Part shown: piece by piece, positions 1 to 64,000 of the stretch | Numbering within the stretch: position 1 is the stretch's first letter | Layout: each line of letters opens with the position of its first letter | Origin: Aurantiacibacter spongiae | GTDB lineage: Bacteria > Pseudomonadota > Alphaproteobacteria > Sphingomonadales > Sphingomonadaceae | Assembly (NCBI RefSeq): GCF_003815535.1 | Contig: NZ_RPFZ01000001.1 | Coordinates: 1 to 64,000 of the forward strand | DNA length: 64,000 bases | Direction: 5' to 3' | Notes under the pieces: model-generated | Told to the model about the DNA's origin: nothing | What the model saw: the letters and a program-made list of their open reading frames with translations, nothing else | The model's database searches: none | Made by a program: the position numbers and the translations under genes

Positions 1-41
1 GCAAGATCGATCGCGCGAAGCTGGCGGGGGACGCGAGATGA
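1..41 (+). CDS. C-terminal end of an acyl-CoA/amino-acid ligase (partial)
   Basis: Only the last 12 whole codons and the stop lie in the window. They read KIDRAKLAGDAR, and the K-I-D-R-x-K-L string is the C-terminal signature of AMP-forming ligases, where a Gly-Lys near the end carries the catalytic lysine. The stop TGA overlaps the ATG of the next gene in an ATGA arrangement. In exosortase A loci the gene directly before the PLP decarboxylase is an acyl-CoA ligase of the TIGR03098 type, so that identity is inferred from context. The 5' end is outside the window. Confidence 0.55.
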   Translation, partial: KIDRAKLAGDAR

Positions 42-1264
42 AACCGCTCGGCCCGATTCCCGGCGGCTTCGACGCCAAAGATGGTGAACTGGTCATCGGC
101 GGAAAAACCGCGAGCCAGCTCGTGCGCGAAGCGGGGGAGACCCCGCTGTTCGTCTATTCGCGCGATTTGATCGAGCGCCGGGTAGCCGATCTGCGCGCCG
201 CCATGCCGGAACGTCTGGCGATACATTACGCCATGAAGGCAAACCCTTATCGCCCGCTTCTCGAATTCGTCGCCGACCTGGTCGACGGGCTGGACGTAGC
301 TTCCGGCGGCGAACTGGCCCAGGCGCGCGAGGCGGGTTATCTGCCGCGCGAGATCAGCTTCGCCGGGCCGGGCAAGCGCGACGCCGAACTGCGCGAGGCG
401 GTGCGATCGGGCGTGACGCTGAACCTGGAATCGGCGAACGAGGCAGACCGCGCGCTGGAGATCGGGCGACAATTGCGGGTTGCCCCGCGCCTCGCGATCC
501 GCGTCAATCCGGCCTTCGAACTGCGCGGTTCGGGAATGAAGATGGGCGGGGGCGCCAAGCCCTTCGGCGTGGACGAGAACAAGGTGCCCGAACTCGCCCG
601 GCGGATCGTGGACGCCGGCGCTGACTGGCGCGGCTTTCACATCTATTCCGGCAGTCAGGCGCTTGATGCCGGGGCGGTGATCGAGATGCAGGCCAACACG
701 CTGGAACTGGCCGCGCGGCTCGCTGGCGAAGCCGGCGTATCGGTGCCGCACCTTAACATGGGCGGTGGCTTCGGCATCCCCTATTTCGACCGCGACGCCC
801 CGCTCGACATCCGGGCGGTCGGCGCGGCGCTGGCGGATCGTTTTGCCGCGCTTCCGGCGGTCTTGGCCGGAACGCGCTTCGCCATCGAACTGGGGCGCTA
901 TCTGGTGGGAGAGGCGGGCGTCTATCTGACGCGCATCGTCGATCGCAAGGAAAGCCACGGTACGACCTTCCTCGTCACCGATGGCGGCCTGCACCACCAG
1001 CTTGCCGCGTCGGGCAATTTCGGAACGGTCGTGCGCCGCAACTACCCCGTCGCCATCGCTAGGTGCTTCGGCGCGCAGGGGGAAGAGGAGGCAACGATCG
1101 TCGGGTGCCTGTGCACCCCGCTCGACCGGCTGGCCGACCAGGCCCGGCTGCCGCGCGCGGAAGTTGGCGACATCGTCGCGGTGTTCTGTGCCGGAGCCTA
1201 TGGCGCCAGCGCCAGTCCCGCAACCTTCCTCGGGCAAGGGCCGGCGCGCGAAATGTCGGTCTGA
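38..1264 (+). CDS. PLP-dependent decarboxylase, exosortase A system-associated
   Basis: Fold-III (alanine-racemase-like) PLP enzyme of the ornithine/diaminopimelate decarboxylase superfamily, TIGR03099 type, 408 aa. The PLP lysine is K67 in the string HYAMKANP. The glycine-rich phosphate loop reads LNMGGGFGIPY, and the active-site cysteine region VGCLCTPLD and the C-terminal CAGAYGASAS are in place. It presumably decarboxylates an amino acid or aminoacyl-thioester that the upstream ligase activates, to make an amine for polysaccharide decoration or acyl-carrier chemistry; the substrate is not known for this family. The start ATG overlaps the upstream stop, so the two are translationally coupled. 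Cytoplasmic, no signal peptide. Confidence 0.88.
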   Translation: MKPLGPIPGGFDAKDGELVIGGKTASQLVREAGETPLFVYSRDLIERRVADLRAAMPERLAIHYAMKANPYRPLLEFVADLVDGLDVASGGELAQAREAGYLPREISFAGPGKRDAELREAVRSGVTLNLESANEADRALEIGRQLRVAPRLAIRVNPAFELRGSGMKMGGGAKPFGVDENKVPELARRIVDAGADWRGFHIYSGSQALDAGAVIEMQANTLELAARLAGEAGVSVPHLNMGGGFGIPYFDRDAPLDIRAVGAALADRFAALPAVLAGTRFAIELGRYLVGEAGVYLTRIVDRKESHGTTFLVTDGGLHHQLAASGNFGTVVRRNYPVAIARCFGAQGEEEATIVGCLCTPLDRLADQARLPRAEVGDIVAVFCAGAYGASASPATFLGQGPAREMSV

Positions 1265-1466
1265 CAGGCACCGGGCGAGGTGTCCCGTCCTGGGACGCAG
1301 CCTCACAAACCCCGCTAAAAGCGTCGTTTTCAGGCGCAAGGCTAACGCAATGTTCACCCTTTCCGGCCACAGAGCGGGGCGGTTCCAAAGGCGTGGACCC
1401 GCAGCGCCGGCCTGACGAGGCCGGGGTGACGGCGATCCGCCACGACATTCGCGAAGGACGCACACG

Positions 1467-2111
1467 ATGCGCACGACCAGCCTGTCCCGTTCCCTCCTCG
1501 CCGCGGCGGGGCTTTCGCTCTCGCTGACGGGATGCGCGGGAAGCGCCAGCGGCCCGCAGCTCGAACCGGCTCGCTTCGTCTCCATGCAGGAAGGACCGGG
1601 CGAGGAATACGTGATCGGCCCGCTCGACGAACTGACCATTCACGTCTGGCGCAATGACGAACTGGGCGCGGAGGTCCAGGTGCGTCCCGATGGCCGCATC
1701 ACCACGCCGCTCGTGTCGGACATGCCCGCCGTGGGCAAGACACCGACCATGCTGGCCGAGGACATCCGCCTGCAACTTTCGCAATATATCGAGGAGCCGC
1801 TGGTCACGGTCATCGTCAACAAGTTCGCCGGCACGTTCAGCCAGCAGATCCGGGTCGTCGGCGCCACCGAGCAGCCGGCCTCGCTGCCCTATCGCGCCAA
1901 CATGACCCTGCTCGACGCGATGATCGCGGTCGGCGGCCTGTCCGAATACGCGGCCGGCAACAGGGCGAAGCTCATCCGCTTCGATCGCCAGACGGGATCG
2001 CAGCGCGAATACGCCCTGCGCCTCAGCGACCTGCTGCGCCGCGGAGAGAGCGAGGCCAACGTCATGCTGAAACCGGGCGACGTCATCATCATCCCCGAAA
2101 GCATGTTCTGA
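1467..2111 (+). CDS. XrtA-type polysaccharide export lipoprotein (Wza-like)
   Basis: Outer-membrane polysaccharide export protein, 214 aa, TIGR03027 type. It starts with a lipoprotein signal peptide whose lipobox is L-T-G-C with the lipidated cysteine at C23. A Poly_export domain follows (residues about 45-130, with the YVIGPLDELTIHVW motif), then one SLBB-like repeat (about 130-210). It forms the periplasmic/outer-membrane channel for the exopolysaccharide. It lies 202 bases after the decarboxylase. That gap shows no convincing promoter to my eye but could start a second transcript. The chain-length gene begins 13 bases downstream, so the two are almost certainly co-transcribed. Confidence 0.9.
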   Translation: MRTTSLSRSLLAAAGLSLSLTGCAGSASGPQLEPARFVSMQEGPGEEYVIGPLDELTIHVWRNDELGAEVQVRPDGRITTPLVSDMPAVGKTPTMLAEDIRLQLSQYIEEPLVTVIVNKFAGTFSQQIRVVGATEQPASLPYRANMTLLDAMIAVGGLSEYAAGNRAKLIRFDRQTGSQREYALRLSDLLRRGESEANVMLKPGDVIIIPESMF

Positions 2112-2124
2112 CGGGGGCCGGGGC

Positions 2125-3642
2125 TTGAACCACCTTCTCGAAGAATTGCGCGGCGGCGCCTGGGCGATCTGGAACCGGCGCTGGCTGGCGCTCGGCATCG
2201 CCTGGGCCGTGTGCGTGCTGGGCTGGCTGGCCGTGGCGTTCATTCCGAACAGCTACCAGTCCGAGGCCCGCATCTTCGTGCAGCTGGACGACGTGCTGGC
2301 CGAGCAGATCGGCATCGGATCGGGATCGCGCGCGCGGGACATCGACCGCATCCGCCAGACGCTCGTCACCTCCATCAATCTGGAAAAGGTCGTGCGCGCC
2401 ACCCGGATCGGCGACACGGTGACGAGCGACACCGAAATGGAAAGCGCGGTGGCCCGCCTCGCCGACGACATCGACGTAGTGAGCGAGGGGCAGAACATCT
2501 TCGAAATCACCGCCACGAGCGGCCGCAGCGAGCTTTCCGACGCGGAGAACGCCGAACTCGCGCAGATCATCGCGCAGCGCATGATCGACATCTTCCGGGA
2601 GGAAAATCTCGGTGGTTCGCGCAGCGAGATGGACGATTCCATCGCCTTCCTCAACCAGCAGCTGGCTTCGCGCGAGCAGGAACTGGCCGCGGCAGAGGAA
2701 CGGCGGCTCGCCTTCGAGGCTGCCAATCCCGAACTCGTCGGCGGAGCCGAGGCAATCGCCTCGCAACTTTCCGCGACCCGATCCGAACTGCGCAGCGTAG
2801 AGGCCGACCTCGCGGCTTCGCAAAGCGCGCTCGCCGCGCTCGACGGGCAGCTGGCCAGCACTCCGCGGACCATCGTCACGCCCGGCAGCGGCGGTCCGCA
2901 AGGGGCATTGGCGCAGGCGGAGGCGAACCTTGCCGCGATGCGCGCGCGCGGCCTGACGGACGAACATCCCGACCTCATCGCGGCGCAGCGCACCGTGGCC
3001 AATCTGCGCCGGCAGGCACAAGCGGCGGGCGCGCCGGGCGGCTCGCCGAATCCGGCCTACAGCTCGTTGCAATCCATGCGGGTGGAACGCCAGTCCAACG
3101 TCCAGGCCCTGCAATCGCGCGCCGCCGCGCTCAGTGCCGAAATCGCCTCGATCACCGCCAATCAGGTGCGCGAGCCGGGGGCGGCCGCCGAGGCCCAGCG
3201 CATCAGCCGCGATTACGACGTCCTGCGCGAGCAGTACGATCAGCTCCTTCAGGATCGAGAGGAATTGCGCCTGCGCGGACAGGTGGAGAGCGAGCGCAGC
3301 GCGGTGCAGTTCGAGGTGGTCGACCCGCCGTCCACCCCGCGCTCGCCCGCCGCGCCCAACCGCCCGCTACTGCTCTTCGGCGTGCTGGTGGCAGGACTTG
3401 GCGCCGGGGCGGGCGCGGCCTTCGCGCTGAGCAAGCTGGGCTCGACCTACGCCACCGCCAACCAGCTGAAGCGCGATTTCGGTCTGCCGGTAATCGGCAC
3501 GATCTCGCACACCTTTACCGAAGCGGGCCGCGAACTGCGCCGTCGTCGCCTGCGCTATTTCGCCGCCGGAGTGGGCGGGCTGGGCACGCTGTTCGCGCTG
3601 CTGCTCGCCATCGAATTCGTCCAACGCGGCATGGTGGCCTGA
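2125..3642 (+). CDS. XrtA-type chain-length determinant (Wzz/polysaccharide co-polymerase)
   Basis: Inner-membrane chain-length regulator, 505 aa, TIGR03007 type. The start is TTG, preceded by a G-rich stretch, and it places the Wzz domain correctly: transmembrane segment at about 21-40, periplasmic Wzz motif QSEARIFVQ, a long coiled-coil region (about 170-390) rich in Glu, Gln and Ala, then membrane segments at about 412-432 and 479-498. The region before the second segment has the Pro-rich PPSTPRSPAAPNRP string usual in this family. Together with the kinase encoded next it should set polymer length. The kinase is a separate protein rather than a C-terminal fusion. Confidence 0.9.
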   Translation: MNHLLEELRGGAWAIWNRRWLALGIAWAVCVLGWLAVAFIPNSYQSEARIFVQLDDVLAEQIGIGSGSRARDIDRIRQTLVTSINLEKVVRATRIGDTVTSDTEMESAVARLADDIDVVSEGQNIFEITATSGRSELSDAENAELAQIIAQRMIDIFREENLGGSRSEMDDSIAFLNQQLASREQELAAAEERRLAFEAANPELVGGAEAIASQLSATRSELRSVEADLAASQSALAALDGQLASTPRTIVTPGSGGPQGALAQAEANLAAMRARGLTDEHPDLIAAQRTVANLRRQAQAAGAPGGSPNPAYSSLQSMRVERQSNVQALQSRAAALSAEIASITANQVREPGAAAEAQRISRDYDVLREQYDQLLQDREELRLRGQVESERSAVQFEVVDPPSTPRSPAAPNRPLLLFGVLVAGLGAGAGAAFALSKLGSTYATANQLKRDFGLPVIGTISHTFTEAGRELRRRRLRYFAAGVGGLGTLFALLLAIEFVQRGMVA

Positions 3643-3654
3643 GGGGGCGGGGCA

Positions 3655-4668
3655 ATGACGGAACATCAGAAGATCCCCACCCCGTCTGATCGCGCCGGAA
3701 GATCGTTGCTGGAAAGGGCCGAAAGCCTGTTCGGCAAGCATGGCTATACGCCGGCCCCGGTGCCGAGCGTGCTGGCCCCGCCGGTCAATCGCAAACCCGC
3801 CAGACGGCGCGGGCCGGACGGGCCCGCCGCGCACCAGCACTCCGGACCCGCAGCGGGGCAAGGTGAGCGGCTGCCCCCCGGATCAACGCCGGAAACCGCG
3901 ACCGAAACCCGGTTCGAGGATGTCGAGTTTTCCCAGGTAGTCCACGAGATCGACCGCGAGGAACTCGCTCGCCGCGGCCTGATCCAGCCCGAGGGGCAAG
4001 TCAGCGCGCTGCTCGAGGAATTCCGCATCGTGAAGCGCCAGGTGCTGCAATCGGTGCGCGCCGCGCGAGAGGCCGGCTCGGGGGCGCTGGCCCAGCGCGT
4101 TCTGGTCTGCTCGCCCCTGCCCGACGAGGGTAAGAGCTACTGCGCGGTGAACCTCGCGCTGGCGATGGCGGCGGAAAAGGACAGCGAAGTCCTGCTGGTC
4201 GACGCTGACTTCGCCAAGCCATCGATCCTGTCCATGCTGGGTCTGCCGCGCGGGCCGGGCTTCATGGACGTGTTGGCAGACGAGGACGTCTCGGTCGAGG
4301 ACTGCGTGCTGACCACCGACATTCACGGTCTGCACGTGCTGCCGGCGGGCAACCATAGCACGTCCGACAGCGAGTACCTCGCCAGCAACCGCACCGCAGC
4401 GGTGCTCGACCGGCTGACCCGCGCCGCGCCCAACCGCATCGTCATCTTCGACAGTCCACCCGCGCTGGCCGCGTCCCCGGCGGCGGAACTGGCCAAGCAT
4501 GTCGGGCAGGCCATCGTCGTCGCGCGCGCCGATCGCACCGGGCAGAGCGCGATGGAAGACGCGCTGACGCTGCTTTCCGCCTGCCCCGATCTCAAGCTCT
4601 TGCTGAATGCCGCGCATTTCAGCCCCAGCGGCAGGCGTTTCGGCGCCTATTACGGGCAGGAGGGCTAG
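3655..4668 (+). CDS. Bacterial tyrosine kinase (BY-kinase), XrtA-associated
   Basis: Cytoplasmic tyrosine autokinase of the CpsD/CapB type (TIGR03018), 337 aa. Residues 1-85 are a disordered Pro/Arg-rich linker. The P-loop is DEGKS (K160), Walker A' is LLVDAD (D183, D185) and Walker B is IVIFDSPP (D266). The usual C-terminal tyrosine cluster is reduced to two adjacent tyrosines (332-333) five residues from the end. It should cycle through phosphorylation and control the Wzz-like partner encoded 12 bases upstream. The following gene starts one base after its stop, with the ribosome-binding site AGGAGG (4658-4663) inside the end of this gene. Confidence 0.88.
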   Translation: MTEHQKIPTPSDRAGRSLLERAESLFGKHGYTPAPVPSVLAPPVNRKPARRRGPDGPAAHQHSGPAAGQGERLPPGSTPETATETRFEDVEFSQVVHEIDREELARRGLIQPEGQVSALLEEFRIVKRQVLQSVRAAREAGSGALAQRVLVCSPLPDEGKSYCAVNLALAMAAEKDSEVLLVDADFAKPSILSMLGLPRGPGFMDVLADEDVSVEDCVLTTDIHGLHVLPAGNHSTSDSEYLASNRTAAVLDRLTRAAPNRIVIFDSPPALAASPAAELAKHVGQAIVVARADRTGQSAMEDALTLLSACPDLKLLLNAAHFSPSGRRFGAYYGQEG

Positions 4669-4669
4669 C

Positions 4670-6307
4670 ATGGGCCGGTTTTCCCTCCTTCTCGCACTCG
4701 CCGCGATCCTGGTGCCGCTGCCCTCCGCCGCGCAGGGTCGCGACGATGGCGAAAACGCCGGCCGCGGTCCGGACGTGGAGATCGCACCCTATATCGAGGC
4801 GGCGCAGGTCGTCACCGCCGAGATCGAGCCGGGCGACGACGTATTCACCTATACCAGCCTTGCCGCCGGGGTGGATGCAGGCTTCGGCACGCGCTACAGC
4901 CAGGGTTCGGTCTCGCTACGCTACGAACGGCGCATCGCCTATGCGGACGACGTCGCCGACACCGACACGCTGAGCGGGATCGCGCGCACCTCGCTTGCGC
5001 TGGGCAGCCCCCACGTGACCTTCGAGGCGGGCGCGCTTGCCTCCCGCACGCGGGTCGACGGCGGCGGCGCAGCGACGATCGGCAATTTCGGTCGCAGGGA
5101 CGATGCCACGAGCCAGGTCTATGCCGTGTATGGCGGGCCGAGCGCGGCGGCGATGGTCGGCCCGGCAGAGGTAACGGCGTCCTACCGTCTTGGTTACACG
5201 CGGGTGGAGGCGCCCGATATCCTGCCCTCGGTGCCGGGCGCTCCCACCGTCGACCTGTTCGACGAGAGCACCACGCACAATCTGGGCGTGAGGGCGGGCA
5301 TCGCCCCGGACCGCGTCGCTCCCGTCGGCATCGGCGTGGGTGCCGGATGGAACCGGCAGGATGTCTCAAACCTCGATCAGCGTCTCGACGATCGCTACGT
5401 CCGCGCAGACGTCACCTACCCGGTGTCGCCCAATGTCGCGCTCGTGGGCGGCGTGGGGTTCGAGGATATCGAGGTGTCGGGCCGCGATGCGCTGCGCGAT
5501 GCGGATGGCGACCCCGTCGTCGGCCCGGATGGGCGCTACGTCACCGACGATGGCTCCGCGCGCCGTATCGCCTACGAGACCGACGGACTCATCGGGGACG
5601 TTGGCGTTCTCTGGCGACCCAGCCGCCGCACGTCGCTGGAGGCGCATGTCGGACGGCGTTACGCCTCCACCACCTATTACGGCACGCTCGCCTACGCGCC
5701 CGATGCGCGCAGCAGCCTGAACGTCTCGGTCTACGATACGATTACCGGCTTCGGCGGACAGATCGTAGGCGCGCTGGACGAAGTGGGGACGGATTTCGAC
5801 GTCTATCGCAACCCGGTGACCGGCGATCTCGGCGGCTGCGTTATCGGCGTTGGAAGCGGCAACAATTGCGCGCTGGCGCGACTGGGGTCGCTGCGCTCCG
5901 CCATTTTCCGCAATCGCGGCGTCGCGGCAAGCTATGGCCGCGCGATGGGGCGCACCTCGCTCGGGCTGGGCGCAGGCTACGATCGCCGTTCCTTCTTCGG
6001 TGCCGATGGCAGCGTCCTGGCCGCCGTGGACGGACTGGTGGACGAGAACTTCTGGCTTGCGGCCTATGCCACACGCCGGCTCGACCGCCGCTCTTCCCTT
6101 TCGGCCGGCGTTTCCGCCAGCTATTTCGACAACGCTTCGAGCGATCTGGGCGATGGCTTGGGATACAGCGCCTCGCTTGCCTACAACCGCGACATCATCG
6201 CCGGCCTGTCCGGCACCGCCGCCGTCAGCCTGGACGGCATTTCCCGCGAAATCCTGGCCGATTACCTGGCCGCCTCGGCCCTCGTAGGGCTGCGTTACAC
6301 CTATTGA
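4670..6307 (+). CDS. XrtA-associated outer-membrane beta-barrel protein
   Basis: Predicted outer-membrane barrel, 545 aa, of the TIGR03016 type found in exosortase A loci. The start at 4670 is fixed by an AGGAGG six bases upstream; an earlier in-frame ATG at 4607 lies inside the kinase gene and is rejected. It begins with a Sec signal peptide cleaved near SAAQ (about residue 24). The rest is alternating hydrophobic/aromatic strands with many Gly, Asp, Arg and Tyr, and it ends in LRYTY, a typical C-terminal barrel strand with a terminal aromatic residue. Role: probably the outer-membrane secretion pore or anchor for the polymer; the precise function is unproven. Confidence 0.82.
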   Translation: MGRFSLLLALAAILVPLPSAAQGRDDGENAGRGPDVEIAPYIEAAQVVTAEIEPGDDVFTYTSLAAGVDAGFGTRYSQGSVSLRYERRIAYADDVADTDTLSGIARTSLALGSPHVTFEAGALASRTRVDGGGAATIGNFGRRDDATSQVYAVYGGPSAAAMVGPAEVTASYRLGYTRVEAPDILPSVPGAPTVDLFDESTTHNLGVRAGIAPDRVAPVGIGVGAGWNRQDVSNLDQRLDDRYVRADVTYPVSPNVALVGGVGFEDIEVSGRDALRDADGDPVVGPDGRYVTDDGSARRIAYETDGLIGDVGVLWRPSRRTSLEAHVGRRYASTTYYGTLAYAPDARSSLNVSVYDTITGFGGQIVGALDEVGTDFDVYRNPVTGDLGGCVIGVGSGNNCALARLGSLRSAIFRNRGVAASYGRAMGRTSLGLGAGYDRRSFFGADGSVLAAVDGLVDENFWLAAYATRRLDRRSSLSAGVSASYFDNASSDLGDGLGYSASLAYNRDIIAGLSGTAAVSLDGISREILADYLAASALVGLRYTY

Positions 6308-6331
6308 CCCGGTCGAAGGAGACCTGAAGCG

Positions 6332-7486
6332 ATGTTCGACGATTTCTACGGCCTCACGGGCAAGCCTTTCCAGCTGACCCCCGATCCGGAATTCTACTTC
6401 CGCTCCGTCACGCACCGCAAGGCGCTGTCCTACCTCGGCTACGGCCTCGCGCAGGGGGAAGGCTTCATCGTCATCACCGGCGAGGTCGGCTCGGGCAAGT
6501 CGACGCTGGTGGCCCATATGATGCAGAGCCTCGATCCAGCGCAGGTCACGGTCGCGCAGATCGTGACCAGCAAGCTGAATGAAGAGGAGATCGTTCACGT
6601 CGTCGCCTCCGCCTTCGGCCTCGATATCGAGGGACACGACAAGGCGAGCGCGCTGTCGGAGATCGAACACTTCCTGCACGAGGAAGCCCGCGAGGGGCGG
6701 CGCTGCCTGCTCGTCGTGGACGAATCGCAGAACCTTTCGGTCGAGGCGCTGGAAGAACTGCGGATGCTGTCGAACTTCCAGCTCGGCAATCATCCGCTGC
6801 TCCAGACGCTGCTGCTCGGCCAGCCCGAGTTCCGTGCGACGATCCAGGGCGAACAGCGGCTCGAACAGCTGCGCCAGCGCGTCATCGCGGCGCACCATCT
6901 CGAGCCGATGCAGAAGGGCGAGATCGAGCCTTACATCATGCACCGTCTGGCCAAGGTCGGGTGGACGGGCGAACCTTCCTTCGACCAGCGGGTCTATAGC
7001 GAACTCTACGAAGCCAGCGGCGGCATTCCTCGCCGGGTCAACCAGATCGCCAACCGGCTGATGCTGCTGGGCGCGGTGGAGGAGCGCAGCCGGATCGACG
7101 CCGCCATGCTACAGAACGTGCTCGCCGAGATGGACGCAGAGCGCGCCTTCCCCGAGGCCGCGCCGGCACCCCTGCCCGATGCGAGAATCGAATTCGAGCC
7201 GGTCAAGGCCATGCCGACCACACCGCGCGTCGATCACGAGATGTTCGAAAGCGCGCTGGCGGAACGCGATGCGCAGATCGCCGAACTGCAACAGGCGGTG
7301 GTGGAACTCTCCACGCAGGCCGAGGACGCGGCCGCCCGCATCGTCACACCCGAGATCGAGACCCTGCGCGAGCAGATGGCCCGGATCGAAGCGCGCTGCA
7401 CCGAGCAGGAGCAGACCATCCGCCACACGATTACCATGCTGATCGACTGGATCGAAGGCGAGATGAACGGCAACAGGGCCGCCTGA
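6332..7486 (+). CDS. XrtA-associated AAA ATPase (ExeA/GspA-like)
   Basis: AAA+ ATPase, 384 aa, TIGR03015 type. It opens with the family N-terminus MFDDFYGLTGKPFQLTPDP. Walker A is GEVGSGKS at residues 50-57 and Walker B is LLVVDESQN near 128-136. An arginine-finger/sensor region (GGIPRRVNQIANRL) follows. Residues about 265-384 form a Pro-rich linker and a coiled coil with no known domain; the peptidoglycan-binding domain of GspA is absent. The ribosome-binding site is GAAGGAG. Its place between the barrel and the deacetylase suggests a role in assembling or powering the export machine, which is inferred. Confidence 0.85.
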   Translation: MFDDFYGLTGKPFQLTPDPEFYFRSVTHRKALSYLGYGLAQGEGFIVITGEVGSGKSTLVAHMMQSLDPAQVTVAQIVTSKLNEEEIVHVVASAFGLDIEGHDKASALSEIEHFLHEEAREGRRCLLVVDESQNLSVEALEELRMLSNFQLGNHPLLQTLLLGQPEFRATIQGEQRLEQLRQRVIAAHHLEPMQKGEIEPYIMHRLAKVGWTGEPSFDQRVYSELYEASGGIPRRVNQIANRLMLLGAVEERSRIDAAMLQNVLAEMDAERAFPEAAPAPLPDARIEFEPVKAMPTTPRVDHEMFESALAERDAQIAELQQAVVELSTQAEDAAARIVTPEIETLREQMARIEARCTEQEQTIRHTITMLIDWIEGEMNGNRAA

Positions 7487-7504
7487 GCGGTCGACCGAAG
7501 CGCG

Positions 7505-8416
7505 ATGAACGCGATCAGCCCGCACCCTGCGCGCACCGACCGACGCGCCATCGTCAACGGCCTTTCGGTCGATGTCGAGGACTGGTTCCAGGTGGGCGCG
7601 TTCGAGGACGTGATCGAACGCGACGACTGGGTCGGGCTGGACGACCGGGTGGACCGCAACGTGCGCCAGATCCTCGACCTGTTCGATTCCGCGGGAGCGA
7701 CCGCGACATTCTTCACCCTGGGCTGGGTAGCGCAGCGCCACGGCGCCCTGTTGCGCGAGATAGCCGAACGAGGCCACGAGATCGCGAGCCACGGCTGGGA
7801 TCACCAGCGGATTTTTCGCATGGACCGCGAAACCTTCGCGGCCGACATCGAGCGCACCCGCAAGACGATAGAGGACGCGTGCGGCATTCGCGTTGCCGGT
7901 TATCGCGCGCCCAGCTTCTCCATCGACCAGCGCACCCCCTGGGCGTTCATGGAACTGGCCAGGCAGGGATACCTCTATTCCTCCAGCGTGGCGCCCGTCG
8001 CGCACGATCACTACGGCTGGGCGGAGGCCCCGCGCTTCGCGTTCCGCCCGCTCCCCTGGACCGATCTGGTGGAACTTCCCGTCACCACCGCACAGTGGCG
8101 CGGCAAGCGGCTGGCCGCCGGCGGCGGGGGGTTCTTTCGCGTTCTGCCCTACGCCTTCAGCCGCTGGGCCATAAGGCAGGTGAACGGGACGGATGGCGAG
8201 CCGGCGATATTCTATTTCCACCCGTGGGAAATCGATCCGGGTCAACCCCGCGTCGCCGGCGCGCCGCTGCGGTCGCGCCTCAGACATTACACCAATCTCG
8301 ACCGCATGGCGGGCAAGCTGCGACAACTCGTCGAGGATTTCGCCTGGGGCCGCATCGATGTCATCGCCTGTCGCGCCGCCGAAAGGCTGTCGCGGGAGAA
8401 CCGGGCCGCCGTATGA
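7505..8416 (+). CDS. XrtA-associated polysaccharide deacetylase
   Basis: NodB-homology (carbohydrate esterase 4) deacetylase, 303 aa, TIGR03006 type. The catalytic-base motif is SVDVEDWF (D23, D26). The metal-binding histidines are in ASHGWDH (H96, H100), and a further RAPSFS motif follows. It should remove N-acetyl groups from sugar residues of the exopolysaccharide. No signal peptide is visible, so it may act in the cytoplasm on lipid-linked units or be exported by another route. Its stop overlaps the next start (ATGA, 8413-8416). Confidence 0.88.
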   Translation: MNAISPHPARTDRRAIVNGLSVDVEDWFQVGAFEDVIERDDWVGLDDRVDRNVRQILDLFDSAGATATFFTLGWVAQRHGALLREIAERGHEIASHGWDHQRIFRMDRETFAADIERTRKTIEDACGIRVAGYRAPSFSIDQRTPWAFMELARQGYLYSSSVAPVAHDHYGWAEAPRFAFRPLPWTDLVELPVTTAQWRGKRLAAGGGGFFRVLPYAFSRWAIRQVNGTDGEPAIFYFHPWEIDPGQPRVAGAPLRSRLRHYTNLDRMAGKLRQLVEDFAWGRIDVIACRAAERLSRENRAAV

Positions 8417-9471
8417 ACGCCCCGGTCGCCATATCGCCGACGGCCGTGCGCAGGGCGCGTCTCGCCGAACCCGACGAGGTGCGGCGGATCGAGCGCTTCG
8501 TGGCGGACACCGGGGGTTCCGTGTTCCACCGGCCGGCCTGGCTGGCGGCGGTGGAGAACGGTACCGGGCATGCGGCAACCGGTCTGCTGGCAGAACGAGG
8601 TGCCTCGATAACCGGGTGGCTTCCGCTGAGCGTGGTCCATTCGCCGATCTTCGGCCGGCTTCTCGCGTCGAGCGGCTTCGCCGTGGAGGGGGGCGTACTG
8701 GGGCAAGGCGCCGATACTGCGATGGCGCTGTGCCGTGCGGCGGAGGAACTGGCGCAGCGCCTCTCCTGCCCGACGGTCGAACTGCGGGGAGGCCCAGCGC
8801 CGCCTGAATGGGAGCACTGCACCGACAGCCATTCCGGCTTCGTCCGGCCCCTCGCGGACGATGACGACGCTCAGCTGGCGGCTATACCGAGAAAGCAGCG
8901 AGCAGAAGTTCGCAAGAGTCTGAAAGGCGACCTGCGCGTAACCGTGGGCAACCGGGAAAGCGACCGGGAAAACCATTACGCGGTTTACGCGCAAAGCGTT
9001 CGCAACCTCGGTACGCCGGTCTTCCCCCGCGCGCTTTTCGAAGCGGTGCTCGACCGGCTCGACTCCGACATCCTGACGGTAAGCATGGGCGGCCGGCCCG
9101 TCGCGAGCGTTCTGTCGCTGTATCATGGCGGCGCCGTCATGCCCTATTGGGGCGGCGGCACCCAGGAAGCGCGTAGTCTGCGCGCGAACGATCGCATGTA
9201 TTTCGAACTGATGCTCCACGCTCGGCGGCGCGGCTGCGAGCGGTTCGACTTCGGACGCAGCAAGACCGGAAGCGGGGCCTGGCATTACAAGAAGACCTGG
9301 GGTTTCGAACCGCATCCGCTGGCCTACGCCAGCTGGACCGCGCCCGGCAGCAAGGCGCGGGACGCCGATCCGACCAGCGAGGCCCATCAGTCCCGCATCG
9401 CGCTGTGGAAGCGTCTGCCGCTCCCGGTCGCCAATCGGTTCGGCCCGCTTGTCGCGAGGGGGCTGGGGTGA
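8413..9471 (+). CDS. FemAB-family acyltransferase, XrtA-associated
   Basis: FemAB-like protein with tandem GNAT folds, 352 aa, TIGR03019 type. The C-terminal half carries the conserved strings PYWGGG, ARSLRANDRMYFELM and FDFGRSKTGSG, typical of the family. Proteins related to FemAB move an aminoacyl group from aminoacyl-tRNA or a thioester onto a sugar or peptide amine. Beside a ligase and a PLP decarboxylase this points to amino-acid or amine decoration of the exopolysaccharide, which is inferred. It starts inside the previous stop and ends in a GTGA overlap with the glycosyltransferase gene, so all three are coupled. Confidence 0.85.
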   Translation: MNAPVAISPTAVRRARLAEPDEVRRIERFVADTGGSVFHRPAWLAAVENGTGHAATGLLAERGASITGWLPLSVVHSPIFGRLLASSGFAVEGGVLGQGADTAMALCRAAEELAQRLSCPTVELRGGPAPPEWEHCTDSHSGFVRPLADDDDAQLAAIPRKQRAEVRKSLKGDLRVTVGNRESDRENHYAVYAQSVRNLGTPVFPRALFEAVLDRLDSDILTVSMGGRPVASVLSLYHGGAVMPYWGGGTQEARSLRANDRMYFELMLHARRRGCERFDFGRSKTGSGAWHYKKTWGFEPHPLAYASWTAPGSKARDADPTSEAHQSRIALWKRLPLPVANRFGPLVARGLG

Positions 9472-10694
9472 GCGGCGAGATCCTGTTTCTTGCGCACCGC
9501 CTGCCATTCCCGCCCGACCGCGGCGATCGCATTCGTTCGTACAACATCCTGAAAGCGCTCTGCGAATTGGCGCCGGTCCATGTCGGCTGTCTCACGGAAA
9601 ATGATGCGGACCTTGCGCAGCAGGCCAACCTCGCCCCCTTGTCGCACAGTTGGTGCGCGGCGAGGCGGTCGAAGCCGCTGCCCCTGGCCGCACTGGACGC
9701 AATACTGTGCGGCGATCCGATCAACCTTGCCGCCTTCCGCTCCCCCCGGCTGTCGAAATGGGTTCGCCGGGTGCTGATCGAACGGGACATCCGCACGATC
9801 TACGTCTTCTCGGGCCAGATGGGTCAGTATGTGCCGGGCGACTGGTCCGGGCGGCTCGTCGTCGATCTCGTCGACGTCGATTCGGCGAAGTTCGAGGCGT
9901 ATGCGGGGGCCGGAAACTGGCCTCGCCGATGGATCGACGCGCGCGAGGGTCGCCTGCTCGGCGCCGAAGAGCGTCGCTTGACCGGGATGGCCGAGACGAC
10001 GCTGCTCGTCAGCGAGGCCGAAGCGAACCTTCTTCGCACGCGTACGGGCGCGGCCGGGACGATCCGCGCGCTGCCCAACGGGATCGATACCGATCGCTTC
10101 GATCCCGCCCGGACTATTCCGCAGCCGCTCGCGGGAGACGGGCCGCATATCGTCTTCACCGGCCAGATGGACTACGCGCCCAACATCGCCGCCAGCGTCC
10201 GGATGGCGACGCGGATCATGCCGCTTGTCCGCCAATCTCTGCCGGACGCGCGGTTTTTCGTGGTGGGACGCGCGCCGAGCGCGGAGGTGATGCGGCTGCG
10301 CGGGAAGAACGGCACCGCGGTGATCGGAGAAGTGCCCGATACGCGCCCCTGGATCGCGGCGGCAGACGCAATCGTCGCGCCGATCACCATCGCACGCGGG
10401 GTACAGAACAAGGTTCTGGAAGCGATGGCGATGGCGCGACCGGTTATCGCTTCGCCCGAAGCGGCGACAGGCATAGACGCCGTAATCGGACGCGATCTTA
10501 TCGCAGCGCGGGACGACGATGCTTTCGCAGCGGCGATCTGCGAGCTGGCTGCGGATCCGATCCGTGCGAAAGCGCTGGGGCAAGCGGCCCGGCAGTTCGT
10601 GCTCTCGAACCGGAGATGGGCTGCCGCGCTGGCCGACCTTCCCGGCATCGTCGGCTTTGCGCGACCGGCAACGGACCACCACCGTGCCGCATGA
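9468..10694 (+). CDS. XrtA-associated GT4-type glycosyltransferase
   Basis: Glycosyltransferase of the GT-B fold, TIGR03087 (stp1) type, 408 aa. I chose the GTG at 9468 because it overlaps the FemAB stop (GTGA) and gives the family N-terminus ILFLAHRLPFPPDRGD. The C-terminal nucleotide-sugar-binding half includes FTGQMDYAPN, FFVVGRAPS and the donor-site string GVQNKVLEAMAMARPV, where the Glu contacts the nucleotide sugar in GT4 enzymes. It should add a sugar to the growing lipid-linked repeat at the cytoplasmic membrane face. The sugar cannot be told from sequence. Confidence 0.88.
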   Translation: MSGEILFLAHRLPFPPDRGDRIRSYNILKALCELAPVHVGCLTENDADLAQQANLAPLSHSWCAARRSKPLPLAALDAILCGDPINLAAFRSPRLSKWVRRVLIERDIRTIYVFSGQMGQYVPGDWSGRLVVDLVDVDSAKFEAYAGAGNWPRRWIDAREGRLLGAEERRLTGMAETTLLVSEAEANLLRTRTGAAGTIRALPNGIDTDRFDPARTIPQPLAGDGPHIVFTGQMDYAPNIAASVRMATRIMPLVRQSLPDARFFVVGRAPSAEVMRLRGKNGTAVIGEVPDTRPWIAAADAIVAPITIARGVQNKVLEAMAMARPVIASPEAATGIDAVIGRDLIAARDDDAFAAAICELAADPIRAKALGQAARQFVLSNRRWAAALADLPGIVGFARPATDHHRAA

Positions 10695-12240
10695 GGCGCT
10701 CTCCCTTCGCAAGACCGGCTTTGCATCGTTCATCGCGCCCGGCTGGCGCTGGCCGCTCGTGTATCTCGGGATTGCCTGCGCGTCGCTGCTGAACCTGTTC
10801 GGCCGAGACTGGACGGCGATGGTCGACCAGTGGTGGAACAGTTCGACCTACAATCACATCCTGCTGGTTCCAGGGATCGTCGCCTGGCTCGTCTGGCAAC
10901 GTCTGCCCGAGCTGGCGAAGCTCGCGCCGCAGGCGTGGTGGCCCGGCCTTTTCGCCATGGCCGGCGCCCTTTTCGTCTGGGTGCTGGGCAATATCAGCGG
11001 TTTCAACACTGCCAGCCAACTGGGCGCAGTAGCGGCCATGCAAGGCGCCGTCCTGACGATCCTCGGGCCGCGGGCCGGGCGGGCGCTGCTTTTCCCTCTC
11101 TGCTACGCGCTGTTCCTCGTTCCGGTCGGCGATGAACTGACGGGGGCGATGCAGATGGTGACCGCCCGGATCGTGATTGTCCTGACCCAGGCGAGCGGGA
11201 TACCGGCGCATATCGAAGGCGTGTTCATCGATACACCCGCAGGCCTGTTCGAGGTGGCGGAAGCGTGTTCCGGGGTGAAGTTCCTCGTCGCCATGCTCGC
11301 CCTCGGCACCCTTGTCGCGCATGTCTGCTTCAGGTCCGCCTGGCGGCGGGCCGCGTTCATGGCCCTCACGCTCGCGCTGCCGATCCTGGCCAACGGGGTC
11401 CGGGCATGGGGGACGATCTACATCGCGCAATCGCAGGGCATCGCCTTTGCCGCGGGTTTCGACCACATCGTGTATGGCTGGATCTTCTTTGCGGCGGTCA
11501 TGGCCGCACTGCTGGGGCTGGGCTGGCGCTTTTTCGATCGCGGCGTGGAGGATCGGTTCATCGATGGTCAGGCCATCGCCGTCGATCCGCGCTTTGCCAG
11601 GCTGGACCGCTGGTCCGGCCGAGGGCCGCCGGTGCTGGTGGCGCTACTGGCCTTGGCGCTGCTGTTCTTTGTCTGGGCGGGGGCCGCGCGCGGGATTGAG
11701 GCGGATCTTCCGGCAAGGGTGCCTGCGCCCGATATACCGGGCTGGACCAGGATCGCCTACGCCCCGCAATTCCCCTGGGAACCGCGCGCTGCGGGGGCGG
11801 ATCGCCGGCTGTTGACCAGCTACCGTGACAGCGATGGCCGGGTGGTCGATCTGTTCGTCGCGCTCTACGCCGCGCAGGATGAAGGGCGAGAGGCCGGCGC
11901 ATTTGGCGAAGGCGCGCTCCCACCCGAAACGCGCTGGCGCTGGCTATCGCCCGCCGATGCGCCGGCCGGAGCCGAGGGGGACAGGTTGCAGGCGCTGGGC
12001 CGGTTTCAGCGCGTGGCCCAGACATCGTTCCGGCATGGCGACTGGACGGGGGGCAGCAAGGCTCGTCTGAAGCTGGCCACCATGCGCGACCGCCTGATGT
12101 TCCGCGCGCGACCGACCGCCGTGCTGATCCTATCGGCCGAAGAGACGCGAACGCAGGAGGCAGATGACACGCTCGCCGCTTTCCGCCGCGCCGCCGGGCC
12201 TTTCGACGAATGGATGGACCGCGCCCCCGGGCTCGACTAA
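10684..12240 (+). CDS. xrtA: Exosortase A with C-terminal EpsI domain
   Basis: Polytopic membrane cysteine protease/transpeptidase thought to process PEP-CTERM sorting signals, 518 aa. Residues 1-300 contain about eight membrane segments and the catalytic triad: C195 in EACSGVKF, R240 in ANGVRAW and H261 in GFDHIVYGW. Residues about 325-518 are a membrane anchor plus an EpsI (DUF3485) domain, the fusion usual for XrtA. The start is a GTG at 10684 inside the end of the glycosyltransferase gene (11-base overlap), so translation is probably coupled. Its substrates must be encoded elsewhere: no protein here ends in Pro-Glu-Pro, a membrane helix and a basic tail. Confidence 0.92.
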   Translation: MPHEALSLRKTGFASFIAPGWRWPLVYLGIACASLLNLFGRDWTAMVDQWWNSSTYNHILLVPGIVAWLVWQRLPELAKLAPQAWWPGLFAMAGALFVWVLGNISGFNTASQLGAVAAMQGAVLTILGPRAGRALLFPLCYALFLVPVGDELTGAMQMVTARIVIVLTQASGIPAHIEGVFIDTPAGLFEVAEACSGVKFLVAMLALGTLVAHVCFRSAWRRAAFMALTLALPILANGVRAWGTIYIAQSQGIAFAAGFDHIVYGWIFFAAVMAALLGLGWRFFDRGVEDRFIDGQAIAVDPRFARLDRWSGRGPPVLVALLALALLFFVWAGAARGIEADLPARVPAPDIPGWTRIAYAPQFPWEPRAAGADRRLLTSYRDSDGRVVDLFVALYAAQDEGREAGAFGEGALPPETRWRWLSPADAPAGAEGDRLQALGRFQRVAQTSFRHGDWTGGSKARLKLATMRDRLMFRARPTAVLILSAEETRTQEADDTLAAFRRAAGPFDEWMDRAPGLD

Positions 12241-12249
12241 CCAGCGCGC

Positions 12250-14145
12250 ATGTGCGGGATAGCGGGTCTTTTCCATTGCGGCACCATCAAGCCTGTCGAT
12301 CCCGCGCGGGTCGAACGGATGTGCGACGTGCTCGCCCATCGCGGCCCGGACGGATCGGGAGTGTGGACCGCGCCGGGCGTGGGACTGGGTCATCGTCGGT
12401 TGTCGATCATCGACATCGCAGGCTCGCCACAACCCATGCACTCGGCAGACGAACGCTTGGTGCTGGTCTTCAATGGCGAGATCTACAATTTCCGTGCATT
12501 GCGTCGCGAACTGGAGGAGCAGGGCGCCGTTTTCCGCACCGATGGCGATACCGAGGTCATTCTCGCGGCATGGGATCGTTGGGGGCCGGACTGCGTGCGC
12601 CACCTCGATGGCATGTTCGCCTTTGCCCTTTACGACCGGACCGAACGCACGCTGTTCCTCGCGCGCGACCGGTTCGGAGTGAAGCCGCTCTTCATGGCTC
12701 ACCTGTCCGATGGATCGATGGCTTTTGCCTCCGAACTCAAGGGATTGCTGGCCAACCCTCTCCTACGCCGCGAAGTCGATCCGCGGGGAATAGAGGATTA
12801 CATGACCTGGGGCTACGTGCCCGATGGCCGTTCCATCCTCAAAGGCGTTGCGAAGCTGCCGGCAGGCCATACGCTGTTGCTGCATCACGACGCCCCGGTT
12901 CCGCCGCCGGAGCGATACTGGGACATCGACTTCACCCGTCGCCACGCCGGCAATCCTCGCGATCTGGAAGCTGAGCTTCTCCATCATCTGAAGGAGGCGG
13001 TGGGCAGCCGGATGGTCGCCGACGTGCCGCTCGGCGCGTTCCTCTCGGGCGGAGTCGACAGCTCGACGGTCGTCGCCTTCATGGCCGAACACAGCCGACA
13101 ACCGGTTCGGACCTGCTCGATCGGCTTCGACGTCGCGCATGCGGACGAGACGGATCATGCGAGGTCCGTCGCCCGATTGTTCGAAACAGACCACGCTGCC
13201 CGCCAGGTCAGCGCAGACCAGTTCGAGGCGATCGACACCATTGCCGGCATGTTCGACGAACCCTTCGCCGATGCCAGCGCCCTTCCTACCTGGCGCGTAT
13301 GCCAGCTGGCACGCGAAAGCGTGACGGTAGCCCTTTCCGGAGACGGCGCGGACGAAGCGTTCGCCGGATATCGCCGACAGGTGTTCCACGCCCATGAGGA
13401 GCGGCTGCGCGGTCTCATACCGCAACCGGTCCGCCAGGCGCTTCTTGCGCCGCTGGGACGCGTTTGGCCCAAGGCGGACTGGGCACCGCGACCGCTTCGC
13501 GCGAAGGCGACCCTGCTCTCGCTCGCCGGTTCCGGGGCGCAGGGCTATGCGAGCGCGCTGGCGGTTACGCCCGAGCCGCTGCGCCAGTCCCTGTACGGCG
13601 AGGATCTCGCCGCGCAGATCGGCGGGTATCGGGCAGAAACGGCGATCGTCGATTGCATGAAGAACGCGCCGGCGCGATCGGGACTGGATGCTGCGCAATA
13701 TGCCGATCTCAAGATCTGGTTGCCCGGCGACATCCTCACCAAGATCGACCGCACCAGCATGGCCGTCAGCCTCGAAGCGCGAGAGCCGCTGCTCGATCAT
13801 CGCCTGGTAGAATTCGCCGCCGGATTGCCGGAGGCGCTGCGGGTGCGGCGCGCGCAGGGCAAGTGGCTGCTGAAGAAAGCGATGGAACGTTATTTGCCCG
13901 ACGAGATCCTCTACCGCCCAAAGCAGGGCTTCGTCACGCCGATCGCGGACTGGCTGCGCGGTCCGCTCGCAGGAAGGGCGCGGGGTATCGCCAACAGCGC
14001 GATGCTGGCGCGCACCGGATGGTTCGACAACACCCGCGTCGCGCAACTGGCGGAGGATCACATTGCCGGGCGTAGCGACCATTCCCGCCTGCTTTGGCAA
14101 CTGGTCATGCTCGACAGGTCGCTCGCCCGCTTGGGAATCGGCTAG
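12250..14145 (+). CDS. Asparagine-synthase-like amidotransferase, XrtA-associated
   Basis: Two-domain amidotransferase, 631 aa, TIGR03108 type. The N-terminal nucleophile glutaminase starts at C2 (MCGIAGLF) and spans about residues 2-215. The asparagine synthase (ATP-pyrophosphatase) domain has the P-loop SGGVDS at 266-271 and the later SGDGADEAFAGY string. Both active-site signatures are intact, so it should use glutamine nitrogen to amidate a carboxylate, probably a uronic acid or amino-acid group on the exopolysaccharide; the acceptor is unknown. It follows the exosortase gene by nine bases and closes the operon, since the next gene faces it. Confidence 0.9.
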   Translation: MCGIAGLFHCGTIKPVDPARVERMCDVLAHRGPDGSGVWTAPGVGLGHRRLSIIDIAGSPQPMHSADERLVLVFNGEIYNFRALRRELEEQGAVFRTDGDTEVILAAWDRWGPDCVRHLDGMFAFALYDRTERTLFLARDRFGVKPLFMAHLSDGSMAFASELKGLLANPLLRREVDPRGIEDYMTWGYVPDGRSILKGVAKLPAGHTLLLHHDAPVPPPERYWDIDFTRRHAGNPRDLEAELLHHLKEAVGSRMVADVPLGAFLSGGVDSSTVVAFMAEHSRQPVRTCSIGFDVAHADETDHARSVARLFETDHAARQVSADQFEAIDTIAGMFDEPFADASALPTWRVCQLARESVTVALSGDGADEAFAGYRRQVFHAHEERLRGLIPQPVRQALLAPLGRVWPKADWAPRPLRAKATLLSLAGSGAQGYASALAVTPEPLRQSLYGEDLAAQIGGYRAETAIVDCMKNAPARSGLDAAQYADLKIWLPGDILTKIDRTSMAVSLEAREPLLDHRLVEFAAGLPEALRVRRAQGKWLLKKAMERYLPDEILYRPKQGFVTPIADWLRGPLAGRARGIANSAMLARTGWFDNTRVAQLAEDHIAGRSDHSRLLWQLVMLDRSLARLGIG

Positions 14146-14163
14146 GCCGGCGTTGCGGAAGAC

Positions 14164-15276
14164 CTATCCGCCCCCGTGGCCCAGCGCCATGTATGCGCTG
14201 CTTTGCATCTCCCGCAGGCGGCTCACCGTCCGCTCGAACTCGAACGCCCCGTCGCCGGACGGGTAGAGCGCTGCCGGCTCGACCTCGGCCGTGGCGAAAA
14301 GCTTGACCCGGTTCTCGTATAGCGCATCGATCAGCGTCACGAAGCGCGCCGCCTCGTTGCGCATGTCGCGGCTCATCTGCGGAATCCCGACGATGATGAC
14401 GGTATGGAAGACGCGGGCGATGGCGAGGTAATCGGGCGCGCCGCGCGGTTGTCCGCACAGCCGCGTGAAGCTGAAAACGCCGACCCCCTTCAGCGCCTTT
14501 GGCACGTGAAGCACCCGTCCGCCGCCCAGGTCGATCTCGGCGGAGGGCACATGCTCGGCGTCTTCGGGCGGGTAGTCGGTCAGGCGGAAAAACGCCTCGC
14601 GCACCTTTGCCGTCGCCGCTTCGCCGAGAGGCGTGTGCCAGGTGTCCAGCCCGCCGATCCGCTGCATCCGGTAATCGGTCGGACCATCGAGCGGAACGAC
14701 ATCGAGTTCTGCCTCGATCAGGTCGATGAAGGGCAGGAAATGCTCGCGATTGAGGCCGTCTTTGTAGAGATCCGCCGGACGGCGGTTGCTAGTCGTGACC
14801 ACGGCGACGTCGTGGTGACAGATCAGACGAGTGAACAAACGGCTCATTATCATGGCATCGGCGGAGTTGTTCACCACCATCTCGTCAAAAGCGAGGCAGC
14901 GCACGCCCTCCGCCAGTGCCTCTGCGACCTGGGGTATGGGATCGCCCTTCTCGCTCTTGCGTGCATCGCGCAGGCGCGCGTGGACGTCTTGCATGAAGGC
15001 ATGAAAGTGCGCGCGACGCTTGGCCTCGATGCCGAGCGTGACGTGAAACAGGTCCATCAGCATCGACTTGCCGCGCCCGACACCGCCCCACATGTAGATG
15101 CCCCGGGGCCGCGTGGGCTTGCGCGCGAAAAGCTGGCCGAGCAGACCGCCCGGCCGTTCGGTTTCCAGTTCGCGCTGAAGGTCATCGAGACGCCGGGCGG
15201 CGGGGCGCTGGTCTGCATCGGGCCGCAGCTCGCCCGCCTCGACCAGCCGTTCGTAGCGCGCGAGAAGCCCGCTCAC
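14164..15276 (-). CDS. zapE: Cell division protein ZapE (AFG1-like ATPase)
   Basis: AFG1/LACE1-type P-loop ATPase, 370 aa. Walker A is GGVGRGKS (64-71), Walker B is CLAFDEM, and the TSNR and FLFTRLC-like strings of the family are present in slightly varied form. In E. coli ZapE associates with the Z-ring and destabilises it; the mitochondrial relative acts in protein turnover. I chose the GTG at 15276 because it overlaps the thioesterase stop (GTGA); a start 36 bases earlier would overlap that gene more. It lies downstream of sdhB and the thioesterase on the same strand, and the zapE-near-sdh arrangement is common in alphaproteobacteria. Confidence 0.88.
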   Translation of the reverse strand: MSGLLARYERLVEAGELRPDADQRPAARRLDDLQRELETERPGGLLGQLFARKPTRPRGIYMWGGVGRGKSMLMDLFHVTLGIEAKRRAHFHAFMQDVHARLRDARKSEKGDPIPQVAEALAEGVRCLAFDEMVVNNSADAMIMSRLFTRLICHHDVAVVTTSNRRPADLYKDGLNREHFLPFIDLIEAELDVVPLDGPTDYRMQRIGGLDTWHTPLGEAATAKVREAFFRLTDYPPEDAEHVPSAEIDLGGGRVLHVPKALKGVGVFSFTRLCGQPRGAPDYLAIARVFHTVIIVGIPQMSRDMRNEAARFVTLIDALYENRVKLFATAEVEPAALYPSGDGAFEFERTVSRLREMQSSAYMALGHGGG

Positions 15277-15740
15277 GCCTTCTTCGCGACCTTTCGCAGG
15301 ATGCCGTCCCACGATGCGACGAGGTCGTCCTCCTGCATCACGGAGCCGCGCAGGAACACCATCCGTCCCGTTTCCTTGACCATCTCGACAAGGACGTCGA
15401 CCGGCCGCTCCATATCGCCAGCACCGACGAAGCGCACGCCGAGGTCGATCGTGACGGCGGGAAGGATGCCGGTCTGCCCCTTGAGCGCAGCGGATCCCGC
15501 GAACATGGCATAATCGACCAGCGCCATCACGAAGCCACCATGCAGCGTCCCCATCGGGTTGCGGTGGACTTCCCGCGGGATCACCCGCAGCCGGGCAATT
15601 GTCGCGCTGTCCAGACGGATCAGCTTTTCGCCCAGAACGTCGCGGTTGAAGTTCACGATGTCGGCTTCGGGTACGGTCGTCCAGTCCGCTTCGGCCGGAC
15701 GCTCACGCACTCCGGTGTTCGGCAAATCAGCGTCGGTCAT
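15273..15740 (-). CDS. PaaI-like hotdog-fold thioesterase
   Basis: Small acyl-CoA thioesterase of the 4HBT/PaaI family, 155 aa. The core hotdog helix motif reads NPMGTLHGGFVMALVDYA, where the His-Gly-Gly and the following Asp/Asn position are the usual active-site surroundings. It lacks membrane or signal segments. It begins four bases after the sdhB stop and overlaps zapE by four bases, so the three form one transcript. The substrate cannot be inferred; hydrolysis of medium-chain or aromatic acyl-CoA is the family norm. Confidence 0.8.
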   Translation of the reverse strand: MTDADLPNTGVRERPAEADWTTVPEADIVNFNRDVLGEKLIRLDSATIARLRVIPREVHRNPMGTLHGGFVMALVDYAMFAGSAALKGQTGILPAVTIDLGVRFVGAGDMERPVDVLVEMVKETGRMVFLRGSVMQEDDLVASWDGILRKVAKKA

Positions 15741-15744
15741 GCAA

Positions 15745-16524
15745 TCAGACTTCGCGCTCGGCCATCATCTTCTTGGTTTCGGCGATGGCCTTCGCCGGCG
15801 ACAGACCCTTGGGGCAGACGTTGGCGCAGTTCATGATTGTGTGGCAGCGATACAGCCGGAACGGGTCTTCCAAGGCATCGAGCCGCTCGCCGGTCATCTC
15901 GTCGCGGCTGTCGGCGAGCCAGCGATACGCCTGGAGCAGGATCGCGGGGCCCAGAAACTTGTCCGAATTCCACCAGTAGCTGGGGCAGGCGGTCGAACAG
16001 CAGGCGCACAGGATGCACTCGTAGAGTCCATCGAGCCGCTCCCGCTGCTCGGGCGATTGCAGCCGTTCCGTTCCGGGGTTGGGGGTCACGGTCTGGAGCC
16101 AGGGGCGGATACTGGCATATTGCGCGTAGAAATGCGTGAAGTCGGGCACCAGATCCTTCACCACGTCCATATGCGGCAGCGGGGTGATGCGGATCTCGCC
16201 CTTCAGATCCTCGATCGCGGTGGTGCAGGCGAGGCCGTTCTTGCCGTTGAGGTTCATCGAGCACGACCCGCAGATCCCCTCTCGGCAGGAGCGGCGGAAG
16301 GTCAGCGTCGGGTCGATCTCGTTCTTGATCTTGAACAGCGCGTCGAGCACCATGGGCCCGCACTCGTCGAGATCCACCTCGAACAGGTCGTAGCGCGGGT
16401 TCTCCCCGCTGTCGGGGTCGTAGCGGTAGATGCGGAACCGTTTCACGCGCCCCGCGCCCTGCGCCTTGTGGACGCGGCCGTCCTTCTGGATGCGGCTGTT
16501 CTTGGGGAGGGTGAAGGTGGCCAT
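15745..16524 (-). CDS. sdhB: Succinate dehydrogenase iron-sulfur subunit
   Basis: Complex II iron-sulfur protein, 259 aa, full length. The N-terminal [2Fe-2S] ligands are C80, C85, C88 and C100. The C-terminal ferredoxin domain has C170, C173, C176, C180 and C227, C233, C237, enough for the [4Fe-4S] and [3Fe-4S] clusters. It passes electrons from the flavoprotein SdhA to the quinone site in SdhC/D at the inner membrane. Neither sdhA nor sdhC/D is adjacent: the upstream neighbour is a divergent SDR gene, so sdhB has its own promoter in the 247-base gap and is followed by the thioesterase and zapE. Confidence 0.96.
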
Positions 16525-16630
16525 GATACTCGCTTCCTTGAACGGGGTTGCCGCCTATCTAGCCATCCTGCAGCCGAGAGCAAGGCGCAGAGGGTGCAAA
16601 ACGGCGCACCGGCGGCGTTTGCGGGGTAAG

Positions 16631-16648
16631 GTGTGACAGGTGTGACAG
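16631..16648. repeat. Tandem 9-bp direct repeat upstream of sdhB
   Basis: GTGTGACAG occurs twice head to tail (16631-16639 and 16640-16648) and is followed by a further TGT, about 107 bases upstream of the sdhB start and 124 bases before the divergent SDR gene. It lies in the only spacer that can hold the sdhB promoter. It could be a pair of half-sites for a regulator (TGTGA is a CRP/FNR-like half-site) or simple slippage. No function is established. Confidence 0.5.
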
Positions 16649-16771
16649 TGTCCGGACAGACAAATCCGGCGGCGCCCGTAATCGTGTCGCGAGGGCGGGG
16701 CGGGAAGGGCGGATTGGCAGGGTCATGACAGCGCGCTAGGCTCGAACGGCGCGGTAGGAAAGGCGGTCGGC

Positions 16772-17488
16772 TTGGACTGGACGAAAGCGGCGATCTTCGG
16801 GGCGAGCGGCGGGATCGGCGCGGCGCTTTCGGCCGCCCTGGTTGCGCGGGGAACGCCGGTTCTGGCGGGATCGCGCTCCGGCAAACCGGCGGCGGCGGAC
16901 GGCGCCACACCCTTTCGCTTCGATCTGGAGGACGAGGACGGCATCGCAGCCGCCGTGGAGCCGTGGCGGGACGATCCGCCCGATCTCGTCATCGTCGCGA
17001 CCGGGGTGCTGACCCTGGCGGACGGTACCGGGCCGGAGCGGTCGCTGAAACAGCTCGATCCGGCGGCGATGGCCCGCGTGTTCCGCCTCAACACGATCGG
17101 TCCGGCCATCATCGCCAAGCACCTGCTGCCGATGCTGGCGCGCGATCGGCCGGCGACCTTCGCCGCGCTTAGTGCCCGCGTCGGTTCGATCGGCGACAAC
17201 CGCATCGGCGGATGGCATTCCTACCGCGCCAGCAAGGCCGCGCTGAACATGCTGGTGCGCAATTTCGCCATCGAGATGCGCCGCACGCACAGGCTGGCCT
17301 GCGTCGTTGGCCTGCATCCCGGCACCGTGGATACGCCGCTGTCCGAACCCTTTCAGGCGAACCTTCCCGCAGGCCAGCTTACGCCGCGCCGGGATGCGGC
17401 GGCCAACCTGCTCCGCGTGCTGGGCGCGCTGACCTCCGAGGACAGCGGCGAGATATTCGACTGGAGGGGCGAGCGGATCGCACCGTAG
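16772..17488 (+). CDS. SDR-family NAD(P)-dependent oxidoreductase
   Basis: Short-chain dehydrogenase/reductase with a Rossmann fold, 238 aa, similar in outline to C-factor-type SDRs. The nucleotide-binding motif near the N-terminus is GASGGIG, the catalytic pair is in YRASK (Tyr and Lys), and LSARVGS supplies the Ser. The start is TTG at 16772 with TAGGAAAGG upstream; it places the first beta strand at the correct distance. The substrate is unknown. It is the first gene of a plus-strand group with a methyltransferase and a HAD hydrolase, with gaps of 52 and 10 bases. Confidence 0.8.
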   Translation: MDWTKAAIFGASGGIGAALSAALVARGTPVLAGSRSGKPAAADGATPFRFDLEDEDGIAAAVEPWRDDPPDLVIVATGVLTLADGTGPERSLKQLDPAAMARVFRLNTIGPAIIAKHLLPMLARDRPATFAALSARVGSIGDNRIGGWHSYRASKAALNMLVRNFAIEMRRTHRLACVVGLHPGTVDTPLSEPFQANLPAGQLTPRRDAAANLLRVLGALTSEDSGEIFDWRGERIAP

Positions 17489-17540
17489 CGGGCTATGCAA
17501 ATGCGTCCCATGCGTTACCATCGCCGCGGGCCGACGGGGG

Positions 17541-18182
17541 ATGGCGATGGGATTGCAGCGCTGGTATGACGAAACGATCCTGCCGCGGCTCGTCACCCTG
17601 GCGTGCAGTCACGACGACATCGCCGATCTGCGCCGCGAGGTCGTGCCCCACGCCCGGGGACGGGTGCTGGAAATCGGCGTGGGCGGAGGACTGAACCAGC
17701 CCTTTTACAACAGCGAGGCAATCACGTCCTTCGCCGGGATCGACCCCAATCCCACCCTGCTGGGAGCAGCGCGTCGCCGGGCCGGGGCGAATGGCTGGAC
17801 GAGCGACATACGCGGCGGCAGGGCGGAAGACATCCCGTTCCCCGATGGCGGTTTCGACACGGTGGTCTGCACCTTCACGCTGTGCTCGGTCGACGATCAC
17901 GCGGGGGCGCTGGCGGAAATGCGCCGCGTGCTCGATCCGGCGGGCAGGCTCCTGTTCCTCGAACACGGGCGCGCCCCGGACCCCGCTCTGCAACGATGGC
18001 AGGACCGGATCGAGCCGGTGTGGAAGCGCCTGGCCGGCAATTGCCACCTGACCCGCGAGATCGGACCGGCGCTGCGCCGCGCGGGGTTCGAGGTGGAACC
18101 GCTGGGACGTACCTATCTGGAAGGGGCACCGCGCTGGGCGGGGTGGGTGGAATGGGGTGCGGCGCGCCGGGCGGGCGTGTAG
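17541..18182 (+). CDS. Class I SAM-dependent methyltransferase
   Basis: Methyltransferase of the UbiE/Methyltransf_11 type, 213 aa. Motif I is LEIGVGGGLN, motif II includes GGRAEDIPFPDGGFD, and a post-motif LLFLEHGRAPD is present. An N-terminal segment of about 35 residues precedes the SAM-binding core. Two ATGs lie six bases apart (17541 and 17547); the first was used. The acceptor is unknown. It sits between an SDR and a HAD hydrolase on the same strand, without a pathway evident from the neighbours. Confidence 0.75.
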   Translation: MAMGLQRWYDETILPRLVTLACSHDDIADLRREVVPHARGRVLEIGVGGGLNQPFYNSEAITSFAGIDPNPTLLGAARRRAGANGWTSDIRGGRAEDIPFPDGGFDTVVCTFTLCSVDDHAGALAEMRRVLDPAGRLLFLEHGRAPDPALQRWQDRIEPVWKRLAGNCHLTREIGPALRRAGFEVEPLGRTYLEGAPRWAGWVEWGAARRAGV

Positions 18183-18192
18183 GCGATCCCCC

Positions 18193-18846
18193 ATGTCCGA
18201 TATCCACCGGCGGATCGCGGTCTATGATCTCGACCGCACATTGACCGCCGCACCGACCTTCACCCCCTTTCTGCACTTCGCCGCGCGCCGCATCGCGCCC
18301 TGGCGCGTGCTGCTATCGCCGGCATGGTTCGCACTGATGATCGCCTACCGCGCCGGCCTGATGGATCGCACGACCTTGAAGCGCCGCGGAATGCGGCTGA
18401 TGACGGGGACAGTCTCGAAAGAGGACTTGCGCCGGATCGGCCGGGAGTTCGCGGCCACGCGCGCGTTTCATCCGCTTGCGATACGCGAGGTCGAGAGCGA
18501 CCTGGCAGGCGGCGCGCGGGTGATCGTCGCGACGGCGGCCTTCGATTTCTACGCGCGGGGAATCGCGGCCCGCCTTGGTCTGGAGGACGTCATCGCGACC
18601 CGCTGGGACGGGCAGGGCATACCCGGTGGCAATTGCTACGGCGCGGAAAAGCTGCGCAGGGTGCGGGCGTGGCTTGCAGAACAGGGCCTTTCGCGAACCG
18701 AAGTCCATGTCCGCGCGGTCAGCGACAGCTTCGCCGATGCTCCATTGCTCGACTGGGCGGACGAGGCGTGGTTCGTCACCGCGAAAGGGGCGCAGGGGAG
18801 GCGGGCCGAAGCGCGCGGGTGGCGCGCGGTGGATTTCAGCTGCTGA
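18193..18846 (+). CDS. HAD-IB family phosphatase-like hydrolase
   Basis: Haloacid-dehalogenase-superfamily protein, subfamily IB (SerB-like), 217 aa. Motif I is YDLDRTLT (nucleophile D and general acid D two residues later), motif II is VIVATAAFD, and motif III includes VSDSFADAPLLDWADE. The start is the ATG at 18193. It resembles phosphoserine-phosphatase-like proteins that often accompany lipid or glycerophosphate genes; the substrate is not known. Its 3' end overlaps the convergent glycerophosphotransferase-like gene by 11 bases. Confidence 0.78.
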   Translation: MSDIHRRIAVYDLDRTLTAAPTFTPFLHFAARRIAPWRVLLSPAWFALMIAYRAGLMDRTTLKRRGMRLMTGTVSKEDLRRIGREFAATRAFHPLAIREVESDLAGGARVIVATAAFDFYARGIAARLGLEDVIATRWDGQGIPGGNCYGAEKLRRVRAWLAEQGLSRTEVHVRAVSDSFADAPLLDWADEAWFVTAKGAQGRRAEARGWRAVDFSC

Positions 18847-19996
18847 CCGCCTCTGCGATGACGTCCGCCGCGCGTTCGGCCGATGGCCGGTCGGCGAGGT
18901 CGATCGTGTAAGCGAACAGCTCTTCCTGCCGCGCCCGGTACCGCGCGCCGACATCCTTCATCCGGGGCAGCGCCGCGACCAATTCGTCGACCGAACGCGC
19001 GACCGGTCCTGTCTCCCAGAACAGGTGGCGCCCCTCGTCCCCCGGTTTCGGTGCGTCCCGGCAATCGAGGAAGAAGCAGGGGCGGGGCCGGGCCAGAAAT
19101 TCGTAGACCTGGCTCGACACGTCCCCGACATAGGCATCCGCGCCAAGCGTGTATGTCATGTCGAACAGCGCCGGACTGTCGGTATCGATCAGGATGTTGG
19201 ACGCCGCACGGGCCTCCGCCGGAATACCGGGTCGCCGCTTCGCCTCGCGATATTCGGGGGAGACGTGCAATTCCTTGCGGAACAGCATGACGTGCGGAGC
19301 GAATACGCAGTTGAAGCGCTGCCCCGCGTCGCTGGCGAACCAGCGCAGCAGATCGGGTCCGCAGGCGTACCAGCTCGACAGATGCGGATCGAAATGCGGG
19401 TTATAGACGACGGTCGGGCGATCGTTGTCGAACAGGCGCGGCCTTGCCGACAGGTCGATCCCGTCGAACTTGGGATACCCGATTACCTTGATGCGCTCTT
19501 TCGGCACGCCGATTTCGGTGAGCTGGTCCACCACCTTCGGCCCCGCCACCAGCGACAGGTCGAAGCGGCGGTAATCGGGATGCGCGGCGACGCTGCGATC
19601 GCCCGCGCCGTGCGGGATCTTGGCGAAGAGCGGGGTGTGCCGGGGCGACAGATGCTTCTTCACCTTGAGACAGGTGCGCTCGGTCGAAACGACGATGGCG
19701 ACGCTTTCGAACAGGTCGGCGTGGGCGCGCAGGCGCAGAACGCGACTGGCGGGCATGATCCGGTCGAGCGGTGCCGCGATCAGCCGCGCCCATCCCGGCA
19801 GGTCGAGCATTTCCCAGCGCAAGCGGGCGCTCGCAGCGCCCAGATGGCGTTCCACCGCGGCACGGGCCTCGGGGGTTCCGCAGGCGATCAGCGTCTCGAT
19901 CTGCGGATACAGGCGCGCGGTGGCGCCGGCGACGTCGGCGAGGTGGGCGATCTGGTGCTGTGCGTCGTGATTGAACAGGAACAGCGCGCGCGCCAT
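18836..19996 (-). CDS. CDP-glycerol glycerophosphotransferase-like / glycosyltransferase protein
   Basis: Cytoplasmic GT-B-like protein, 386 aa, resembling the TagB/TagF glycerophosphotransferase domain. The C-terminal half has YNPHFDPHLSS, FAPHVMLF and a GDVSSQVYEFLARPRPCFFLD string, which matches the donor-binding G-D-x-S-S motif of that family. I chose ATG 19996 because its A is also the last base of the upstream stop (TGATG), which implies reinitiation. A longer open frame continues upstream in this phase, but it is the shadow of the nucleotidyltransferase gene. Likely role: adding glycerophosphate or a sugar to a surface polymer together with the NTP transferase; inferred. Confidence 0.72.
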   Translation of the reverse strand: MARALFLFNHDAQHQIAHLADVAGATARLYPQIETLIACGTPEARAAVERHLGAASARLRWEMLDLPGWARLIAAPLDRIMPASRVLRLRAHADLFESVAIVVSTERTCLKVKKHLSPRHTPLFAKIPHGAGDRSVAAHPDYRRFDLSLVAGPKVVDQLTEIGVPKERIKVIGYPKFDGIDLSARPRLFDNDRPTVVYNPHFDPHLSSWYACGPDLLRWFASDAGQRFNCVFAPHVMLFRKELHVSPEYREAKRRPGIPAEARAASNILIDTDSPALFDMTYTLGADAYVGDVSSQVYEFLARPRPCFFLDCRDAPKPGDEGRHLFWETGPVARSVDELVAALPRMKDVGARYRARQEELFAYTIDLADRPSAERAADVIAEAVSS

Positions 19997-20835
19997 CACT
20001 CCCTCGCCTGGGCGCGGCGCATCATGATCTTTTCGATCAGCACGATGTCGTCCGGCTTGTCCGCATCGATGCAGGCTTCCGCGCGGGACAAGGGCACGAC
20101 CTTCGCCCCCAGTCCGAAGCGGCGCCCGGCGCGCGTGGCGAAATCGTGGATCGAGAGGAGGCGCAGGCCGGCCCCGACCAGCAGAGCGGGACCGAACAGG
20201 CCGATGACGGCTCGCCCCTTCTTGCGCTGCTGCTCGACCCGGCCCCATTCCTCGATCAGCGGCAGGGTATGCCGGCCGCCGAGCAGGAACAGGTTGGCCC
20301 CCGACCACGCGCCACCCCGGAACTTGAGCCACGTCCGCTGCGCGCCGATCCCCGCACGCGCCAGGGCGGAGCGTTCGACTGCGCCGACGGCGAGATCGGC
20401 ATCGCCGGCACCGTCCAGGAACTCGCCCAGGATATCGGACGTCAGCAGGACGTTGTCTGCGGTCGTCACCAGCAACGGTCCTTCGGCATCGCGCACCGCC
20501 TGCGCCACGGTCGCAGCGAGGCTGTCGCTCGAACTGCGCCACTCGACCCGGGCGGCCAGGCAGTTGATCGCCGGGTCGGAACGCAGCGCGGCAATATCCT
20601 GCGCCGCGACGGTGACCGGGCCGAGGCCCTGCGCCGCCAGAACGGCGCGCAGCACATGCGTCAGCATCGGCTTGCCCGCTATCGGCAACAGGGCCTTGGT
20701 CGGGACCGGCGAACCTTTCAGCAACGGATCCCCGCCCGGCCGCGTGCCGGCCAGCACCAGTACGGCGCAGGGCGGCAAGCGGGCGGGGGTCTGCGCGCCA
20801 TCGGCCATCGGAACCGCTTTCGCGGGTGCAGACAT
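19996..20835 (-). CDS. MobA-like nucleotidyltransferase (NTP transferase)
   Basis: Sugar- or alditol-phosphate nucleotidyltransferase, GT-A fold, 279 aa. The pyrophosphorylase start is VLVLAGTRPGGDPL followed by KALLPIAGKPML, where the glycine-rich loop is altered from the usual GGxGxR. A later VTTADNVLL string supplies the Asp that binds metal. The start is ATG 20835, whose A is the last base of the rne stop (TGATG), and its stop shares a base with the next start in the same way. It may make the activated donor for the glycerophosphotransferase-like enzyme encoded next. Confidence 0.72.
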   Translation of the reverse strand: MSAPAKAVPMADGAQTPARLPPCAVLVLAGTRPGGDPLLKGSPVPTKALLPIAGKPMLTHVLRAVLAAQGLGPVTVAAQDIAALRSDPAINCLAARVEWRSSSDSLAATVAQAVRDAEGPLLVTTADNVLLTSDILGEFLDGAGDADLAVGAVERSALARAGIGAQRTWLKFRGGAWSGANLFLLGGRHTLPLIEEWGRVEQQRKKGRAVIGLFGPALLVGAGLRLLSIHDFATRAGRRFGLGAKVVPLSRAEACIDADKPDDIVLIEKIMMRRAQARE

Positions 20836-23585
20836 CAGTTGCCGAAGGTGCGCTGCCACCAGCCGCGACGCGCCGAGCCGTCACCCTCGCCTGCACCATC
20901 GTCGGCGGAAGCCCCCGCGGCGGCGTTCGCATCATTGGCCGCCGGCGCCGGATGGCGGGAACCGGATGGCGCATCGGTTTCCGTCTCCGGCGCCGATGCC
21001 TTGGGTTCGGCCTTCTTGCGGGGCTTGCGTCTGGGCTTCTCGGTCGGCTTTTCCTCGCTCGCCTGCTCGTCGGCAGCGCCTTCGGCCTGGTCGTCCCCGG
21101 ACTTGTCGGCGGCGGCGGTGTCGGCGTCGGACTTCTTGCGAGCGCGGCCGCGGCGCTTGGGCTTCTCCTCCTGCGCGGGTTCGGGTTCGGCTTCGGCTTC
21201 GGAGACCTCGGCCTCGTGCGTCACTGCGTCGTCGTCGGAAGCGACCTTCTTGCGGGCACGCGAGCGCCGGGCCTTGGGCTTGTCCGCCTTCGTCTCCTTC
21301 GCCTCCTTCGCCTCCTCGGCGTCGCCATGGCCTTCGTCGCTCTCACCGTCGTCGCTGGCATCGGTTTGCGAATCGCCGGCCTCGTCCGACTGCTGATCCG
21401 CGTCGGAACGCTTGCGTCCCCGTCCGCGCCCGCCGCGGCGACCGCGACGCCGCTTGGGCTTGTCCTCGTCATCCTCGTCCTGCTCGCCGCTCTCGTCGGG
21501 CGCATCGGTGTCCGGCCCGTCGTTCTCGTCCGCATCGTCGTCCTGCTGACGGTTCCGGTTGCGACCACGACCGCCGCGCCGGCGACGGCGCTTGCGGCGG
21601 GAACCGCCCTCGTTGTCGCCGTCATCGTCTTGGCTGTCCGAGGTTTCCTCGTCTTCGGTGTCGTCCCCATCCTCGTCACCGTCCTCGTCGTCGACGATCG
21701 GATCGAACCGGGGCGCCTGGGCGGGCTTGGGACCGGAGGAGGTGACGCGCATCTTGGCGCCCTCGTCCTCACCCTCGGGCTGGACCTCCACCGTCACGCC
21801 ATAGCGCTGCTCGATCTCGGCAAGGTCCGCGCGCTTGGTGTTGAGCAGATACACCGCCGCCTCGGTCGAGGCGTAGAGCGTGATCGTCGTGCCCTTGCCC
21901 TTGGCCGCCTCGTCCTCGATCTGGCGCAGCGCGGACAGGCCCGCGCTCGACGCCGTGCGCACCAGGCCCGTGCCGTCGCAATGCGGACATTCGCGGGTGG
22001 AGGCTTCCAGCACCCCGGTGCGCAGACGCTGGCGGCTCATCTCCATCAGGCCGAAACCGGAGATCCGGCCCACCTGGATACGCGCGCGGTCGTTCTTCAG
22101 CGCGTCCTTCATGCACCGCTCGACCTTGCGGGTATTGGAGTTGTGCTCCATGTCGATGAAGTCGATCACCACCAGGCCCGCCATGTCGCGCAGGCGCAGT
22201 TGCCGGGCGATTTCCTTGGCGGCTTCCAGATTGGTGTGAAGCGCGGTCTGCTCGATCCCGTGCTCCTTGGTGGAACGGCCGGAGTTGATGTCGATCGACA
22301 CCAGCGCCTCGGTCGGGTTGATGACCAGGTAGCCACCCGATTTCAGCTGCACGACCGGCTCGTACATGGCCGAAAGCTGGTCCTCCGCGCCGTAGCGCTG
22401 GAACAGCGGCACCGGGTCGTTATACGCCTTCACGCGGCGGGCGTGGCTCGGCATCAGCAGCTTCATGAACTGCTTGGCCGCCTTGTAGCCTTCCTCGCCC
22501 TCGACGATGACCTCCTCGATCTCGCGATTGTAGATGTCGCGGATGGCGCGCTTGATGAGGTCGGAATCGGAATGAATGACGCTGGGAGCGCTCGATTTCA
22601 GCGTCCGTTCGCGGATCTCGTCCCACAGGCGCGCGAGGTAGTCGAAGTCGCGCTTGATCTCCGCCTTGTTGCGCGACAGGCCGGCGGTCCGCACGATCAG
22701 GCCCATCGTCCTGGGCAGAGACAGGTCGCTGACGATCTGCTTGAGCCGCTTGCGGTCCGATCCGCTGGAAATCTTGCGCGAAATGCCGCCGCCGTGGCTG
22801 GAATTGGGCATCAGCACGCAGTAGCGGCCCGCGAGGCTGAGATAGGTGGTGAGCGCGGCGCCCTTGTTGCCGCGCTCCTCCTTCACGACCTGGACGAGCA
22901 ACACCTGGCGGCGCTGGATGACGTCCTGTATCTTGTAGCGACGCCGCAGCGCCTGGCGCTTGGCGCGCACCTCGTCCATTTCCTTGGCGCGCGATCCGCC
23001 GCCCTTCTTCTGGTTGCGACCGCCCTGTCGGCGCCCGCGTCCGCGACCCTTGCCGCGACCACCGGACCTGCCCGGTTCGGAATCGGAATCGCTGTCGTCG
23101 TCTTCGTCGTCGTCGTCGTCCTCGTCGTCCTCGGAGGAGCCATCGACATGGCCGTCCTCGATGGTGGCGACATCCTTCTTCTCCGACGTGTCGATTTCCT
23201 CGACGCCGGCCTCGTCGTCATCGTCGTCGCCATCGAGCGGATCGAGACCGTCCTCGTCCTCGTCCTCCTCGTTGCGAAGCGCCGCCTCTTCTTCGGCGGC
23301 GGCCTGTTCCTCGGCCAGCAGCGCCTGCCGGTCGGAAGCCGGAATCTGATAATAGTCGGGGTGAATCTCGCTGAAGGCGAGGAAGCCGTGACGGTTGCCG
23401 CCGAAATCCACGAACGCCGCCTGCAGCGACGGTTCGACGCGAGTGACCTTGGCTAGATAGATATTGCCCTTGATCTGCTTGTGATCGGCAGATTCGAAAT
23501 CGAATTCCTCAATCCGGTTTCCCTTGAGCACCGCCACCCGCGTTTCTTCCGGGTGGCGCGCATCGATGAGCATGCGCGTTGCCAT
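20835..23585 (-). CDS. rne: Ribonuclease E
   Basis: Endoribonuclease E/G, 916 aa, core of mRNA decay and rRNA processing. The start ATG 23585 has GGAG upstream and gives MATRMLIDA. The S1 domain (about 35-85 and 215-260) is split by a roughly 130-residue insert, acidic at 105-170 and Gly/Arg-rich at 172-200. The catalytic aspartates are in VSIDINSGRS and VVIDFIDMEH, and the zinc-link is CPHCDGTG. Residues about 620-916 are alternating acidic and Lys/Arg blocks that should scaffold a degradosome, ending in RRGWWQRTFGN. Its stop overlaps the next start, tying RNase E expression to two envelope-type genes. Confidence 0.96.
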   Translation of the reverse strand: MATRMLIDARHPEETRVAVLKGNRIEEFDFESADHKQIKGNIYLAKVTRVEPSLQAAFVDFGGNRHGFLAFSEIHPDYYQIPASDRQALLAEEQAAAEEEAALRNEEDEDEDGLDPLDGDDDDDEAGVEEIDTSEKKDVATIEDGHVDGSSEDDEDDDDDEDDDSDSDSEPGRSGGRGKGRGRGRRQGGRNQKKGGGSRAKEMDEVRAKRQALRRRYKIQDVIQRRQVLLVQVVKEERGNKGAALTTYLSLAGRYCVLMPNSSHGGGISRKISSGSDRKRLKQIVSDLSLPRTMGLIVRTAGLSRNKAEIKRDFDYLARLWDEIRERTLKSSAPSVIHSDSDLIKRAIRDIYNREIEEVIVEGEEGYKAAKQFMKLLMPSHARRVKAYNDPVPLFQRYGAEDQLSAMYEPVVQLKSGGYLVINPTEALVSIDINSGRSTKEHGIEQTALHTNLEAAKEIARQLRLRDMAGLVVIDFIDMEHNSNTRKVERCMKDALKNDRARIQVGRISGFGLMEMSRQRLRTGVLEASTRECPHCDGTGLVRTASSAGLSALRQIEDEAAKGKGTTITLYASTEAAVYLLNTKRADLAEIEQRYGVTVEVQPEGEDEGAKMRVTSSGPKPAQAPRFDPIVDDEDGDEDGDDTEDEETSDSQDDDGDNEGGSRRKRRRRRGGRGRNRNRQQDDDADENDGPDTDAPDESGEQDEDDEDKPKRRRGRRGGRGRGRKRSDADQQSDEAGDSQTDASDDGESDEGHGDAEEAKEAKETKADKPKARRSRARKKVASDDDAVTHEAEVSEAEAEPEPAQEEKPKRRGRARKKSDADTAAADKSGDDQAEGAADEQASEEKPTEKPRRKPRKKAEPKASAPETETDAPSGSRHPAPAANDANAAAGASADDGAGEGDGSARRGWWQRTFGN

Positions 23586-24067
23586 TGATTGTTCTCCGGG
23601 CAGCACGCCACCGTGCGGCTGACCTTGCGGGGTCGCCGGGCGGAGCGGACTGCCGATATGTGTGAAACCCCGCGCTTTCGCGCCGGGAGGGAATGATCGC
23701 CCCGCCATCGGCCGCTGCTACGGCAATGCTGGCGGGTGAGCGAAACGTGTCTGTCGCGATGAAAGGGCGCAGGGTTTCCTTCTGCGCGTCAAGCCCGGCG
23801 CCCCATACGCGCCCCGCAAGGTGCGTTTCGGCTGGCTGGCTTGTGCTTTGCATTACGGCATCAACCTGTACGTATGGACACCGCGACCGGCAACGAGAGC
23901 CGGCAGCGTGCCGTCTGAACGCGAACTGCGTCGACGGCGCATCAGCTAGCATTTGGGGAAAGTCTCGGCAACCTTGTTGCGCAACCGGGTAAATTATCCT
24001 TCACCATGACGCTCCGCCAGCGCCGCGCGTTCGCGCGGGCCGGGATGCGCCCTTGCAGGAGTTCGCG
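23586..24067. other. Intergenic region between divergent rne and amidase genes
   Basis: This 482-base spacer must hold the promoter and 5' leader of rne (minus) and the promoter of the amidase (plus). No convincing ORF is seen. Near 24000 the plus strand has an AT-rich TAAATTATCC behind TTGCGCAA, a weak candidate promoter for the amidase. Around 23890-23912 a small stem with arms CCGGC and GCCGG lies in the presumed rne leader. RNase E leaders elsewhere carry feedback structures, but none can be shown here by eye. Confidence 0.4.
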
Positions 24068-24940
24068 GTGTCTGATCGCGTTCAGATCGGATTGTTGTTC
24101 CTCTTCCCGGTGCTGCTGGTCTCGGCGCTCTACGCCGTCGGCGCGGCGATCCCCGTGCCGCTGCTGGGGCGCGATTACGTCATTCGCATTCCGCTCGATG
24201 GTGATAGCGAGGCGATCGGTCTGCCGGACATCGCCGGACCCGACGATCCCTCGCGCCCGCTGGTGGTGATCGATGCCGGGCACGGCGGCCCCGATCCGGG
24301 CGCCGTGGGCGAGGGCACGCGCGAGAAGACCATCGTGCTCGGGCTTGCCAGGGCGCTGCGCGACGAATTGCTGGCCGATGGCGGCATACGGGTGGCGATG
24401 ACGCGCGAGGACGACAGCTTCGTGGTGCTGAGCGAGCGCGTCGACATCGCCCGCCAGCTCGGCGCCGACCTGTTCCTCTCGATCCACGCCGATTCCGCCG
24501 GCGATCTCGACGGGGTACAGGGGGCGAGCATCTACACCTTGTCCGACACGGCATCGAGCGAGGCCGCCGCCCGCTTCGCCGAACGGGAGAACGAGGCGGA
24601 CATCGTCAACGGCCTCGATCTGTCGGGGCGGGGCGAGGCGGTCAACGCCATCCTCGTCGAATTGTCGCAGCGCCGCACCTCGGAAAATTCCGCCGGGTTC
24701 GCCGCGCTGATCGAGCGGGAGGGCGAGGGTGCGCTGCAGTTTCATCCGCAGGCGCGCCGTTCCGCCGCGCTTGCCGTGCTGCGCGCGCCCGACGTTCCTT
24801 CCGTGCTGTTCGAGGCGGGTTTCGTCACCAATGCAGAGGAAGCGAGGGCGCTCGCCTCCCCGCAGGGCCGCGAAGCCTTCGCGCAGGTGATGGCCAGGGC
24901 CATTCGCATCTTCTTCGCCCGCCGCGCCGCCGGCGGCTGA
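24068..24940 (+). CDS. N-acetylmuramoyl-L-alanine amidase (Amidase_3)
   Basis: Zinc amidase that cleaves septal peptidoglycan between MurNAc and L-Ala, 290 aa. I chose the GTG at 24068 because AGGAG lies six bases upstream; a TTG 15 bases earlier is the alternative. An N-terminal membrane anchor or signal segment (LLFLFPVLLVSALYAVGAA) is followed by a short linker and the catalytic domain: VVIDAGHGGPDPGAVG (first His), LFLSIHADS (second His) and the catalytic Glu in VLFEAGFVTN. It is followed by PBP1A on the same strand, which fits coordinated wall synthesis and splitting. Confidence 0.9.
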   Translation: MSDRVQIGLLFLFPVLLVSALYAVGAAIPVPLLGRDYVIRIPLDGDSEAIGLPDIAGPDDPSRPLVVIDAGHGGPDPGAVGEGTREKTIVLGLARALRDELLADGGIRVAMTREDDSFVVLSERVDIARQLGADLFLSIHADSAGDLDGVQGASIYTLSDTASSEAAARFAERENEADIVNGLDLSGRGEAVNAILVELSQRRTSENSAGFAALIEREGEGALQFHPQARRSAALAVLRAPDVPSVLFEAGFVTNAEEARALASPQGREAFAQVMARAIRIFFARRAAGG

Positions 24941-25009
24941 GGGCCAGATGATCGGGCGCATTCATTGTAGCGCCAGACAGATATGGCATGTAAGGCACCT
25001 GCCACACCT

Positions 25010-27556
25010 ATGAGCGATTTGGACGATACACCGGCCCGCGGCGGCGTGATGCGCCGCACGAGAGACGCGACCTCCGTCATGGGGGAGCGGTGGCGCGCGC
25101 TGTGGCAGGGGCACAAGTGGTTCCGCCGCGCCTTCTGGCTGATCTTCGCCGGCATCATCGCGTTCCTCGCGGGATGGACCTGGCTGGCGAAGGATCTGCC
25201 CGACGCCGAAACGCTGCTCGATTACGAGCCGAACCTGCCTTCCGTCGTGCGCGGGATCGACGGCGAGATCGTCCATCGCTACGAGCGCGAGCGGCGCGTG
25301 GCCTTGCAGTACAAGGATCTGCCGCCCCAGCTAGTCAACGCCTACACCTCGGCGGAGGACGAGACGTTCTGGAGCCACGGCGGCATCGACGCGACCGGCT
25401 TCGTCAACGCGGTGTTCGACTACGTCACCAAGATCGGTTCGGGCCAGCGCGCGGTGGGCGGTTCCACCATCACCCAGCAGGTCGCCAAGAACCTGCTGGT
25501 CGGCAACGAATATTCGGTGACGCGCAAGCTGAAGGAGATGATCCTCGCCACGCGCATCGAGGATGTGCTGTCGAAACGCCAGATCATCACGCTCTACCTC
25601 AACGAGATTCCGCTGGGCCGCCGCTCCTTCGGCGTGCAGGCGGCGGCGCGGGCCTATTTCGACAAGGATGTGGGCGACCTCGATCTTCAGGAAATGGCCT
25701 ATCTTGCCATCCTGCCCAAGGCGCCCGAGACATACAGCCGGCAAGCCCATTACGACCAGGCCCTCGTGCGCCGGAACATCGTTCTCGGCCAGATGGAAGA
25801 GAATGGCCATATCACGGCGGCGCAGCGCGACGCGGCGCAGGCCGCCCCGCTCGGTATCGTGGAAGGCAGGCGGGAAGAGCGCAGCGCGGATGCGGGCTAT
25901 TTCCTCGAGGAAGTGCGCCGCCAGCTCATCGACCAGTTCGGCGAGGAATCCGAGGATGGGCGCAATTCGGTCTATGCGGGCGGATTGTGGGTGCGCACCT
26001 CGCTCGACACCGAATTGCAGGATGCGGCCCGCGATTCCCTGCGCGACGCCCTGCTTCGCTATCAGGGCAATCGCGGGTGGAAAGAACCGATCGCCAACAT
26101 CAACCCGGACAATGGCGATCTCAAGCAGCAGCTCGCCAGTTCCTATCTGTCGATAAGCTACAAGGACTGGCGCATCGCCGTGGTGACGGCACGAGGCGGA
26201 GACAACGCCACGGTCGGCTTCGCCAACGGCGACGAAGGCCCGCTCTCCGTCATCCCCGACGCGCTGAAGGTCGGCGACGTGATCGCCGTTTCCCCCAGCG
26301 GCAATGGCTGGCGCACGCGTACCGTGCCCGAGGTTTCCGGCGGCTTCGTCGCCATGAACCCGCAGCGTGGCAGGGTGATGGCGATGCAGGGGGGCTTCGA
26401 TTCGCGGCTCGGCGATTTCAACCGCGCGACGCAGGCGAAGCGGCAGCCCGGCTCCACCATCAAGCCGTTCGTCTACGCTACCGGTCTGGACAACGGGATG
26501 ACGCCCGCGACGCTCGTGCCCGACCGCCAGTATTGCTACTATCAGGGTGCCAATCTGGGGGAGAAGTGCTTCACCAATTTCGGCGGATCGCGCGGGGGCG
26601 GCGAATACCCGATGCGCTACGGCCTCGAACAGTCGAAGAACCTGATGACAGTCCACATCGCGATGGATGCGGGGATGGAAAACGTCATCCGCACGTTCGA
26701 GAACGTCGGCATCGTCGACAAGGGAACCTACGAACCCTATCCCGCCTATGCGCTGGGTGCGGGCGACACGACGGTGCTGCGCATGGTGAACGCCTATTCG
26801 ATGCTGGTGAACCAGGGCAAGCTCAACACTCCCACGCTGATCGACTACGTGCAGGATCGCGACGGCAACGTGATCTACCGCGCCGACAAGCGCGATTGCG
26901 AGGGGTGCAACATGGACGAGTGGGATGGCCAGCCGATGCCGCGCTTCGGCCGGCAGGGCCGCCAGGTGATGGACGCGCGGACCGCCTACCAGACGGTTCA
27001 CATGCTCGAAGGCGTGGTCCAGCGTGGCACGGCGGTGCGCCTTCGCCCGCTCGGCCTGCCGCTGTTCGGCAAGACGGGAACCAGTTCCGGCCCGACCAAC
27101 GCCTGGTTCGTGGGCGGATCGCCAGACCTGGTGGCCGGCACCTATGTCGGGTTCGACCAGCCGCGCAACATGGGCGGTTACATCCAGGGCGGCAACACCG
27201 CCGCGCCGATCTTCAAGCAGTTCGTCGAAGAGACCCGCGACCACTGGAGCGGGCGGCCGTTCCTCGCACCAGAAGGTGTGCGCATGGTGCGGATCGACCG
27301 CCGTTCGGGCCGCCGGGTGCTCGACGGCTGGCCGACCAACGAACCCACCGCCGCGATCATCTGGGAGGCGTTCAAGCCCGACACCGAACCGCGCCGCAGC
27401 CAGCGCTCCGACGAGATCGACGCCATGCGCGAGACGATCATGGCGCAGCTCCGCCGCCGCGCCCGCGGGCCGGCCCGCTCCGCGCCCCGGCGCGAGCAGG
27501 CACAGAGCGAAAGCCCGCCCGAGGATTTCGTGGCCGAGCAGGGCGGGGTCTACTGA
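25010..27556 (+). CDS. mrcA: Penicillin-binding protein 1A (bifunctional class A PBP)
   Basis: Inner-membrane peptidoglycan glycosyltransferase/transpeptidase, 848 aa from this start. A cytoplasmic tail and a membrane helix (about 40-60) are followed by a GT51 domain with the catalytic SAEDETFW Glu and the GGSTITQQ and RKLKEM motifs. An OB-like insertion is next, then the transpeptidase with active-site Ser in QPGSTIKPF, an S-K-N triad string and KTGTSSG. A Cys-containing loop (CYYQGANLGEKC) interrupts the transpeptidase domain. The start is uncertain: ATG 24983 is in frame 27 bases upstream and neither has a strong ribosome-binding site. Confidence 0.93.
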   Translation: MSDLDDTPARGGVMRRTRDATSVMGERWRALWQGHKWFRRAFWLIFAGIIAFLAGWTWLAKDLPDAETLLDYEPNLPSVVRGIDGEIVHRYERERRVALQYKDLPPQLVNAYTSAEDETFWSHGGIDATGFVNAVFDYVTKIGSGQRAVGGSTITQQVAKNLLVGNEYSVTRKLKEMILATRIEDVLSKRQIITLYLNEIPLGRRSFGVQAAARAYFDKDVGDLDLQEMAYLAILPKAPETYSRQAHYDQALVRRNIVLGQMEENGHITAAQRDAAQAAPLGIVEGRREERSADAGYFLEEVRRQLIDQFGEESEDGRNSVYAGGLWVRTSLDTELQDAARDSLRDALLRYQGNRGWKEPIANINPDNGDLKQQLASSYLSISYKDWRIAVVTARGGDNATVGFANGDEGPLSVIPDALKVGDVIAVSPSGNGWRTRTVPEVSGGFVAMNPQRGRVMAMQGGFDSRLGDFNRATQAKRQPGSTIKPFVYATGLDNGMTPATLVPDRQYCYYQGANLGEKCFTNFGGSRGGGEYPMRYGLEQSKNLMTVHIAMDAGMENVIRTFENVGIVDKGTYEPYPAYALGAGDTTVLRMVNAYSMLVNQGKLNTPTLIDYVQDRDGNVIYRADKRDCEGCNMDEWDGQPMPRFGRQGRQVMDARTAYQTVHMLEGVVQRGTAVRLRPLGLPLFGKTGTSSGPTNAWFVGGSPDLVAGTYVGFDQPRNMGGYIQGGNTAAPIFKQFVEETRDHWSGRPFLAPEGVRMVRIDRRSGRRVLDGWPTNEPTAAIIWEAFKPDTEPRRSQRSDEIDAMRETIMAQLRRRARGPARSAPRREQAQSESPPEDFVAEQGGVY

Positions 27557-27625
27557 CGCCGCCGGCACTTTCACCGCGTGCCGCGCTGCGCTAGGCGCGC
27601 ACCGAACCAATCTGGAGAACTACCC

Positions 27626-28753
27626 ATGCGTGCCGAGGGGCAGGCCCATATCGACCGTATCGAGGCGGCGCTCGCGCTGGTCAGGCGTTCGCTCGACTGG
27701 GAGCACGCGCTGCGCCGGCTCGACGAGCTGGAGGCGCGTGTTCAGGATCCCGACCTGTGGAACGATCCAAAGCAGGCGCAGGCGATCACCCGCGAGCACA
27801 AGCAGCTCAAGGACGCGATCGGCACGGTCAACGAGATTTCCGGCGAGATGGCCGACGCCACCGAATTCGTCGAAATGGGCGAGGCCGAGGGCGATGACGA
27901 GGTCGTCGCCGAAGGTCTCTCCAGCCTCGAGGCGCTGGCCGTGCGGGCGGACCGCGACAAGGTGAATGCGCTCCTGTCGGGGGAGGCGGACGCCAACGAC
28001 ACCTATCTCGAGATCCATGCCGGGGCGGGCGGCACGGAAAGCCAGGACTGGGCCGAGATGCTGCTGCGCATGTATGCGCGCTGGGCCGAACGGCGCGGTT
28101 TCAAGGTCGAGACGGTCGAATACCAGGCGGGCGAGGCGGCGGGCATCAAGTCCGCCACCCTGCTCATCAAGGGCGAGAACGCCTATGGCTATGCCAAGAC
28201 CGAGAGCGGCGTGCATCGCCTGGTGCGGATCAGCCCCTATGACAGTTCGGCGCGGCGGCACACCTCGTTCTCGAGCGTCTGGGTCTATCCGGTGATCGAC
28301 GACGACATCAATATCGAGATCAACGAAGGCGATCTGAAGATCGATACCTACCGGGCGTCGGGCGCCGGTGGCCAGCACGTCAACACCACCGATTCCGCCG
28401 TCCGCATCACCCACCAGCCCACCGGGATCGTCGTCGCCAGCCAGAACGACCGCAGCCAGCACAAGAACCGGGCGACCGCGATGAACATGCTCAAGGCCCG
28501 CCTGTTCGAACGCGAGATGGCCGAGCGCGAGGCGGCGGCTGCGGGCGAATATCAGGAAAAGACGGAGATCGGATGGGGCCACCAGATCCGCAGCTATGTC
28601 CTCCAGCCGTACCAGATGGTGAAGGATTTGCGCACCGGAACGACCTCGACCGCGCCCGGTGACGTTCTTGATGGGGAGATCGACGACTTCATCGCCGCCG
28701 CCCTCGCGCAGCGGGTGACGGGCGAGACGGTCGAGGTGGAGGACGTGGAGTAG
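27626..28753 (+). CDS. prfB: Peptide chain release factor 2
   Basis: Class I release factor for UGA and UAA, 375 aa. The catalytic loop is SGAGGQHVN. The stop-codon recognition tripeptide is S-P-Y (in VRISPYDSS), in place of the textbook S-P-F; to my recollection Tyr also occurs in other alphaproteobacteria. The start ATG 27626 has GGAG nine bases upstream. The frame runs without interruption through the position where many prfB genes carry an in-frame UGA and a +1 frameshift, so this copy is not autoregulated by frameshifting. It follows the PBP1A gene by 69 bases. Confidence 0.96.
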
Positions 28754-28756
28754 CGG

Positions 28757-30889
28757 CTACTCGCTATCCAGCACCTCGCCATAGACCGCCGCCTTGCGCA
28801 TCGCCTCGGGCGTGAAGTTCACATCGCGCAGCGCGCCTTGGGCATACAGTTCGTACTGGCTCGCGACCGCCGCGGGCCGATGCTCAAAATTGCCATAGGG
28901 AAGCAGCGCCCGCGCGCGGGGCGTATCGGCGAATTCGATCGCCGCGACCCAGCCCGTGCCGCCGTAGAAACCGGGTGCGAGCGGACTGGACGAGAAATCG
29001 AAGTTCCCGACACGGAACGCGCCCAGCGCACCCAGGCCAAGATCGGTGGGCAATGCATCGCCCTCGTCGTTCTCGACCTGCGCCACCGCCCCCCAGGGCA
29101 GCGTGAGCGGTACGCCAGCGGCATCGGCGCGCTGCACGGTCCGGACCAGCGCGTCCACCGCGGCGGGTTCGGCGGCGTCGGCGATGCCGTGGCTCCAGCT
29201 TTCCGGGTCCGCGAAGGTCCAGTCGCGCTCGTATTCGAAGCGGCCCGACTGCAGCGCGGAAAGCGCCCACAGCGTGAACAGAACCGCCCCCTCGCTGTCG
29301 GCATCGGTGCGCCGGTTCCACGCCCCCAGCACGTCGGCGGCCCGTGTCGCTTCCGCTCGCCCGTCACGCCGGGCCGCCGCGATCAGATCGTCGAGCACGT
29401 TGTCGGCAAAGGTCAGCTTTGTGTCATGCGCATAGGCGATCAGCTCGTCGAAGGAGATCGACTGGTCGGACAGCAGCATCTGCAACCCGTGCTGGGGCCG
29501 CGCGCGCATGTCGGGCTGCACGAAGTCCGCCGGATAGTCCGCCGGGTCGAGCGCGATGGGATAGGTGGCGGTAAAGCCCGGCTCGTTCGAGTTCTGGACG
29601 AAGCCGCCCGCCGGATCCACCACGCGCAGCAGGCGTTCGTAGGGCAGGTAGTCGGTCCACAGGGTCGCGGCGGTTCCACCGTCAACGACGCCCGCCCAGT
29701 AGGCGGCATCGCCCGATGCGCGAACCGGATGCAGCCCGCCGGAAACGTAGAGAATCTCGCCCGAATCGTCAGCGTAGATCGTGTTGAACATCGGGTTCTG
29801 AAGGCGCGACAGGGCTGCCTCGAACTCCTCGCGTCCGTCGGCCTCGGCCATCTGCGTGTATTGGGCAAAGGTGTTCGCGTATGCGGGGTCGTTCAGCCCG
29901 GCGACGCGCAGGGCGTAGGCGTGGGTTTCGTCGCGGGCGACGACGGGGCCGTGGACCGTCCGCAGGATCGGGATCTGCCGCTGCTTCATGCTCCCATCGG
30001 GCTGCGCCACCTCGAGCACGTGCCCGGACACCTCGAAATCCCGGTCTTCCCCGTCGAAAACATATCCGCCGTCCGGCGTCAGATCGACCACGTAGGTATC
30101 GGCATTATCGAGCGTGTTGACCGTGTGGGTCCAGCCCAGATGGCGATTGAAGGCGATGGTCGCCTGCGGCTGCCCGAGCAGGGCCACGCCATAGACGTTC
30201 TCGCCGTCGGCGAGGGTATGGCTCTCGAACCAGGTAAATACGCCGTCCCACGGAAGGTGCGGGTTCATCAGCAACATCGCATTCCCGTTCTGAGAGCGCG
30301 AGGGAGCGATGGCCCAGCCGTTCGACCCGCGATCGTCCTCCCCCGGCGACGGTTGAAGCCGTTGGGCACGCCGCAATTCATTGCCCGCAACGAAAGTGAG
30401 GTAGATCGTGCGGTTGGCGTGGGCGACCACGTCTTCGGCCGTCACCGGCAGGCCGCGTCCGCGTTCGGCGGAAAGCGCATGAGGGTAGACGGCGAAGAAG
30501 GCATTGATGCCCGCGACATAGGCGTCGATCCGCTCGCGTTCCTCCGGCTCGAGTGCGGCCATGAGGTGGGGGAGCGCATCGGGCAGCCCCGATGTCCAGA
30601 CCACGGTATCGGACTGGACGTAATCCTCCCCCCACAGGCTCGCCGCCGTGCCGCGCCCCTGCACCAGTAGCTCGATCAACTGGTCGGGCCGCCCGCGCGC
30701 TTGCGCCCACCCTTGCGCGAAGGCGGCATCGACGGAACTTGCCGCATCGATATGCGCGACGCCCCAGCCATCCCAGTAGATCGCAGGATGTCCCCTGTCG
30801 GCCGCCTCGTCCCAGTCGCTGGACTGCGCCTGCGCTGCGCCCGAAAGCAGGGTTGCGAAGGCGGCGACGGCGATGGATGCGGTTTTCAT
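28757..30889 (-). CDS. Penicillin acylase family Ntn hydrolase (AHL/lactam acylase-like)
   Basis: Periplasmic Ntn-hydrolase precursor, 710 aa, start ATG 30889 with GAGGAG upstream. A Sec signal peptide (cleavage near AQA-QSS, residue 21) is followed by the alpha chain. A linker, EDDRG, precedes the predicted nucleophile S189 (GSNGWAIAP), which becomes the N-terminus of the beta chain after self-cleavage, and LLMNPHLPW follows. Relatives hydrolyse penicillin, cephalosporins, echinocandins or acyl-homoserine lactones; the PvdQ/QuiP-like layout makes quorum-signal degradation possible but not shown. It faces prfB with a gap of three bases. Confidence 0.87.
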   Translation of the reverse strand: MKTASIAVAAFATLLSGAAQAQSSDWDEAADRGHPAIYWDGWGVAHIDAASSVDAAFAQGWAQARGRPDQLIELLVQGRGTAASLWGEDYVQSDTVVWTSGLPDALPHLMAALEPEERERIDAYVAGINAFFAVYPHALSAERGRGLPVTAEDVVAHANRTIYLTFVAGNELRRAQRLQPSPGEDDRGSNGWAIAPSRSQNGNAMLLMNPHLPWDGVFTWFESHTLADGENVYGVALLGQPQATIAFNRHLGWTHTVNTLDNADTYVVDLTPDGGYVFDGEDRDFEVSGHVLEVAQPDGSMKQRQIPILRTVHGPVVARDETHAYALRVAGLNDPAYANTFAQYTQMAEADGREEFEAALSRLQNPMFNTIYADDSGEILYVSGGLHPVRASGDAAYWAGVVDGGTAATLWTDYLPYERLLRVVDPAGGFVQNSNEPGFTATYPIALDPADYPADFVQPDMRARPQHGLQMLLSDQSISFDELIAYAHDTKLTFADNVLDDLIAAARRDGRAEATRAADVLGAWNRRTDADSEGAVLFTLWALSALQSGRFEYERDWTFADPESWSHGIADAAEPAAVDALVRTVQRADAAGVPLTLPWGAVAQVENDEGDALPTDLGLGALGAFRVGNFDFSSSPLAPGFYGGTGWVAAIEFADTPRARALLPYGNFEHRPAAVASQYELYAQGALRDVNFTPEAMRKAAVYGEVLDSE

Positions 30890-30993
30890 GGGCAATTCTC
30901 CTCGTCGGTCCGATGCCCAAATGGCGGCATGCCCGCAAGCGCTGCGCGACAAGTCCCTTTGCCTTCCCCGCCCGGCAAGCTAGAGGCAGGGGC

Positions 30994-31785
30994 ATGAGGA
31001 GAGGGATCGCATCCGGCATAGCGGCGAGCCTCGCCGCGGCGTGCGTGCTGGCCGCCTGCAACCAGCCCGCCAGCGACAGGTCGGCCTCCTCGCAGGATTT
31101 CCCGCGCGCCTACCGCCCGGTCTCCAGCCTCGGTTCCAATGCTTTTTCCACAGAAGAGGCCCGCGACAACCGGCGCGAGGCGGTCACGGTCATGGACCAG
31201 GCGCGCATCACACGGGGCATGACGGTTGCCGATATCGGCGCGGGCGAGGGCTATTACACCGTCCGCCTGGCCGAACGGGTGGGCGAGGACGGCCGCGTGC
31301 TGGCGCAGGACATCGACGAGGACGCGCTGCGCCGCCTGGGAGACCGGGTGGAGCGCGAACGGCTCGACAACGTCTCCATCATCCTGGGCAATCAGGACGA
31401 CCCGCGCCTGCCCGCAGACAGCTTCGACCGCATATTCCTCGTCCACATGTATCACGAGGTCGCCGAACCCTACGCCTTCCTCTGGCGCATGCGGCCGGCC
31501 TTGCGGCCCGGCGGGCAGGTGATCGTGGTTGACGTGGACCGGCCGGCGGACCAGCACGGCATCGATCCGCAACTGCTGTTTTGCGAATTCGAGCGGGTAG
31601 GCTATCGCCTTGTGGAATTCGTCCGCAAACCCGAGATAGCGGGCTATTACGCACAATTCGAAGTGGCCGGGGAGCGCCCGGACGCCAAGGACATAGAGCC
31701 CTGCATGCAGCCGGGCGACGATACGGAGCTGACGCGCACGGGCGCGGGCTCGACTGGGGAAGACAATGGCATTCAAGGGTCTTGA
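30994..31785 (+). CDS. Lipoprotein with a class I methyltransferase domain
   Basis: SAM-dependent methyltransferase fold, 263 aa, behind a lipoprotein signal: hydrophobic stretch ending L-A-A-C with the lipidated cysteine at C22. The core has motif I VADIGAGEGYYTV, then VLAQDIDEDAL, and RIFLVHMYHEV. A methyltransferase outside the cytoplasm would lack a SAM supply, so the protein may bind something else or face the cytoplasm through another topology. Such proteins recur in sphingomonads, where the role is unknown. It overlaps the next gene by 20 bases, so both are likely made from one message. Confidence 0.75.
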   Translation: MRRGIASGIAASLAAACVLAACNQPASDRSASSQDFPRAYRPVSSLGSNAFSTEEARDNRREAVTVMDQARITRGMTVADIGAGEGYYTVRLAERVGEDGRVLAQDIDEDALRRLGDRVERERLDNVSIILGNQDDPRLPADSFDRIFLVHMYHEVAEPYAFLWRMRPALRPGGQVIVVDVDRPADQHGIDPQLLFCEFERVGYRLVEFVRKPEIAGYYAQFEVAGERPDAKDIEPCMQPGDDTELTRTGAGSTGEDNGIQGS

Positions 31786-33172
31786 ACCGATCAGGTACGG
31801 CGGGCGTGAGGTCTGGCCGCTGATCGAAGGCGGCAAGGGCGTTTCGGCGACCAATCACGCAAGCTCCGGCGCATGGGCGGCGGCGGGCGGCATCGGCACG
31901 GTCAGCGCGGTCAACGCCGACAGTTACGACGCCGAGGGCAAGATCGTGCCGCAGGTCTACGACCAGCTGACCCGCAAGGAACGTCACGAGCAGCTGATCG
32001 AATACGCCATCGACGGCGCAAGCGAACAGGTGAAGCGCGCCTACGAGATGTCCGACGGGAAGGGCGCCATCAACATCAACGTGCTGTGGGAAATGGGCGG
32101 TGCCCAGGCGGTGCTCGAAGGCGTGCTCGAACGCACGAAAGGCATGGTGGCGGGCGTCACCTGCGGTGCCGGGATGCCATACAAGCTCGCCGAGATCGCC
32201 CAGCGCTACAACGTCCACTACCTGCCGATAATCAGTTCGGCGCGCGCGTTTCGCGCGCTGTGGAAGCGGTCGTATCACAAGGTCGCGGACCTGATGGCGG
32301 CGGTAGTGTACGAGGATCCCTGGCTGGCGGGCGGGCATAACGGCCTGTCCAACGCCGAAGATCCGAAGAACCCCGAAGACCCCTATCCCCGCGTGGCGAC
32401 CTTGCGCGATACGATGCGCAAGGAAGGCGTGTCAGAAGACGTGCCGATCGTGATGGCCGGCGGAGTCTGGTATCTGCGCGAGTGGAACGACTGGATCGAC
32501 AATCCGGAACTCGGCAAGATCGCCTTCCAGTTCGGCACGCGCCCCCTGCTGACCGAGGAAAGCCCCATTCCGCAGGGGTGGAAGGACGCGCTGCGCGAGA
32601 TCGAGCCGGGCGACGTGCTGCTCCACAAGTTCAGCCCGACCGGCTTCTATTCCAGCGCGGTCAAGAACGATTTCCTGTGGGATCTCATCCACCGGTCCGA
32701 AAGGCAGATACCCTATTCCAAGGTCGAGGCGGGCGAACACACGGTACAGCTCGACGTCGGCGTCAAGGGCAAGAACTTCTGGGTCCATCCCAAGGATCTC
32801 GGGCGGGCGCGCGAATGGGTTGCCGCCGGCTATACCGAGGCGCTCAAGACGCCGGACGACACCGTCGTCTTCGTCACCCCGGACAAGCGCGCCATCATCC
32901 GCAAGGATCAGGCCGATTGCATGGGTTGCCTGTCGCATTGCGGTTTCTCGTCGTGGAAGGACCATGACGACTATACCACCGGCAGGCTGGCCGACCCGCG
33001 CAGCTTCTGCATCCAGAAGACGCTGCAGGACATCGCCCACGGCGCGCCGGTGGAGGACAATCTGATGTTTGCCGGCCACGCCGCCTACCGCTTCCGCGAA
33101 GACCCGTTCTACTCGAACAACTTCACGCCGACCGTGAAACAGCTGGTGGACCGCATCCTGACCGGCGACTGA
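31766..33172 (+). CDS. Nitronate monooxygenase-like FMN oxidoreductase with Cys-rich tail
   Basis: TIM-barrel flavoprotein of the 2-nitropropane dioxygenase/nitronate monooxygenase superfamily, 468 aa, about 100 residues longer than the usual class I enzyme. FMN-binding strings include GVTCGAGMPYKL, VMAGGVWY and FQFGTRPLLTEES. The extra C-terminal part has a C-x2-C-x3-C cluster (C385, C388, C392) and C415, a pattern that could hold an iron-sulfur cluster or zinc and is not part of the standard family. The start is ATG 31766 inside the methyltransferase gene. Function is not established; an oxidoreductase on fatty or nitro compounds is possible. Confidence 0.78.
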   Translation: MAFKGLEPIRYGGREVWPLIEGGKGVSATNHASSGAWAAAGGIGTVSAVNADSYDAEGKIVPQVYDQLTRKERHEQLIEYAIDGASEQVKRAYEMSDGKGAININVLWEMGGAQAVLEGVLERTKGMVAGVTCGAGMPYKLAEIAQRYNVHYLPIISSARAFRALWKRSYHKVADLMAAVVYEDPWLAGGHNGLSNAEDPKNPEDPYPRVATLRDTMRKEGVSEDVPIVMAGGVWYLREWNDWIDNPELGKIAFQFGTRPLLTEESPIPQGWKDALREIEPGDVLLHKFSPTGFYSSAVKNDFLWDLIHRSERQIPYSKVEAGEHTVQLDVGVKGKNFWVHPKDLGRAREWVAAGYTEALKTPDDTVVFVTPDKRAIIRKDQADCMGCLSHCGFSSWKDHDDYTTGRLADPRSFCIQKTLQDIAHGAPVEDNLMFAGHAAYRFREDPFYSNNFTPTVKQLVDRILTGD

Positions 33173-33201
33173 CAACGCCGGCGCCGCCGCTCGATCTTCG
33201 G

Positions 33202-33393
33202 TCAGGCGGCCCGGTCGGGCTGGCCGGAGGCGGGCTTGCCGCGAATTTCCAGCACGGTCCCGCGATAGGGCACGAATTCACCGCTCGAATCGAGAAAGCC
33301 CGCCCCGATCGCGTTGGCGAAACTCTGCGCATCGCACAGGCGATCGTACCACTTGCCCGTGCGGTTGGCGGTGATGAAGCGGTATTGCTGCAT
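33202..33393 (-). CDS. Small hypothetical protein
   Basis: 63 aa, no recognised domain, no membrane segment. It is Arg-, Gly- and aromatic-rich, with YRFITANRTGKWY near the start and a GAGFLDSSGEFVPYRG motif that looks like a folded small domain. There is no good ribosome-binding site before ATG 33393, which lowers confidence. It lies between the flavin oxidoreductase (convergent) and the rpsD terminator on the same strand as rpsD. Codon use is like its neighbours. Confidence 0.55.
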   Translation of the reverse strand: MQQYRFITANRTGKWYDRLCDAQSFANAIGAGFLDSSGEFVPYRGTVLEIRGKPASGQPDRAA

Positions 33394-33447
33394 GGTGCAG
33401 TCAAAATCCGCGAGATGCCCCCGCGGTTCCCCGCCAAACCTTTGTTA

Positions 33448-33481
33448 TGAAACAAAAAGGGCGACCCGCAGGCCGCCCTTC
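33448..33481 (-). terminator. Rho-independent terminator of rpsD
   Basis: On the minus strand AAGGGCG (33480-33474) pairs with CGCCCTT (33463-33457) across a 10-base loop and is followed directly by TTTTTGTTTC. It lies 23 bases beyond the rpsD stop. The stem is 7 bp and GC-rich with a clear T-tract, so this is a good intrinsic terminator for the monocistronic rpsD message. Confidence 0.82.
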
Positions 33482-33503
33482 GCATGGTGCGTTTCGTCGC
33501 CGC

Positions 33504-34118
33504 TCAGCGCGAATAGAACTCGACCACGAGGTTCGGTTCCATCAGCACCGGATAGGGCACCTCGTCGAGCGTGGGCACGCGCGTGAAGCTGACCTTGTCG
33601 GTGCCGTCGGGCGCGACGTAATCGGGAATCTCCCGCTCCGGCAGGCTCTGCGCTTCGATCACGAGAGCCATTTCCCTGGCCTTGTCACCCAGGCTGATGA
33701 CATCGCCGACGTCGCAGCGGCGGCTGGCGATGTTGCACTTGACGCCGTTGACGCGGATGTGGCCGTGGCTCACGATCTGGCGGGCGGCGAAAATCGTCGG
33801 CGCGAACTTGGCGCGATAGACGATCATGTCCAGGCGCCGTTCCAGCAAGCCGATCAGGTTCTGACCGGTATCGCCCTTCATGGCGGCCGCTTCCTTGTAG
33901 GTGCGACGGAACTGCTTCTCGGTGACGTCGCCGTAATAGCCCTTGAGCTTCTGCTTGGCGCGCAGCTGCAGGCCGAAATCGGACATCTTGCCCTTGCGGC
34001 GCTGGCCGTGCTGACCGGGGCCGTAGGAACGCTTGTTGACCGGGGAGTTGGGGCGACCCCAGATGTTTTCGCCCATCCGGCGGTCGAGCTTGTGCTTGGC
34101 GCTCGTGCGCTTCGTCAT
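33504..34118 (-). CDS. rpsD: 30S ribosomal protein S4
   Basis: Primary 16S rRNA-binding protein of the small subunit body, 204 aa, full length. N-terminal [21 protein letters not shown] is of the alphaproteobacterial type. The S4 RNA-binding domain includes [15 protein letters not shown] and HGHIRVNG. The start ATG 34118 has AAGGA eight bases upstream; an upstream extension in the same frame is rejected. It stands alone, not in the alpha operon with rpoA, and is bounded by its own promoter (about 34268-34295) and terminator. Confidence 0.97.
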
Positions 34119-34267
34119 ATCGTGTCCTTCAATCTGCTGGACCGCCTTCCCGCCCGACCATCGGACGCGAACCGGCCTTCGAACCCGGCATCGCACCGTC
34201 GGGACATTGCTCCACGACGCGGCCACCGCTTCACCGGGGTGCGGGGCCAAAATCTAGCGAAGGCGCG

Positions 34268-34295
34268 CATTTAGCGGGCCGGCGCGCGAAGTCAA
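34268..34295 (-). promoter_or_regulatory. Candidate sigma-70 promoter of rpsD
   Basis: On the minus strand TTGACT (34295-34290) and TAAATG (34273-34268) are separated by 16 bases, a good match to the housekeeping consensus in this GC-rich background. Transcription from about 34261 would give a leader of roughly 140 bases before the rpsD start. A leader that long could hold an S4-binding autoregulatory structure, which I cannot fold reliably by eye. Confidence 0.55.
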
Positions 34296-34334
34296 GGCTT
34301 GGCAAAACCGGGTGCGCCGGGCAGGGGCAGCGCC

Positions 34335-34646
34335 ATGACAACCCGGATCACTATGCCCGACGATTGCGAGACGATGACCGAGGTGCGCGAGGGCGTGGAT
34401 CAGACTGACCGCGATCTGCTCGCGCTGCTCGAACGGCGTTACGGCTACATGCGCGCCGCCGCGCGGATCAAGCAGGATCGTGGCACCGTTCGCGACGAGC
34501 GGCGCAAGGCGCAGGTCATCGAAGCGATGCGGGATGGCGCGGCGCGCGCGGGACTGCCCGCGCATGACATCGCCGGACTTTGGGATATGCTGGTCGAAAG
34601 CTCGATCGCCTACGAACTGGCGGCGTGGGACCGCCTTCGCCGCTGA
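34335..34646 (+). CDS. Chorismate mutase type II (AroQ fold)
   Basis: All-helical chorismate mutase, 103 aa, converting chorismate to prephenate at the branch to Phe and Tyr. Helix 1 has VDQTDRDLLALLERR, then the active-site Lys/Arg region AARIKQDRGTVRDERR (Lys of the catalytic set and the D-x-x-R motif), and IPxL-like C-terminal helix ending SIAYELAAWD. A monofunctional stand-alone enzyme without signal peptide. The start is ATG 34335 with GGGG upstream. It lies between divergent rpsD and convergent trmJ with a gap of 10 bases. Confidence 0.85.
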   Translation: MTTRITMPDDCETMTEVREGVDQTDRDLLALLERRYGYMRAAARIKQDRGTVRDERRKAQVIEAMRDGAARAGLPAHDIAGLWDMLVESSIAYELAAWDRLRR

Positions 34647-34656
34647 CCGGACAGGG

Positions 34657-35394
34657 TCACTCTGAGCGCGGTTCGCGCTCCAGGGTGGAGAGAACGCCGC
34701 GCAGGGTCCGCACTTCGAGGTGGTTCCAGCCCGGCTTGGTCAGGACACTTCGCAGCGTCCGGCGGGTCGATGCCGCGCGGGACTCGGGCAGGAAATAGCC
34801 GCGCGGTTCCAGCATCCGGGCGAGGTGATCGACCAGGCCGTCCAGCTCGGCCTGCGGGGCGGGCGGCAGCAGGTTCTCCGCCGTCGGCACGGAAAGATCG
34901 GCTCCTTTCGACAGTTCGTAAGCCACCAGGATCACCGCCTGCGCGAGATTGAGCGAGCCGAATTCGGGATTGATCGGCGCTGTGACAATGGTGCGGGCCA
35001 GCGCGACGTCCTCCGTTTCGAGACCCGAGCGTTCCGGCCCGAACAGGAAGGCGCTGCGCCCCGCTTGCCGCGGTACCTCGCGCGCGGCGGCCTCGGGCGT
35101 CAGCACAGGCTTTGTCACGCCCCGCTTGCGAACCGTGGTGGCATAGACATGCGCGCAGTCGGCCACAGCGTCCGCAGTGCTTTCGAACACCCGTGCCTGT
35201 TCGAGCACGCTGTCCGCGCCCGAGGCGGCGGGGCCGGCGGCGGGGTTGGGCCAGCCATCGCGCGGGGCGACGAGGCGCATGTCGGTAAGCCCGAAATTCA
35301 GCATCGCGCGCGCGGCCTTGCCGATGTTCTCCCCCAGCTGCGGTCGCACCAGGACGATCGCGGGCCGTTCGCCCGCCTCGCGATCAATCCCCAT
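34657..35394 (-). CDS. trmJ: tRNA (cytidine/uridine-2'-O-)-methyltransferase TrmJ
   Basis: SPOUT-class RNA methyltransferase that modifies position 32 in the tRNA anticodon loop, 245 aa. The trefoil-knot motifs are all visible: [18 protein letters not shown] (motif 1), [10 protein letters not shown] (motif 2) and [15 protein letters not shown] (motif 3). A C-terminal extension of about 80 residues follows, as in TrmJ. It overlaps nrdR by 11 bases and is last in a long minus-strand run. Confidence 0.9.
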
Positions 35395-35869
35395 TGCCGC
35401 TTCCGGCCGTCTGCACCGTGCTGGCGAATTCCTGGAAATCGCGCGCTTCGGAGAAATCGCGATAGACCGATGCGAAGCGGATATAGGCGACCGGGTCGAG
35501 CTGACGCAGACCTTCCATCACCATCTCGCCGATGCGGGTGGAGCTGATCTCGCTCTCGCCGGTCGTCTCCACCTGGCGCTGTATGCCCGAAACGAGCTGG
35601 TCGATCCGCTCCTGCTCCACGCCGCGCTTGCGGCAGGCGAGGGCTACGGAGCGTTCGATCTTGGACCTGTCGAAGGCTTCGCGGCGCGCACCGCTTCCGT
35701 CCGCGTCGGATTTGACCACGGTGACTTCGCGCAACTGCACGCGCTCGAATGTCGTGAACCGCGCTCCGCAACCCTCGCACTGGCGACGGCGGCGGATCGC
35801 GGTATTGTCCTCGGTAGGGCGCGAGTCCTTTACCTGGCTGTTGTCGTTGGCACAGTAAGGACAGCGCAT
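35384..35869 (-). CDS. nrdR: Transcriptional repressor NrdR
   Basis: Repressor of ribonucleotide reductase genes, 161 aa. The N-terminal zinc ribbon has CPYC (residues 3-6) and [13 protein letters not shown]. The ATP-cone domain spans about 50-140 and senses ATP/dATP to set oligomer state and DNA binding. The start is ATG 35869, five bases after the stop of the small membrane protein upstream. No NrdR boxes were found near nrd genes because none are in the window. Confidence 0.95.
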
Positions 35870-35873
35870 GACG

Positions 35874-36173
35874 TCAGTCGGGTCGCACGCGCTTGTAGAA
35901 GGCGTAGCCCGCGCCGGCGGCCAGGCCCAGCGGCAGCGTGACGAAGGGCAGGATCGCGCCGGCCACCGCACCGATGGCGGCACCCTTCAAGACAGGCTTG
36001 GTGCTGGGATGCGCCATGCCTTCGCTGGCCATTGCGCGTGCCTCGCGCGTGGCGTCGCCCACGAGGTTGCGATCCCCGTAAGCGCGCCGGGTAGGCTTCA
36101 CCGTCTCGTCCGTCGCCGTCATCGGCGGGGTGCGGGCGGAATCGGTGATGGGGGTGGTGTCGATGTCGCTCAT
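35874..36173 (-). CDS. Small glycine-rich membrane-associated protein
   Basis: 99 aa, unrecognised. Residues 1-60 are polar and Thr/Pro/Asp-rich; residues about 64-90 form one hydrophobic Gly/Ala/Leu helix ([20 protein letters not shown]), a glycine-zipper-like segment, followed by a short YKRVR basic end. This resembles small stress or envelope proteins of alphaproteobacteria. It sits between glyA and nrdR on the same strand. An EcfG-like sequence lies 40 bases upstream, and the ribosome-binding site is weak. Confidence 0.7.
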
Positions 36174-36212
36174 GAGAAATCGTCTTTCGATAAGGATGGG
36201 ATATGCCGGATC

Positions 36213-36237
36213 AGCGCATTCCCGCCCCTTTCGTTCC
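36213..36237 (-). promoter_or_regulatory. Weak EcfG-like promoter candidate
   Basis: On the minus strand GGAAC (36237-36233) is followed after 16 bases by CGCT (36216-36213). The EcfG consensus is GGAAC, 16-17 bases, CGTT, so this has one mismatch in the -10. It would start transcription about 33 bases upstream of the small glycine-rich membrane protein. The match could be chance. Confidence 0.3.
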
Positions 36238-36242
36238 GCGAT

Positions 36243-37526
36243 TCAGCGCCCCGGATAGACCGGGTGGGCCGCGCACAACTCGCTGACCTCGCGGCGAACC
36301 CGTTCTTCAACCTGCGCATCGCCCTCTTCGCCGTTGCGGCTCATCCCGTCCACGACGTCTCCTATCAGCTTGCCGATCGTGCGGAATTCTTCCGTCCCGA
36401 AGCCGCGGGTCGTTCCCGCCGGTGTGCCGAGACGGATACCGCTGGTGACGAAGGGGCTTCGCGTGTCGAAGGGAATACCGTTCTTGTTGCAGGTCAGCCA
36501 GGCCCGGTCGAGCCCCTTTTCCGCAGCCTTGCCTGTCACATCCTTGGGGGTGAGATCGACCAGCATAGAGTGGTTGTCCGTTCCGCCCGACACGATGCGC
36601 AATCCGTTCTCTTCCAGGCTCTCGGCGAGCGCCCGGGCATTGGCGACCACGTTCGCCGCATATTGCCGGAATTCCGGTCGCAAGGCCTCGCGGAAGGCGA
36701 CGGCCTTGGCAGCGACGATATGCATCAGCGGGCCGCCCTGCATGCCGGGAAAGACCGCCATGTTGATCGGCTTCGACAGCTCCTCGTCGTTCCACAGTAT
36801 GACGCCCGAACGCGGACCGCGCAGGCTCTTGTGCGTGGTGGTGGTGACGACGTGGGCGTGGGGGAAGGGGCTGGGATGCGCGCCGCCGGCGACGAGACCG
36901 GAAATATGGCTCATGTCGACCATCAGCCAGGCGCCGACCTCGTCCGCCACCCGGCGAAAGGCCGCCCAGTCCCACTCGCGAGAATAGGCCGTGCCCCCGG
37001 CGATGATGAGCTTGGGCCGGTGCTCCTTCGCGGTCGCCATCACCGCGTCCATGTCGATCAGCTCGTCGTCCCGCCGCACGCCGTAGGCGACGGGGTTGAA
37101 CCACTTGCCGCTCATGTTCACGGGCGATCCGTGCGTCAGATGACCGCCCGAATTGAGGTCCAGCCCCATGAAGGTGTCCCCCGGTTGCAGGAGCGCCAGG
37201 AACACCGCCTGGTTCATCTGGCTTCCCGAATTGGGCTGCACGTTGGCGAACTGACAGCCGAACAGGTCCTTCGCCCGTTCGATCGCCAGCGTCTCGACGA
37301 CATCGGCGTAGTCGCAACCGCCGTAATAGCGCTTTCCCGGATAGCCTTCGGCATACTTGTTGGTGAAGACGCTGCCCGCCGCCTCCAGCACGGCGGTAGA
37401 GGCGATGTTCTCGCTGGCGATCAGCTCGATCTTGGTCTGCTGGCGCTCGAGTTCGTCGCGGCAGGCCTGATAGACCTCCGGATCGGCCTGTTCGAGCGTG
37501 TCGTTCCAGAAGCGGTTGTCAATCAT
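36243..37526 (-). CDS. glyA: Serine hydroxymethyltransferase
   Basis: PLP enzyme that converts serine and tetrahydrofolate to glycine and methylene-THF, 427 aa. The PLP lysine is in [13 protein letters not shown]. The family N-terminus ALxxADPEVYxA and IELIASENI, and [11 protein letters not shown] are present. The start ATG 37526 lies inside the end of rpiB (8-base overlap), so the two are coupled. The rpiB-glyA-nrdR order is common in sphingomonads and links one-carbon and nucleotide supply. Confidence 0.96.
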
Positions 37527-37971
37527 GGTTATCTCGGACGTCGGGGTTGGACAACTGGTCGACCCGGCGCTGGTGCCGGTCGCCAAGGAATTCGGTTTCG
37601 AGAAAGGCGGAGAGGCAGGCCTTCGCCATTTCCAACCCCGTCAGTCGTGCCCCCATCGCGATGACATTGGCGTCGTTGTGCGACCGGGCGAGTTCTGCGG
37701 AAAGCGGTTCGGATACCAGTGCGCTGCGGCAGGCGGGGTTGCGGTTGACGGCAATCGAAATCCCGATGCCGCTGCCGCACAGCGCCACGCCGCGCTCGGC
37801 CGTTCCATCGGCGATCACGGAGGCAAGCCTGTAGCCGAACAGGGGATAATCGACACTGTCGGTCGTATCCGGACCGAGATCGGCCACCTCGTGTCCCTGC
37901 TCCATCATCCATTCGCGCAATTGCGCCTTCAGGTCGACGGCGGCGTGATCGGATACGATGGCTATCTTCAT
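37519..37971 (-). CDS. rpiB: Ribose 5-phosphate isomerase B
   Basis: Interconverts ribose 5-phosphate and ribulose 5-phosphate in the pentose phosphate pathway, 150 aa. The N-terminus [13 protein letters not shown] carries the substrate-binding Asp-His. The active-site cysteine is in [17 protein letters not shown] (Cys near residue 66), and the following SxxxA(R)[11 protein letters not shown] is conserved. It overlaps glyA by eight bases. Cytoplasmic dimer in the family. Confidence 0.94.
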
Positions 37972-38033
37972 GGCGCCCGCTCTTAGGCAATGGGCGGCAA
38001 CGGCGCCACCCTCGAAAATGGTCTGTCGTCAGC

Positions 38034-38600
38034 CTATTGCGAAGCGTCCGACTGGCGTTCCTGCATGATCCGGGTGACGTCGGCGCGCAGCTGGTCCTGC
38101 AAGGCCGGAACGCCCTCCATGTAATCGTTCATGTAGGCCTGGTTCGCCTCGGCGAAGGCGGGGTGGCTGTTGATTTCCATCGACCGCGCGAGAAACCCGT
38201 GGCCCGCCGGCGAGGTTACGAAAGCGTGCAGACCCTCGAGTTCCGCGCGCGTGAAGGTGTCCGCATAGGCCAGCGCCATGCTGTCCATGAGCGGGCCGAG
38301 GTGATCCTCCAGCGTCCGGCGGGAGAGCGCGATCACCCTTTCCCGGTGCCGTTCGAGCGCCGCCGCCAGCTTCGGATCGTCCCGCAGTCCCGCGGCGGTG
38401 TTTAGCATCTGCGCGGTCAGCTGGTCGACGAAGCCGGTAAACAGGTCCATCCGCGTTTCCGGCGGAAAGCCGTTGTCGATGATCTCACGCGCCAGCCCGA
38501 GCTCGGTCGGCGGTGCGCGCTCTGCTTCCTGCGCGCAGGCGGCGAACGGCATCGCCGCGATCAGGGCGGCACCGGCGATGGCGGTTCGTATCGCGCGCAT
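38034..38600 (-). CDS. Secreted DUF2059-type protein
   Basis: 188 aa with a Sec signal peptide (cleavage near ACA-QEA, residue 23). The Cys at 22 lacks a proper lipobox (F-A-A-C), so lipidation is unlikely. The mature part is helical, with a DUF2059-like region (about 90-170) that includes FTRAELEGLHAFVTSPAGHGFL. The function of the family is unknown; it occurs in the periplasm of many Gram-negatives. The start ATG 38600 has CAGGA upstream; an ATG six codons earlier is possible. It follows rpoD by 23 bases. Confidence 0.75.
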   Translation of the reverse strand: MRAIRTAIAGAALIAAMPFAACAQEAERAPPTELGLAREIIDNGFPPETRMDLFTGFVDQLTAQMLNTAAGLRDDPKLAAALERHRERVIALSRRTLEDHLGPLMDSMALAYADTFTRAELEGLHAFVTSPAGHGFLARSMEINSHPAFAEANQAYMNDYMEGVPALQDQLRADVTRIMQERQSDASQ

Positions 38601-38623
38601 GTTTCCTGCCCCCGGCATGATGG

Positions 38624-40660
<2,037 letters not shown>

Positions 40661-40668
40661 AGATGCAG

Positions 40669-42561
40669 TCAATCCGTTTCCCGTTCGTCGCCCGCCGCCT
40701 CTTGCGCGCCGGACGATGAACCAAATGTGTCATGAGCCGGAGCGGCCCGTTTGCGTGCCATCTGCCCGAGTCGCAACTCTATTTCCAGCTTTCGTTTCCG
40801 CAACCTCTGCTGCTCGGCGAAAGCGCCTTCCGGATCATCTGCGAAACGGGCGGTGGCCGCGACGATAGCCGCCTCCAGCGCCGGCCTCTCGACCAGCAGG
40901 GACACGGCTTCGGCCAGATCCTCCCTCGCGTCGTCCGGATCTGAACCTTCGACGAGGAAGGAGAAACGGGCTTTATCCGGCGGCGGCGGCAGGATGCCTG
41001 CATGCGATATGGGCGATCCGGCAGCGTCTTCAAGCGTTTCGGCACGTTCCAGCAGATAATCGACCGCTTCTACCAGTTGCGGATCGCCAGACGCCAGCTT
41101 CAGCAAGCTGTCGGCATGTCGGTGAATCTCGTGCGGAAACCGAGCAAGACCATTCAGGACCGCTGCGGTCAACTTCCTTAAATTGTCGTCTCTATTGACA
41201 ACGCGTTGCAGAACTGGGGTCAGTTTTCGCGTAAGTGCCTCGGTTTTGCGGAAGATTGCTTTTCGATTATCCTGCTGTTTCCGAAAGTGATCGCTATGCG
41301 ATCTGCGTAATGCGAAAAATCTGGTTAGAAACCTTTCTTCAAGATGCTTCCTTTGAAATCGGTCCGAGATACCTTCGCCATGCCCGAGAAGCCGTGCCTT
41401 CAGATCGGAAAAACTATCGGTCGAGTTCAACTCTGATCTCGCGACTTCAAACTCCCATATGAAATCCTCTAGCGTTTTAGCGTCTCTAATTAGGTTCTCC
41501 ATCGCGCTAGAACCCCGCTGACTAACCAGATCGTCCGGGTCCATCCCGGCGGGCAGGGTCGCGATCCGCAGCGAATGACCGGGGCGCAGCAGCGGGAGGG
41601 TCCGTTCCGCCGCGCGCATCGCGGCGCGCCGGCCGGCCTGATCGCCGTCGAGGCACAGGACCGGCTTGTCCGCCATCCGCCATAAAAGCTCGATCTGCTG
41701 TTCGGTGAGCGCCGTACCCATGGGCGCGACCGCATCCTCTATCCCGGCGGCGGCCAGTGCGATCACGTCCATGTAGCCCTCGACCACCACGACCCGGCCC
41801 GTCTTGCGCGAGGCGGCGGCGGCGCGGTGAATGTTGTAGAGCGTACGCCCCTTGTCGAAGAGCGGCGTGTCGGGACTGTTCAGGTATTTGGCAACGCCCT
41901 CGCGGTCTTCCAGGATGCGCCCCCCGAACGCGATCACCCGCTCGCGCGCATCCTGGATGGGCAGCATGACGCGGCCGCGGAAGCGCGCGTAGGGCAGCTT
42001 GTCCTCGACCTTTATCAGCAGGCCCGCCTCGATCAGCAGCGCATCGTCGAAATCGCCCAGCGCCTTGCGCATGGCCTGCCGGTCGTCGGGCGCGAAGCCG
42101 AAGCCGAACCGTTCTATCGTGCGCGGATCGAAGCCGCGACGATCGAGATAGGCGCGGGCCGCCTCGCCGGCGGGAGAGCGCAACTGACCTGCGAACCACC
42201 CCTGTGCGGCCTGCATAACGTCATGCAGCGTGGCGCGCTGCTCGGCCTTTTTCGCCGCGCGCGGATCGGGGGCGGGGACGTCCATGCCCGCTTGTGCCGC
42301 CAGCTCCTTGACGGCATCCATGAATTCCAGACCGCGCTGCTCCATCAGCCAGTCGATCGCGCCGCCATGCGCCTGGCAGCCGAAGCAGTGGTAGAACCCC
42401 TTCTGGTCGTTGACCGTGAAGCTGGGCGTCGCCTCGTTATGGAACGGACAGCAGGCTTTCCACTCCCGCCCGGCGCGCTGCAGCTTGGTGGTGCGGTTGA
42501 TCAGCGTGGAGAGCGTGATCCGGCTCTTCAGCTCGTCCAGCCATTGGGGGGAGAGGGCCAT
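40669..42561 (-). CDS. dnaG: DNA primase
   Basis: Replicative primase, 630 aa. The zinc-binding domain ligands are C38, H41, C59 and C62. The TOPRIM domain has [12 protein letters not shown] and the metal site [12 protein letters not shown]. The C-terminal helicase-interaction part starts near residue 430. The segment 41161-41520 (residues about 347-467) is far poorer in G+C than the rest: I count 172 of 360, about 48 percent, with codon choice unlike the flanks, which suggests a recombined patch. The reading frame remains intact. Start ATG 42561. Confidence 0.96.
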
Positions 42562-42654
42562 GATCTACCAACCTGAGCGACGATGCGCGGCAAACTCCGC
42601 TTTCGCGGGCGGAACCAAACCGATCGTGCGGCACCCTAGCAAACGACCGACGCG

Positions 42655-43416
42655 CTACATACCCCCTGCAACCGCGTCCGCCGCATCGCGGTCGCCCGGC
42701 CACGGGGCATTCGCACTGGCGGTGAGCGAATCCATCTGCAACTCGTAGGCTTTTGCCGATCCTTCGGGCGGCTGCGTGGATTGCCAGAAGAAGGTCAGCG
42801 TTTCGCCATCGCGCCAGCCATCCCCGCCAACCACGCGCCATACCAGCTGGCCGTTGTCGAGCTGCACCTTGATGTCGGCATCGTCCCCCAGCGCCTCGCG
42901 CGCCTGTTCGACATCGTAGCCGATGACGTTGGCGAAGCCGGCGGCGGGCCGTGTCATGCGGAAGACCATCGTCTGCGGCACGGGGGCGGCCGGATCGGGG
43001 GCTTCCATGTCCGGACGACCGAGCCCGATGCGGTGGACATAGGTGTAGAGCGCGCCTTCGGCCTGCGCGGCGGTGTCGCACTCGCCCTCCGGCGGGGTGA
43101 CCTGACCGGGCGCGGGATCGGCGTCGGCCTCCGCCATGTCATCCTCGCTACCTTCGGGAGCGGGGCAGGCCACGTAGCTGACCATCTGGCCCAGGACCGT
43201 GCCGTCCGCGGCGGTCAGCACGGTGGTCGTCTCCGGTCCCCCCGGGCCGGCGATGCGCGGGCCAAGCGGAATGTTGCGAAGCGCCGCGGCGACGAGCGTG
43301 CGCGGGCCGGCGTCCGTCGTGCTGGCGGTCGGCGTGGGCGCGGGCTGCGGCTCCGCGCCGCATGCTGCCAGCATTGGGCCGAGCGCGAGGGGGAGGGCGA
43401 CAAGGCCGATCCTCAC
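42655..43416 (-). CDS. Putative lipoprotein of unknown function
   Basis: 253 aa, GTG start at 43416 that overlaps the yqeY stop (GTGA). It has a lipoprotein signal with lipobox L-A-A-C, lipidated cysteine at C19, then a Pro/Thr/Ala-rich linker (20-35). The body has no recognised domain. It contains a Pro/Asp/Glu-rich loop (about 85-110) bounded by two cysteines that could form a disulfide, and a beta-rich C-terminal half (LVWRVVGGDGWRDGETLTFFW). Its position between yqeY and dnaG is unusual for the macromolecular-synthesis operon. Confidence 0.72.
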   Translation of the reverse strand: MRIGLVALPLALGPMLAACGAEPQPAPTPTASTTDAGPRTLVAAALRNIPLGPRIAGPGGPETTTVLTAADGTVLGQMVSYVACPAPEGSEDDMAEADADPAPGQVTPPEGECDTAAQAEGALYTYVHRIGLGRPDMEAPDPAAPVPQTMVFRMTRPAAGFANVIGYDVEQAREALGDDADIKVQLDNGQLVWRVVGGDGWRDGETLTFFWQSTQPPEGSAKAYELQMDSLTASANAPWPGDRDAADAVAGGM

Positions 43417-43865
43417 GACAGCGATTCCTTCACCAGCGCGCTCGCTCTCGTCATGTCGAGTTCGGCCCCGTGTCGCGCCTTCAGCTCGCCCATCACGCGG
43501 CCCATGTCCTTCACGCCGTCGGCCCCGGTATCGGCCTTCACCCGTTCGATGGCGGCGCGGGTTTGGGCCTCGTCCATCTGCTGCGGAAGGAATTCCTCGA
43601 TCACGGCGAGTTCGGCCTTTTCCTGTTCGGCCAGTTCGGTACGCCCGCCCTCCTCGTACATCTGGATCGATTCGCGCCGTTGCTTGGCCATCTTCTGGAG
43701 AACGTCCGTCACCAGGGCGTCGTCATCCGCGCTCGCCTTGCCAGTCCGCTCCTCGATGTCGCGATCCTTAATCCTGGCGCTCACGAGCCTGAGGGCGGCG
43801 ACCCGCTCCTTGTCCCTGGCCTTCATGGCGGCGACGGTTTCGGTCTTTATTCGATCACGCAGCAT
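43413..43865 (-). CDS. GatB/YqeY domain protein
   Basis: YqeY-type protein, 150 aa, homologous to the tail of the GatB/GatE amidotransferase subunits that contacts tRNA. The N-terminal helical domain begins MLRDRIKTETVAAMK and contains LRLVSARIKDRDIEER; the C-terminal domain has EKAELAVIEEFLPQQM and a final ARHGAELDMTRAS string. It may help tRNA-dependent amidation, but the role of stand-alone YqeY is unproven. Start ATG 43865 with AGGA upstream. First gene of the run into dnaG-rpoD, divergent from carA. Confidence 0.87.
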   Translation of the reverse strand: MLRDRIKTETVAAMKARDKERVAALRLVSARIKDRDIEERTGKASADDDALVTDVLQKMAKQRRESIQMYEEGGRTELAEQEKAELAVIEEFLPQQMDEAQTRAAIERVKADTGADGVKDMGRVMGELKARHGAELDMTRASALVKESLS

Positions 43866-44016
43866 GGTGTTTCCTGTGGATGGTCTGGCGTCCTGATAGT
43901 GCAGTGCGCCGATAAGCCAAGTGTTCCTCGCGATGGCCGCTTGACGGGGGCCGCAACCGGGCCTAGCCGCTGGGACTTAGCACACATCACCGGTCACTTC
44001 TCTTCGGGAGCCCCCT

Positions 44017-45198
44017 ATGGCGTTTTCCGCCTTTTCTTCTGCGCGTAGCACGGGGCCGACCGGCGTTCTTGTCCTTGCCGACGGCACGGTGATCCGTGGC
44101 CACGGCTTCGGCGCCACCGGGCAGGCGGTCGGGGAGGTCTGCTTCAACACCGCGATGACCGGCTATCAGGAAGTGATGACCGATCCGTCCTACGCCGCGC
44201 AGATCGTCACCTTCACCTTTCCCCATGTCGGCAATGTCGGCGCGAACCCGGAAGACGTGGAAAGCCGGGTGGAGGCGGCGGTCGGCTGCATCGTGCGCGA
44301 GGAGGTGACTGCCAGTTCCAACTTCCGCGCCAGCGCGCAGTTCGCCGAGTGGATGGCCCGGACGGGGCGGATCGGCCTGTCGGGCGTGGATACCCGCGCG
44401 CTGACCCGGCGTATCCGCATGAACGGCGCGCCCAACGCGGTCATCGCTCACGATCCGAAGGGCGAGTTCGATATCGACGCGCTGGTACGGCGCGCGCAGG
44501 ACTTTCCCGGGCTGGAGGGCATGGACCTCGCCAGCCGGGTCAGCCGGGAGATCAGCGAGCGGTGGGAGGGCGGCCACTGGACGCTGGGCGAAGGCTACGG
44601 CGCCGCGCCCGAGGTGGAGCGCCCGCACGTCGTCGCCATCGATTACGGCAGCAAGGACAACATCTTCCGCAGTCTCGCCCGCGCCGGCGCGCGGGTGACG
44701 GTGGTGCCGGCGAAAATATCGCTGGAAGAGGTGCTGGCGCTGGAGCCGGACGGCGTGTTCCTCTCCAACGGCCCCGGCGATCCGGCGGCGACGGGCGCAT
44801 ACGCGGTGCCGGTGATCAAGGCGCTGCTGGAGCGCGACGTACCGATCTTCGGCATCTGCCTCGGCCACCAGATGCTGGCGCTGGCGGCGGGGGCGAAGAC
44901 GGCCAAGATGCACCAGGGCCACCGCGGCGCGAACCACCCGGTCCAGCGCGTCGGGGAAGGGTGGGGCGACACCACCGGCCTCGTCGAGATCACCAGCATG
45001 AACCACGGCTTCGCGGTCGACGGCGACACCCTGCCTGATGGCGTCGAGCAGACGCATGTGTCGCTGTTCGACGGCTCCAACTGCGGCATCGCCATCAGCG
45101 GAAAGAAGGCGTTCGGGGTGCAGTATCACCCGGAGGCGAGCCCGGGGCCGCAGGACAGTTTCTACCTGTTCGAGAAGTTCGTGGGGATGCTGGGGTGA
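44017..45198 (+). CDS. carA: Carbamoyl-phosphate synthase small subunit
   Basis: Glutaminase subunit that feeds ammonia to CarB for pyrimidine and arginine synthesis, 393 aa. The N-terminal half has GxATGQAVGEVCFNTAMTG and YQEVMTDPSY. The class I glutaminase domain has nucleophile C281 in FGICLGHQM, with the His and Glu in QYHPEASPGP. The start is ATG 44017, with no strong ribosome-binding site. In most relatives carB follows at once; here 951 bases of unrelated sequence intervene. A weak candidate promoter TTGACG lies near 43944 in the 151-base gap to divergent yqeY. Confidence 0.97.
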   Translation: MAFSAFSSARSTGPTGVLVLADGTVIRGHGFGATGQAVGEVCFNTAMTGYQEVMTDPSYAAQIVTFTFPHVGNVGANPEDVESRVEAAVGCIVREEVTASSNFRASAQFAEWMARTGRIGLSGVDTRALTRRIRMNGAPNAVIAHDPKGEFDIDALVRRAQDFPGLEGMDLASRVSREISERWEGGHWTLGEGYGAAPEVERPHVVAIDYGSKDNIFRSLARAGARVTVVPAKISLEEVLALEPDGVFLSNGPGDPAATGAYAVPVIKALLERDVPIFGICLGHQMLALAAGAKTAKMHQGHRGANHPVQRVGEGWGDTTGLVEITSMNHGFAVDGDTLPDGVEQTHVSLFDGSNCGIAISGKKAFGVQYHPEASPGPQDSFYLFEKFVGMLG

Positions 45199-45575
45199 GT
45201 GAAACGGTCGATTATGATCGCGTCTGGCTTCCTCAGATTGTTTGGTATTGCAGGCTCATTGCTGACGATCGGAAGCTCAACATGGCTTTTGAACAATCGG
45301 GAGATAAGATTTGGACGTCGGTCGTCAATTACGATGAATTGGTGGAGCAAGTTCTCGATGTTCCGCTCGATATTCGGTTCAGCGCCATTCTTTCGACTTC
45401 GGCATCTGCCGATTTAAAGAAAGCTCTCGCGGAATTCCTAAATATGTTCACAGCGTTCGATGATGCGGTAGGTCGATCGGGTCGGCCTGATTTACAGTCG
45501 CGAGAGTGGCGCGAAATTCAAGCCCGTGCCCATGATGTTGAAGTGCTGGCCTTCGTTGAAGGGGTGGGTCGGTAA
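45195..45575 (+). CDS. Low-GC orphan protein between carA and carB
   Basis: 126 aa, no recognised family. The GTG start overlaps the carA stop (GTGA), and its TAA stop overlaps the ATG of the degenerate carB start that follows (TAATG). So it was once spliced neatly between carA and an older carB. It is mixed alpha/beta by eye with no signal or membrane segment; strings include WYCRLIADDRKLNMAF and ALAEFLNMFTAFDDA. I count 114 G+C in 45241-45480, 47.5 percent, well under the window average, so recent transfer is likely. Could be an accessory or immunity-type gene; nothing in the sequence decides this. Confidence 0.65.
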   Translation: MSETVDYDRVWLPQIVWYCRLIADDRKLNMAFEQSGDKIWTSVVNYDELVEQVLDVPLDIRFSAILSTSASADLKKALAEFLNMFTAFDDAVGRSGRPDLQSREWREIQARAHDVEVLAFVEGVGR

Positions 45576-45620
45576 TGCCCCAACGCACCGACATCTCCTC
45601 GATGCACGTTATCGACGCCG
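45575..45620 (+). pseudogene. Degenerate duplicate of the carB 5' end
   Basis: The 46 bases from this ATG match the first 46 bases of the intact carB (46150-46195) at 38 positions. The predicted peptide MPQRTDISSMHVIDA corresponds to [15 protein letters not shown] of CarB. Five of the eight differences are at third codon positions. Homology stops abruptly at 45620, where the repeat cassette begins; the frame then runs to a TGA at 45671. It marks where carB started before the cassette was inserted, or a long target duplication made by that insertion. Confidence 0.8.
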
Positions 45621-45626
45621 CGAACT

Positions 45627-45665
45627 CCCTTCCCCTTGGGGAAGAGTTGGGGATGGGGGTTCGGC
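45627..45665 (+). repeat. Left REP-like hairpin repeat
   Basis: CCCTTCCCC and GGGGAAGAG flank a TT centre (45627-45646) and form a stem with one mismatch. A tail GTTGGGGATGGGGGTTCGG follows. The whole unit is the reverse complement of the copy at 46093-46125 apart from a few changes. The minus-strand copies at 45701-45738 and 46093-46125 carry the same tail (CCCATCCC) before the stem. Confidence 0.75.
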
Positions 45666-45700
45666 GGTGGTGAGGGAGAGTGAGCTTTCTGGCGTGGTAC

Positions 45701-45738
45701 ACCCATCCCCCGGCCTCTTCCCTCTAGGGAAGGGGAGG
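45701..45738 (-). repeat. Middle REP-like hairpin repeat, overlaps the nuclease stop
   Basis: The tail ACCCATCCCCC precedes a stem (45714-45723 with 45726-45735) of ten pairs including one G-T wobble around a CT centre. The stop codon of the DUF559 gene (45726-45724) lies in the centre of this stem, and its last codons Pro-Pro-Leu-Pro are encoded by the repeat itself. Orientation is opposite to the left copy, at a spacing of about 35 bases, which is the layout of a REPIN. Confidence 0.7.
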
Positions 45739-46080
45739 CTGGTTGCGGGCGAGGTGGATTTCTTCGCTGATGACTTGCAGAACGCCTTCTGTGTTGGCGA
45801 GAACGTCGTTGTTCCAGAAGCGGATCACCCGGTAGCCGTGGGCCTCGATGATCTCCGTTCGCCCGGCATCGGTGATGCTTTCAGCGTGTTGCCCACCGTC
45901 GAGTTCGATTGCGAATCGCAAGGAACGGCAGGCGAAATCGACGATGAAGTCGCCGATCTGGTGCTGCCGGGTGAATTTCGCGCCGCAAAGCTGACTACCG
46001 CGAATATGCGACCACAAGCGCCTCTCGGCATCGGTTGGATCCTTGCGCAGGTTTCGCGCGAGGCTGGTCAATCGCTTCAT
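45724..46080 (-). CDS. DUF559 (Vsr-like PD-(D/E)XK) nuclease
   Basis: 118 aa endonuclease-fold protein of the DUF559 family, related to very-short-patch-repair nucleases. The start is ATG 46080; a TTG 36 bases upstream lies in the right repeat and is not used. After an N-terminal helical RNLRKDPTDAERRLW, the fold has GAKFTRQHQIGDFIVDF (D48), then AIELDGGQH (E59, D61, H65) and GYRVIRFWNNDV, the expected acidic active site. The C-terminus PPLP is encoded by the middle repeat. It may nick or cut DNA in moving or maintaining the repeat, by analogy with RAYT proteins; this is inferred. Confidence 0.8.
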   Translation of the reverse strand: MKRLTSLARNLRKDPTDAERRLWSHIRGSQLCGAKFTRQHQIGDFIVDFACRSLRFAIELDGGQHAESITDAGRTEIIEAHGYRVIRFWNNDVLANTEGVLQVISEEIHLARNQPPLP

Positions 46081-46092
46081 TGTGAACGCCGT

Positions 46093-46125
46093 AACCCCAT
46101 CCCAACCCTTCCCCAAGGGGAAGGG
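46093..46125 (-). repeat. Right REP-like hairpin repeat
   Basis: CCCTTCCCC (46106-46114) and GGGGAAGGG (46117-46125) are exact inverted arms of 9 bp around AA. The tail AACCCCATCCCAA precedes it. This is the closest inverted copy of the left repeat, lies just upstream of the DUF559 start, and so the gene is bracketed by inverted copies. It ends 24 bases before the carB start codon. Confidence 0.75.
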
Positions 46126-46149
46126 CTTTCGATAGCATCAAGGCCCTAA

Positions 46150-49100
46150 ATGCCCAAACGCACTGACATCTCGTCCATCCTCGTCATCGGCGCCGGGCCC
46201 ATCATCATCGGGCAGGCCTGTGAGTTCGACTATTCCGGCACGCAGGCGATCAAGGCGCTGCGCGAGGATGGCTACCGCGTTATCCTCGTCAATTCCAATC
46301 CCGCCACGATCATGACCGATCCGGACATGGCCGACGCGACCTATGTCGAGCCGATCACGCCCGAGATCGTCGCCAAGATCATCGCGAAGGAAAAGCCCGA
46401 CGCGCTGCTGCCCACGATGGGCGGGCAGACCGCATTGAACTGCGCGCTCAAGCTGGACGAGATGGGCGTGCTGGCCGAGCATGGCGTGGAGATGATTGGG
46501 GCCAGGGCCGACGCCATCGACAAGGCAGAAAACCGCAACCGCTTTCGCGAGGCGATGGACGCGATCGGCCTCGAAAGCGCGCGCAGCGGCACGGCGCACG
46601 ACATGGACGAGGCGCACGCCATCCTCGAGCGCACCGGCCTGCCCGCCATCATCCGTCCCAGCTTCACCATGGGCGGCACGGGCGGGGGCATCGCCTACAA
46701 CCGCGCCGAGTTCGAGCAGATCGTGCGCCACGGCCTCGACGCCAGCCCGACGACAGAGGTTCTGATCGAGGAATCGTTGCTCGGCTGGAAGGAATACGAG
46801 ATGGAGGTTGTCCGCGACAGGAACGACAACGCCATCATCATCTGCGCCATCGAGAACGTCGATCCGATGGGCGTCCATACCGGCGATTCGATCACCGTCG
46901 CCCCGGCGCTGACGCTGACGGACAAGGAATACCAGATCATGCGCTCCGCCAGCATCGCGGTTCTGCGCGAGATCGGCGTGGAGACGGGCGGATCGAACGT
47001 GCAGTTCGCGGTCAACCCGAAGGACGGCCGCCTGATCGTGATCGAGATGAACCCGCGCGTGTCGCGCTCGTCGGCGCTCGCCTCCAAGGCAACCGGCTTT
47101 CCCATCGCCCGCGTCGCGGCCAAGCTGGCGGTCGGCTACACGCTGGACGAGATCGACAACGCCATCACCGGCGCGACGCCCGCCAGTTTCGAGCCGACCA
47201 TCGACTATGTCGTCACCAAGATCCCGCGCTTCGCGTTCGAGAAGTTCAAGGGCGTCGAGCCGAAACTGTCCACCGCGATGAAGTCGGTCGGCGAGGTCAT
47301 GGCCATCGGGCGCAACTTCAAGGAATCGCTACAGAAGGCGCTGCGCGGTCTGGAGACGGGCCTCGACGGGTTCAACCGCGTCACCGAACTGGAAGGGCAG
47401 AGCCGAGAGATCATCACCGCCTCGCTGAGCCAGGCGACACCCGACCGCATCCTCAAGATCGGCCAGGCCTTCCGCGAGGGTTTCACCGTGGAGGAGCTGC
47501 ACGCGATCACCTTCTACGATCCGTGGTTCCTGCGCCATATCGAGGAGATCATCTACGAGGAGCAGATGATCGGGCAGGATGGCCTCCCCAACGATGCCGA
47601 CAGCCTGCGCCGCCTGAAGGCGATGGGCTTTTCCGACCGTCGTCTGGCAACGCTCGCGGTGCGCTCGGTCGGCGTTGCGGGCGGAATGGGCGAGACGCAG
47701 GCCAAGCGCTCGGGCCTGCTGCATGACGCCCTTCGCGCGATGGCCGGCGCGACCAGCGAGGAAGAGGTCCGCAAGCTGCGCCAGAAGCTGGGCGTGCTGC
47801 CCGTCTACAAGCGGATCGATTCCTGCGCTGCCGAATTCGAGGCGATCACCCCCTACATGTACTCGACCTACGAACAGCCGAGTTTCGGGGAAGCGGAGAA
47901 CGAGGCCTGGCCGTCCGAGCGAGAGAAGGTCGTGATCCTGGGCGGCGGCCCGAACCGGATCGGGCAGGGCATCGAGTTCGATTACTGCTGCGTCCATGCC
48001 TGTTTCGCGCTCGCCGAGGCGGGGTACGAGACGATCATGATCAACTGCAATCCGGAAACGGTCAGCACCGATTACGACACCTCCGACAGGCTCTATTTCG
48101 AACCGCTGACGGCAGAGGACGTGCTGGAAATCCTGAGGGTCGAACATAGCCGCGGCACGCTCAAGGGGGTGATCGTGCAGTTCGGCGGGCAGACGCCGCT
48201 GAAGCTCGCCGGCGCGCTGGAACAGGCGGGCATTCCGATCCTGGGCACCAGCCCCGACGCCATCGACCTCGCCGAGGACCGCGAACGCTTCGCCAAGCTC
48301 GTCGGCAAGCTGAAGCTGACGCAGCCGATGAACGGTATCGCCAAGAGCCTGGACGAAGCGCTCGCGGTGGCGCACCGCATCGGCTATCCGGTGCTGCTGC
48401 GCCCCAGCTACGTGCTGGGCGGGCGGGCGATGGAAGTCGTCGACGGCGACGCGCAGCTCGAAAACTACATCGATACCGCCGTCACCGTTTCCGGCGACAG
48501 TCCCGTGCTTGTCGATCAGTATCTGCGCGATGCCATCGAATGCGACGTCGATGCGCTGTGCGACGGCGAACAGGTCGTGATCGCCGGGGTCATGCAGCAT
48601 ATCGAGGAGGCGGGCGTCCATTCGGGCGATTCCGCCTGTTCGCTGCCGCCCTACAGCCTCTCGCCCGACATCGTCGACGAAATGAAGCGGCAGGCCGAGG
48701 CGCTGGCGCTGGCTCTCGACGTGCGCGGGTTGATGAACGTGCAGTTCGCGGTGAAGGACGGCGTCGTCTATCTGATCGAGGTCAATCCCCGCGCGAGCCG
48801 CACCGTGCCCTTCGTCGCCAAGGCGACCGGGGCGCAGATCGCCAAGATCGCCGCGCGCGTCATGGCGGGGGAGATGCTGGCGGATCTGCCGGCGGTGAAC
48901 ATCGACATCCCCTACGTCGCGGTGAAAGAGGCGGTCTTCCCCTTCAACCGTTTTCCCGGCGCGGACCCGGTACTGACGCCGGAGATGAAATCCACCGGGG
49001 AGGTGATGGGGATCGATCTCGACTTCCCCACCGCCTTCGCCAAGTCGCAGATCGCCGAGGGCAGCAAACTGCCCAAGTCGGGCACGCTCTTCGTTTCCGT

Positions 49101-49479
49101 CAAGGACAGCGACAAACCGCACATCATGGAGCCGGTTCGCCAGCTGGCGCAGATGGGGTTCGACGTTGTCGCAACCGGCGGAACGCAGCGCTACCTGGCC
49201 GAGCAGGGTCTCTCGGTGGAACGGATCAACAAGGTCGCGGAAGGGCGTCCGCACATCGTCGACCGGATGATCGACGGCGACATAGCGCTCGTCTTCAACA
49301 CCACCGAGGGCTGGCAGAGCCACCGCGACAGCCAATCGATCCGCGCTTCCGCGCTGGAAATGAAGATACCCTATTATACGACGGCAGCCGCGTCGGCGGC
49401 GGCGGCCCGGGCGATCGTCTCGGTCGATGCGAGCGCGCTTGAAGTGCGTTCCCTGCAAGACTATTATAGCCAGAGCTAA
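46150..49479 (+). CDS. carB: Carbamoyl-phosphate synthase large subunit
   Basis: Full-length synthase, 1109 aa, with two homologous halves, each with an ATP-grasp domain. The first half starts [19 protein letters not shown] and carries [13 protein letters not shown]; the second starts [19 protein letters not shown] and carries [11 protein letters not shown]. The last about 140 residues are the MGS-like allosteric domain. It uses ammonia from CarA and two ATP. Start ATG 46150 with AAGG six bases upstream. The carB ribosome-binding site lies just outside the inserted cassette, so it can be translated even though the link to carA is broken; transcription may depend on read-through across the cassette. 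Confidence 0.98.
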
Positions 49480-49574
49480 ACGACACGATCCTCCCGCATT
49501 TCGATCCCCGCACCCGCCCGCTGTGGCGGGCAGGGGCACTTGGCGGCAGGCAAATGGAAAGACTGGGGTTTGCG

Positions 49575-50042
49575 ATGCAGAAAGTGCCGATGCTGGCCGA
49601 GGGTTACGAGAAGCTGACCAACGATCTCAAGGCTCTGCGAGCGGAGCGTCCCAAGATCGTGGACGCCATCGAGGAAGCGCGCGCGCACGGCGATCTGTCC
49701 GAGAATGCCGAATACCACGCGGCCAAGGAACGGCAGGGCCAGGTCGAGGCGCAGATCGCCGATCTGGAAGACAAGACGAGCCGCGCGCAGATCATCGATC
49801 CGACGACGCTTTCGGGCGACAAGGTCGTTTTCGGCGCGACCGTGACCGTTCTGGACGAAGACGACAAGCCGTTGAAATACCAGATCGTCGGCCAGGCGGA
49901 GAGCGACGCGAAGAACGGCCGCGTGTCCTACGAAAGCCCGCTCGCTCGCGCGCTGATCGGCAAGAGCGTCGGGGAAGAGGTGGAAGTGACCGTCCCTTCC
50001 GGCGACAAGTTCTACCTCATCGACAAGATCGAGTTCGTCTGA
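49575..50042 (+). CDS. greA: Transcription elongation factor GreA
   Basis: Rescues backtracked RNA polymerase by stimulating transcript cleavage, 155 aa. The N-terminal coiled coil (about 10-75) carries the acidic tip [15 protein letters not shown], and the C-terminal FKBP-like domain includes [13 protein letters not shown] and [19 protein letters not shown] 49575 gives the family N-terminus [14 protein letters not shown]; an ATG seven codons earlier (49554) is possible. It follows carB by 95 bases, a gap that has a small GC stem (near 49513-49532) without a T-tract. Confidence 0.95.
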
Positions 50043-50088
50043 TCTTCCCCGGGGGCGTGCGCCCCGACGGCGCCCTCTTCCTGCCGCA

Positions 50089-50337
50089 TCACTCGCCCGG
50101 CAGATCGGGTTCGAGCAGCCGGTGCAGATGCACGATGACGTATTTCATCTCCGCATCGTCCACGGTACGCTGGGCCCATCCGCGCCATGCTTCCTCGGCG
50201 GTTTCGTAGTTGGGGAAGAAGCCGACGACGTGCAGATCCTTCAGATCCTGAAACTGCAGACCGCGCGGATCGGTGACGCGTCCACCCATCACCAGGTGAA
50301 GAAGTTGCTGATCTTGCTTGGCGGGTTTGTCGGCCAT
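50089..50337 (-). CDS. DUF4170-family small protein
   Basis: 82 aa, matches the DUF4170 pattern of alphaproteobacterial proteins of unknown function: LHLVMGGRV near the start, VGFFPNYETAEEAWRGWAQRTVDDAEMRY-like core (here AEMKYVIVHLHRLLEP). It is compact and soluble with no signal. It lies 46 bases beyond convergent greA. The ribosome-binding site is weak. No function can be assigned. Confidence 0.78.
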   Translation of the reverse strand: MADKPAKQDQQLLHLVMGGRVTDPRGLQFQDLKDLHVVGFFPNYETAEEAWRGWAQRTVDDAEMKYVIVHLHRLLEPDLPGE

Positions 50338-50444
50338 GCCGGTATCGTCCTGTCAAGATGGGAGTGAATGGCTAAAACGCCCCGGCACCTACCGGCGAAA
50401 AGCCGACAGGTGCAAGGGCGCTTTTGCCGGAAGGGCGGGGACGA

Positions 50445-50936
50445 TCAACCGCGGCCGAAGGCACGCGCTATGCGCTTGCCGGTTTCTCGGCTGGCAATCC
50501 TCGCGGCGTCGCTGGACTTGTCGGCGCGGTAGGCAGCCTCCCTGCGCAGGGCACGGGTCTTGTCGCCGACCGTATCGCCGAAATCGCTGGCGCGCCGGCG
50601 ACCGGCCCGGCCGATATCTTCCGCATCGTCGGCAATATCCGCCGCGAAGGCCGAGGCGATTTCCGCTGCGACCGCAGCCAGCCCCATCGCCTTCGCCCCG
50701 CCACGGGCGGCGGCCTGTCGCGGGCCCTTGAAGAGGCCGGCGATGAGAATGCCGAGCGCCACGCCGCCGGCTGCGGCGGTCAATGGATGTTCCTTGACGA
50801 AATCGGTGAAGGCATCGGTCGCCTCACCCGCCTTTTCAGATGCCTTTTCGGTGAAGCTTTGCTGATTGCGCGCGTCTTCGCGGGCCTCGGCAGCGGCGAT
50901 GCGAGCCTTGATCTCGGCACGTTTGGGATCGTTCAT
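50445..50936 (-). CDS. ElaB/DUF883-like membrane-anchored stress protein
   Basis: 163 aa, start ATG 50936 with GGAGA upstream. An N-terminal helical, charged region is followed by one glycine-zipper membrane helix at about 47-68 (EHPLTAAAGGVALGILIAGL) and a long Ala/Arg/Asp-rich amphipathic tail. This layout matches ElaB/YqjD-type proteins that bind ribosomes or membranes in stationary phase. It is the last of a four-gene minus-strand group behind the EcfG promoter at 52500-52524; the gap to the preceding gene is 88 bases. Confidence 0.65.
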   Translation of the reverse strand: MNDPKRAEIKARIAAAEAREDARNQQSFTEKASEKAGEATDAFTDFVKEHPLTAAAGGVALGILIAGLFKGPRQAAARGGAKAMGLAAVAAEIASAFAADIADDAEDIGRAGRRRASDFGDTVGDKTRALRREAAYRADKSSDAARIASRETGKRIARAFGRG

Positions 50937-51024
50937 GTGGTGTCTCCGGGTGTGTTTCGTGTCGTGTTTCCAACGGGCTACTCGCGTGAAATGTTCCGCA
51001 GCGCCAGCGTCTGCTGGGAGGAGT

Positions 51025-51345
51025 TCAGGTGAGGTCTTCGCCGTGGAGAAGCCAGTCGGCAAAGCCCTCGAGACTGTCCCTGAACAGCCAGGCAACCACC
51101 GCCGCTATGCCGAGGGCGGCCCCGGCCGAAACCTGCCCGCGGTTGTCGTCGGCGTAGTCGATCGCGGCGTCCTTCAGGTCGCCCGCCCCTTCGCGGGTTC
51201 GGTCGAGCAGTCTTTCCCCGATATTGCGCGAGGATCCTTCGCCGGTGATATCGGCCTTGAGGTTCCGGATGTCCTGCTTGACCATCCTCTTGGCGCGCAT
51301 CCGCAGCGCGCGATCCTCTCGCAGCGCGAATTCCAGTCTATTCAT
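51025..51345 (-). CDS. Small membrane protein, stress operon
   Basis: 106 aa, unrecognised. Residues 1-55 are charged and helical with many Arg, Lys and Asp; one membrane helix at about 77-93 (GQVSAGAALGIAAVVAWLF) follows, then an acidic end. Start ATG 51345 overlaps the end of the holin-like gene by eight bases, so they are coupled. It resembles YtxH/DUF883-like envelope proteins. Function unknown. Confidence 0.68.
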   Translation of the reverse strand: MNRLEFALREDRALRMRAKRMVKQDIRNLKADITGEGSSRNIGERLLDRTREGAGDLKDAAIDYADDNRGQVSAGAALGIAAVVAWLFRDSLEGFADWLLHGEDLT

Positions 51346-51820
51346 GATCGGAAATCCCTTCGGCATGCGTATCGAGAGTGCGTCGCATGTGCTCGATCGC
51401 TCCTCGTGCCTTCCGGACAAGAAGATAGGCGACCACGCCAAGAGCAAGGACGACGACCGCAGTTGCCCCCCATGCGGTAATCAGCGGGGTCAGGGCGATG
51501 ATGAGACCGATGCTGAGCGCGATCGCGGCAATCAGCGCCACGATACCGGCCCCGGCACCGAAAATCGCCGCCGTCTTGATCCGGTCCGCCACGAATTTCG
51601 CGCGGCTCTTCTGAAAGGAAACCTCGGTATCGACATAGGTACGCACGTCGTCGACAAGCGCTTCGACGTCGTCGAACAGGGAATCGTGCACCTGCCGGGA
51701 TACCGCCTCCCCATCGGCAGAGCCCACCGTATCGACGGGCTCTGTCACGGGATTTTCGCGCGGATACTCTTCCGCGACGCCGGTTGGCGGGGCGAGGTTG
51801 GCGTCTGCTCTCGTGGCCAC
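51338..51820 (-). CDS. Phage-holin-family-like membrane protein (Holin-X type)
   Basis: 160 aa, GTG start at 51820. A polar N-terminus (1-75) is followed by two membrane helices at about 83-110 and 113-136 (IVALIAAIALSIGLIIALTPLI and a Trp-containing second segment) and a basic C-terminal helix. This matches the putative Actinobacterial Holin-X / phage holin family often found in stress-regulated envelope operons and not in phages. It sits in the EcfG group between two single-helix proteins; overlap of eight bases with the next gene. Confidence 0.72.
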   Translation of the reverse strand: MATRADANLAPPTGVAEEYPRENPVTEPVDTVGSADGEAVSRQVHDSLFDDVEALVDDVRTYVDTEVSFQKSRAKFVADRIKTAAIFGAGAGIVALIAAIALSIGLIIALTPLITAWGATAVVVLALGVVAYLLVRKARGAIEHMRRTLDTHAEGISDHE

Positions 51821-51826
51821 CGGGTC

Positions 51827-52417
51827 TTAGCGGAACAGGCGGGCGAAGAAGAAACCGGCGACGGCCGCAAGGCCGACTGCGGTGGCGGGGCTGCGACGGA
51901 TCGATTCGCGCGCTTCCTCGCTCAGTTCCTCGATGCTCTTCTCGTCGAGCTTGCGGGCGTTTTCCTGCAAGGTGCGCGAGGCGCTGCGGGCGTAATCACC
52001 GTATTTGGGGCCCAGCTTTTCGTCCAGCGTCGCCGCGTTGTCGTCGATGACGCGAGAAAGACCGGACAGAGCCTCGCTCGCCTTGTGCTTGCCCTCGACC
52101 GAAAGTTCGCTGGCCTTAGTCTTGGCGCTGGTGCCGTAACCTTCGCCGCGAGCCCTGGCCTGTTCACGATATTCGCGACCGCGGGCCTTCGCCTCGTCCC
52201 CGAGAGCGGCTGCGCCCGCCTTCGCCTCGTCGAGGGCGGCGCTGAAGCGGCTCTTGGCTTCGGACGTTCGCGGGGAGGTGGAAGCCGTTCCCGCCTCGGC
52301 GCCTGTTGTGGCGGTGGAGGGAGCCGTCGTCGCCGTCGCTGTCTTGGCGGTTGTCGGAGTGGTCGTCGTAGCGGTCGTGGCCGGGGTGGTTCCGGTCGTA
52401 TTGGGCGTGTCTGCCAT
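51827..52417 (-). CDS. Thr/Ala-rich coiled-coil stress protein
   Basis: 196 aa, start ATG 52417. Residues 1-45 are a low-complexity Thr/Ala tract, 50-165 an Ala/Lys/Glu-rich helical region with repeated amphipathic heptads, and the C-terminus is one short membrane segment (SPATAVGLAAVAGFFFARLF). The pattern resembles DUF883/ElaB-like or CsbD/apolipoprotein-type stress proteins. It is the first gene after the EcfG promoter with a leader of about 75 bases, and it is followed by the holin-like gene at six bases. Confidence 0.68.
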   Translation of the reverse strand: MADTPNTTGTTPATTATTTTPTTAKTATATTAPSTATTGAEAGTASTSPRTSEAKSRFSAALDEAKAGAAALGDEAKARGREYREQARARGEGYGTSAKTKASELSVEGKHKASEALSGLSRVIDDNAATLDEKLGPKYGDYARSASRTLQENARKLDEKSIEELSEEARESIRRSPATAVGLAAVAGFFFARLFR

Positions 52418-52436
52418 TCTTCGAACCTTTCTATGA

Positions 52437-53858
<1,422 letters not shown>

Positions 53859-53891
53859 CCCGGGGGCGACGGGCCAACCGCCGACCCGCGA

Positions 53892-55412
53892 TCAGATAAC
53901 GTCCGCAAAATCGAGAATGTTGCGAAGGTTCCTGATCGTCCCCCCGGAACCGGGATCGACGTCGATGCCGTTCGCCCTGACCGCGGGATCGGGGCTGTTG
54001 TTGAGGTAGGAATTCGGATCGGCCTTGATGAAGAACAGGATCGTCTCGCACACGATCCGGCTGCCGAGCTCTCCCAGGTGTTCCCCGTCCTGCTGGACCG
54101 CGGCCTCGCGCAGAAGGTAGTACCACAACGGCGTGCGATGATCGAAGAAGTTGTCCCGAAGTACGTCTGCGATTGTCCCGTCCTCGCCATCGGTCATTTC
54201 CCTGGCCGTAAGCGGCCTCACGGCGAACGCGTCGGCGACTGCCTGCCCGGTCGGCACCGACAGGTTGAAGGCGCGCACCAGGTTCGAGCGCGCCAGGTGC
54301 CCCAGAACCGGATCGCTGGCCCGATCGCCAAGCGGTAGCTGGAACAGGCCTCGCGCCAGCTTCGTGTCGATCTTGCGCGCCATCTGCGTGGTGCCCCCGG
54401 GATCGACGAACCGGTTCCAGTCGATCACGAAGTCGGCCTTCAGATGGCCGTCCGGCTCGAAATAGACCGGATCGCTGGTGGCGGGATCGAGCTGGCCCGC
54501 CGGCCCGAGGAGCTTCATCACCTCGATTTCGGCAGCTGCGCCGTTCAACTTGTAAAACGGCCGGATCATCGAATGACCGAAGCGAAACGCGCTGGTCGAG
54601 AATTCGAGCGGCATGAAGGCCGATGCGCGGCCCGCCGTAGCTCCCAGAAAGCGGGGTCCATTGGCGAGCGTATCGTCGACGATGTAGGGATCGCAAACCC
54701 GCTTCAGGTAATCGTTCACGACGACGTATTGGTAAGCCCAGCGCACGAGCTGGCGAGCGCGGATATATCCCGCACGCGGATCGCCGCCCTGCGCGGCCAG
54801 CACCTTGTTGTAGAATTCGATGAAGGCGAACTGGATCTGGCTTACCACCAGATTCTCGTCGTTGCGCGCGTCGGGAATCACCGCCTGCCGCCCATCTTCC
54901 CGGGGCAGGTCGCGCCTGCCGCTTCCGGTGTCGACGAAGCGCAACAATGAATAGTCGCTATCATATAGCCTGTCGGACTGCGTCACGGCGCCTGGCGCCA
55001 GCGCCGGACCTTCGCCAAACACGGAATCAAGGTCGAGTTGCGGCCGCCGTCCGTTCGTCAGGCCTTGCACGACCGCGTCAGGGTCGACGGGGAATGCCGC
55101 TTCGTTCGCGCCGATCCGGCTAAGACTGGTATCGCGGTCGGTGCGCGCGGTAATGTCGTGGTCGATGAACTGACCGAAATAGGTATAAATGGCCGGAATA
55201 TCGGAATCGAGATCGGGATGCGCCTCACCGATCTTGCCCGGGTCGGCCATCGCGCTGCCGAGCGCTCGCAGGCCGTGCAGCGTGGCTTCCGACCGCGGAA
55301 GCAGACAGGGAAGCGAACGGGCGGCTTCGGGAAACATGTAGTCGAACGGCGTGGAAAACAGGATCTCCTCTTCGGAAACCAGTCCCAGCATATGCGTGAC
55401 TTTTTCGAACAT
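53892..55412 (-). CDS. Animal-type haem peroxidase (peroxidase-cyclooxygenase superfamily)
   Basis: 506 aa bacterial member of the mammalian-type peroxidase family. The distal site YFGQFIDHDIT gives D84 (haem ester), H85 (distal) and D86 (calcium). The other haem-ester glutamate is E270 in MPLEF and the proximal histidine is H280 in FRFGHSMIRP. RNDENLVVSQIQFAFIEFYN is also typical. No signal peptide is visible, unlike secreted family members. A strong ribosome-binding site (GGGAGG) precedes ATG 55412, and a 7-bp stem lies 13 bases further upstream. Likely peroxidase on halides or organic substrates; the physiological role is unknown. Confidence 0.87.
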   Translation of the reverse strand: MFEKVTHMLGLVSEEEILFSTPFDYMFPEAARSLPCLLPRSEATLHGLRALGSAMADPGKIGEAHPDLDSDIPAIYTYFGQFIDHDITARTDRDTSLSRIGANEAAFPVDPDAVVQGLTNGRRPQLDLDSVFGEGPALAPGAVTQSDRLYDSDYSLLRFVDTGSGRRDLPREDGRQAVIPDARNDENLVVSQIQFAFIEFYNKVLAAQGGDPRAGYIRARQLVRWAYQYVVVNDYLKRVCDPYIVDDTLANGPRFLGATAGRASAFMPLEFSTSAFRFGHSMIRPFYKLNGAAAEIEVMKLLGPAGQLDPATSDPVYFEPDGHLKADFVIDWNRFVDPGGTTQMARKIDTKLARGLFQLPLGDRASDPVLGHLARSNLVRAFNLSVPTGQAVADAFAVRPLTAREMTDGEDGTIADVLRDNFFDHRTPLWYYLLREAAVQQDGEHLGELGSRIVCETILFFIKADPNSYLNNSPDPAVRANGIDVDPGSGGTIRNLRNILDFADVI

Positions 55413-55725
55413 GACACCTCCCTCTCCGGGAAGCGTGCCTCCCGGATTTGCAGCGCTTGATACGATTTTCGGGTGCGACTCGTGTTGTCCGGCACGAGGA
55501 TATGCGCGCCATGGACCGGCGCAATCGCGTTAACTTTTGTTGAAAGGAATGCGTCGGCGGGACGGCGAGAAAAGGAAATCGAATTGCGTCAGAGCGCCGG
55601 ACAGATATCCCGCGCCGCAAGATCGTTTGTCGTCGCGTTCCGTTCGCAATGTCCGCGCGAAGTTTTTGCGAAGCGCCGCTATTGCTGCGCATCCGGGCGA
55701 AAAAACGCCCCGGCTCGGCGCAGGA
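55413..55725. other. Intergenic region upstream of the peroxidase
   Basis: 313 bases without a gene. It must carry the peroxidase promoter. An inverted repeat TCCGGGA / TCCCGGA (55425-55431 and 55440-55446) sits in the peroxidase leader just upstream of its ribosome-binding site and could hide or expose it. Further off, CCGGGCG and CGCCCCGG (55693-55699, 55706-55713) enclose six A residues and lie 13 bases past the end of the next gene; this stem has no T-tract on either strand, so it is not a classical terminator. Confidence 0.5.
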
Positions 55726-56049
55726 TCATCCGGCGGGCGCCCGCTCTTCCTCGGCCTCGACTTCTTCCTCGATCGCCTCCTCGATGGGTTCGATCCGCTC
55801 CATCACCTTGCGGTTCTTCCGACTCAGCAGATACTGCCAGACGCCCCAGGCATTTATGAGCAGGAGGATCGCGTTCATCGCCGCGATCGGCATCGCATCC
55901 GTAGTCAGACCGGAAACGATCCAGATTACGGACACGGCGCAGAACAGGATGAAGCCCCAGCCGGTCGCCTTGCGCCCGAGATCGGCGGCGATCGTTCCGG
56001 CCGCCAGCATCGTTCCGATCGCGGCGATCCATTCGAGAGGTCCGTTCAT
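55726..56049 (-). CDS. Small three-helix membrane protein with acidic tail
   Basis: 107 aa, unrecognised. Three membrane segments at about 6-22, 30-48 and 53-74 (including GWGFILFCAVSVIWIVSGL) are followed by a basic stretch (LLSRKNRKVMER) and an acidic tail of Glu and Ile (78-107). It may be an inner-membrane protein with a cytoplasmic charged end. Neighbours are the peroxidase and ribH on the same strand with large gaps, so it is a separate transcript. GGAAC-16-CGCT occurs near 56060-56084, but the leader would be only four bases. Confidence 0.65.
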   Translation of the reverse strand: MNGPLEWIAAIGTMLAAGTIAADLGRKATGWGFILFCAVSVIWIVSGLTTDAMPIAAMNAILLLINAWGVWQYLLSRKNRKVMERIEPIEEAIEEEVEAEEERAPAG

Positions 56050-56259
56050 ACCGGAAGGCAGCGCGTGAAGGGGCGGGGCGTTCCACGCGCAACAAGGACA
56101 CGATCTTTATCAAGTCGCGATGCACATCGAAATGTGACGCGGTTTGACCAGACGCGATTAAGGGCACTTCATCCCCCGAGGGGTGCCCGATCAGAGCCGA
56201 ACCTGTCCCTCATCGTTCTTTTCCGGGCCGACTTCGCACGCCGTATACCACGCTGCGGA

Positions 56260-56679
56260 TCAGCGAAAACGCTCCTGCAATTCGAGCAGTCGAACCGCGG
56301 CCCGGGCCGCCTCTCCGCCCTTGTCCTTTTGCCCGGGATCGGCTCGAACCCGCGCCTGATCCTCGTTCTCCACGGTCAGGATCCCGTTGCCGATAGCAAT
56401 GCCATCCATCGTCAGCGCCATGATCGCGCGCGCGCTCTCGCCCGCGACGATCTCGAAGTGATAGGTCTCGCCGCGGATGACGATACCCAGCGCGACGAAA
56501 CCGTCATATCGGCCGCTCTCTGCCGCCAGCGCTATGGCACCCGGGATCTCCAGCGCGCCGGGGACGCTCAGAACCTCGTGCTCGTGCCCTGCCGCTTCGA
56601 GTGAAGCCGTCGCACCCCTGACGAGCATGTCGTTGAGATCGCCGTAGAAACGCGCCTCCACGATAAGAAATCGAGCCAT
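56260..56679 (-). CDS. ribH: 6,7-dimethyl-8-ribityllumazine synthase
   Basis: Penultimate enzyme of riboflavin synthesis, 139 aa, condenses the pyrimidine with 3,4-dihydroxy-2-butanone 4-phosphate. The substrate-binding region has [13 protein letters not shown] and the conserved [19 protein letters not shown] (catalytic His in the YHFE string). Start ATG 56679 shares its A with the last base of the ribBX stop (TGATG), so it is translationally coupled to ribBX. An early start of the family ([15 protein letters not shown]) is kept. Confidence 0.95.
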
Positions 56680-57980
56680 CAGCTATTCCTTTCGCAAGCG
56701 ATTGGGCGCTCGCCCACGATGGACAGATCGTACCCTTCGAGGCCGACGAGAGAGTGCGCGGTGTTGGTCAGCAGAATCATGTCGTGAACCCCCAGTTCCG
56801 CCAGAATCTGCGCCCCGACACCGTAGTCGCGCTGTTCGGCGGGGAACTTTGCATCGTCCGGCTCCCGTCCGGCCCGCAACCGGCGGATGGCGTTGGAGGG
56901 ATAGGCGCCGCTGGGGCGGTTGATCAGCACCACGACGCCGGCCCCCTCCTCGCCGATCATCCGCATCGCTCCCTCGAGCAGCCCGGCACGCGCGGTATCC
57001 TGCGCGAAGACATCGTCGAACACGGAAAGGGCGTGCATCCGCACGAGGGTGGGGCGGGCCGGGTCGATATGGCCCTTGACCAGTGTAAGTGTCTCTTCCT
57101 GGGTGGCCTTGTTGAAGAAGCTTATCGCGCGCCAATCACCACCCCAGCGGCTCTGGAAGCGCTCTTCCTCGCGCTTGACGACCAGATGATCGTGCTGCCG
57201 CCGATAGGCGATCAGATCGCTGATCGTCCCGATCTTCATTCCGTGTCGACGCGCGAAGCGCATCAGATCCTCGAGGCGGGCCATCGATCCGTCCTCGTTC
57301 ATGATCTCGCAGATCACCCCGCTCGGGTTGAGGCCTGCCAGGCGCGAGATATCCACAGCCGCTTCCGTATGACCGGCGCGCACCAGCACGCCGCCTTCGC
57401 GCGCCTGAAGGGGAAAGACGTGACCAGGCGTCACGATATCGTCGGCCGTTCGGGCGGCATCGATAGCGACCGCCACCGTGCGCGCGCGATCGGCGGCGCT
57501 GATCCCCGTCGTCACGCCCTCCTTCGCCTCGATCGAGACGGTGAAGGCGGTCTGATGCTGTTCGCGATTGTTCCGCGACATGGGTTCGAGGCCGAGCGCG
57601 GCAACACGCTGCCGGGTCAAGGCCAGGCAGATGAGCCCGCGCCCGTGCGTCGCCATGAAATTGATTGCGTCGGGCGTAACCATCTGTCCGGGTATGATGA
57701 GATCGCCCTCGTTTTCCCGGTCCTCGTCGTCCACGAGAATGAACATCCGGCCGTTGCGCGCTTCCTCGATAATATCCTGGCTTCCGACAAGGACAGGGGT
57801 TGCATCGTTTTCCTCAAGGAACCGGTCGAGCTTGTTCAGCGTCTCGCTGGTCGGATTCCACCCTTCCTCGTCGCAATCGCGCAGGGTGTTGGCGTGAAGG
57901 CCCGCCGCCCGCGCCAGTCCTGCCTTGCTCAGCGTCCCTTCGGCGACGATCCGCCGCACCTTGTCTATCGTTGCAGTCAT
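56679..57980 (-). CDS. ribBX: RibBX: HTH-fused 3,4-dihydroxy-2-butanone 4-phosphate synthase with a degenerate GTP cyclohydrolase II domain
   Basis: 433 aa in three parts. Residues 1-55 look like an XRE/LacI-type helix-turn-helix ([20 protein letters not shown]). Residues about 63-265 are an intact dihydroxybutanone-phosphate synthase (RibB) with [24 protein letters not shown] and MNEDGSMAR. Residues about 275-433 resemble GTP cyclohydrolase II, but the zinc cysteines and substrate motif (HSECLTGD, RCDCG) are replaced: the region reads [19 protein letters not shown]. So only RibB chemistry is expected, as described for RibBX variants of proteobacteria; a true RibA must lie elsewhere. The HTH and the palindrome just upstream suggest autoregulation. 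Confidence 0.85.
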
Positions 57981-57990
57981 CACGGCACCT

Positions 57991-58010
57991 TATCACATTC
58001 TAATGTGATA
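57991..58010. promoter_or_regulatory. 20-bp palindromic operator at the ribBX start
   Basis: TATCACATT and AATGTGATA are exact inverted 9-bp arms around CT. The palindrome ends ten bases before the ribBX ATG, and its centre reads TAGAAT on the minus strand, a plausible -10 element, so a bound protein would block transcription. A third half-site, TCACATT, occurs at 58025-58031. It lies in the 104-base divergent spacer shared with the flavin reductase gene. I found no FMN riboswitch. The bound regulator may be the HTH domain of RibBX itself. Confidence 0.65.
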
Positions 58011-58084
58011 GCAAGGTGCGAACCTCACATTGCCCACGCGCATTGACGCTTGCACCTGCTACGCCGGCGCTGCATGGAAAGCCG

Positions 58085-58594
58085 ATGGACGCATCTCGCG
58101 AGCATCCCGACCGCCTTGTCGACAGTTTTCGCGAGGCCATGCGGCACGTCGCCTCGACGGTCTACGCTGTCACGACCAACGACGAGGGCAGGCGGTACGG
58201 CATTCTCGCAACCGCCGTCAGTTCGCTCAGCTTCGCCCCGCCTTCGGTGCTGGTATGCGTGAACAGAACCGCTTCGTTGCACGATCCGCTGGCGCGGGCG
58301 GAGCGTTTTTGCGTGAACGTTCTGGGCCTGGGCAACCGCGACGTGGCCGAACACTTCATGCGGCCCGAGGCCGATCGCTTCGCGGTCGGGAAGTGGGAAG
58401 AAGACCTGGGCGTCCCCGTCCTCGCGACCGCTCAATCGAGCCTCATCTGCCAGACCGCCCATCGCCAGATATTCGGAACGCACACCATCTTCATCGGCGA
58501 ACTGCTCGCTGCCAGCCATCGAGAGGACGCCACGCCGCTGACCTATTTCGATCGCAACTACATCGACATAAGCCGCGCCCCCGAGCGCCCCTGA
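58085..58594 (+). CDS. Flavin reductase family protein (FMN-binding split barrel)
   Basis: NAD(P)H:flavin reductase of the HpaC/ActVB type, 169 aa. The family core reads STVYAVTTNDEGRRYGILATAVSSLSFAPPSVLVCVN, then FCVNVLGLGNRDVAEHF. It reduces FMN or FAD for a partner monooxygenase. Start ATG 58085 with GGAAAG upstream. It is divergent from ribBX-ribH and shares its spacer with the palindrome, which would link flavin reduction to flavin synthesis. Confidence 0.88.
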   Translation: MDASREHPDRLVDSFREAMRHVASTVYAVTTNDEGRRYGILATAVSSLSFAPPSVLVCVNRTASLHDPLARAERFCVNVLGLGNRDVAEHFMRPEADRFAVGKWEEDLGVPVLATAQSSLICQTAHRQIFGTHTIFIGELLAASHREDATPLTYFDRNYIDISRAPERP

Positions 58595-58602
58595 CTGACG
58601 GA

Positions 58603-59601
58603 TCAGAACGCGCGATCGCGCATGGTCAGCAGATGCCCGGGCCAGCTCGGGCCGCGCCCCGCAGGCAGATACATCGCAATCTCCCGGGCAACCAGATCCG
58701 CCCGGGCGCTCTGCGAGGGGTAGATCAGGCTCGGAAGGATGCCACCGCCCACGTGGCAGCCTTCGGGCGAATTCCAGAATCGCACGATAGCCGCAGGATC
58801 ATAGCCGGCATTGGCGAGCAGATGGACCGAAAGCCGGTCCGCCTCCACTTCTGCCATGCGGTTGACCTGCTGATTGCGCCCGACCTCCGCGAACAGTCCG
58901 TTCGTGATCCCGGCGGCCTCTTTGCGCTCCCGGTGGTGGAGTATGTTGTGGGCGAGTTCGTGGGCCACCACGATTGCAAGCTGCTCGTCATCCAGAGCCG
59001 TCGCAAGACCGGCCCCGATCTGCACCACGCGGCCGTCCGATCGCGCCTGCTCGCCGTCGCCCGCCAGGATTTCGACCAGTGAACGGCACCCGGCCAGCGG
59101 ATCCAGGATCACGTCGCGGCGTTCGCCATCCCGACTTACCGTGAGGGTGATTGGTTCCGAAGGAGCCTGGTCGGCGAGGATTTCGAATGCCGCTTCGCGC
59201 AAGTGGCTTTCGTCAGACGTGCCGAGCGTGCTCGTCGCTTCGCCGTTGATTGCCACTATACCGTCGTCGCGCAGTAAACCGGCCTTCGATGCGGGGGAGT
59301 GGGGCAGCACGGCCGCAATCGCCAGTTCGCTCTCCGCGAACCGGCCGCGGGCGGAGCCATTGGCCCGGTATTGATCGGCGCTGTGCAGCAGGAGTCCGGT
59401 AATCGGCATCTGTCTATCGCAAAGGCTCGCATTGGCGTGCATGAGGCGCTCGGCAATCTCCGCGAGGCGCAGATCCTGCTCCTCGAGCGCGCTCCACGCC
59501 CCCGCGTCCTGCGCCTTGGCAAGCTGCGGCGTGACACCTGTCCCGACAGTCGCGGTGGCGATAGCCATCGACCCGGCAAGGGCGAAAGAGAGTCGAGACA
59601 T
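58603..59601 (-). CDS. Secreted M48-type zinc metallopeptidase with PDZ domain
   Basis: 332 aa. A signal peptide (cleavage near AKA-QDA, residue 31) precedes a PDZ-like domain (about 90-180; HSPASKAGLLRDDGIVAINGE) and then the protease domain: HExxH in VVAHELAHNILHH and the third zinc ligand in AEVEADRLSV. Two sites suggest a periplasmic protease like BepA or LoiP, which cleave envelope proteins. The PDZ domain comes before the protease domain, which is less common. The start is ATG 59601. Convergent with the flavin reductase gene at eight bases. Confidence 0.82.
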   Translation of the reverse strand: MSRLSFALAGSMAIATATVGTGVTPQLAKAQDAGAWSALEEQDLRLAEIAERLMHANASLCDRQMPITGLLLHSADQYRANGSARGRFAESELAIAAVLPHSPASKAGLLRDDGIVAINGEATSTLGTSDESHLREAAFEILADQAPSEPITLTVSRDGERRDVILDPLAGCRSLVEILAGDGEQARSDGRVVQIGAGLATALDDEQLAIVVAHELAHNILHHRERKEAAGITNGLFAEVGRNQQVNRMAEVEADRLSVHLLANAGYDPAAIVRFWNSPEGCHVGGGILPSLIYPSQSARADLVAREIAMYLPAGRGPSWPGHLLTMRDRAF

Positions 59602-59682
59602 TACGCGGGAACCCTTATAACGCTGGAAAGATGGGCGGTGATAATCAGGTTTTAACCTTGCATCCGGCAAGTGAACTGCGCA

Positions 59683-59707
59683 GGAACGGTCCTTGCCGAC
59701 AGGCGTA
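59683..59707 (+). promoter_or_regulatory. EcfG-like promoter candidate upstream of the small secreted protein
   Basis: GGAAC (59683-59687), 16 bases, then CGTA (59704-59707), one mismatch from the EcfG consensus. Transcription would begin near 59714, about 32 bases before the ATG. The divergent peptidase gene starts at 59601. The match is moderate. Confidence 0.4.
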
Positions 59708-59745
59708 AAGGGATTGTTCCGCTTTCACACAAGGGATTGAAGTTT

Positions 59746-59982
59746 ATGTTTTTTCGCAAAGCTCTATTCGGACTGGCATCGTCCGGCCTAATGCTCGGCA
59801 GCACGATGGCAGCCGCGGCGCCCTCAGCGTCGCCCATCACCGGCGAGCGCGAAGCGACGCCGATCACGCAGGCTGACGACATGGGCGGCATGGGACTTGG
59901 CTGGCTCATTGCGCTGCTGGTTGCCGCGGGCGTTGTCGCGGTGATCGTCACCGACGACGGGAATGACCCCGTCAGCCCGTAG
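59746..59982 (+). CDS. Small secreted/membrane protein with signal peptide
   Basis: 78 aa. The start is ATG 59746 with AAGGGA upstream. A signal peptide (MFFRKALFGLASSGLM, cleavage near AAA-APS, about residue 25) is followed by a short polar mature region and one C-terminal membrane helix (GLGWLIALLVAAGVVAVIV). Similar small proteins are common in sphingomonads and their role is unknown. It has its own intrinsic terminator 29 bases downstream and a possible EcfG promoter upstream, so it is a single-gene unit. Confidence 0.75.
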   Translation: MFFRKALFGLASSGLMLGSTMAAAAPSASPITGEREATPITQADDMGGMGLGWLIALLVAAGVVAVIVTDDGNDPVSP

Positions 59983-60010
59983 GTTCGGCGCACTTATCAG
60001 GTAATCGCGG

Positions 60011-60038
60011 AAGGCGGGCCGGAAGGTCCGCCTTTTTC
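60011..60038 (+). terminator. Rho-independent terminator with a GGAA tetraloop
   Basis: AAGGCGGGCC (60011-60020) pairs with GGTCCGCCTT (60025-60034) in a 10-bp stem with one G-T wobble, closed by the GNRA-type tetraloop GGAA and followed by T residues (60035-60037). It lies 29 bases beyond the small secreted protein and is a strong intrinsic terminator on the plus strand. Confidence 0.85.
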
Positions 60039-60127
60039 GTAACCGCGACCACCCAAAAAGCTACTGGACAACCTACGCACGCGACGCCGAAATTCGGATC
60101 GGAAGTTGTCTGGAAACTGAGAGGGAA

Positions 60128-60203
<76 letters not shown>

Positions 60204-60247
60204 ACACCGGCATCAGGGCCGCCCGCATCGTGTTGCGGAGAGGCGCC

Positions 60248-60275
60248 CATATAGCGGCTGTTTTCGACTTGAAAA
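60248..60275 (-). promoter_or_regulatory. Candidate promoter of tRNA-Lys
   Basis: On the minus strand TTTTCA (60275-60270) and TATATG (60253-60248) are 16 bases apart. Transcription from about 60241 would reach the tRNA 5' end after 38 bases. The -35 is a weak match. The tRNA could also be read through from rodA, which ends 81 bases upstream. Confidence 0.4.
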
Positions 60276-60284
60276 GACCTTGTT

Positions 60285-61403
60285 TCAAAAACCTGTCCGG
60301 CGACCCTGCCGGTTCCACCGTTCGACCATCATGATCGAGCCCACGCAGATCATGTTCGTCATCATCGACGAACCGCCGTGGCTCATGAACGGCAGGGGGA
60401 TGCCGACGACGGGGGCAAGCCCCATGACCATCATGAGGTTCACGGCGACGTAGAAGAAAATCGTGGCAGTCATGCCACCCGCCAACAGGCGGGAGAACCG
60501 GTCGGGCGCGTCGCGCGCAACCAGCAAGCCCCAGCGCAGGACGATTCCGAAGATGAGAAGGACGAGGAGCCCCCCCAGCAGTCCCCATTCCTCCGCCATC
60601 GTGGCAAAGACGAAATCGGTGTGTGGCTCGGGAAGGTAGTCCAGCTGGCTTTGCGACCCCTGACCAAAGCCCTTTCCGGAAAAGCCGCCCGAACCGATCG
60701 CGATCTTCGACTGGATGATATGATACCCGCTCCCCTGCGGATCGCTTTCGGGATCGAGGAAGGTCAGGACACGCTGCTGCTGATAGGGTTGCAGGCCGAA
60801 GAAATAGGCGACAGGCGCAAGCACGACGGCGGCAACGCCGCCGCCCACGAACCACTTCATCGGGATGCTCGCCAGGAACATCAGCACGATGCCTCCGAAC
60901 CCTATGGCCAGCGCCGTGCCCAAGTCGGGTTGGAGAAGAACGAGTCCCATCGGCAGGGCCATCAGGGCCAGGGGCACCAGCAACGCGCGCCAGCTGTTGA
61001 TGAGCCCGACGGGGAGGGCGCTGAAGAAAGCCGCGAGGATCAACACGATACCGGGCTTCATGAGTTCGGAGGGCTGGAGAACCAGCGGCCCGAGTTGCAG
61101 CCACCTCTGGCTTCCCCCGCCCAGCGCGCCGACTGCTTCCACCGCCATGAGCAGCAGGAGAATGACGACGTAGACAGGTACCGCAGCCATCTTCGCCCAG
61201 TGCTGGGGGAAGTAGGACATGATCAGGGCCATCACGAGGAAGATTGCGAAGCGCAGCAGCTGCGACGAGGCGTAGGGCGTCATCGAGCCACCGGCGGCCG
61301 AATGCAATACGGCTGCGCTGAAGGCCACCAGGAGCGTCAGGGGTAGAACGACCCTCCACGGAAAGGTAGCGAGGGCCGGAGGGAGAGTCAGACCGTTCCT
61401 CAC
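60285..61403 (-). CDS. rodA: Rod shape-determining protein RodA (SEDS peptidoglycan polymerase)
   Basis: SEDS-family glycosyltransferase that polymerises lipid II for side-wall growth, 372 aa, about ten membrane segments. The conserved strings include QPSELMKPG, LLQPDLGTAL, the KIAIGSGGFSGKGFGQG loop and the ending GIPLPFMSHGGSS. The start is a GTG at 61403 that overlaps the mrdA stop (GTGA); the frame upstream belongs to another phase of mrdA. RodA and its partner PBP2 are coupled translationally. Confidence 0.95.
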   Translation of the reverse strand: MRNGLTLPPALATFPWRVVLPLTLLVAFSAAVLHSAAGGSMTPYASSQLLRFAIFLVMALIMSYFPQHWAKMAAVPVYVVILLLLMAVEAVGALGGGSQRWLQLGPLVLQPSELMKPGIVLILAAFFSALPVGLINSWRALLVPLALMALPMGLVLLQPDLGTALAIGFGGIVLMFLASIPMKWFVGGGVAAVVLAPVAYFFGLQPYQQQRVLTFLDPESDPQGSGYHIIQSKIAIGSGGFSGKGFGQGSQSQLDYLPEPHTDFVFATMAEEWGLLGGLLVLLIFGIVLRWGLLVARDAPDRFSRLLAGGMTATIFFYVAVNLMMVMGLAPVVGIPLPFMSHGGSSMMTNMICVGSIMMVERWNRQGRRTGF

Positions 61404-63466
61404 GTCGTCACTCGCGCTGATGCGTCTCGTGCGGGGGCAGACGCCGGCGTCGGCTCGGCGCGCGGATTGGCTTCGCCACGCGGTGTGAACGCCCCGGTAT
61501 CGGGCGCGCTCGGGGCGACAGTCGCGGCCCGCGCTTCGGCATCCACCTGCTTGGCGAGCGTAATGGGCGGGGGAGGGGGCGGTATGTCGACCCCGGCAGC
61601 TGCGGCGTACTGGGCGTAGTTGCGATCGAGTCGTTCCTGCGCGGTCCCGCCCCACTGCTCTTCCAGCGCATGCAGGGCTTCCAGCCCCTTCTGCGGGGCT
61701 AGCAGGAAAGTCATGACATCGCGCGCCACCGGATAGGCGGAACCCGAACCACCGCCGTGCTCGATGACCACGGCTCCCGCATACCGAGGATTGTTGAACG
61801 GCGCGAAGAAAATGAAGAGACCGTGATCGCGGTACTTCCACGGCCCGCTCTTGCCGTTGGAGAGATTGAGTCCCACGACCTGCGCGGTGCCGGTCTTGCC
61901 GGCCATCAGGACATCATCGATCGGCAACCGGGCACGCCCCGCCGTGCCGGGACCGTTGATCACGTCCTTCATCGCGTTCTGAATGATCTGAACGTGATCA
62001 CCATGAAAGTTCATGCTGTCGAACCGCGGCGTCGTGCCGTCAAGCACCAGGCGTGGCATGACCTTCTCGCCGGTCGCGATGCGACTGGCATAGACCGCCA
62101 GTTGCAGCGGATTGAACAGCATGTAGCCCTGCCCGATGGTCGCATTCACGGTATCGAACGCCTGCCATTCGCGCCCGTACTTCTCCATCTTCCATTGCGG
62201 GTCGGGCACCGTGCCGTAGAACTGGCTCACGACCGGGAGGGGGAATTCCTGACCTAGTCCGCAACGGCGCGCCATATCGGCGATGACGTTCATGCCCAGC
62301 TTCTGTGCGAAGTGATAGAAATAGACGTCGCACGACTGGTAGATGCCCTTGGCCATGTCCACCGTTCCGTGCCCGCCGCGTTTCCAGCAGTGAAACACAC
62401 GATTGCCAACCCGAAGGCCGCCAGTGCAGACGGTGGTTTCGTCCGGCGAAAGGCCCGCCTCGAGAAACGACATCGCGACCATCGGTTTCACGGTTGACCC
62501 GGGGGGATAGAGGCCTTTCAGCGTCTTGTTGCGCAAGGGAACGCGGTCGTTTTCGCGCAGCATCGAATATTCGACGCTGCCGATACCGTCGGAGAAACTG
62601 TTGGGATCGAAGCTGGGCATGGATGCCATGCACATCAGGTCGCCGGACTTGCAGTCCATGATGACGACCGATCCCGATTCCAGACCCAGCCTGCGTGCGG
62701 CATAATCCTGCAACGGTCCGTCGATCGTCAGCCGGACGGGATCGCCCTGCACGTCTTCGCGGGTTTCAAGGTCGCGCACGATCCGACCGGAGGCGGTCAC
62801 CTCCACGCGGCGGGCCCCGGGTTCGCCGCGCAGCCTCGCCTCGAACTGACGTTCCAGTCCATCCTTGCCCATCTTGAAGCCCGGAGTGAGCAGCAGGGGT
62901 TCGGGGTCTTCCTCGTATTCCTCGCGGCTGGGTGCGCCGACATATCCGATGAGATGGCCAACCGCCGGACCGGTTGGATAATAGCGGGAGAAACCACGCT
63001 GGGGTATCACGCCCGGCAGTTCCGGCAGGCGGACGCTGACCGCCGCGAACTCTTCATAGTCGAGGCCGCTTGCCACGGGAACGGACGAAAAGCCGGTTGC
63101 CTCGTCGAGCTTGACGCGAAGATCCCGCTTCTCGACATCGGAGAAGTTGAGCAGATCGCCGAGCAGATCGACGGTCCTGTCGGGATCGTGCAACCTTTCG
63201 GGAATGATGTCGACGCGGAAATCCGCGCGGTTCGAGGCTAGCGGAGAACCGTTACGGTCGAGGATCCATCCGCGACGCGGGGGAATGAGCGACAGGTTGA
63301 CCCTGTTGCTCTCCGCCTCCATTTCGTACTTCTCGTTCTCGGCGACTGCGATGTAACCCATCCGGGCCGCGAGCAACACGCCGATCCCGCCCTGCATCGC
63401 GCCCACGAAGAAGCTACGCCTGTCGAAGACGTGCTTCAGCGAATTGGACGTGAGGTTCTGTTCCAT
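61400..63466 (-). CDS. mrdA: Penicillin-binding protein 2
   Basis: Class B transpeptidase of the elongasome, 688 aa. A membrane anchor (about 20-40) and a PBP dimerisation domain precede the transpeptidase. The active-site Ser is S324 in GSTVKPM (K327), the second motif is S-C-D at 378-380 and KTGT is at 524-527. The C-terminus has an unusual Pro/Ala-rich tail after residue 640. It lies between mreD (four-base gap) and rodA (four-base overlap). Start ATG 63466. Confidence 0.95.
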   Translation of the reverse strand: MEQNLTSNSLKHVFDRRSFFVGAMQGGIGVLLAARMGYIAVAENEKYEMEAESNRVNLSLIPPRRGWILDRNGSPLASNRADFRVDIIPERLHDPDRTVDLLGDLLNFSDVEKRDLRVKLDEATGFSSVPVASGLDYEEFAAVSVRLPELPGVIPQRGFSRYYPTGPAVGHLIGYVGAPSREEYEEDPEPLLLTPGFKMGKDGLERQFEARLRGEPGARRVEVTASGRIVRDLETREDVQGDPVRLTIDGPLQDYAARRLGLESGSVVIMDCKSGDLMCMASMPSFDPNSFSDGIGSVEYSMLRENDRVPLRNKTLKGLYPPGSTVKPMVAMSFLEAGLSPDETTVCTGGLRVGNRVFHCWKRGGHGTVDMAKGIYQSCDVYFYHFAQKLGMNVIADMARRCGLGQEFPLPVVSQFYGTVPDPQWKMEKYGREWQAFDTVNATIGQGYMLFNPLQLAVYASRIATGEKVMPRLVLDGTTPRFDSMNFHGDHVQIIQNAMKDVINGPGTAGRARLPIDDVLMAGKTGTAQVVGLNLSNGKSGPWKYRDHGLFIFFAPFNNPRYAGAVVIEHGGGSGSAYPVARDVMTFLLAPQKGLEALHALEEQWGGTAQERLDRNYAQYAAAAGVDIPPPPPPITLAKQVDAEARAATVAPSAPDTGAFTPRGEANPRAEPTPASAPARDASARVTT

Positions 63467-63470
63467 ATCG

Positions 63471-64000
63471 TCAGCCCAGGCGCTTGACCCGCGCCAGCCG
63501 CAGCCTGTCCAAAAGGGAAACCATGCTTGCTATAATGGGAAACAGGATGATCGAGAGCAAGACCTGCGGGAGCAGCAGGGGGAATTGGGACAGCGCCAGG
63601 GCCGAGCCCGAAAACACCGCACTTGCCGTGAGATAGACGGTGACGAACAGGGCGGCTGTCAGCCAGTCCTGCCAGAAACCGCGCCATGGAAAGCGAACCT
63701 CGAGAACGTCAAGCGCGATCATGGTAAGGGAGAACAGCAGGATGCCGCTCCCGAGGGGCTGCCCGGAGAACAGGTCGTCGGCAAATCCCAGCGGCAGGCC
63801 CGCCCACATCGGTAGCAGACCCGGACGTGCCAGACGCCACGCCAGGAGGAATAGGTAACCGAGCGGCGGAAGCAGCGGCGCGGGCGCTATGATCGGCAGC
63901 AAGGGGGTCAGCGATCCGAAGAGTATCGTTATCCAAGGCAGGCCGTAGGCAAGAACGGGCGAGTGGTCGCGGTTTATCTTGCGTCCGAAAACGTCGCTGC
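63471..64000 (-). CDS. mreD: Rod shape-determining protein MreD (partial, cut by window edge)
   Basis: Inner-membrane protein of the MreBCD complex. At least 176 codons are visible with no in-frame ATG or GTG before the edge; the first readable codons give a polar stretch with GRKINRDHSPVLAYG, which is internal to the usual MreD N-terminus, so the true start is beyond 64000. A TTG at 63902 would truncate the protein and is rejected. Five or so membrane segments follow (for example LLPIIAPAPLLPPLGYLF and LLPQVLLSIILFPII). mreC and mreB are expected upstream outside the window. Confidence 0.85.
   Translation of the reverse strand, partial: SDVFGRKINRDHSPVLAYGLPWITILFGSLTPLLPIIAPAPLLPPLGYLFLLAWRLARPGLLPMWAGLPLGFADDLFSGQPLGSGILLFSLTMIALDVLEVRFPWRGFWQDWLTAALFVTVYLTASAVFSGSALALSQFPLLLPQVLLSIILFPIIASMVSLLDRLRLARVKRLG

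What the first reader, a model, noticed from the sequence alone, without database searches (positions are those of the whole stretch)
45575..46195. carA and carB are separated by a cassette that sits on a degenerate duplicate of the carB 5' end
The 46 bases from 45575 match the first 46 of the intact carB at 38 positions, and the match ends exactly where repeat sequence begins. The orphan gene upstream ends in TAATG with this duplicate, so an older carB once followed it directly. An element therefore entered at or near codon 15 of carB, and a working carB start was rebuilt or duplicated on the far side. This looks like a long target duplication or a repaired insertion into an essential operon.
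Basis: partly seen in the sequence, partly recalled or inferred. Interest (0 to 1): 0.85.

Follow-up and report, generated by a model that had tools for sequence, protein, structure and literature searches.

The report
Gene-swap slot inside carAB operon
The gap between two genes for an essential enzyme is, in this family of bacteria, a place where different small genes are swapped in and out, and broken copies of the second gene's start left in the gap appear to be scars of earlier swaps.

Summary
The duplicate is real: 45575-45620 matches carB 1-46 at 38 of 46 positions and ends where the repeat begins. It is one case of a wider pattern. Of 129 carA-carB gaps of at least 120 bp, 13 hold an internal, forward carB 5' relict scoring 22 or more; six comparison segments give none. 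Relicts precede DUF559 cassettes, PIN/FitA toxin-antitoxin modules or orphan genes, run from 26 to about 130 bp, and mostly begin at the ATG. The gap is a cargo slot: the frame starting on carA's stop is open across at least 90% of it in 88 of 128 gaps, against 6 and 5 in the other frames. Cargo follows the flank tree only weakly. Four cargo families gave 16 non-self matches at E<=1e-6, all 16 at this slot. Best reading: cargo spreads by recombination through carA/carB, and a one-sided event leaves carB' between old and new cargo. The recombination itself is inferred, not seen.

The parts
44017..45198 (+). carA, intact; its end (GTGA) supplies the overlapping start codon of the cargo gene
   Evidence: ORF; relatives' carA ends (GTGA in 99 of 155)
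45195..45575 (+). orphan cargo gene A, 126 aa, GTG start overlapping the carA stop, stop overlapping the relict ATG
   Evidence: homologue in the same slot of G248, 36% identity; 4 further homologues in about 5.8 billion proteins, one named Qipengyuania sp. MTN3-11; no Pfam family; all-helical model, mean pLDDT 88, no PDB fold match at E<=0.001
45575..45620 (+). carB' relict: fossil first 46 bases of carB
   Evidence: 38/46 identity; score 31 vs null maximum 15
45621..45651 (+). left inverted-repeat arm of the cassette, with palindrome 45628-45645
   Evidence: I1, 90% complementary to 46101-46131
45724..46080 (-). DUF559 gene (family of unknown function); start codon at 46080 chosen by eye, the listed ORF runs to 46116
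   Evidence: PF04480 E 2e-37, PF18741 (REase_MTES_1575) below its cut-off; slot-type relatives
46101..46131 (+). right inverted-repeat arm of the cassette, with palindrome 46107-46124
46132..46149 (+). rest of the DUF559|carB border
   Evidence: spacing 17-25 nt in 11 of 13 loci examined
46150..49479 (+). carB, intact, 1109 aa

Best explanation
In this bacterial family (unnamed f1 in the tools; inferred to be Sphingomonadaceae in the GTDB sense) the carA-carB gap is a cargo slot. SHOWN: one or a few small genes usually occupy it, most often starting on the carA stop and ending on the carB start; the cargo differs even between close relatives; four cargo families tested match at solid scores only at this slot; fossil carB starts lie between stacked cargo. 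INFERRED: cargo moves between species as DNA carrying car flanks, by homologous recombination in the conserved carA/carB sequence, which normally swaps the cargo cleanly. Sometimes only the carB side pairs, and the cargo end of the incoming piece joins illegitimately to the resident carB start, tens of bases after its ATG. The result is old cargo | carB'(1..n) | new cargo | intact carB. In the window, orphan A is the older cargo, 45575-45620 its former carB start, and the DUF559 cassette came with the carB start now in use. Less sure: that the anchor was carB and not carA. What the orphan itself does is not known; its start and stop overlaps suggest that it is translated together with carA.
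For: Relicts: 13 of 129 gaps score >=22 against own carB 1-150; carB5 reverse complement 0/129, carA3 0/129, carA3 reverse complement 0/129, two carA mid segments 0/121 each, next carB segment 0/128. At >=19: 16/129 against 1, 1, 0, 1, 1 and 0; one of the 16 (G026, carB 36-79 inside a gene) I take as chance, and the carA3 hit is G023's carA relict. Of the 13, ten begin at carB base 1, two at base 3, one at base 7. Upstream of the ATG nothing is clearly duplicated. Slot: open frame 88/128 vs 6 and 5; carA-carB gap IQR 88-578 bp vs 137-159 bp for the neighbouring yqeY-carA gap in the 86 of 155 loci where both could be placed. Turnover: 59 cargo changes on the flank tree (89 rows, 18 clusters) vs shuffled 66.3 +/- 2.2; nearest neighbour shares cargo in 17 of 122. 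Private gene pool: matches at E<=1e-6 other than self, 16 of 16 at the slot: G248, G163 and G216, 11, G223 and G151. Border kept while left joint varies: toxin-antitoxin operator-like palindrome 43-45 bp before the carB ATG in 6 of 6; DUF559 border. In all 3 arrays with two or more relicts the relict nearest carB is the least diverged: G162 0.97 vs 0.92 and 0.69, G293 0.96 vs 0.91, G023 0.80 vs 0.69, favouring addition on the carB side. Slot DUF559s cluster apart from 21 non-slot ones (5 changes vs 14.0 shuffled, 0 of 500).
Against: No recombination event was seen and no donor/recipient pair was caught. Cargo is not free of the tree: 59 changes equals the lowest of 500 shuffles. Polarity by comparison with congeners is inconclusive. 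Differences between relict and intact carB are 61% third-codon-position (38 of 62), between pure decay and functional divergence, so relict origin (foreign or own) is unresolved; for the window's relict 46 of 154 other carB starts match better than its own, for the youngest relicts none do. Published one-sided illegitimate recombination usually deletes recipient DNA (PMC3240628, passages); here no loss is visible. Three weaker cargo matches (E 1.6e-4 to 5.8e-4) lie outside the slot. Non-slot DUF559s were sampled in one genus only, and the branches joining the window's copy to other genera have moderate support. G009's relict is not significant alone (score 15, 10 of 200 nulls as high), though one search also lists it (carB 3-34, 88%).
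Confidence: 0.64

Rival explanations
1. Left-anchored version: incoming carA|cargo|carB' recombines in carA and joins illegitimately before resident cargo, so the relict is the donor's carB start and the left cargo is the newest.
For: Gives the same anatomy; explains why the same DUF559|carB or toxin-antitoxin|carB border sits behind different left cargo and G023's carA relict.
Against: In 3 of 3 multi-relict arrays the relict next to carB is the least diverged (three arrays are few). All six PIN toxin genes match over essentially their full length, though a left-anchored joint could have cut into them.
Confidence: 0.2
2. One reading: the DUF559 cassette transposed into codon 15 of carB, and a long target duplication or repair rebuilt the carB start.
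For: Relict ends exactly at the cassette repeat; the same order occurs in G009 and G023, G162 and G293.
Against: Relicts without the cassette; lengths 26 to about 130 bp; no clear duplication upstream of the ATG in 16 pairs; similar DUF559|carB spacing across genera; no consistent flanking duplication at 20 non-slot DUF559 loci (crude).
Confidence: 0.06
3. Tandem duplication: unequal exchange copied cargo plus carB start in place, then the copies diverged.
For: Simple; the youngest relicts have own carB as best or tied match (none of 153 or 154 others higher for G087, L061, G162's 115-bp and 26-bp relicts and G293's 56-bp relict).
Against: The cargo on the two sides of a relict is of different kinds where it could be assigned; cargo families recur across genera at the slot.
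Confidence: 0.08
4. Site-specific integration: the carB start is an attachment site used by an unseen recombinase acting in trans.
For: One conserved target; duplication at the gene start is reminiscent of elements that restore a gene end.
Against: Relict length is not fixed; cargo|carB spacing differs by cargo type; no recombinase among the Pfam families of 115 first-cargo proteins.
Confidence: 0.05

Closest known systems
Orphan immunity-gene arrays of Vibrio cholerae T6SS clusters (PMC5361080; abstract part and passages seen)
   Same: Successive addition of modules at one locus through a conserved flank, leaving remnants of the displaced copy between stacked genes; one-sided homologous/illegitimate recombination proposed
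   Different: There the remnants are of variable effector genes beside a secretion system; here the remnant is the start of an essential biosynthetic gene, the slot lies inside its operon, and cargo kinds are unrelated
Homology-facilitated illegitimate recombination (PMC3240628; passages seen; the S. pneumoniae, A. baylyi and P. stutzeri originals not seen)
   Same: One end homologous, other end illegitimate; inserts about gene-sized DNA
   Different: Published events generally carry a deletion and a 3-10 bp microhomology; here the visible trace is a short duplication, microhomology not tested
Small variable segments in bacterial genomes (PMC2884548; start of abstract and three passages, two of them references)
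   Same: Short variable segments between conserved flanks
   Different: Described at species level; here one slot is variable across a family and appears to have its own gene pool
Variable carA-carB spacer of Neisseria and carA-ORF-carB of Pseudomonas aeruginosa (recalled, no call confirmed it)
   Same: Extra DNA between carA and carB
   Different: Recalled as repeat-rich or single-ORF spacers; no carB-start fossils or shared cargo pool known to me

Membership tests
Homology-facilitated illegitimate recombination product | homology at one end, non-homologous joint at the other | tested here: inconclusive
   carB-side border kept, left joint variable; anchor side not proven
Homology-facilitated illegitimate recombination product | accompanying deletion in the recipient | tested here: not met
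   relict plus complete left cargo ORF remain in the window; a loss to the right of the relict cannot be judged
Homology-facilitated illegitimate recombination product | 3-10 bp microhomology at the joint | not tested
   donor sequences unknown
Homology-facilitated illegitimate recombination product | RecA dependence | not testable with these tools
   needs experiment
Transposon insertion with target duplication | direct repeats of constant length flanking the element, independent of gene borders | tested here: not met
   lengths 26 to about 130 bp, 10 of 13 starting at the ATG, the rest within 7 bases
Transposon insertion with target duplication | same duplication at other copies | tested here: inconclusive
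   20 non-slot DUF559 loci of the genus: no consistent 40-50 bp repeat, but crude scan and 5 of 20 with other flanking repeats
Integrative element with attachment site at a gene end | integrase in the element | tested here: not met
   none among Pfam hits of 115 of 128 first-cargo proteins; later cargo scanned for selected proteins only
V. cholerae-type orphan arrays | stacked heterogeneous genes separated by remnants of a displaced gene | tested here: met
   G162, G293, G023 arrays
DUF559 (PF04480) | profile match over the curated cut-off | tested here: met
   127.8 bits vs 20.6

The most novel reading that the evidence does not exclude
The carA-carB gap is a family-wide, recombinase-free gene-exchange site with a private gene pool: small genes, many of them found nowhere else in these genomes, circulate between species only by riding on the conserved car flanks, are expressed by start/stop overlap with carA and carB, and each imperfect exchange stamps the array with a datable carB start. 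Some cargo even takes its own N-terminus from the fossil carB start (G162, G075, G107).
Probability: 0.5. Interest if true: 0.8.

Novelty: new variant of a known kind. Interest (0 to 1): 0.68.

Why it matters
If right, a core biosynthetic operon is used as a shuttle for orphan genes without any mobile element of its own, and the fossil starts record the order of arrivals. That makes two open questions directly testable: how bacterial orphan genes spread and persist, and how often one-sided recombination stacks genes in nature. It also warns that a carB-like start upstream of carB need not be an annotation error or a second gene.

Tried and rejected
Target duplication by the cassette: rejected as the general cause. 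Polarity from congeners and from codon-position bias: inconclusive. Defence-system reading of the cargo: PADLOC gave 1 weak match in 115, not pursued. Palindrome as a dispersed repeat mobilised by DUF559: in the window's genome the 18-bp pattern (up to 1 mismatch) occurs only at this cassette's two ends, although one search shows similar sequence scattered in G009, G020, G021 and G023. Fold of the orphan: a confident all-helical model matched no solved structure at E<=0.001, best E 1.0; the viral library was not searched because the machine was busy. carB relicts elsewhere in the genus: one search lists none of comparable reach outside the car locus, but that search also missed the window's own relict, so it shows little. 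Literature: the rows listed hold no paper on a carA-carB cargo slot; two searches listed only 10 of 266 and 8 of 572, and most subscription journals are not held.

Rows dropped: of 161 loci tried, 6 failed, one of them because its gap exceeded my 2600 bp limit. The family loci fetched are the best-ranked part of 242 matching genomes, not a random sample; the set includes 6 genomes of other families of the order and at least one genome twice (G035 and L048). One gap with N was left out of the frame test (128 of 129). 13 of 128 first-cargo proteins (12 reading across or opposite DUF559, 1 duplicate) were left out of alignment A1 by my choice. The largest first-cargo cluster merges gene Y with ORFs opposite DUF559, which blurs. 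One slot DUF559 (G048) fell out of the tree.

Full report
OBSERVATION. The duplicate at 45575-45620 is real (38 of 46; score 31 vs null maximum 15 of 200). The orphan ORF 45195-45575 starts on the carA stop and ends on the relict ATG (TAATG). After the relict comes an inverted-repeat cassette (arms 45621-45651 and 46101-46131) with one DUF559 gene on the minus strand, then carB at 46150.

THE SLOT. I resolved 155 of 161 carA-carB gaps, nearly all of one family. Median length is 443 bp, range 0 to 2506. carA ends GTGA in 99 of 155 and carB starts TAATG in 71 of 155. In 128 gaps of at least 120 bp without N, the frame that starts on the carA stop is open across at least 90% of the gap in 88, against 6 and 5 for the other frames. 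The neighbouring yqeY-carA gap is much less variable in the 86 loci where both could be placed (IQR 137-159 vs 88-578 bp; it too has outliers, up to 536).

CARGO. The 128 first-cargo proteins fall into 53 clusters, 34 of them single; the window's genus has 18 clusters in 35 genomes. Among 115 scanned, 11 are RraB-like, 4 DUF6680, six other families matched one or two each. DUF559 is in 21 of 129 gaps. PIN toxin genes are in 6 of 129; the antitoxin was found by BLAST in 4 of these and by clustering in all 6. PIN and FitA names come from Pfam for L061 only. Cargo identity follows the flank tree only weakly (59 changes vs 66.3 +/- 2.2 shuffled, equal to the lowest of 500). Four cargo families were searched through family genomes: the window's orphan (1 other match in 397, at the slot; none in the other 39 genomes of the genus); G244's cargo (2 strong at the slot, 1 weak outside, of 249); a 75-aa family (12 of 249 including the query, all at the slot; 0 of 385 in the class, a set in which no genome was known to match); G107's cargo (2 strong at the slot, 2 weak outside). 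I placed matches by comparing coordinates with the carB places and the gap lengths. For G213 and G274 of the 75-aa family only contact with carB is known, since their carA was not fetched.

FOSSIL STARTS. A relict scoring at least 22 is in 13 of 129 gaps; six comparison segments give 0; at 19 or more it is 16 against at most 1 each. Ten of the 13 begin at carB base 1. What follows differs: a DUF559 cassette (G000, G009, G023, G162, G293), a toxin-antitoxin module (G087, G153, G162, G293, L056, L061: all six gaps that have one), or other genes. In G162, G075 and G107 a cargo gene continues in frame from the relict start. The 20 bases upstream of relict and intact start are not clearly alike (3-10 of 20, 16 pairs), so the copy starts at the cargo/carB border.

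MECHANISM. Cargo|carB spacing is kept for a given cargo: toxin-antitoxin 43-45 bp in 6 of 6; DUF559 17-25 nt in 11 of 13 loci examined of 21, while G048 has 49 and G080 no such palindrome. Left joints vary. In all three arrays with several relicts, the one nearest carB is the least diverged. This fits repeated one-sided recombination anchored in carB; the mirror image anchored in carA is not excluded, and congener comparison does not decide. Third-position differences are 38 of 62, intermediate. The DUF559 tree groups slot copies by location (5 changes vs 14.0 shuffled) and puts the window's copy with slot copies of G162 and G066, of other genera, at moderate support (91/85 and 93/81), so this cassette seems to spread within the slot; non-slot copies were sampled in one genus only, and a second slot lineage sits next to non-slot copies.

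COMPARISON. The closest published parallel is the V. cholerae orphan immunity array, for which one-sided recombination was proposed (PMC5361080). Published one-sided events generally delete DNA and show microhomology (PMC3240628); the first was not seen here, the second not tested. I therefore say it works like that process without filing it as a proven case.

Noticed in passing
L225 spacer 1024, L186 spacer 288, L179 spacer 514: Cargo genes whose first codons come from a fossil carB start (MPKR...) running into a lipoprotein-like signal sequence (signal sequence judged by eye).
   Followed up: partly
L034 spacer 1707-1751: A carA 3'-end relict directly after a carB relict in G023; only case in 129 gaps.
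   Followed up: partly
G009, G020, G021, G023 genomes: The cassette's palindromic repeat is scattered in these genomes but in the window's genome occurs only at the cassette.
   Followed up: partly
L252: A non-slot DUF559 locus with a strong direct repeat around it (score 54).
   Followed up: no
G025:C7:369372-369685: DUF559 split over two adjoining matches, possibly a broken copy.
   Followed up: no
first-cargo set A1: RraB-like proteins (RNase E regulators by name) occupy the slot in 11 of 115 genomes scanned; why is unexplained.
   Followed up: no
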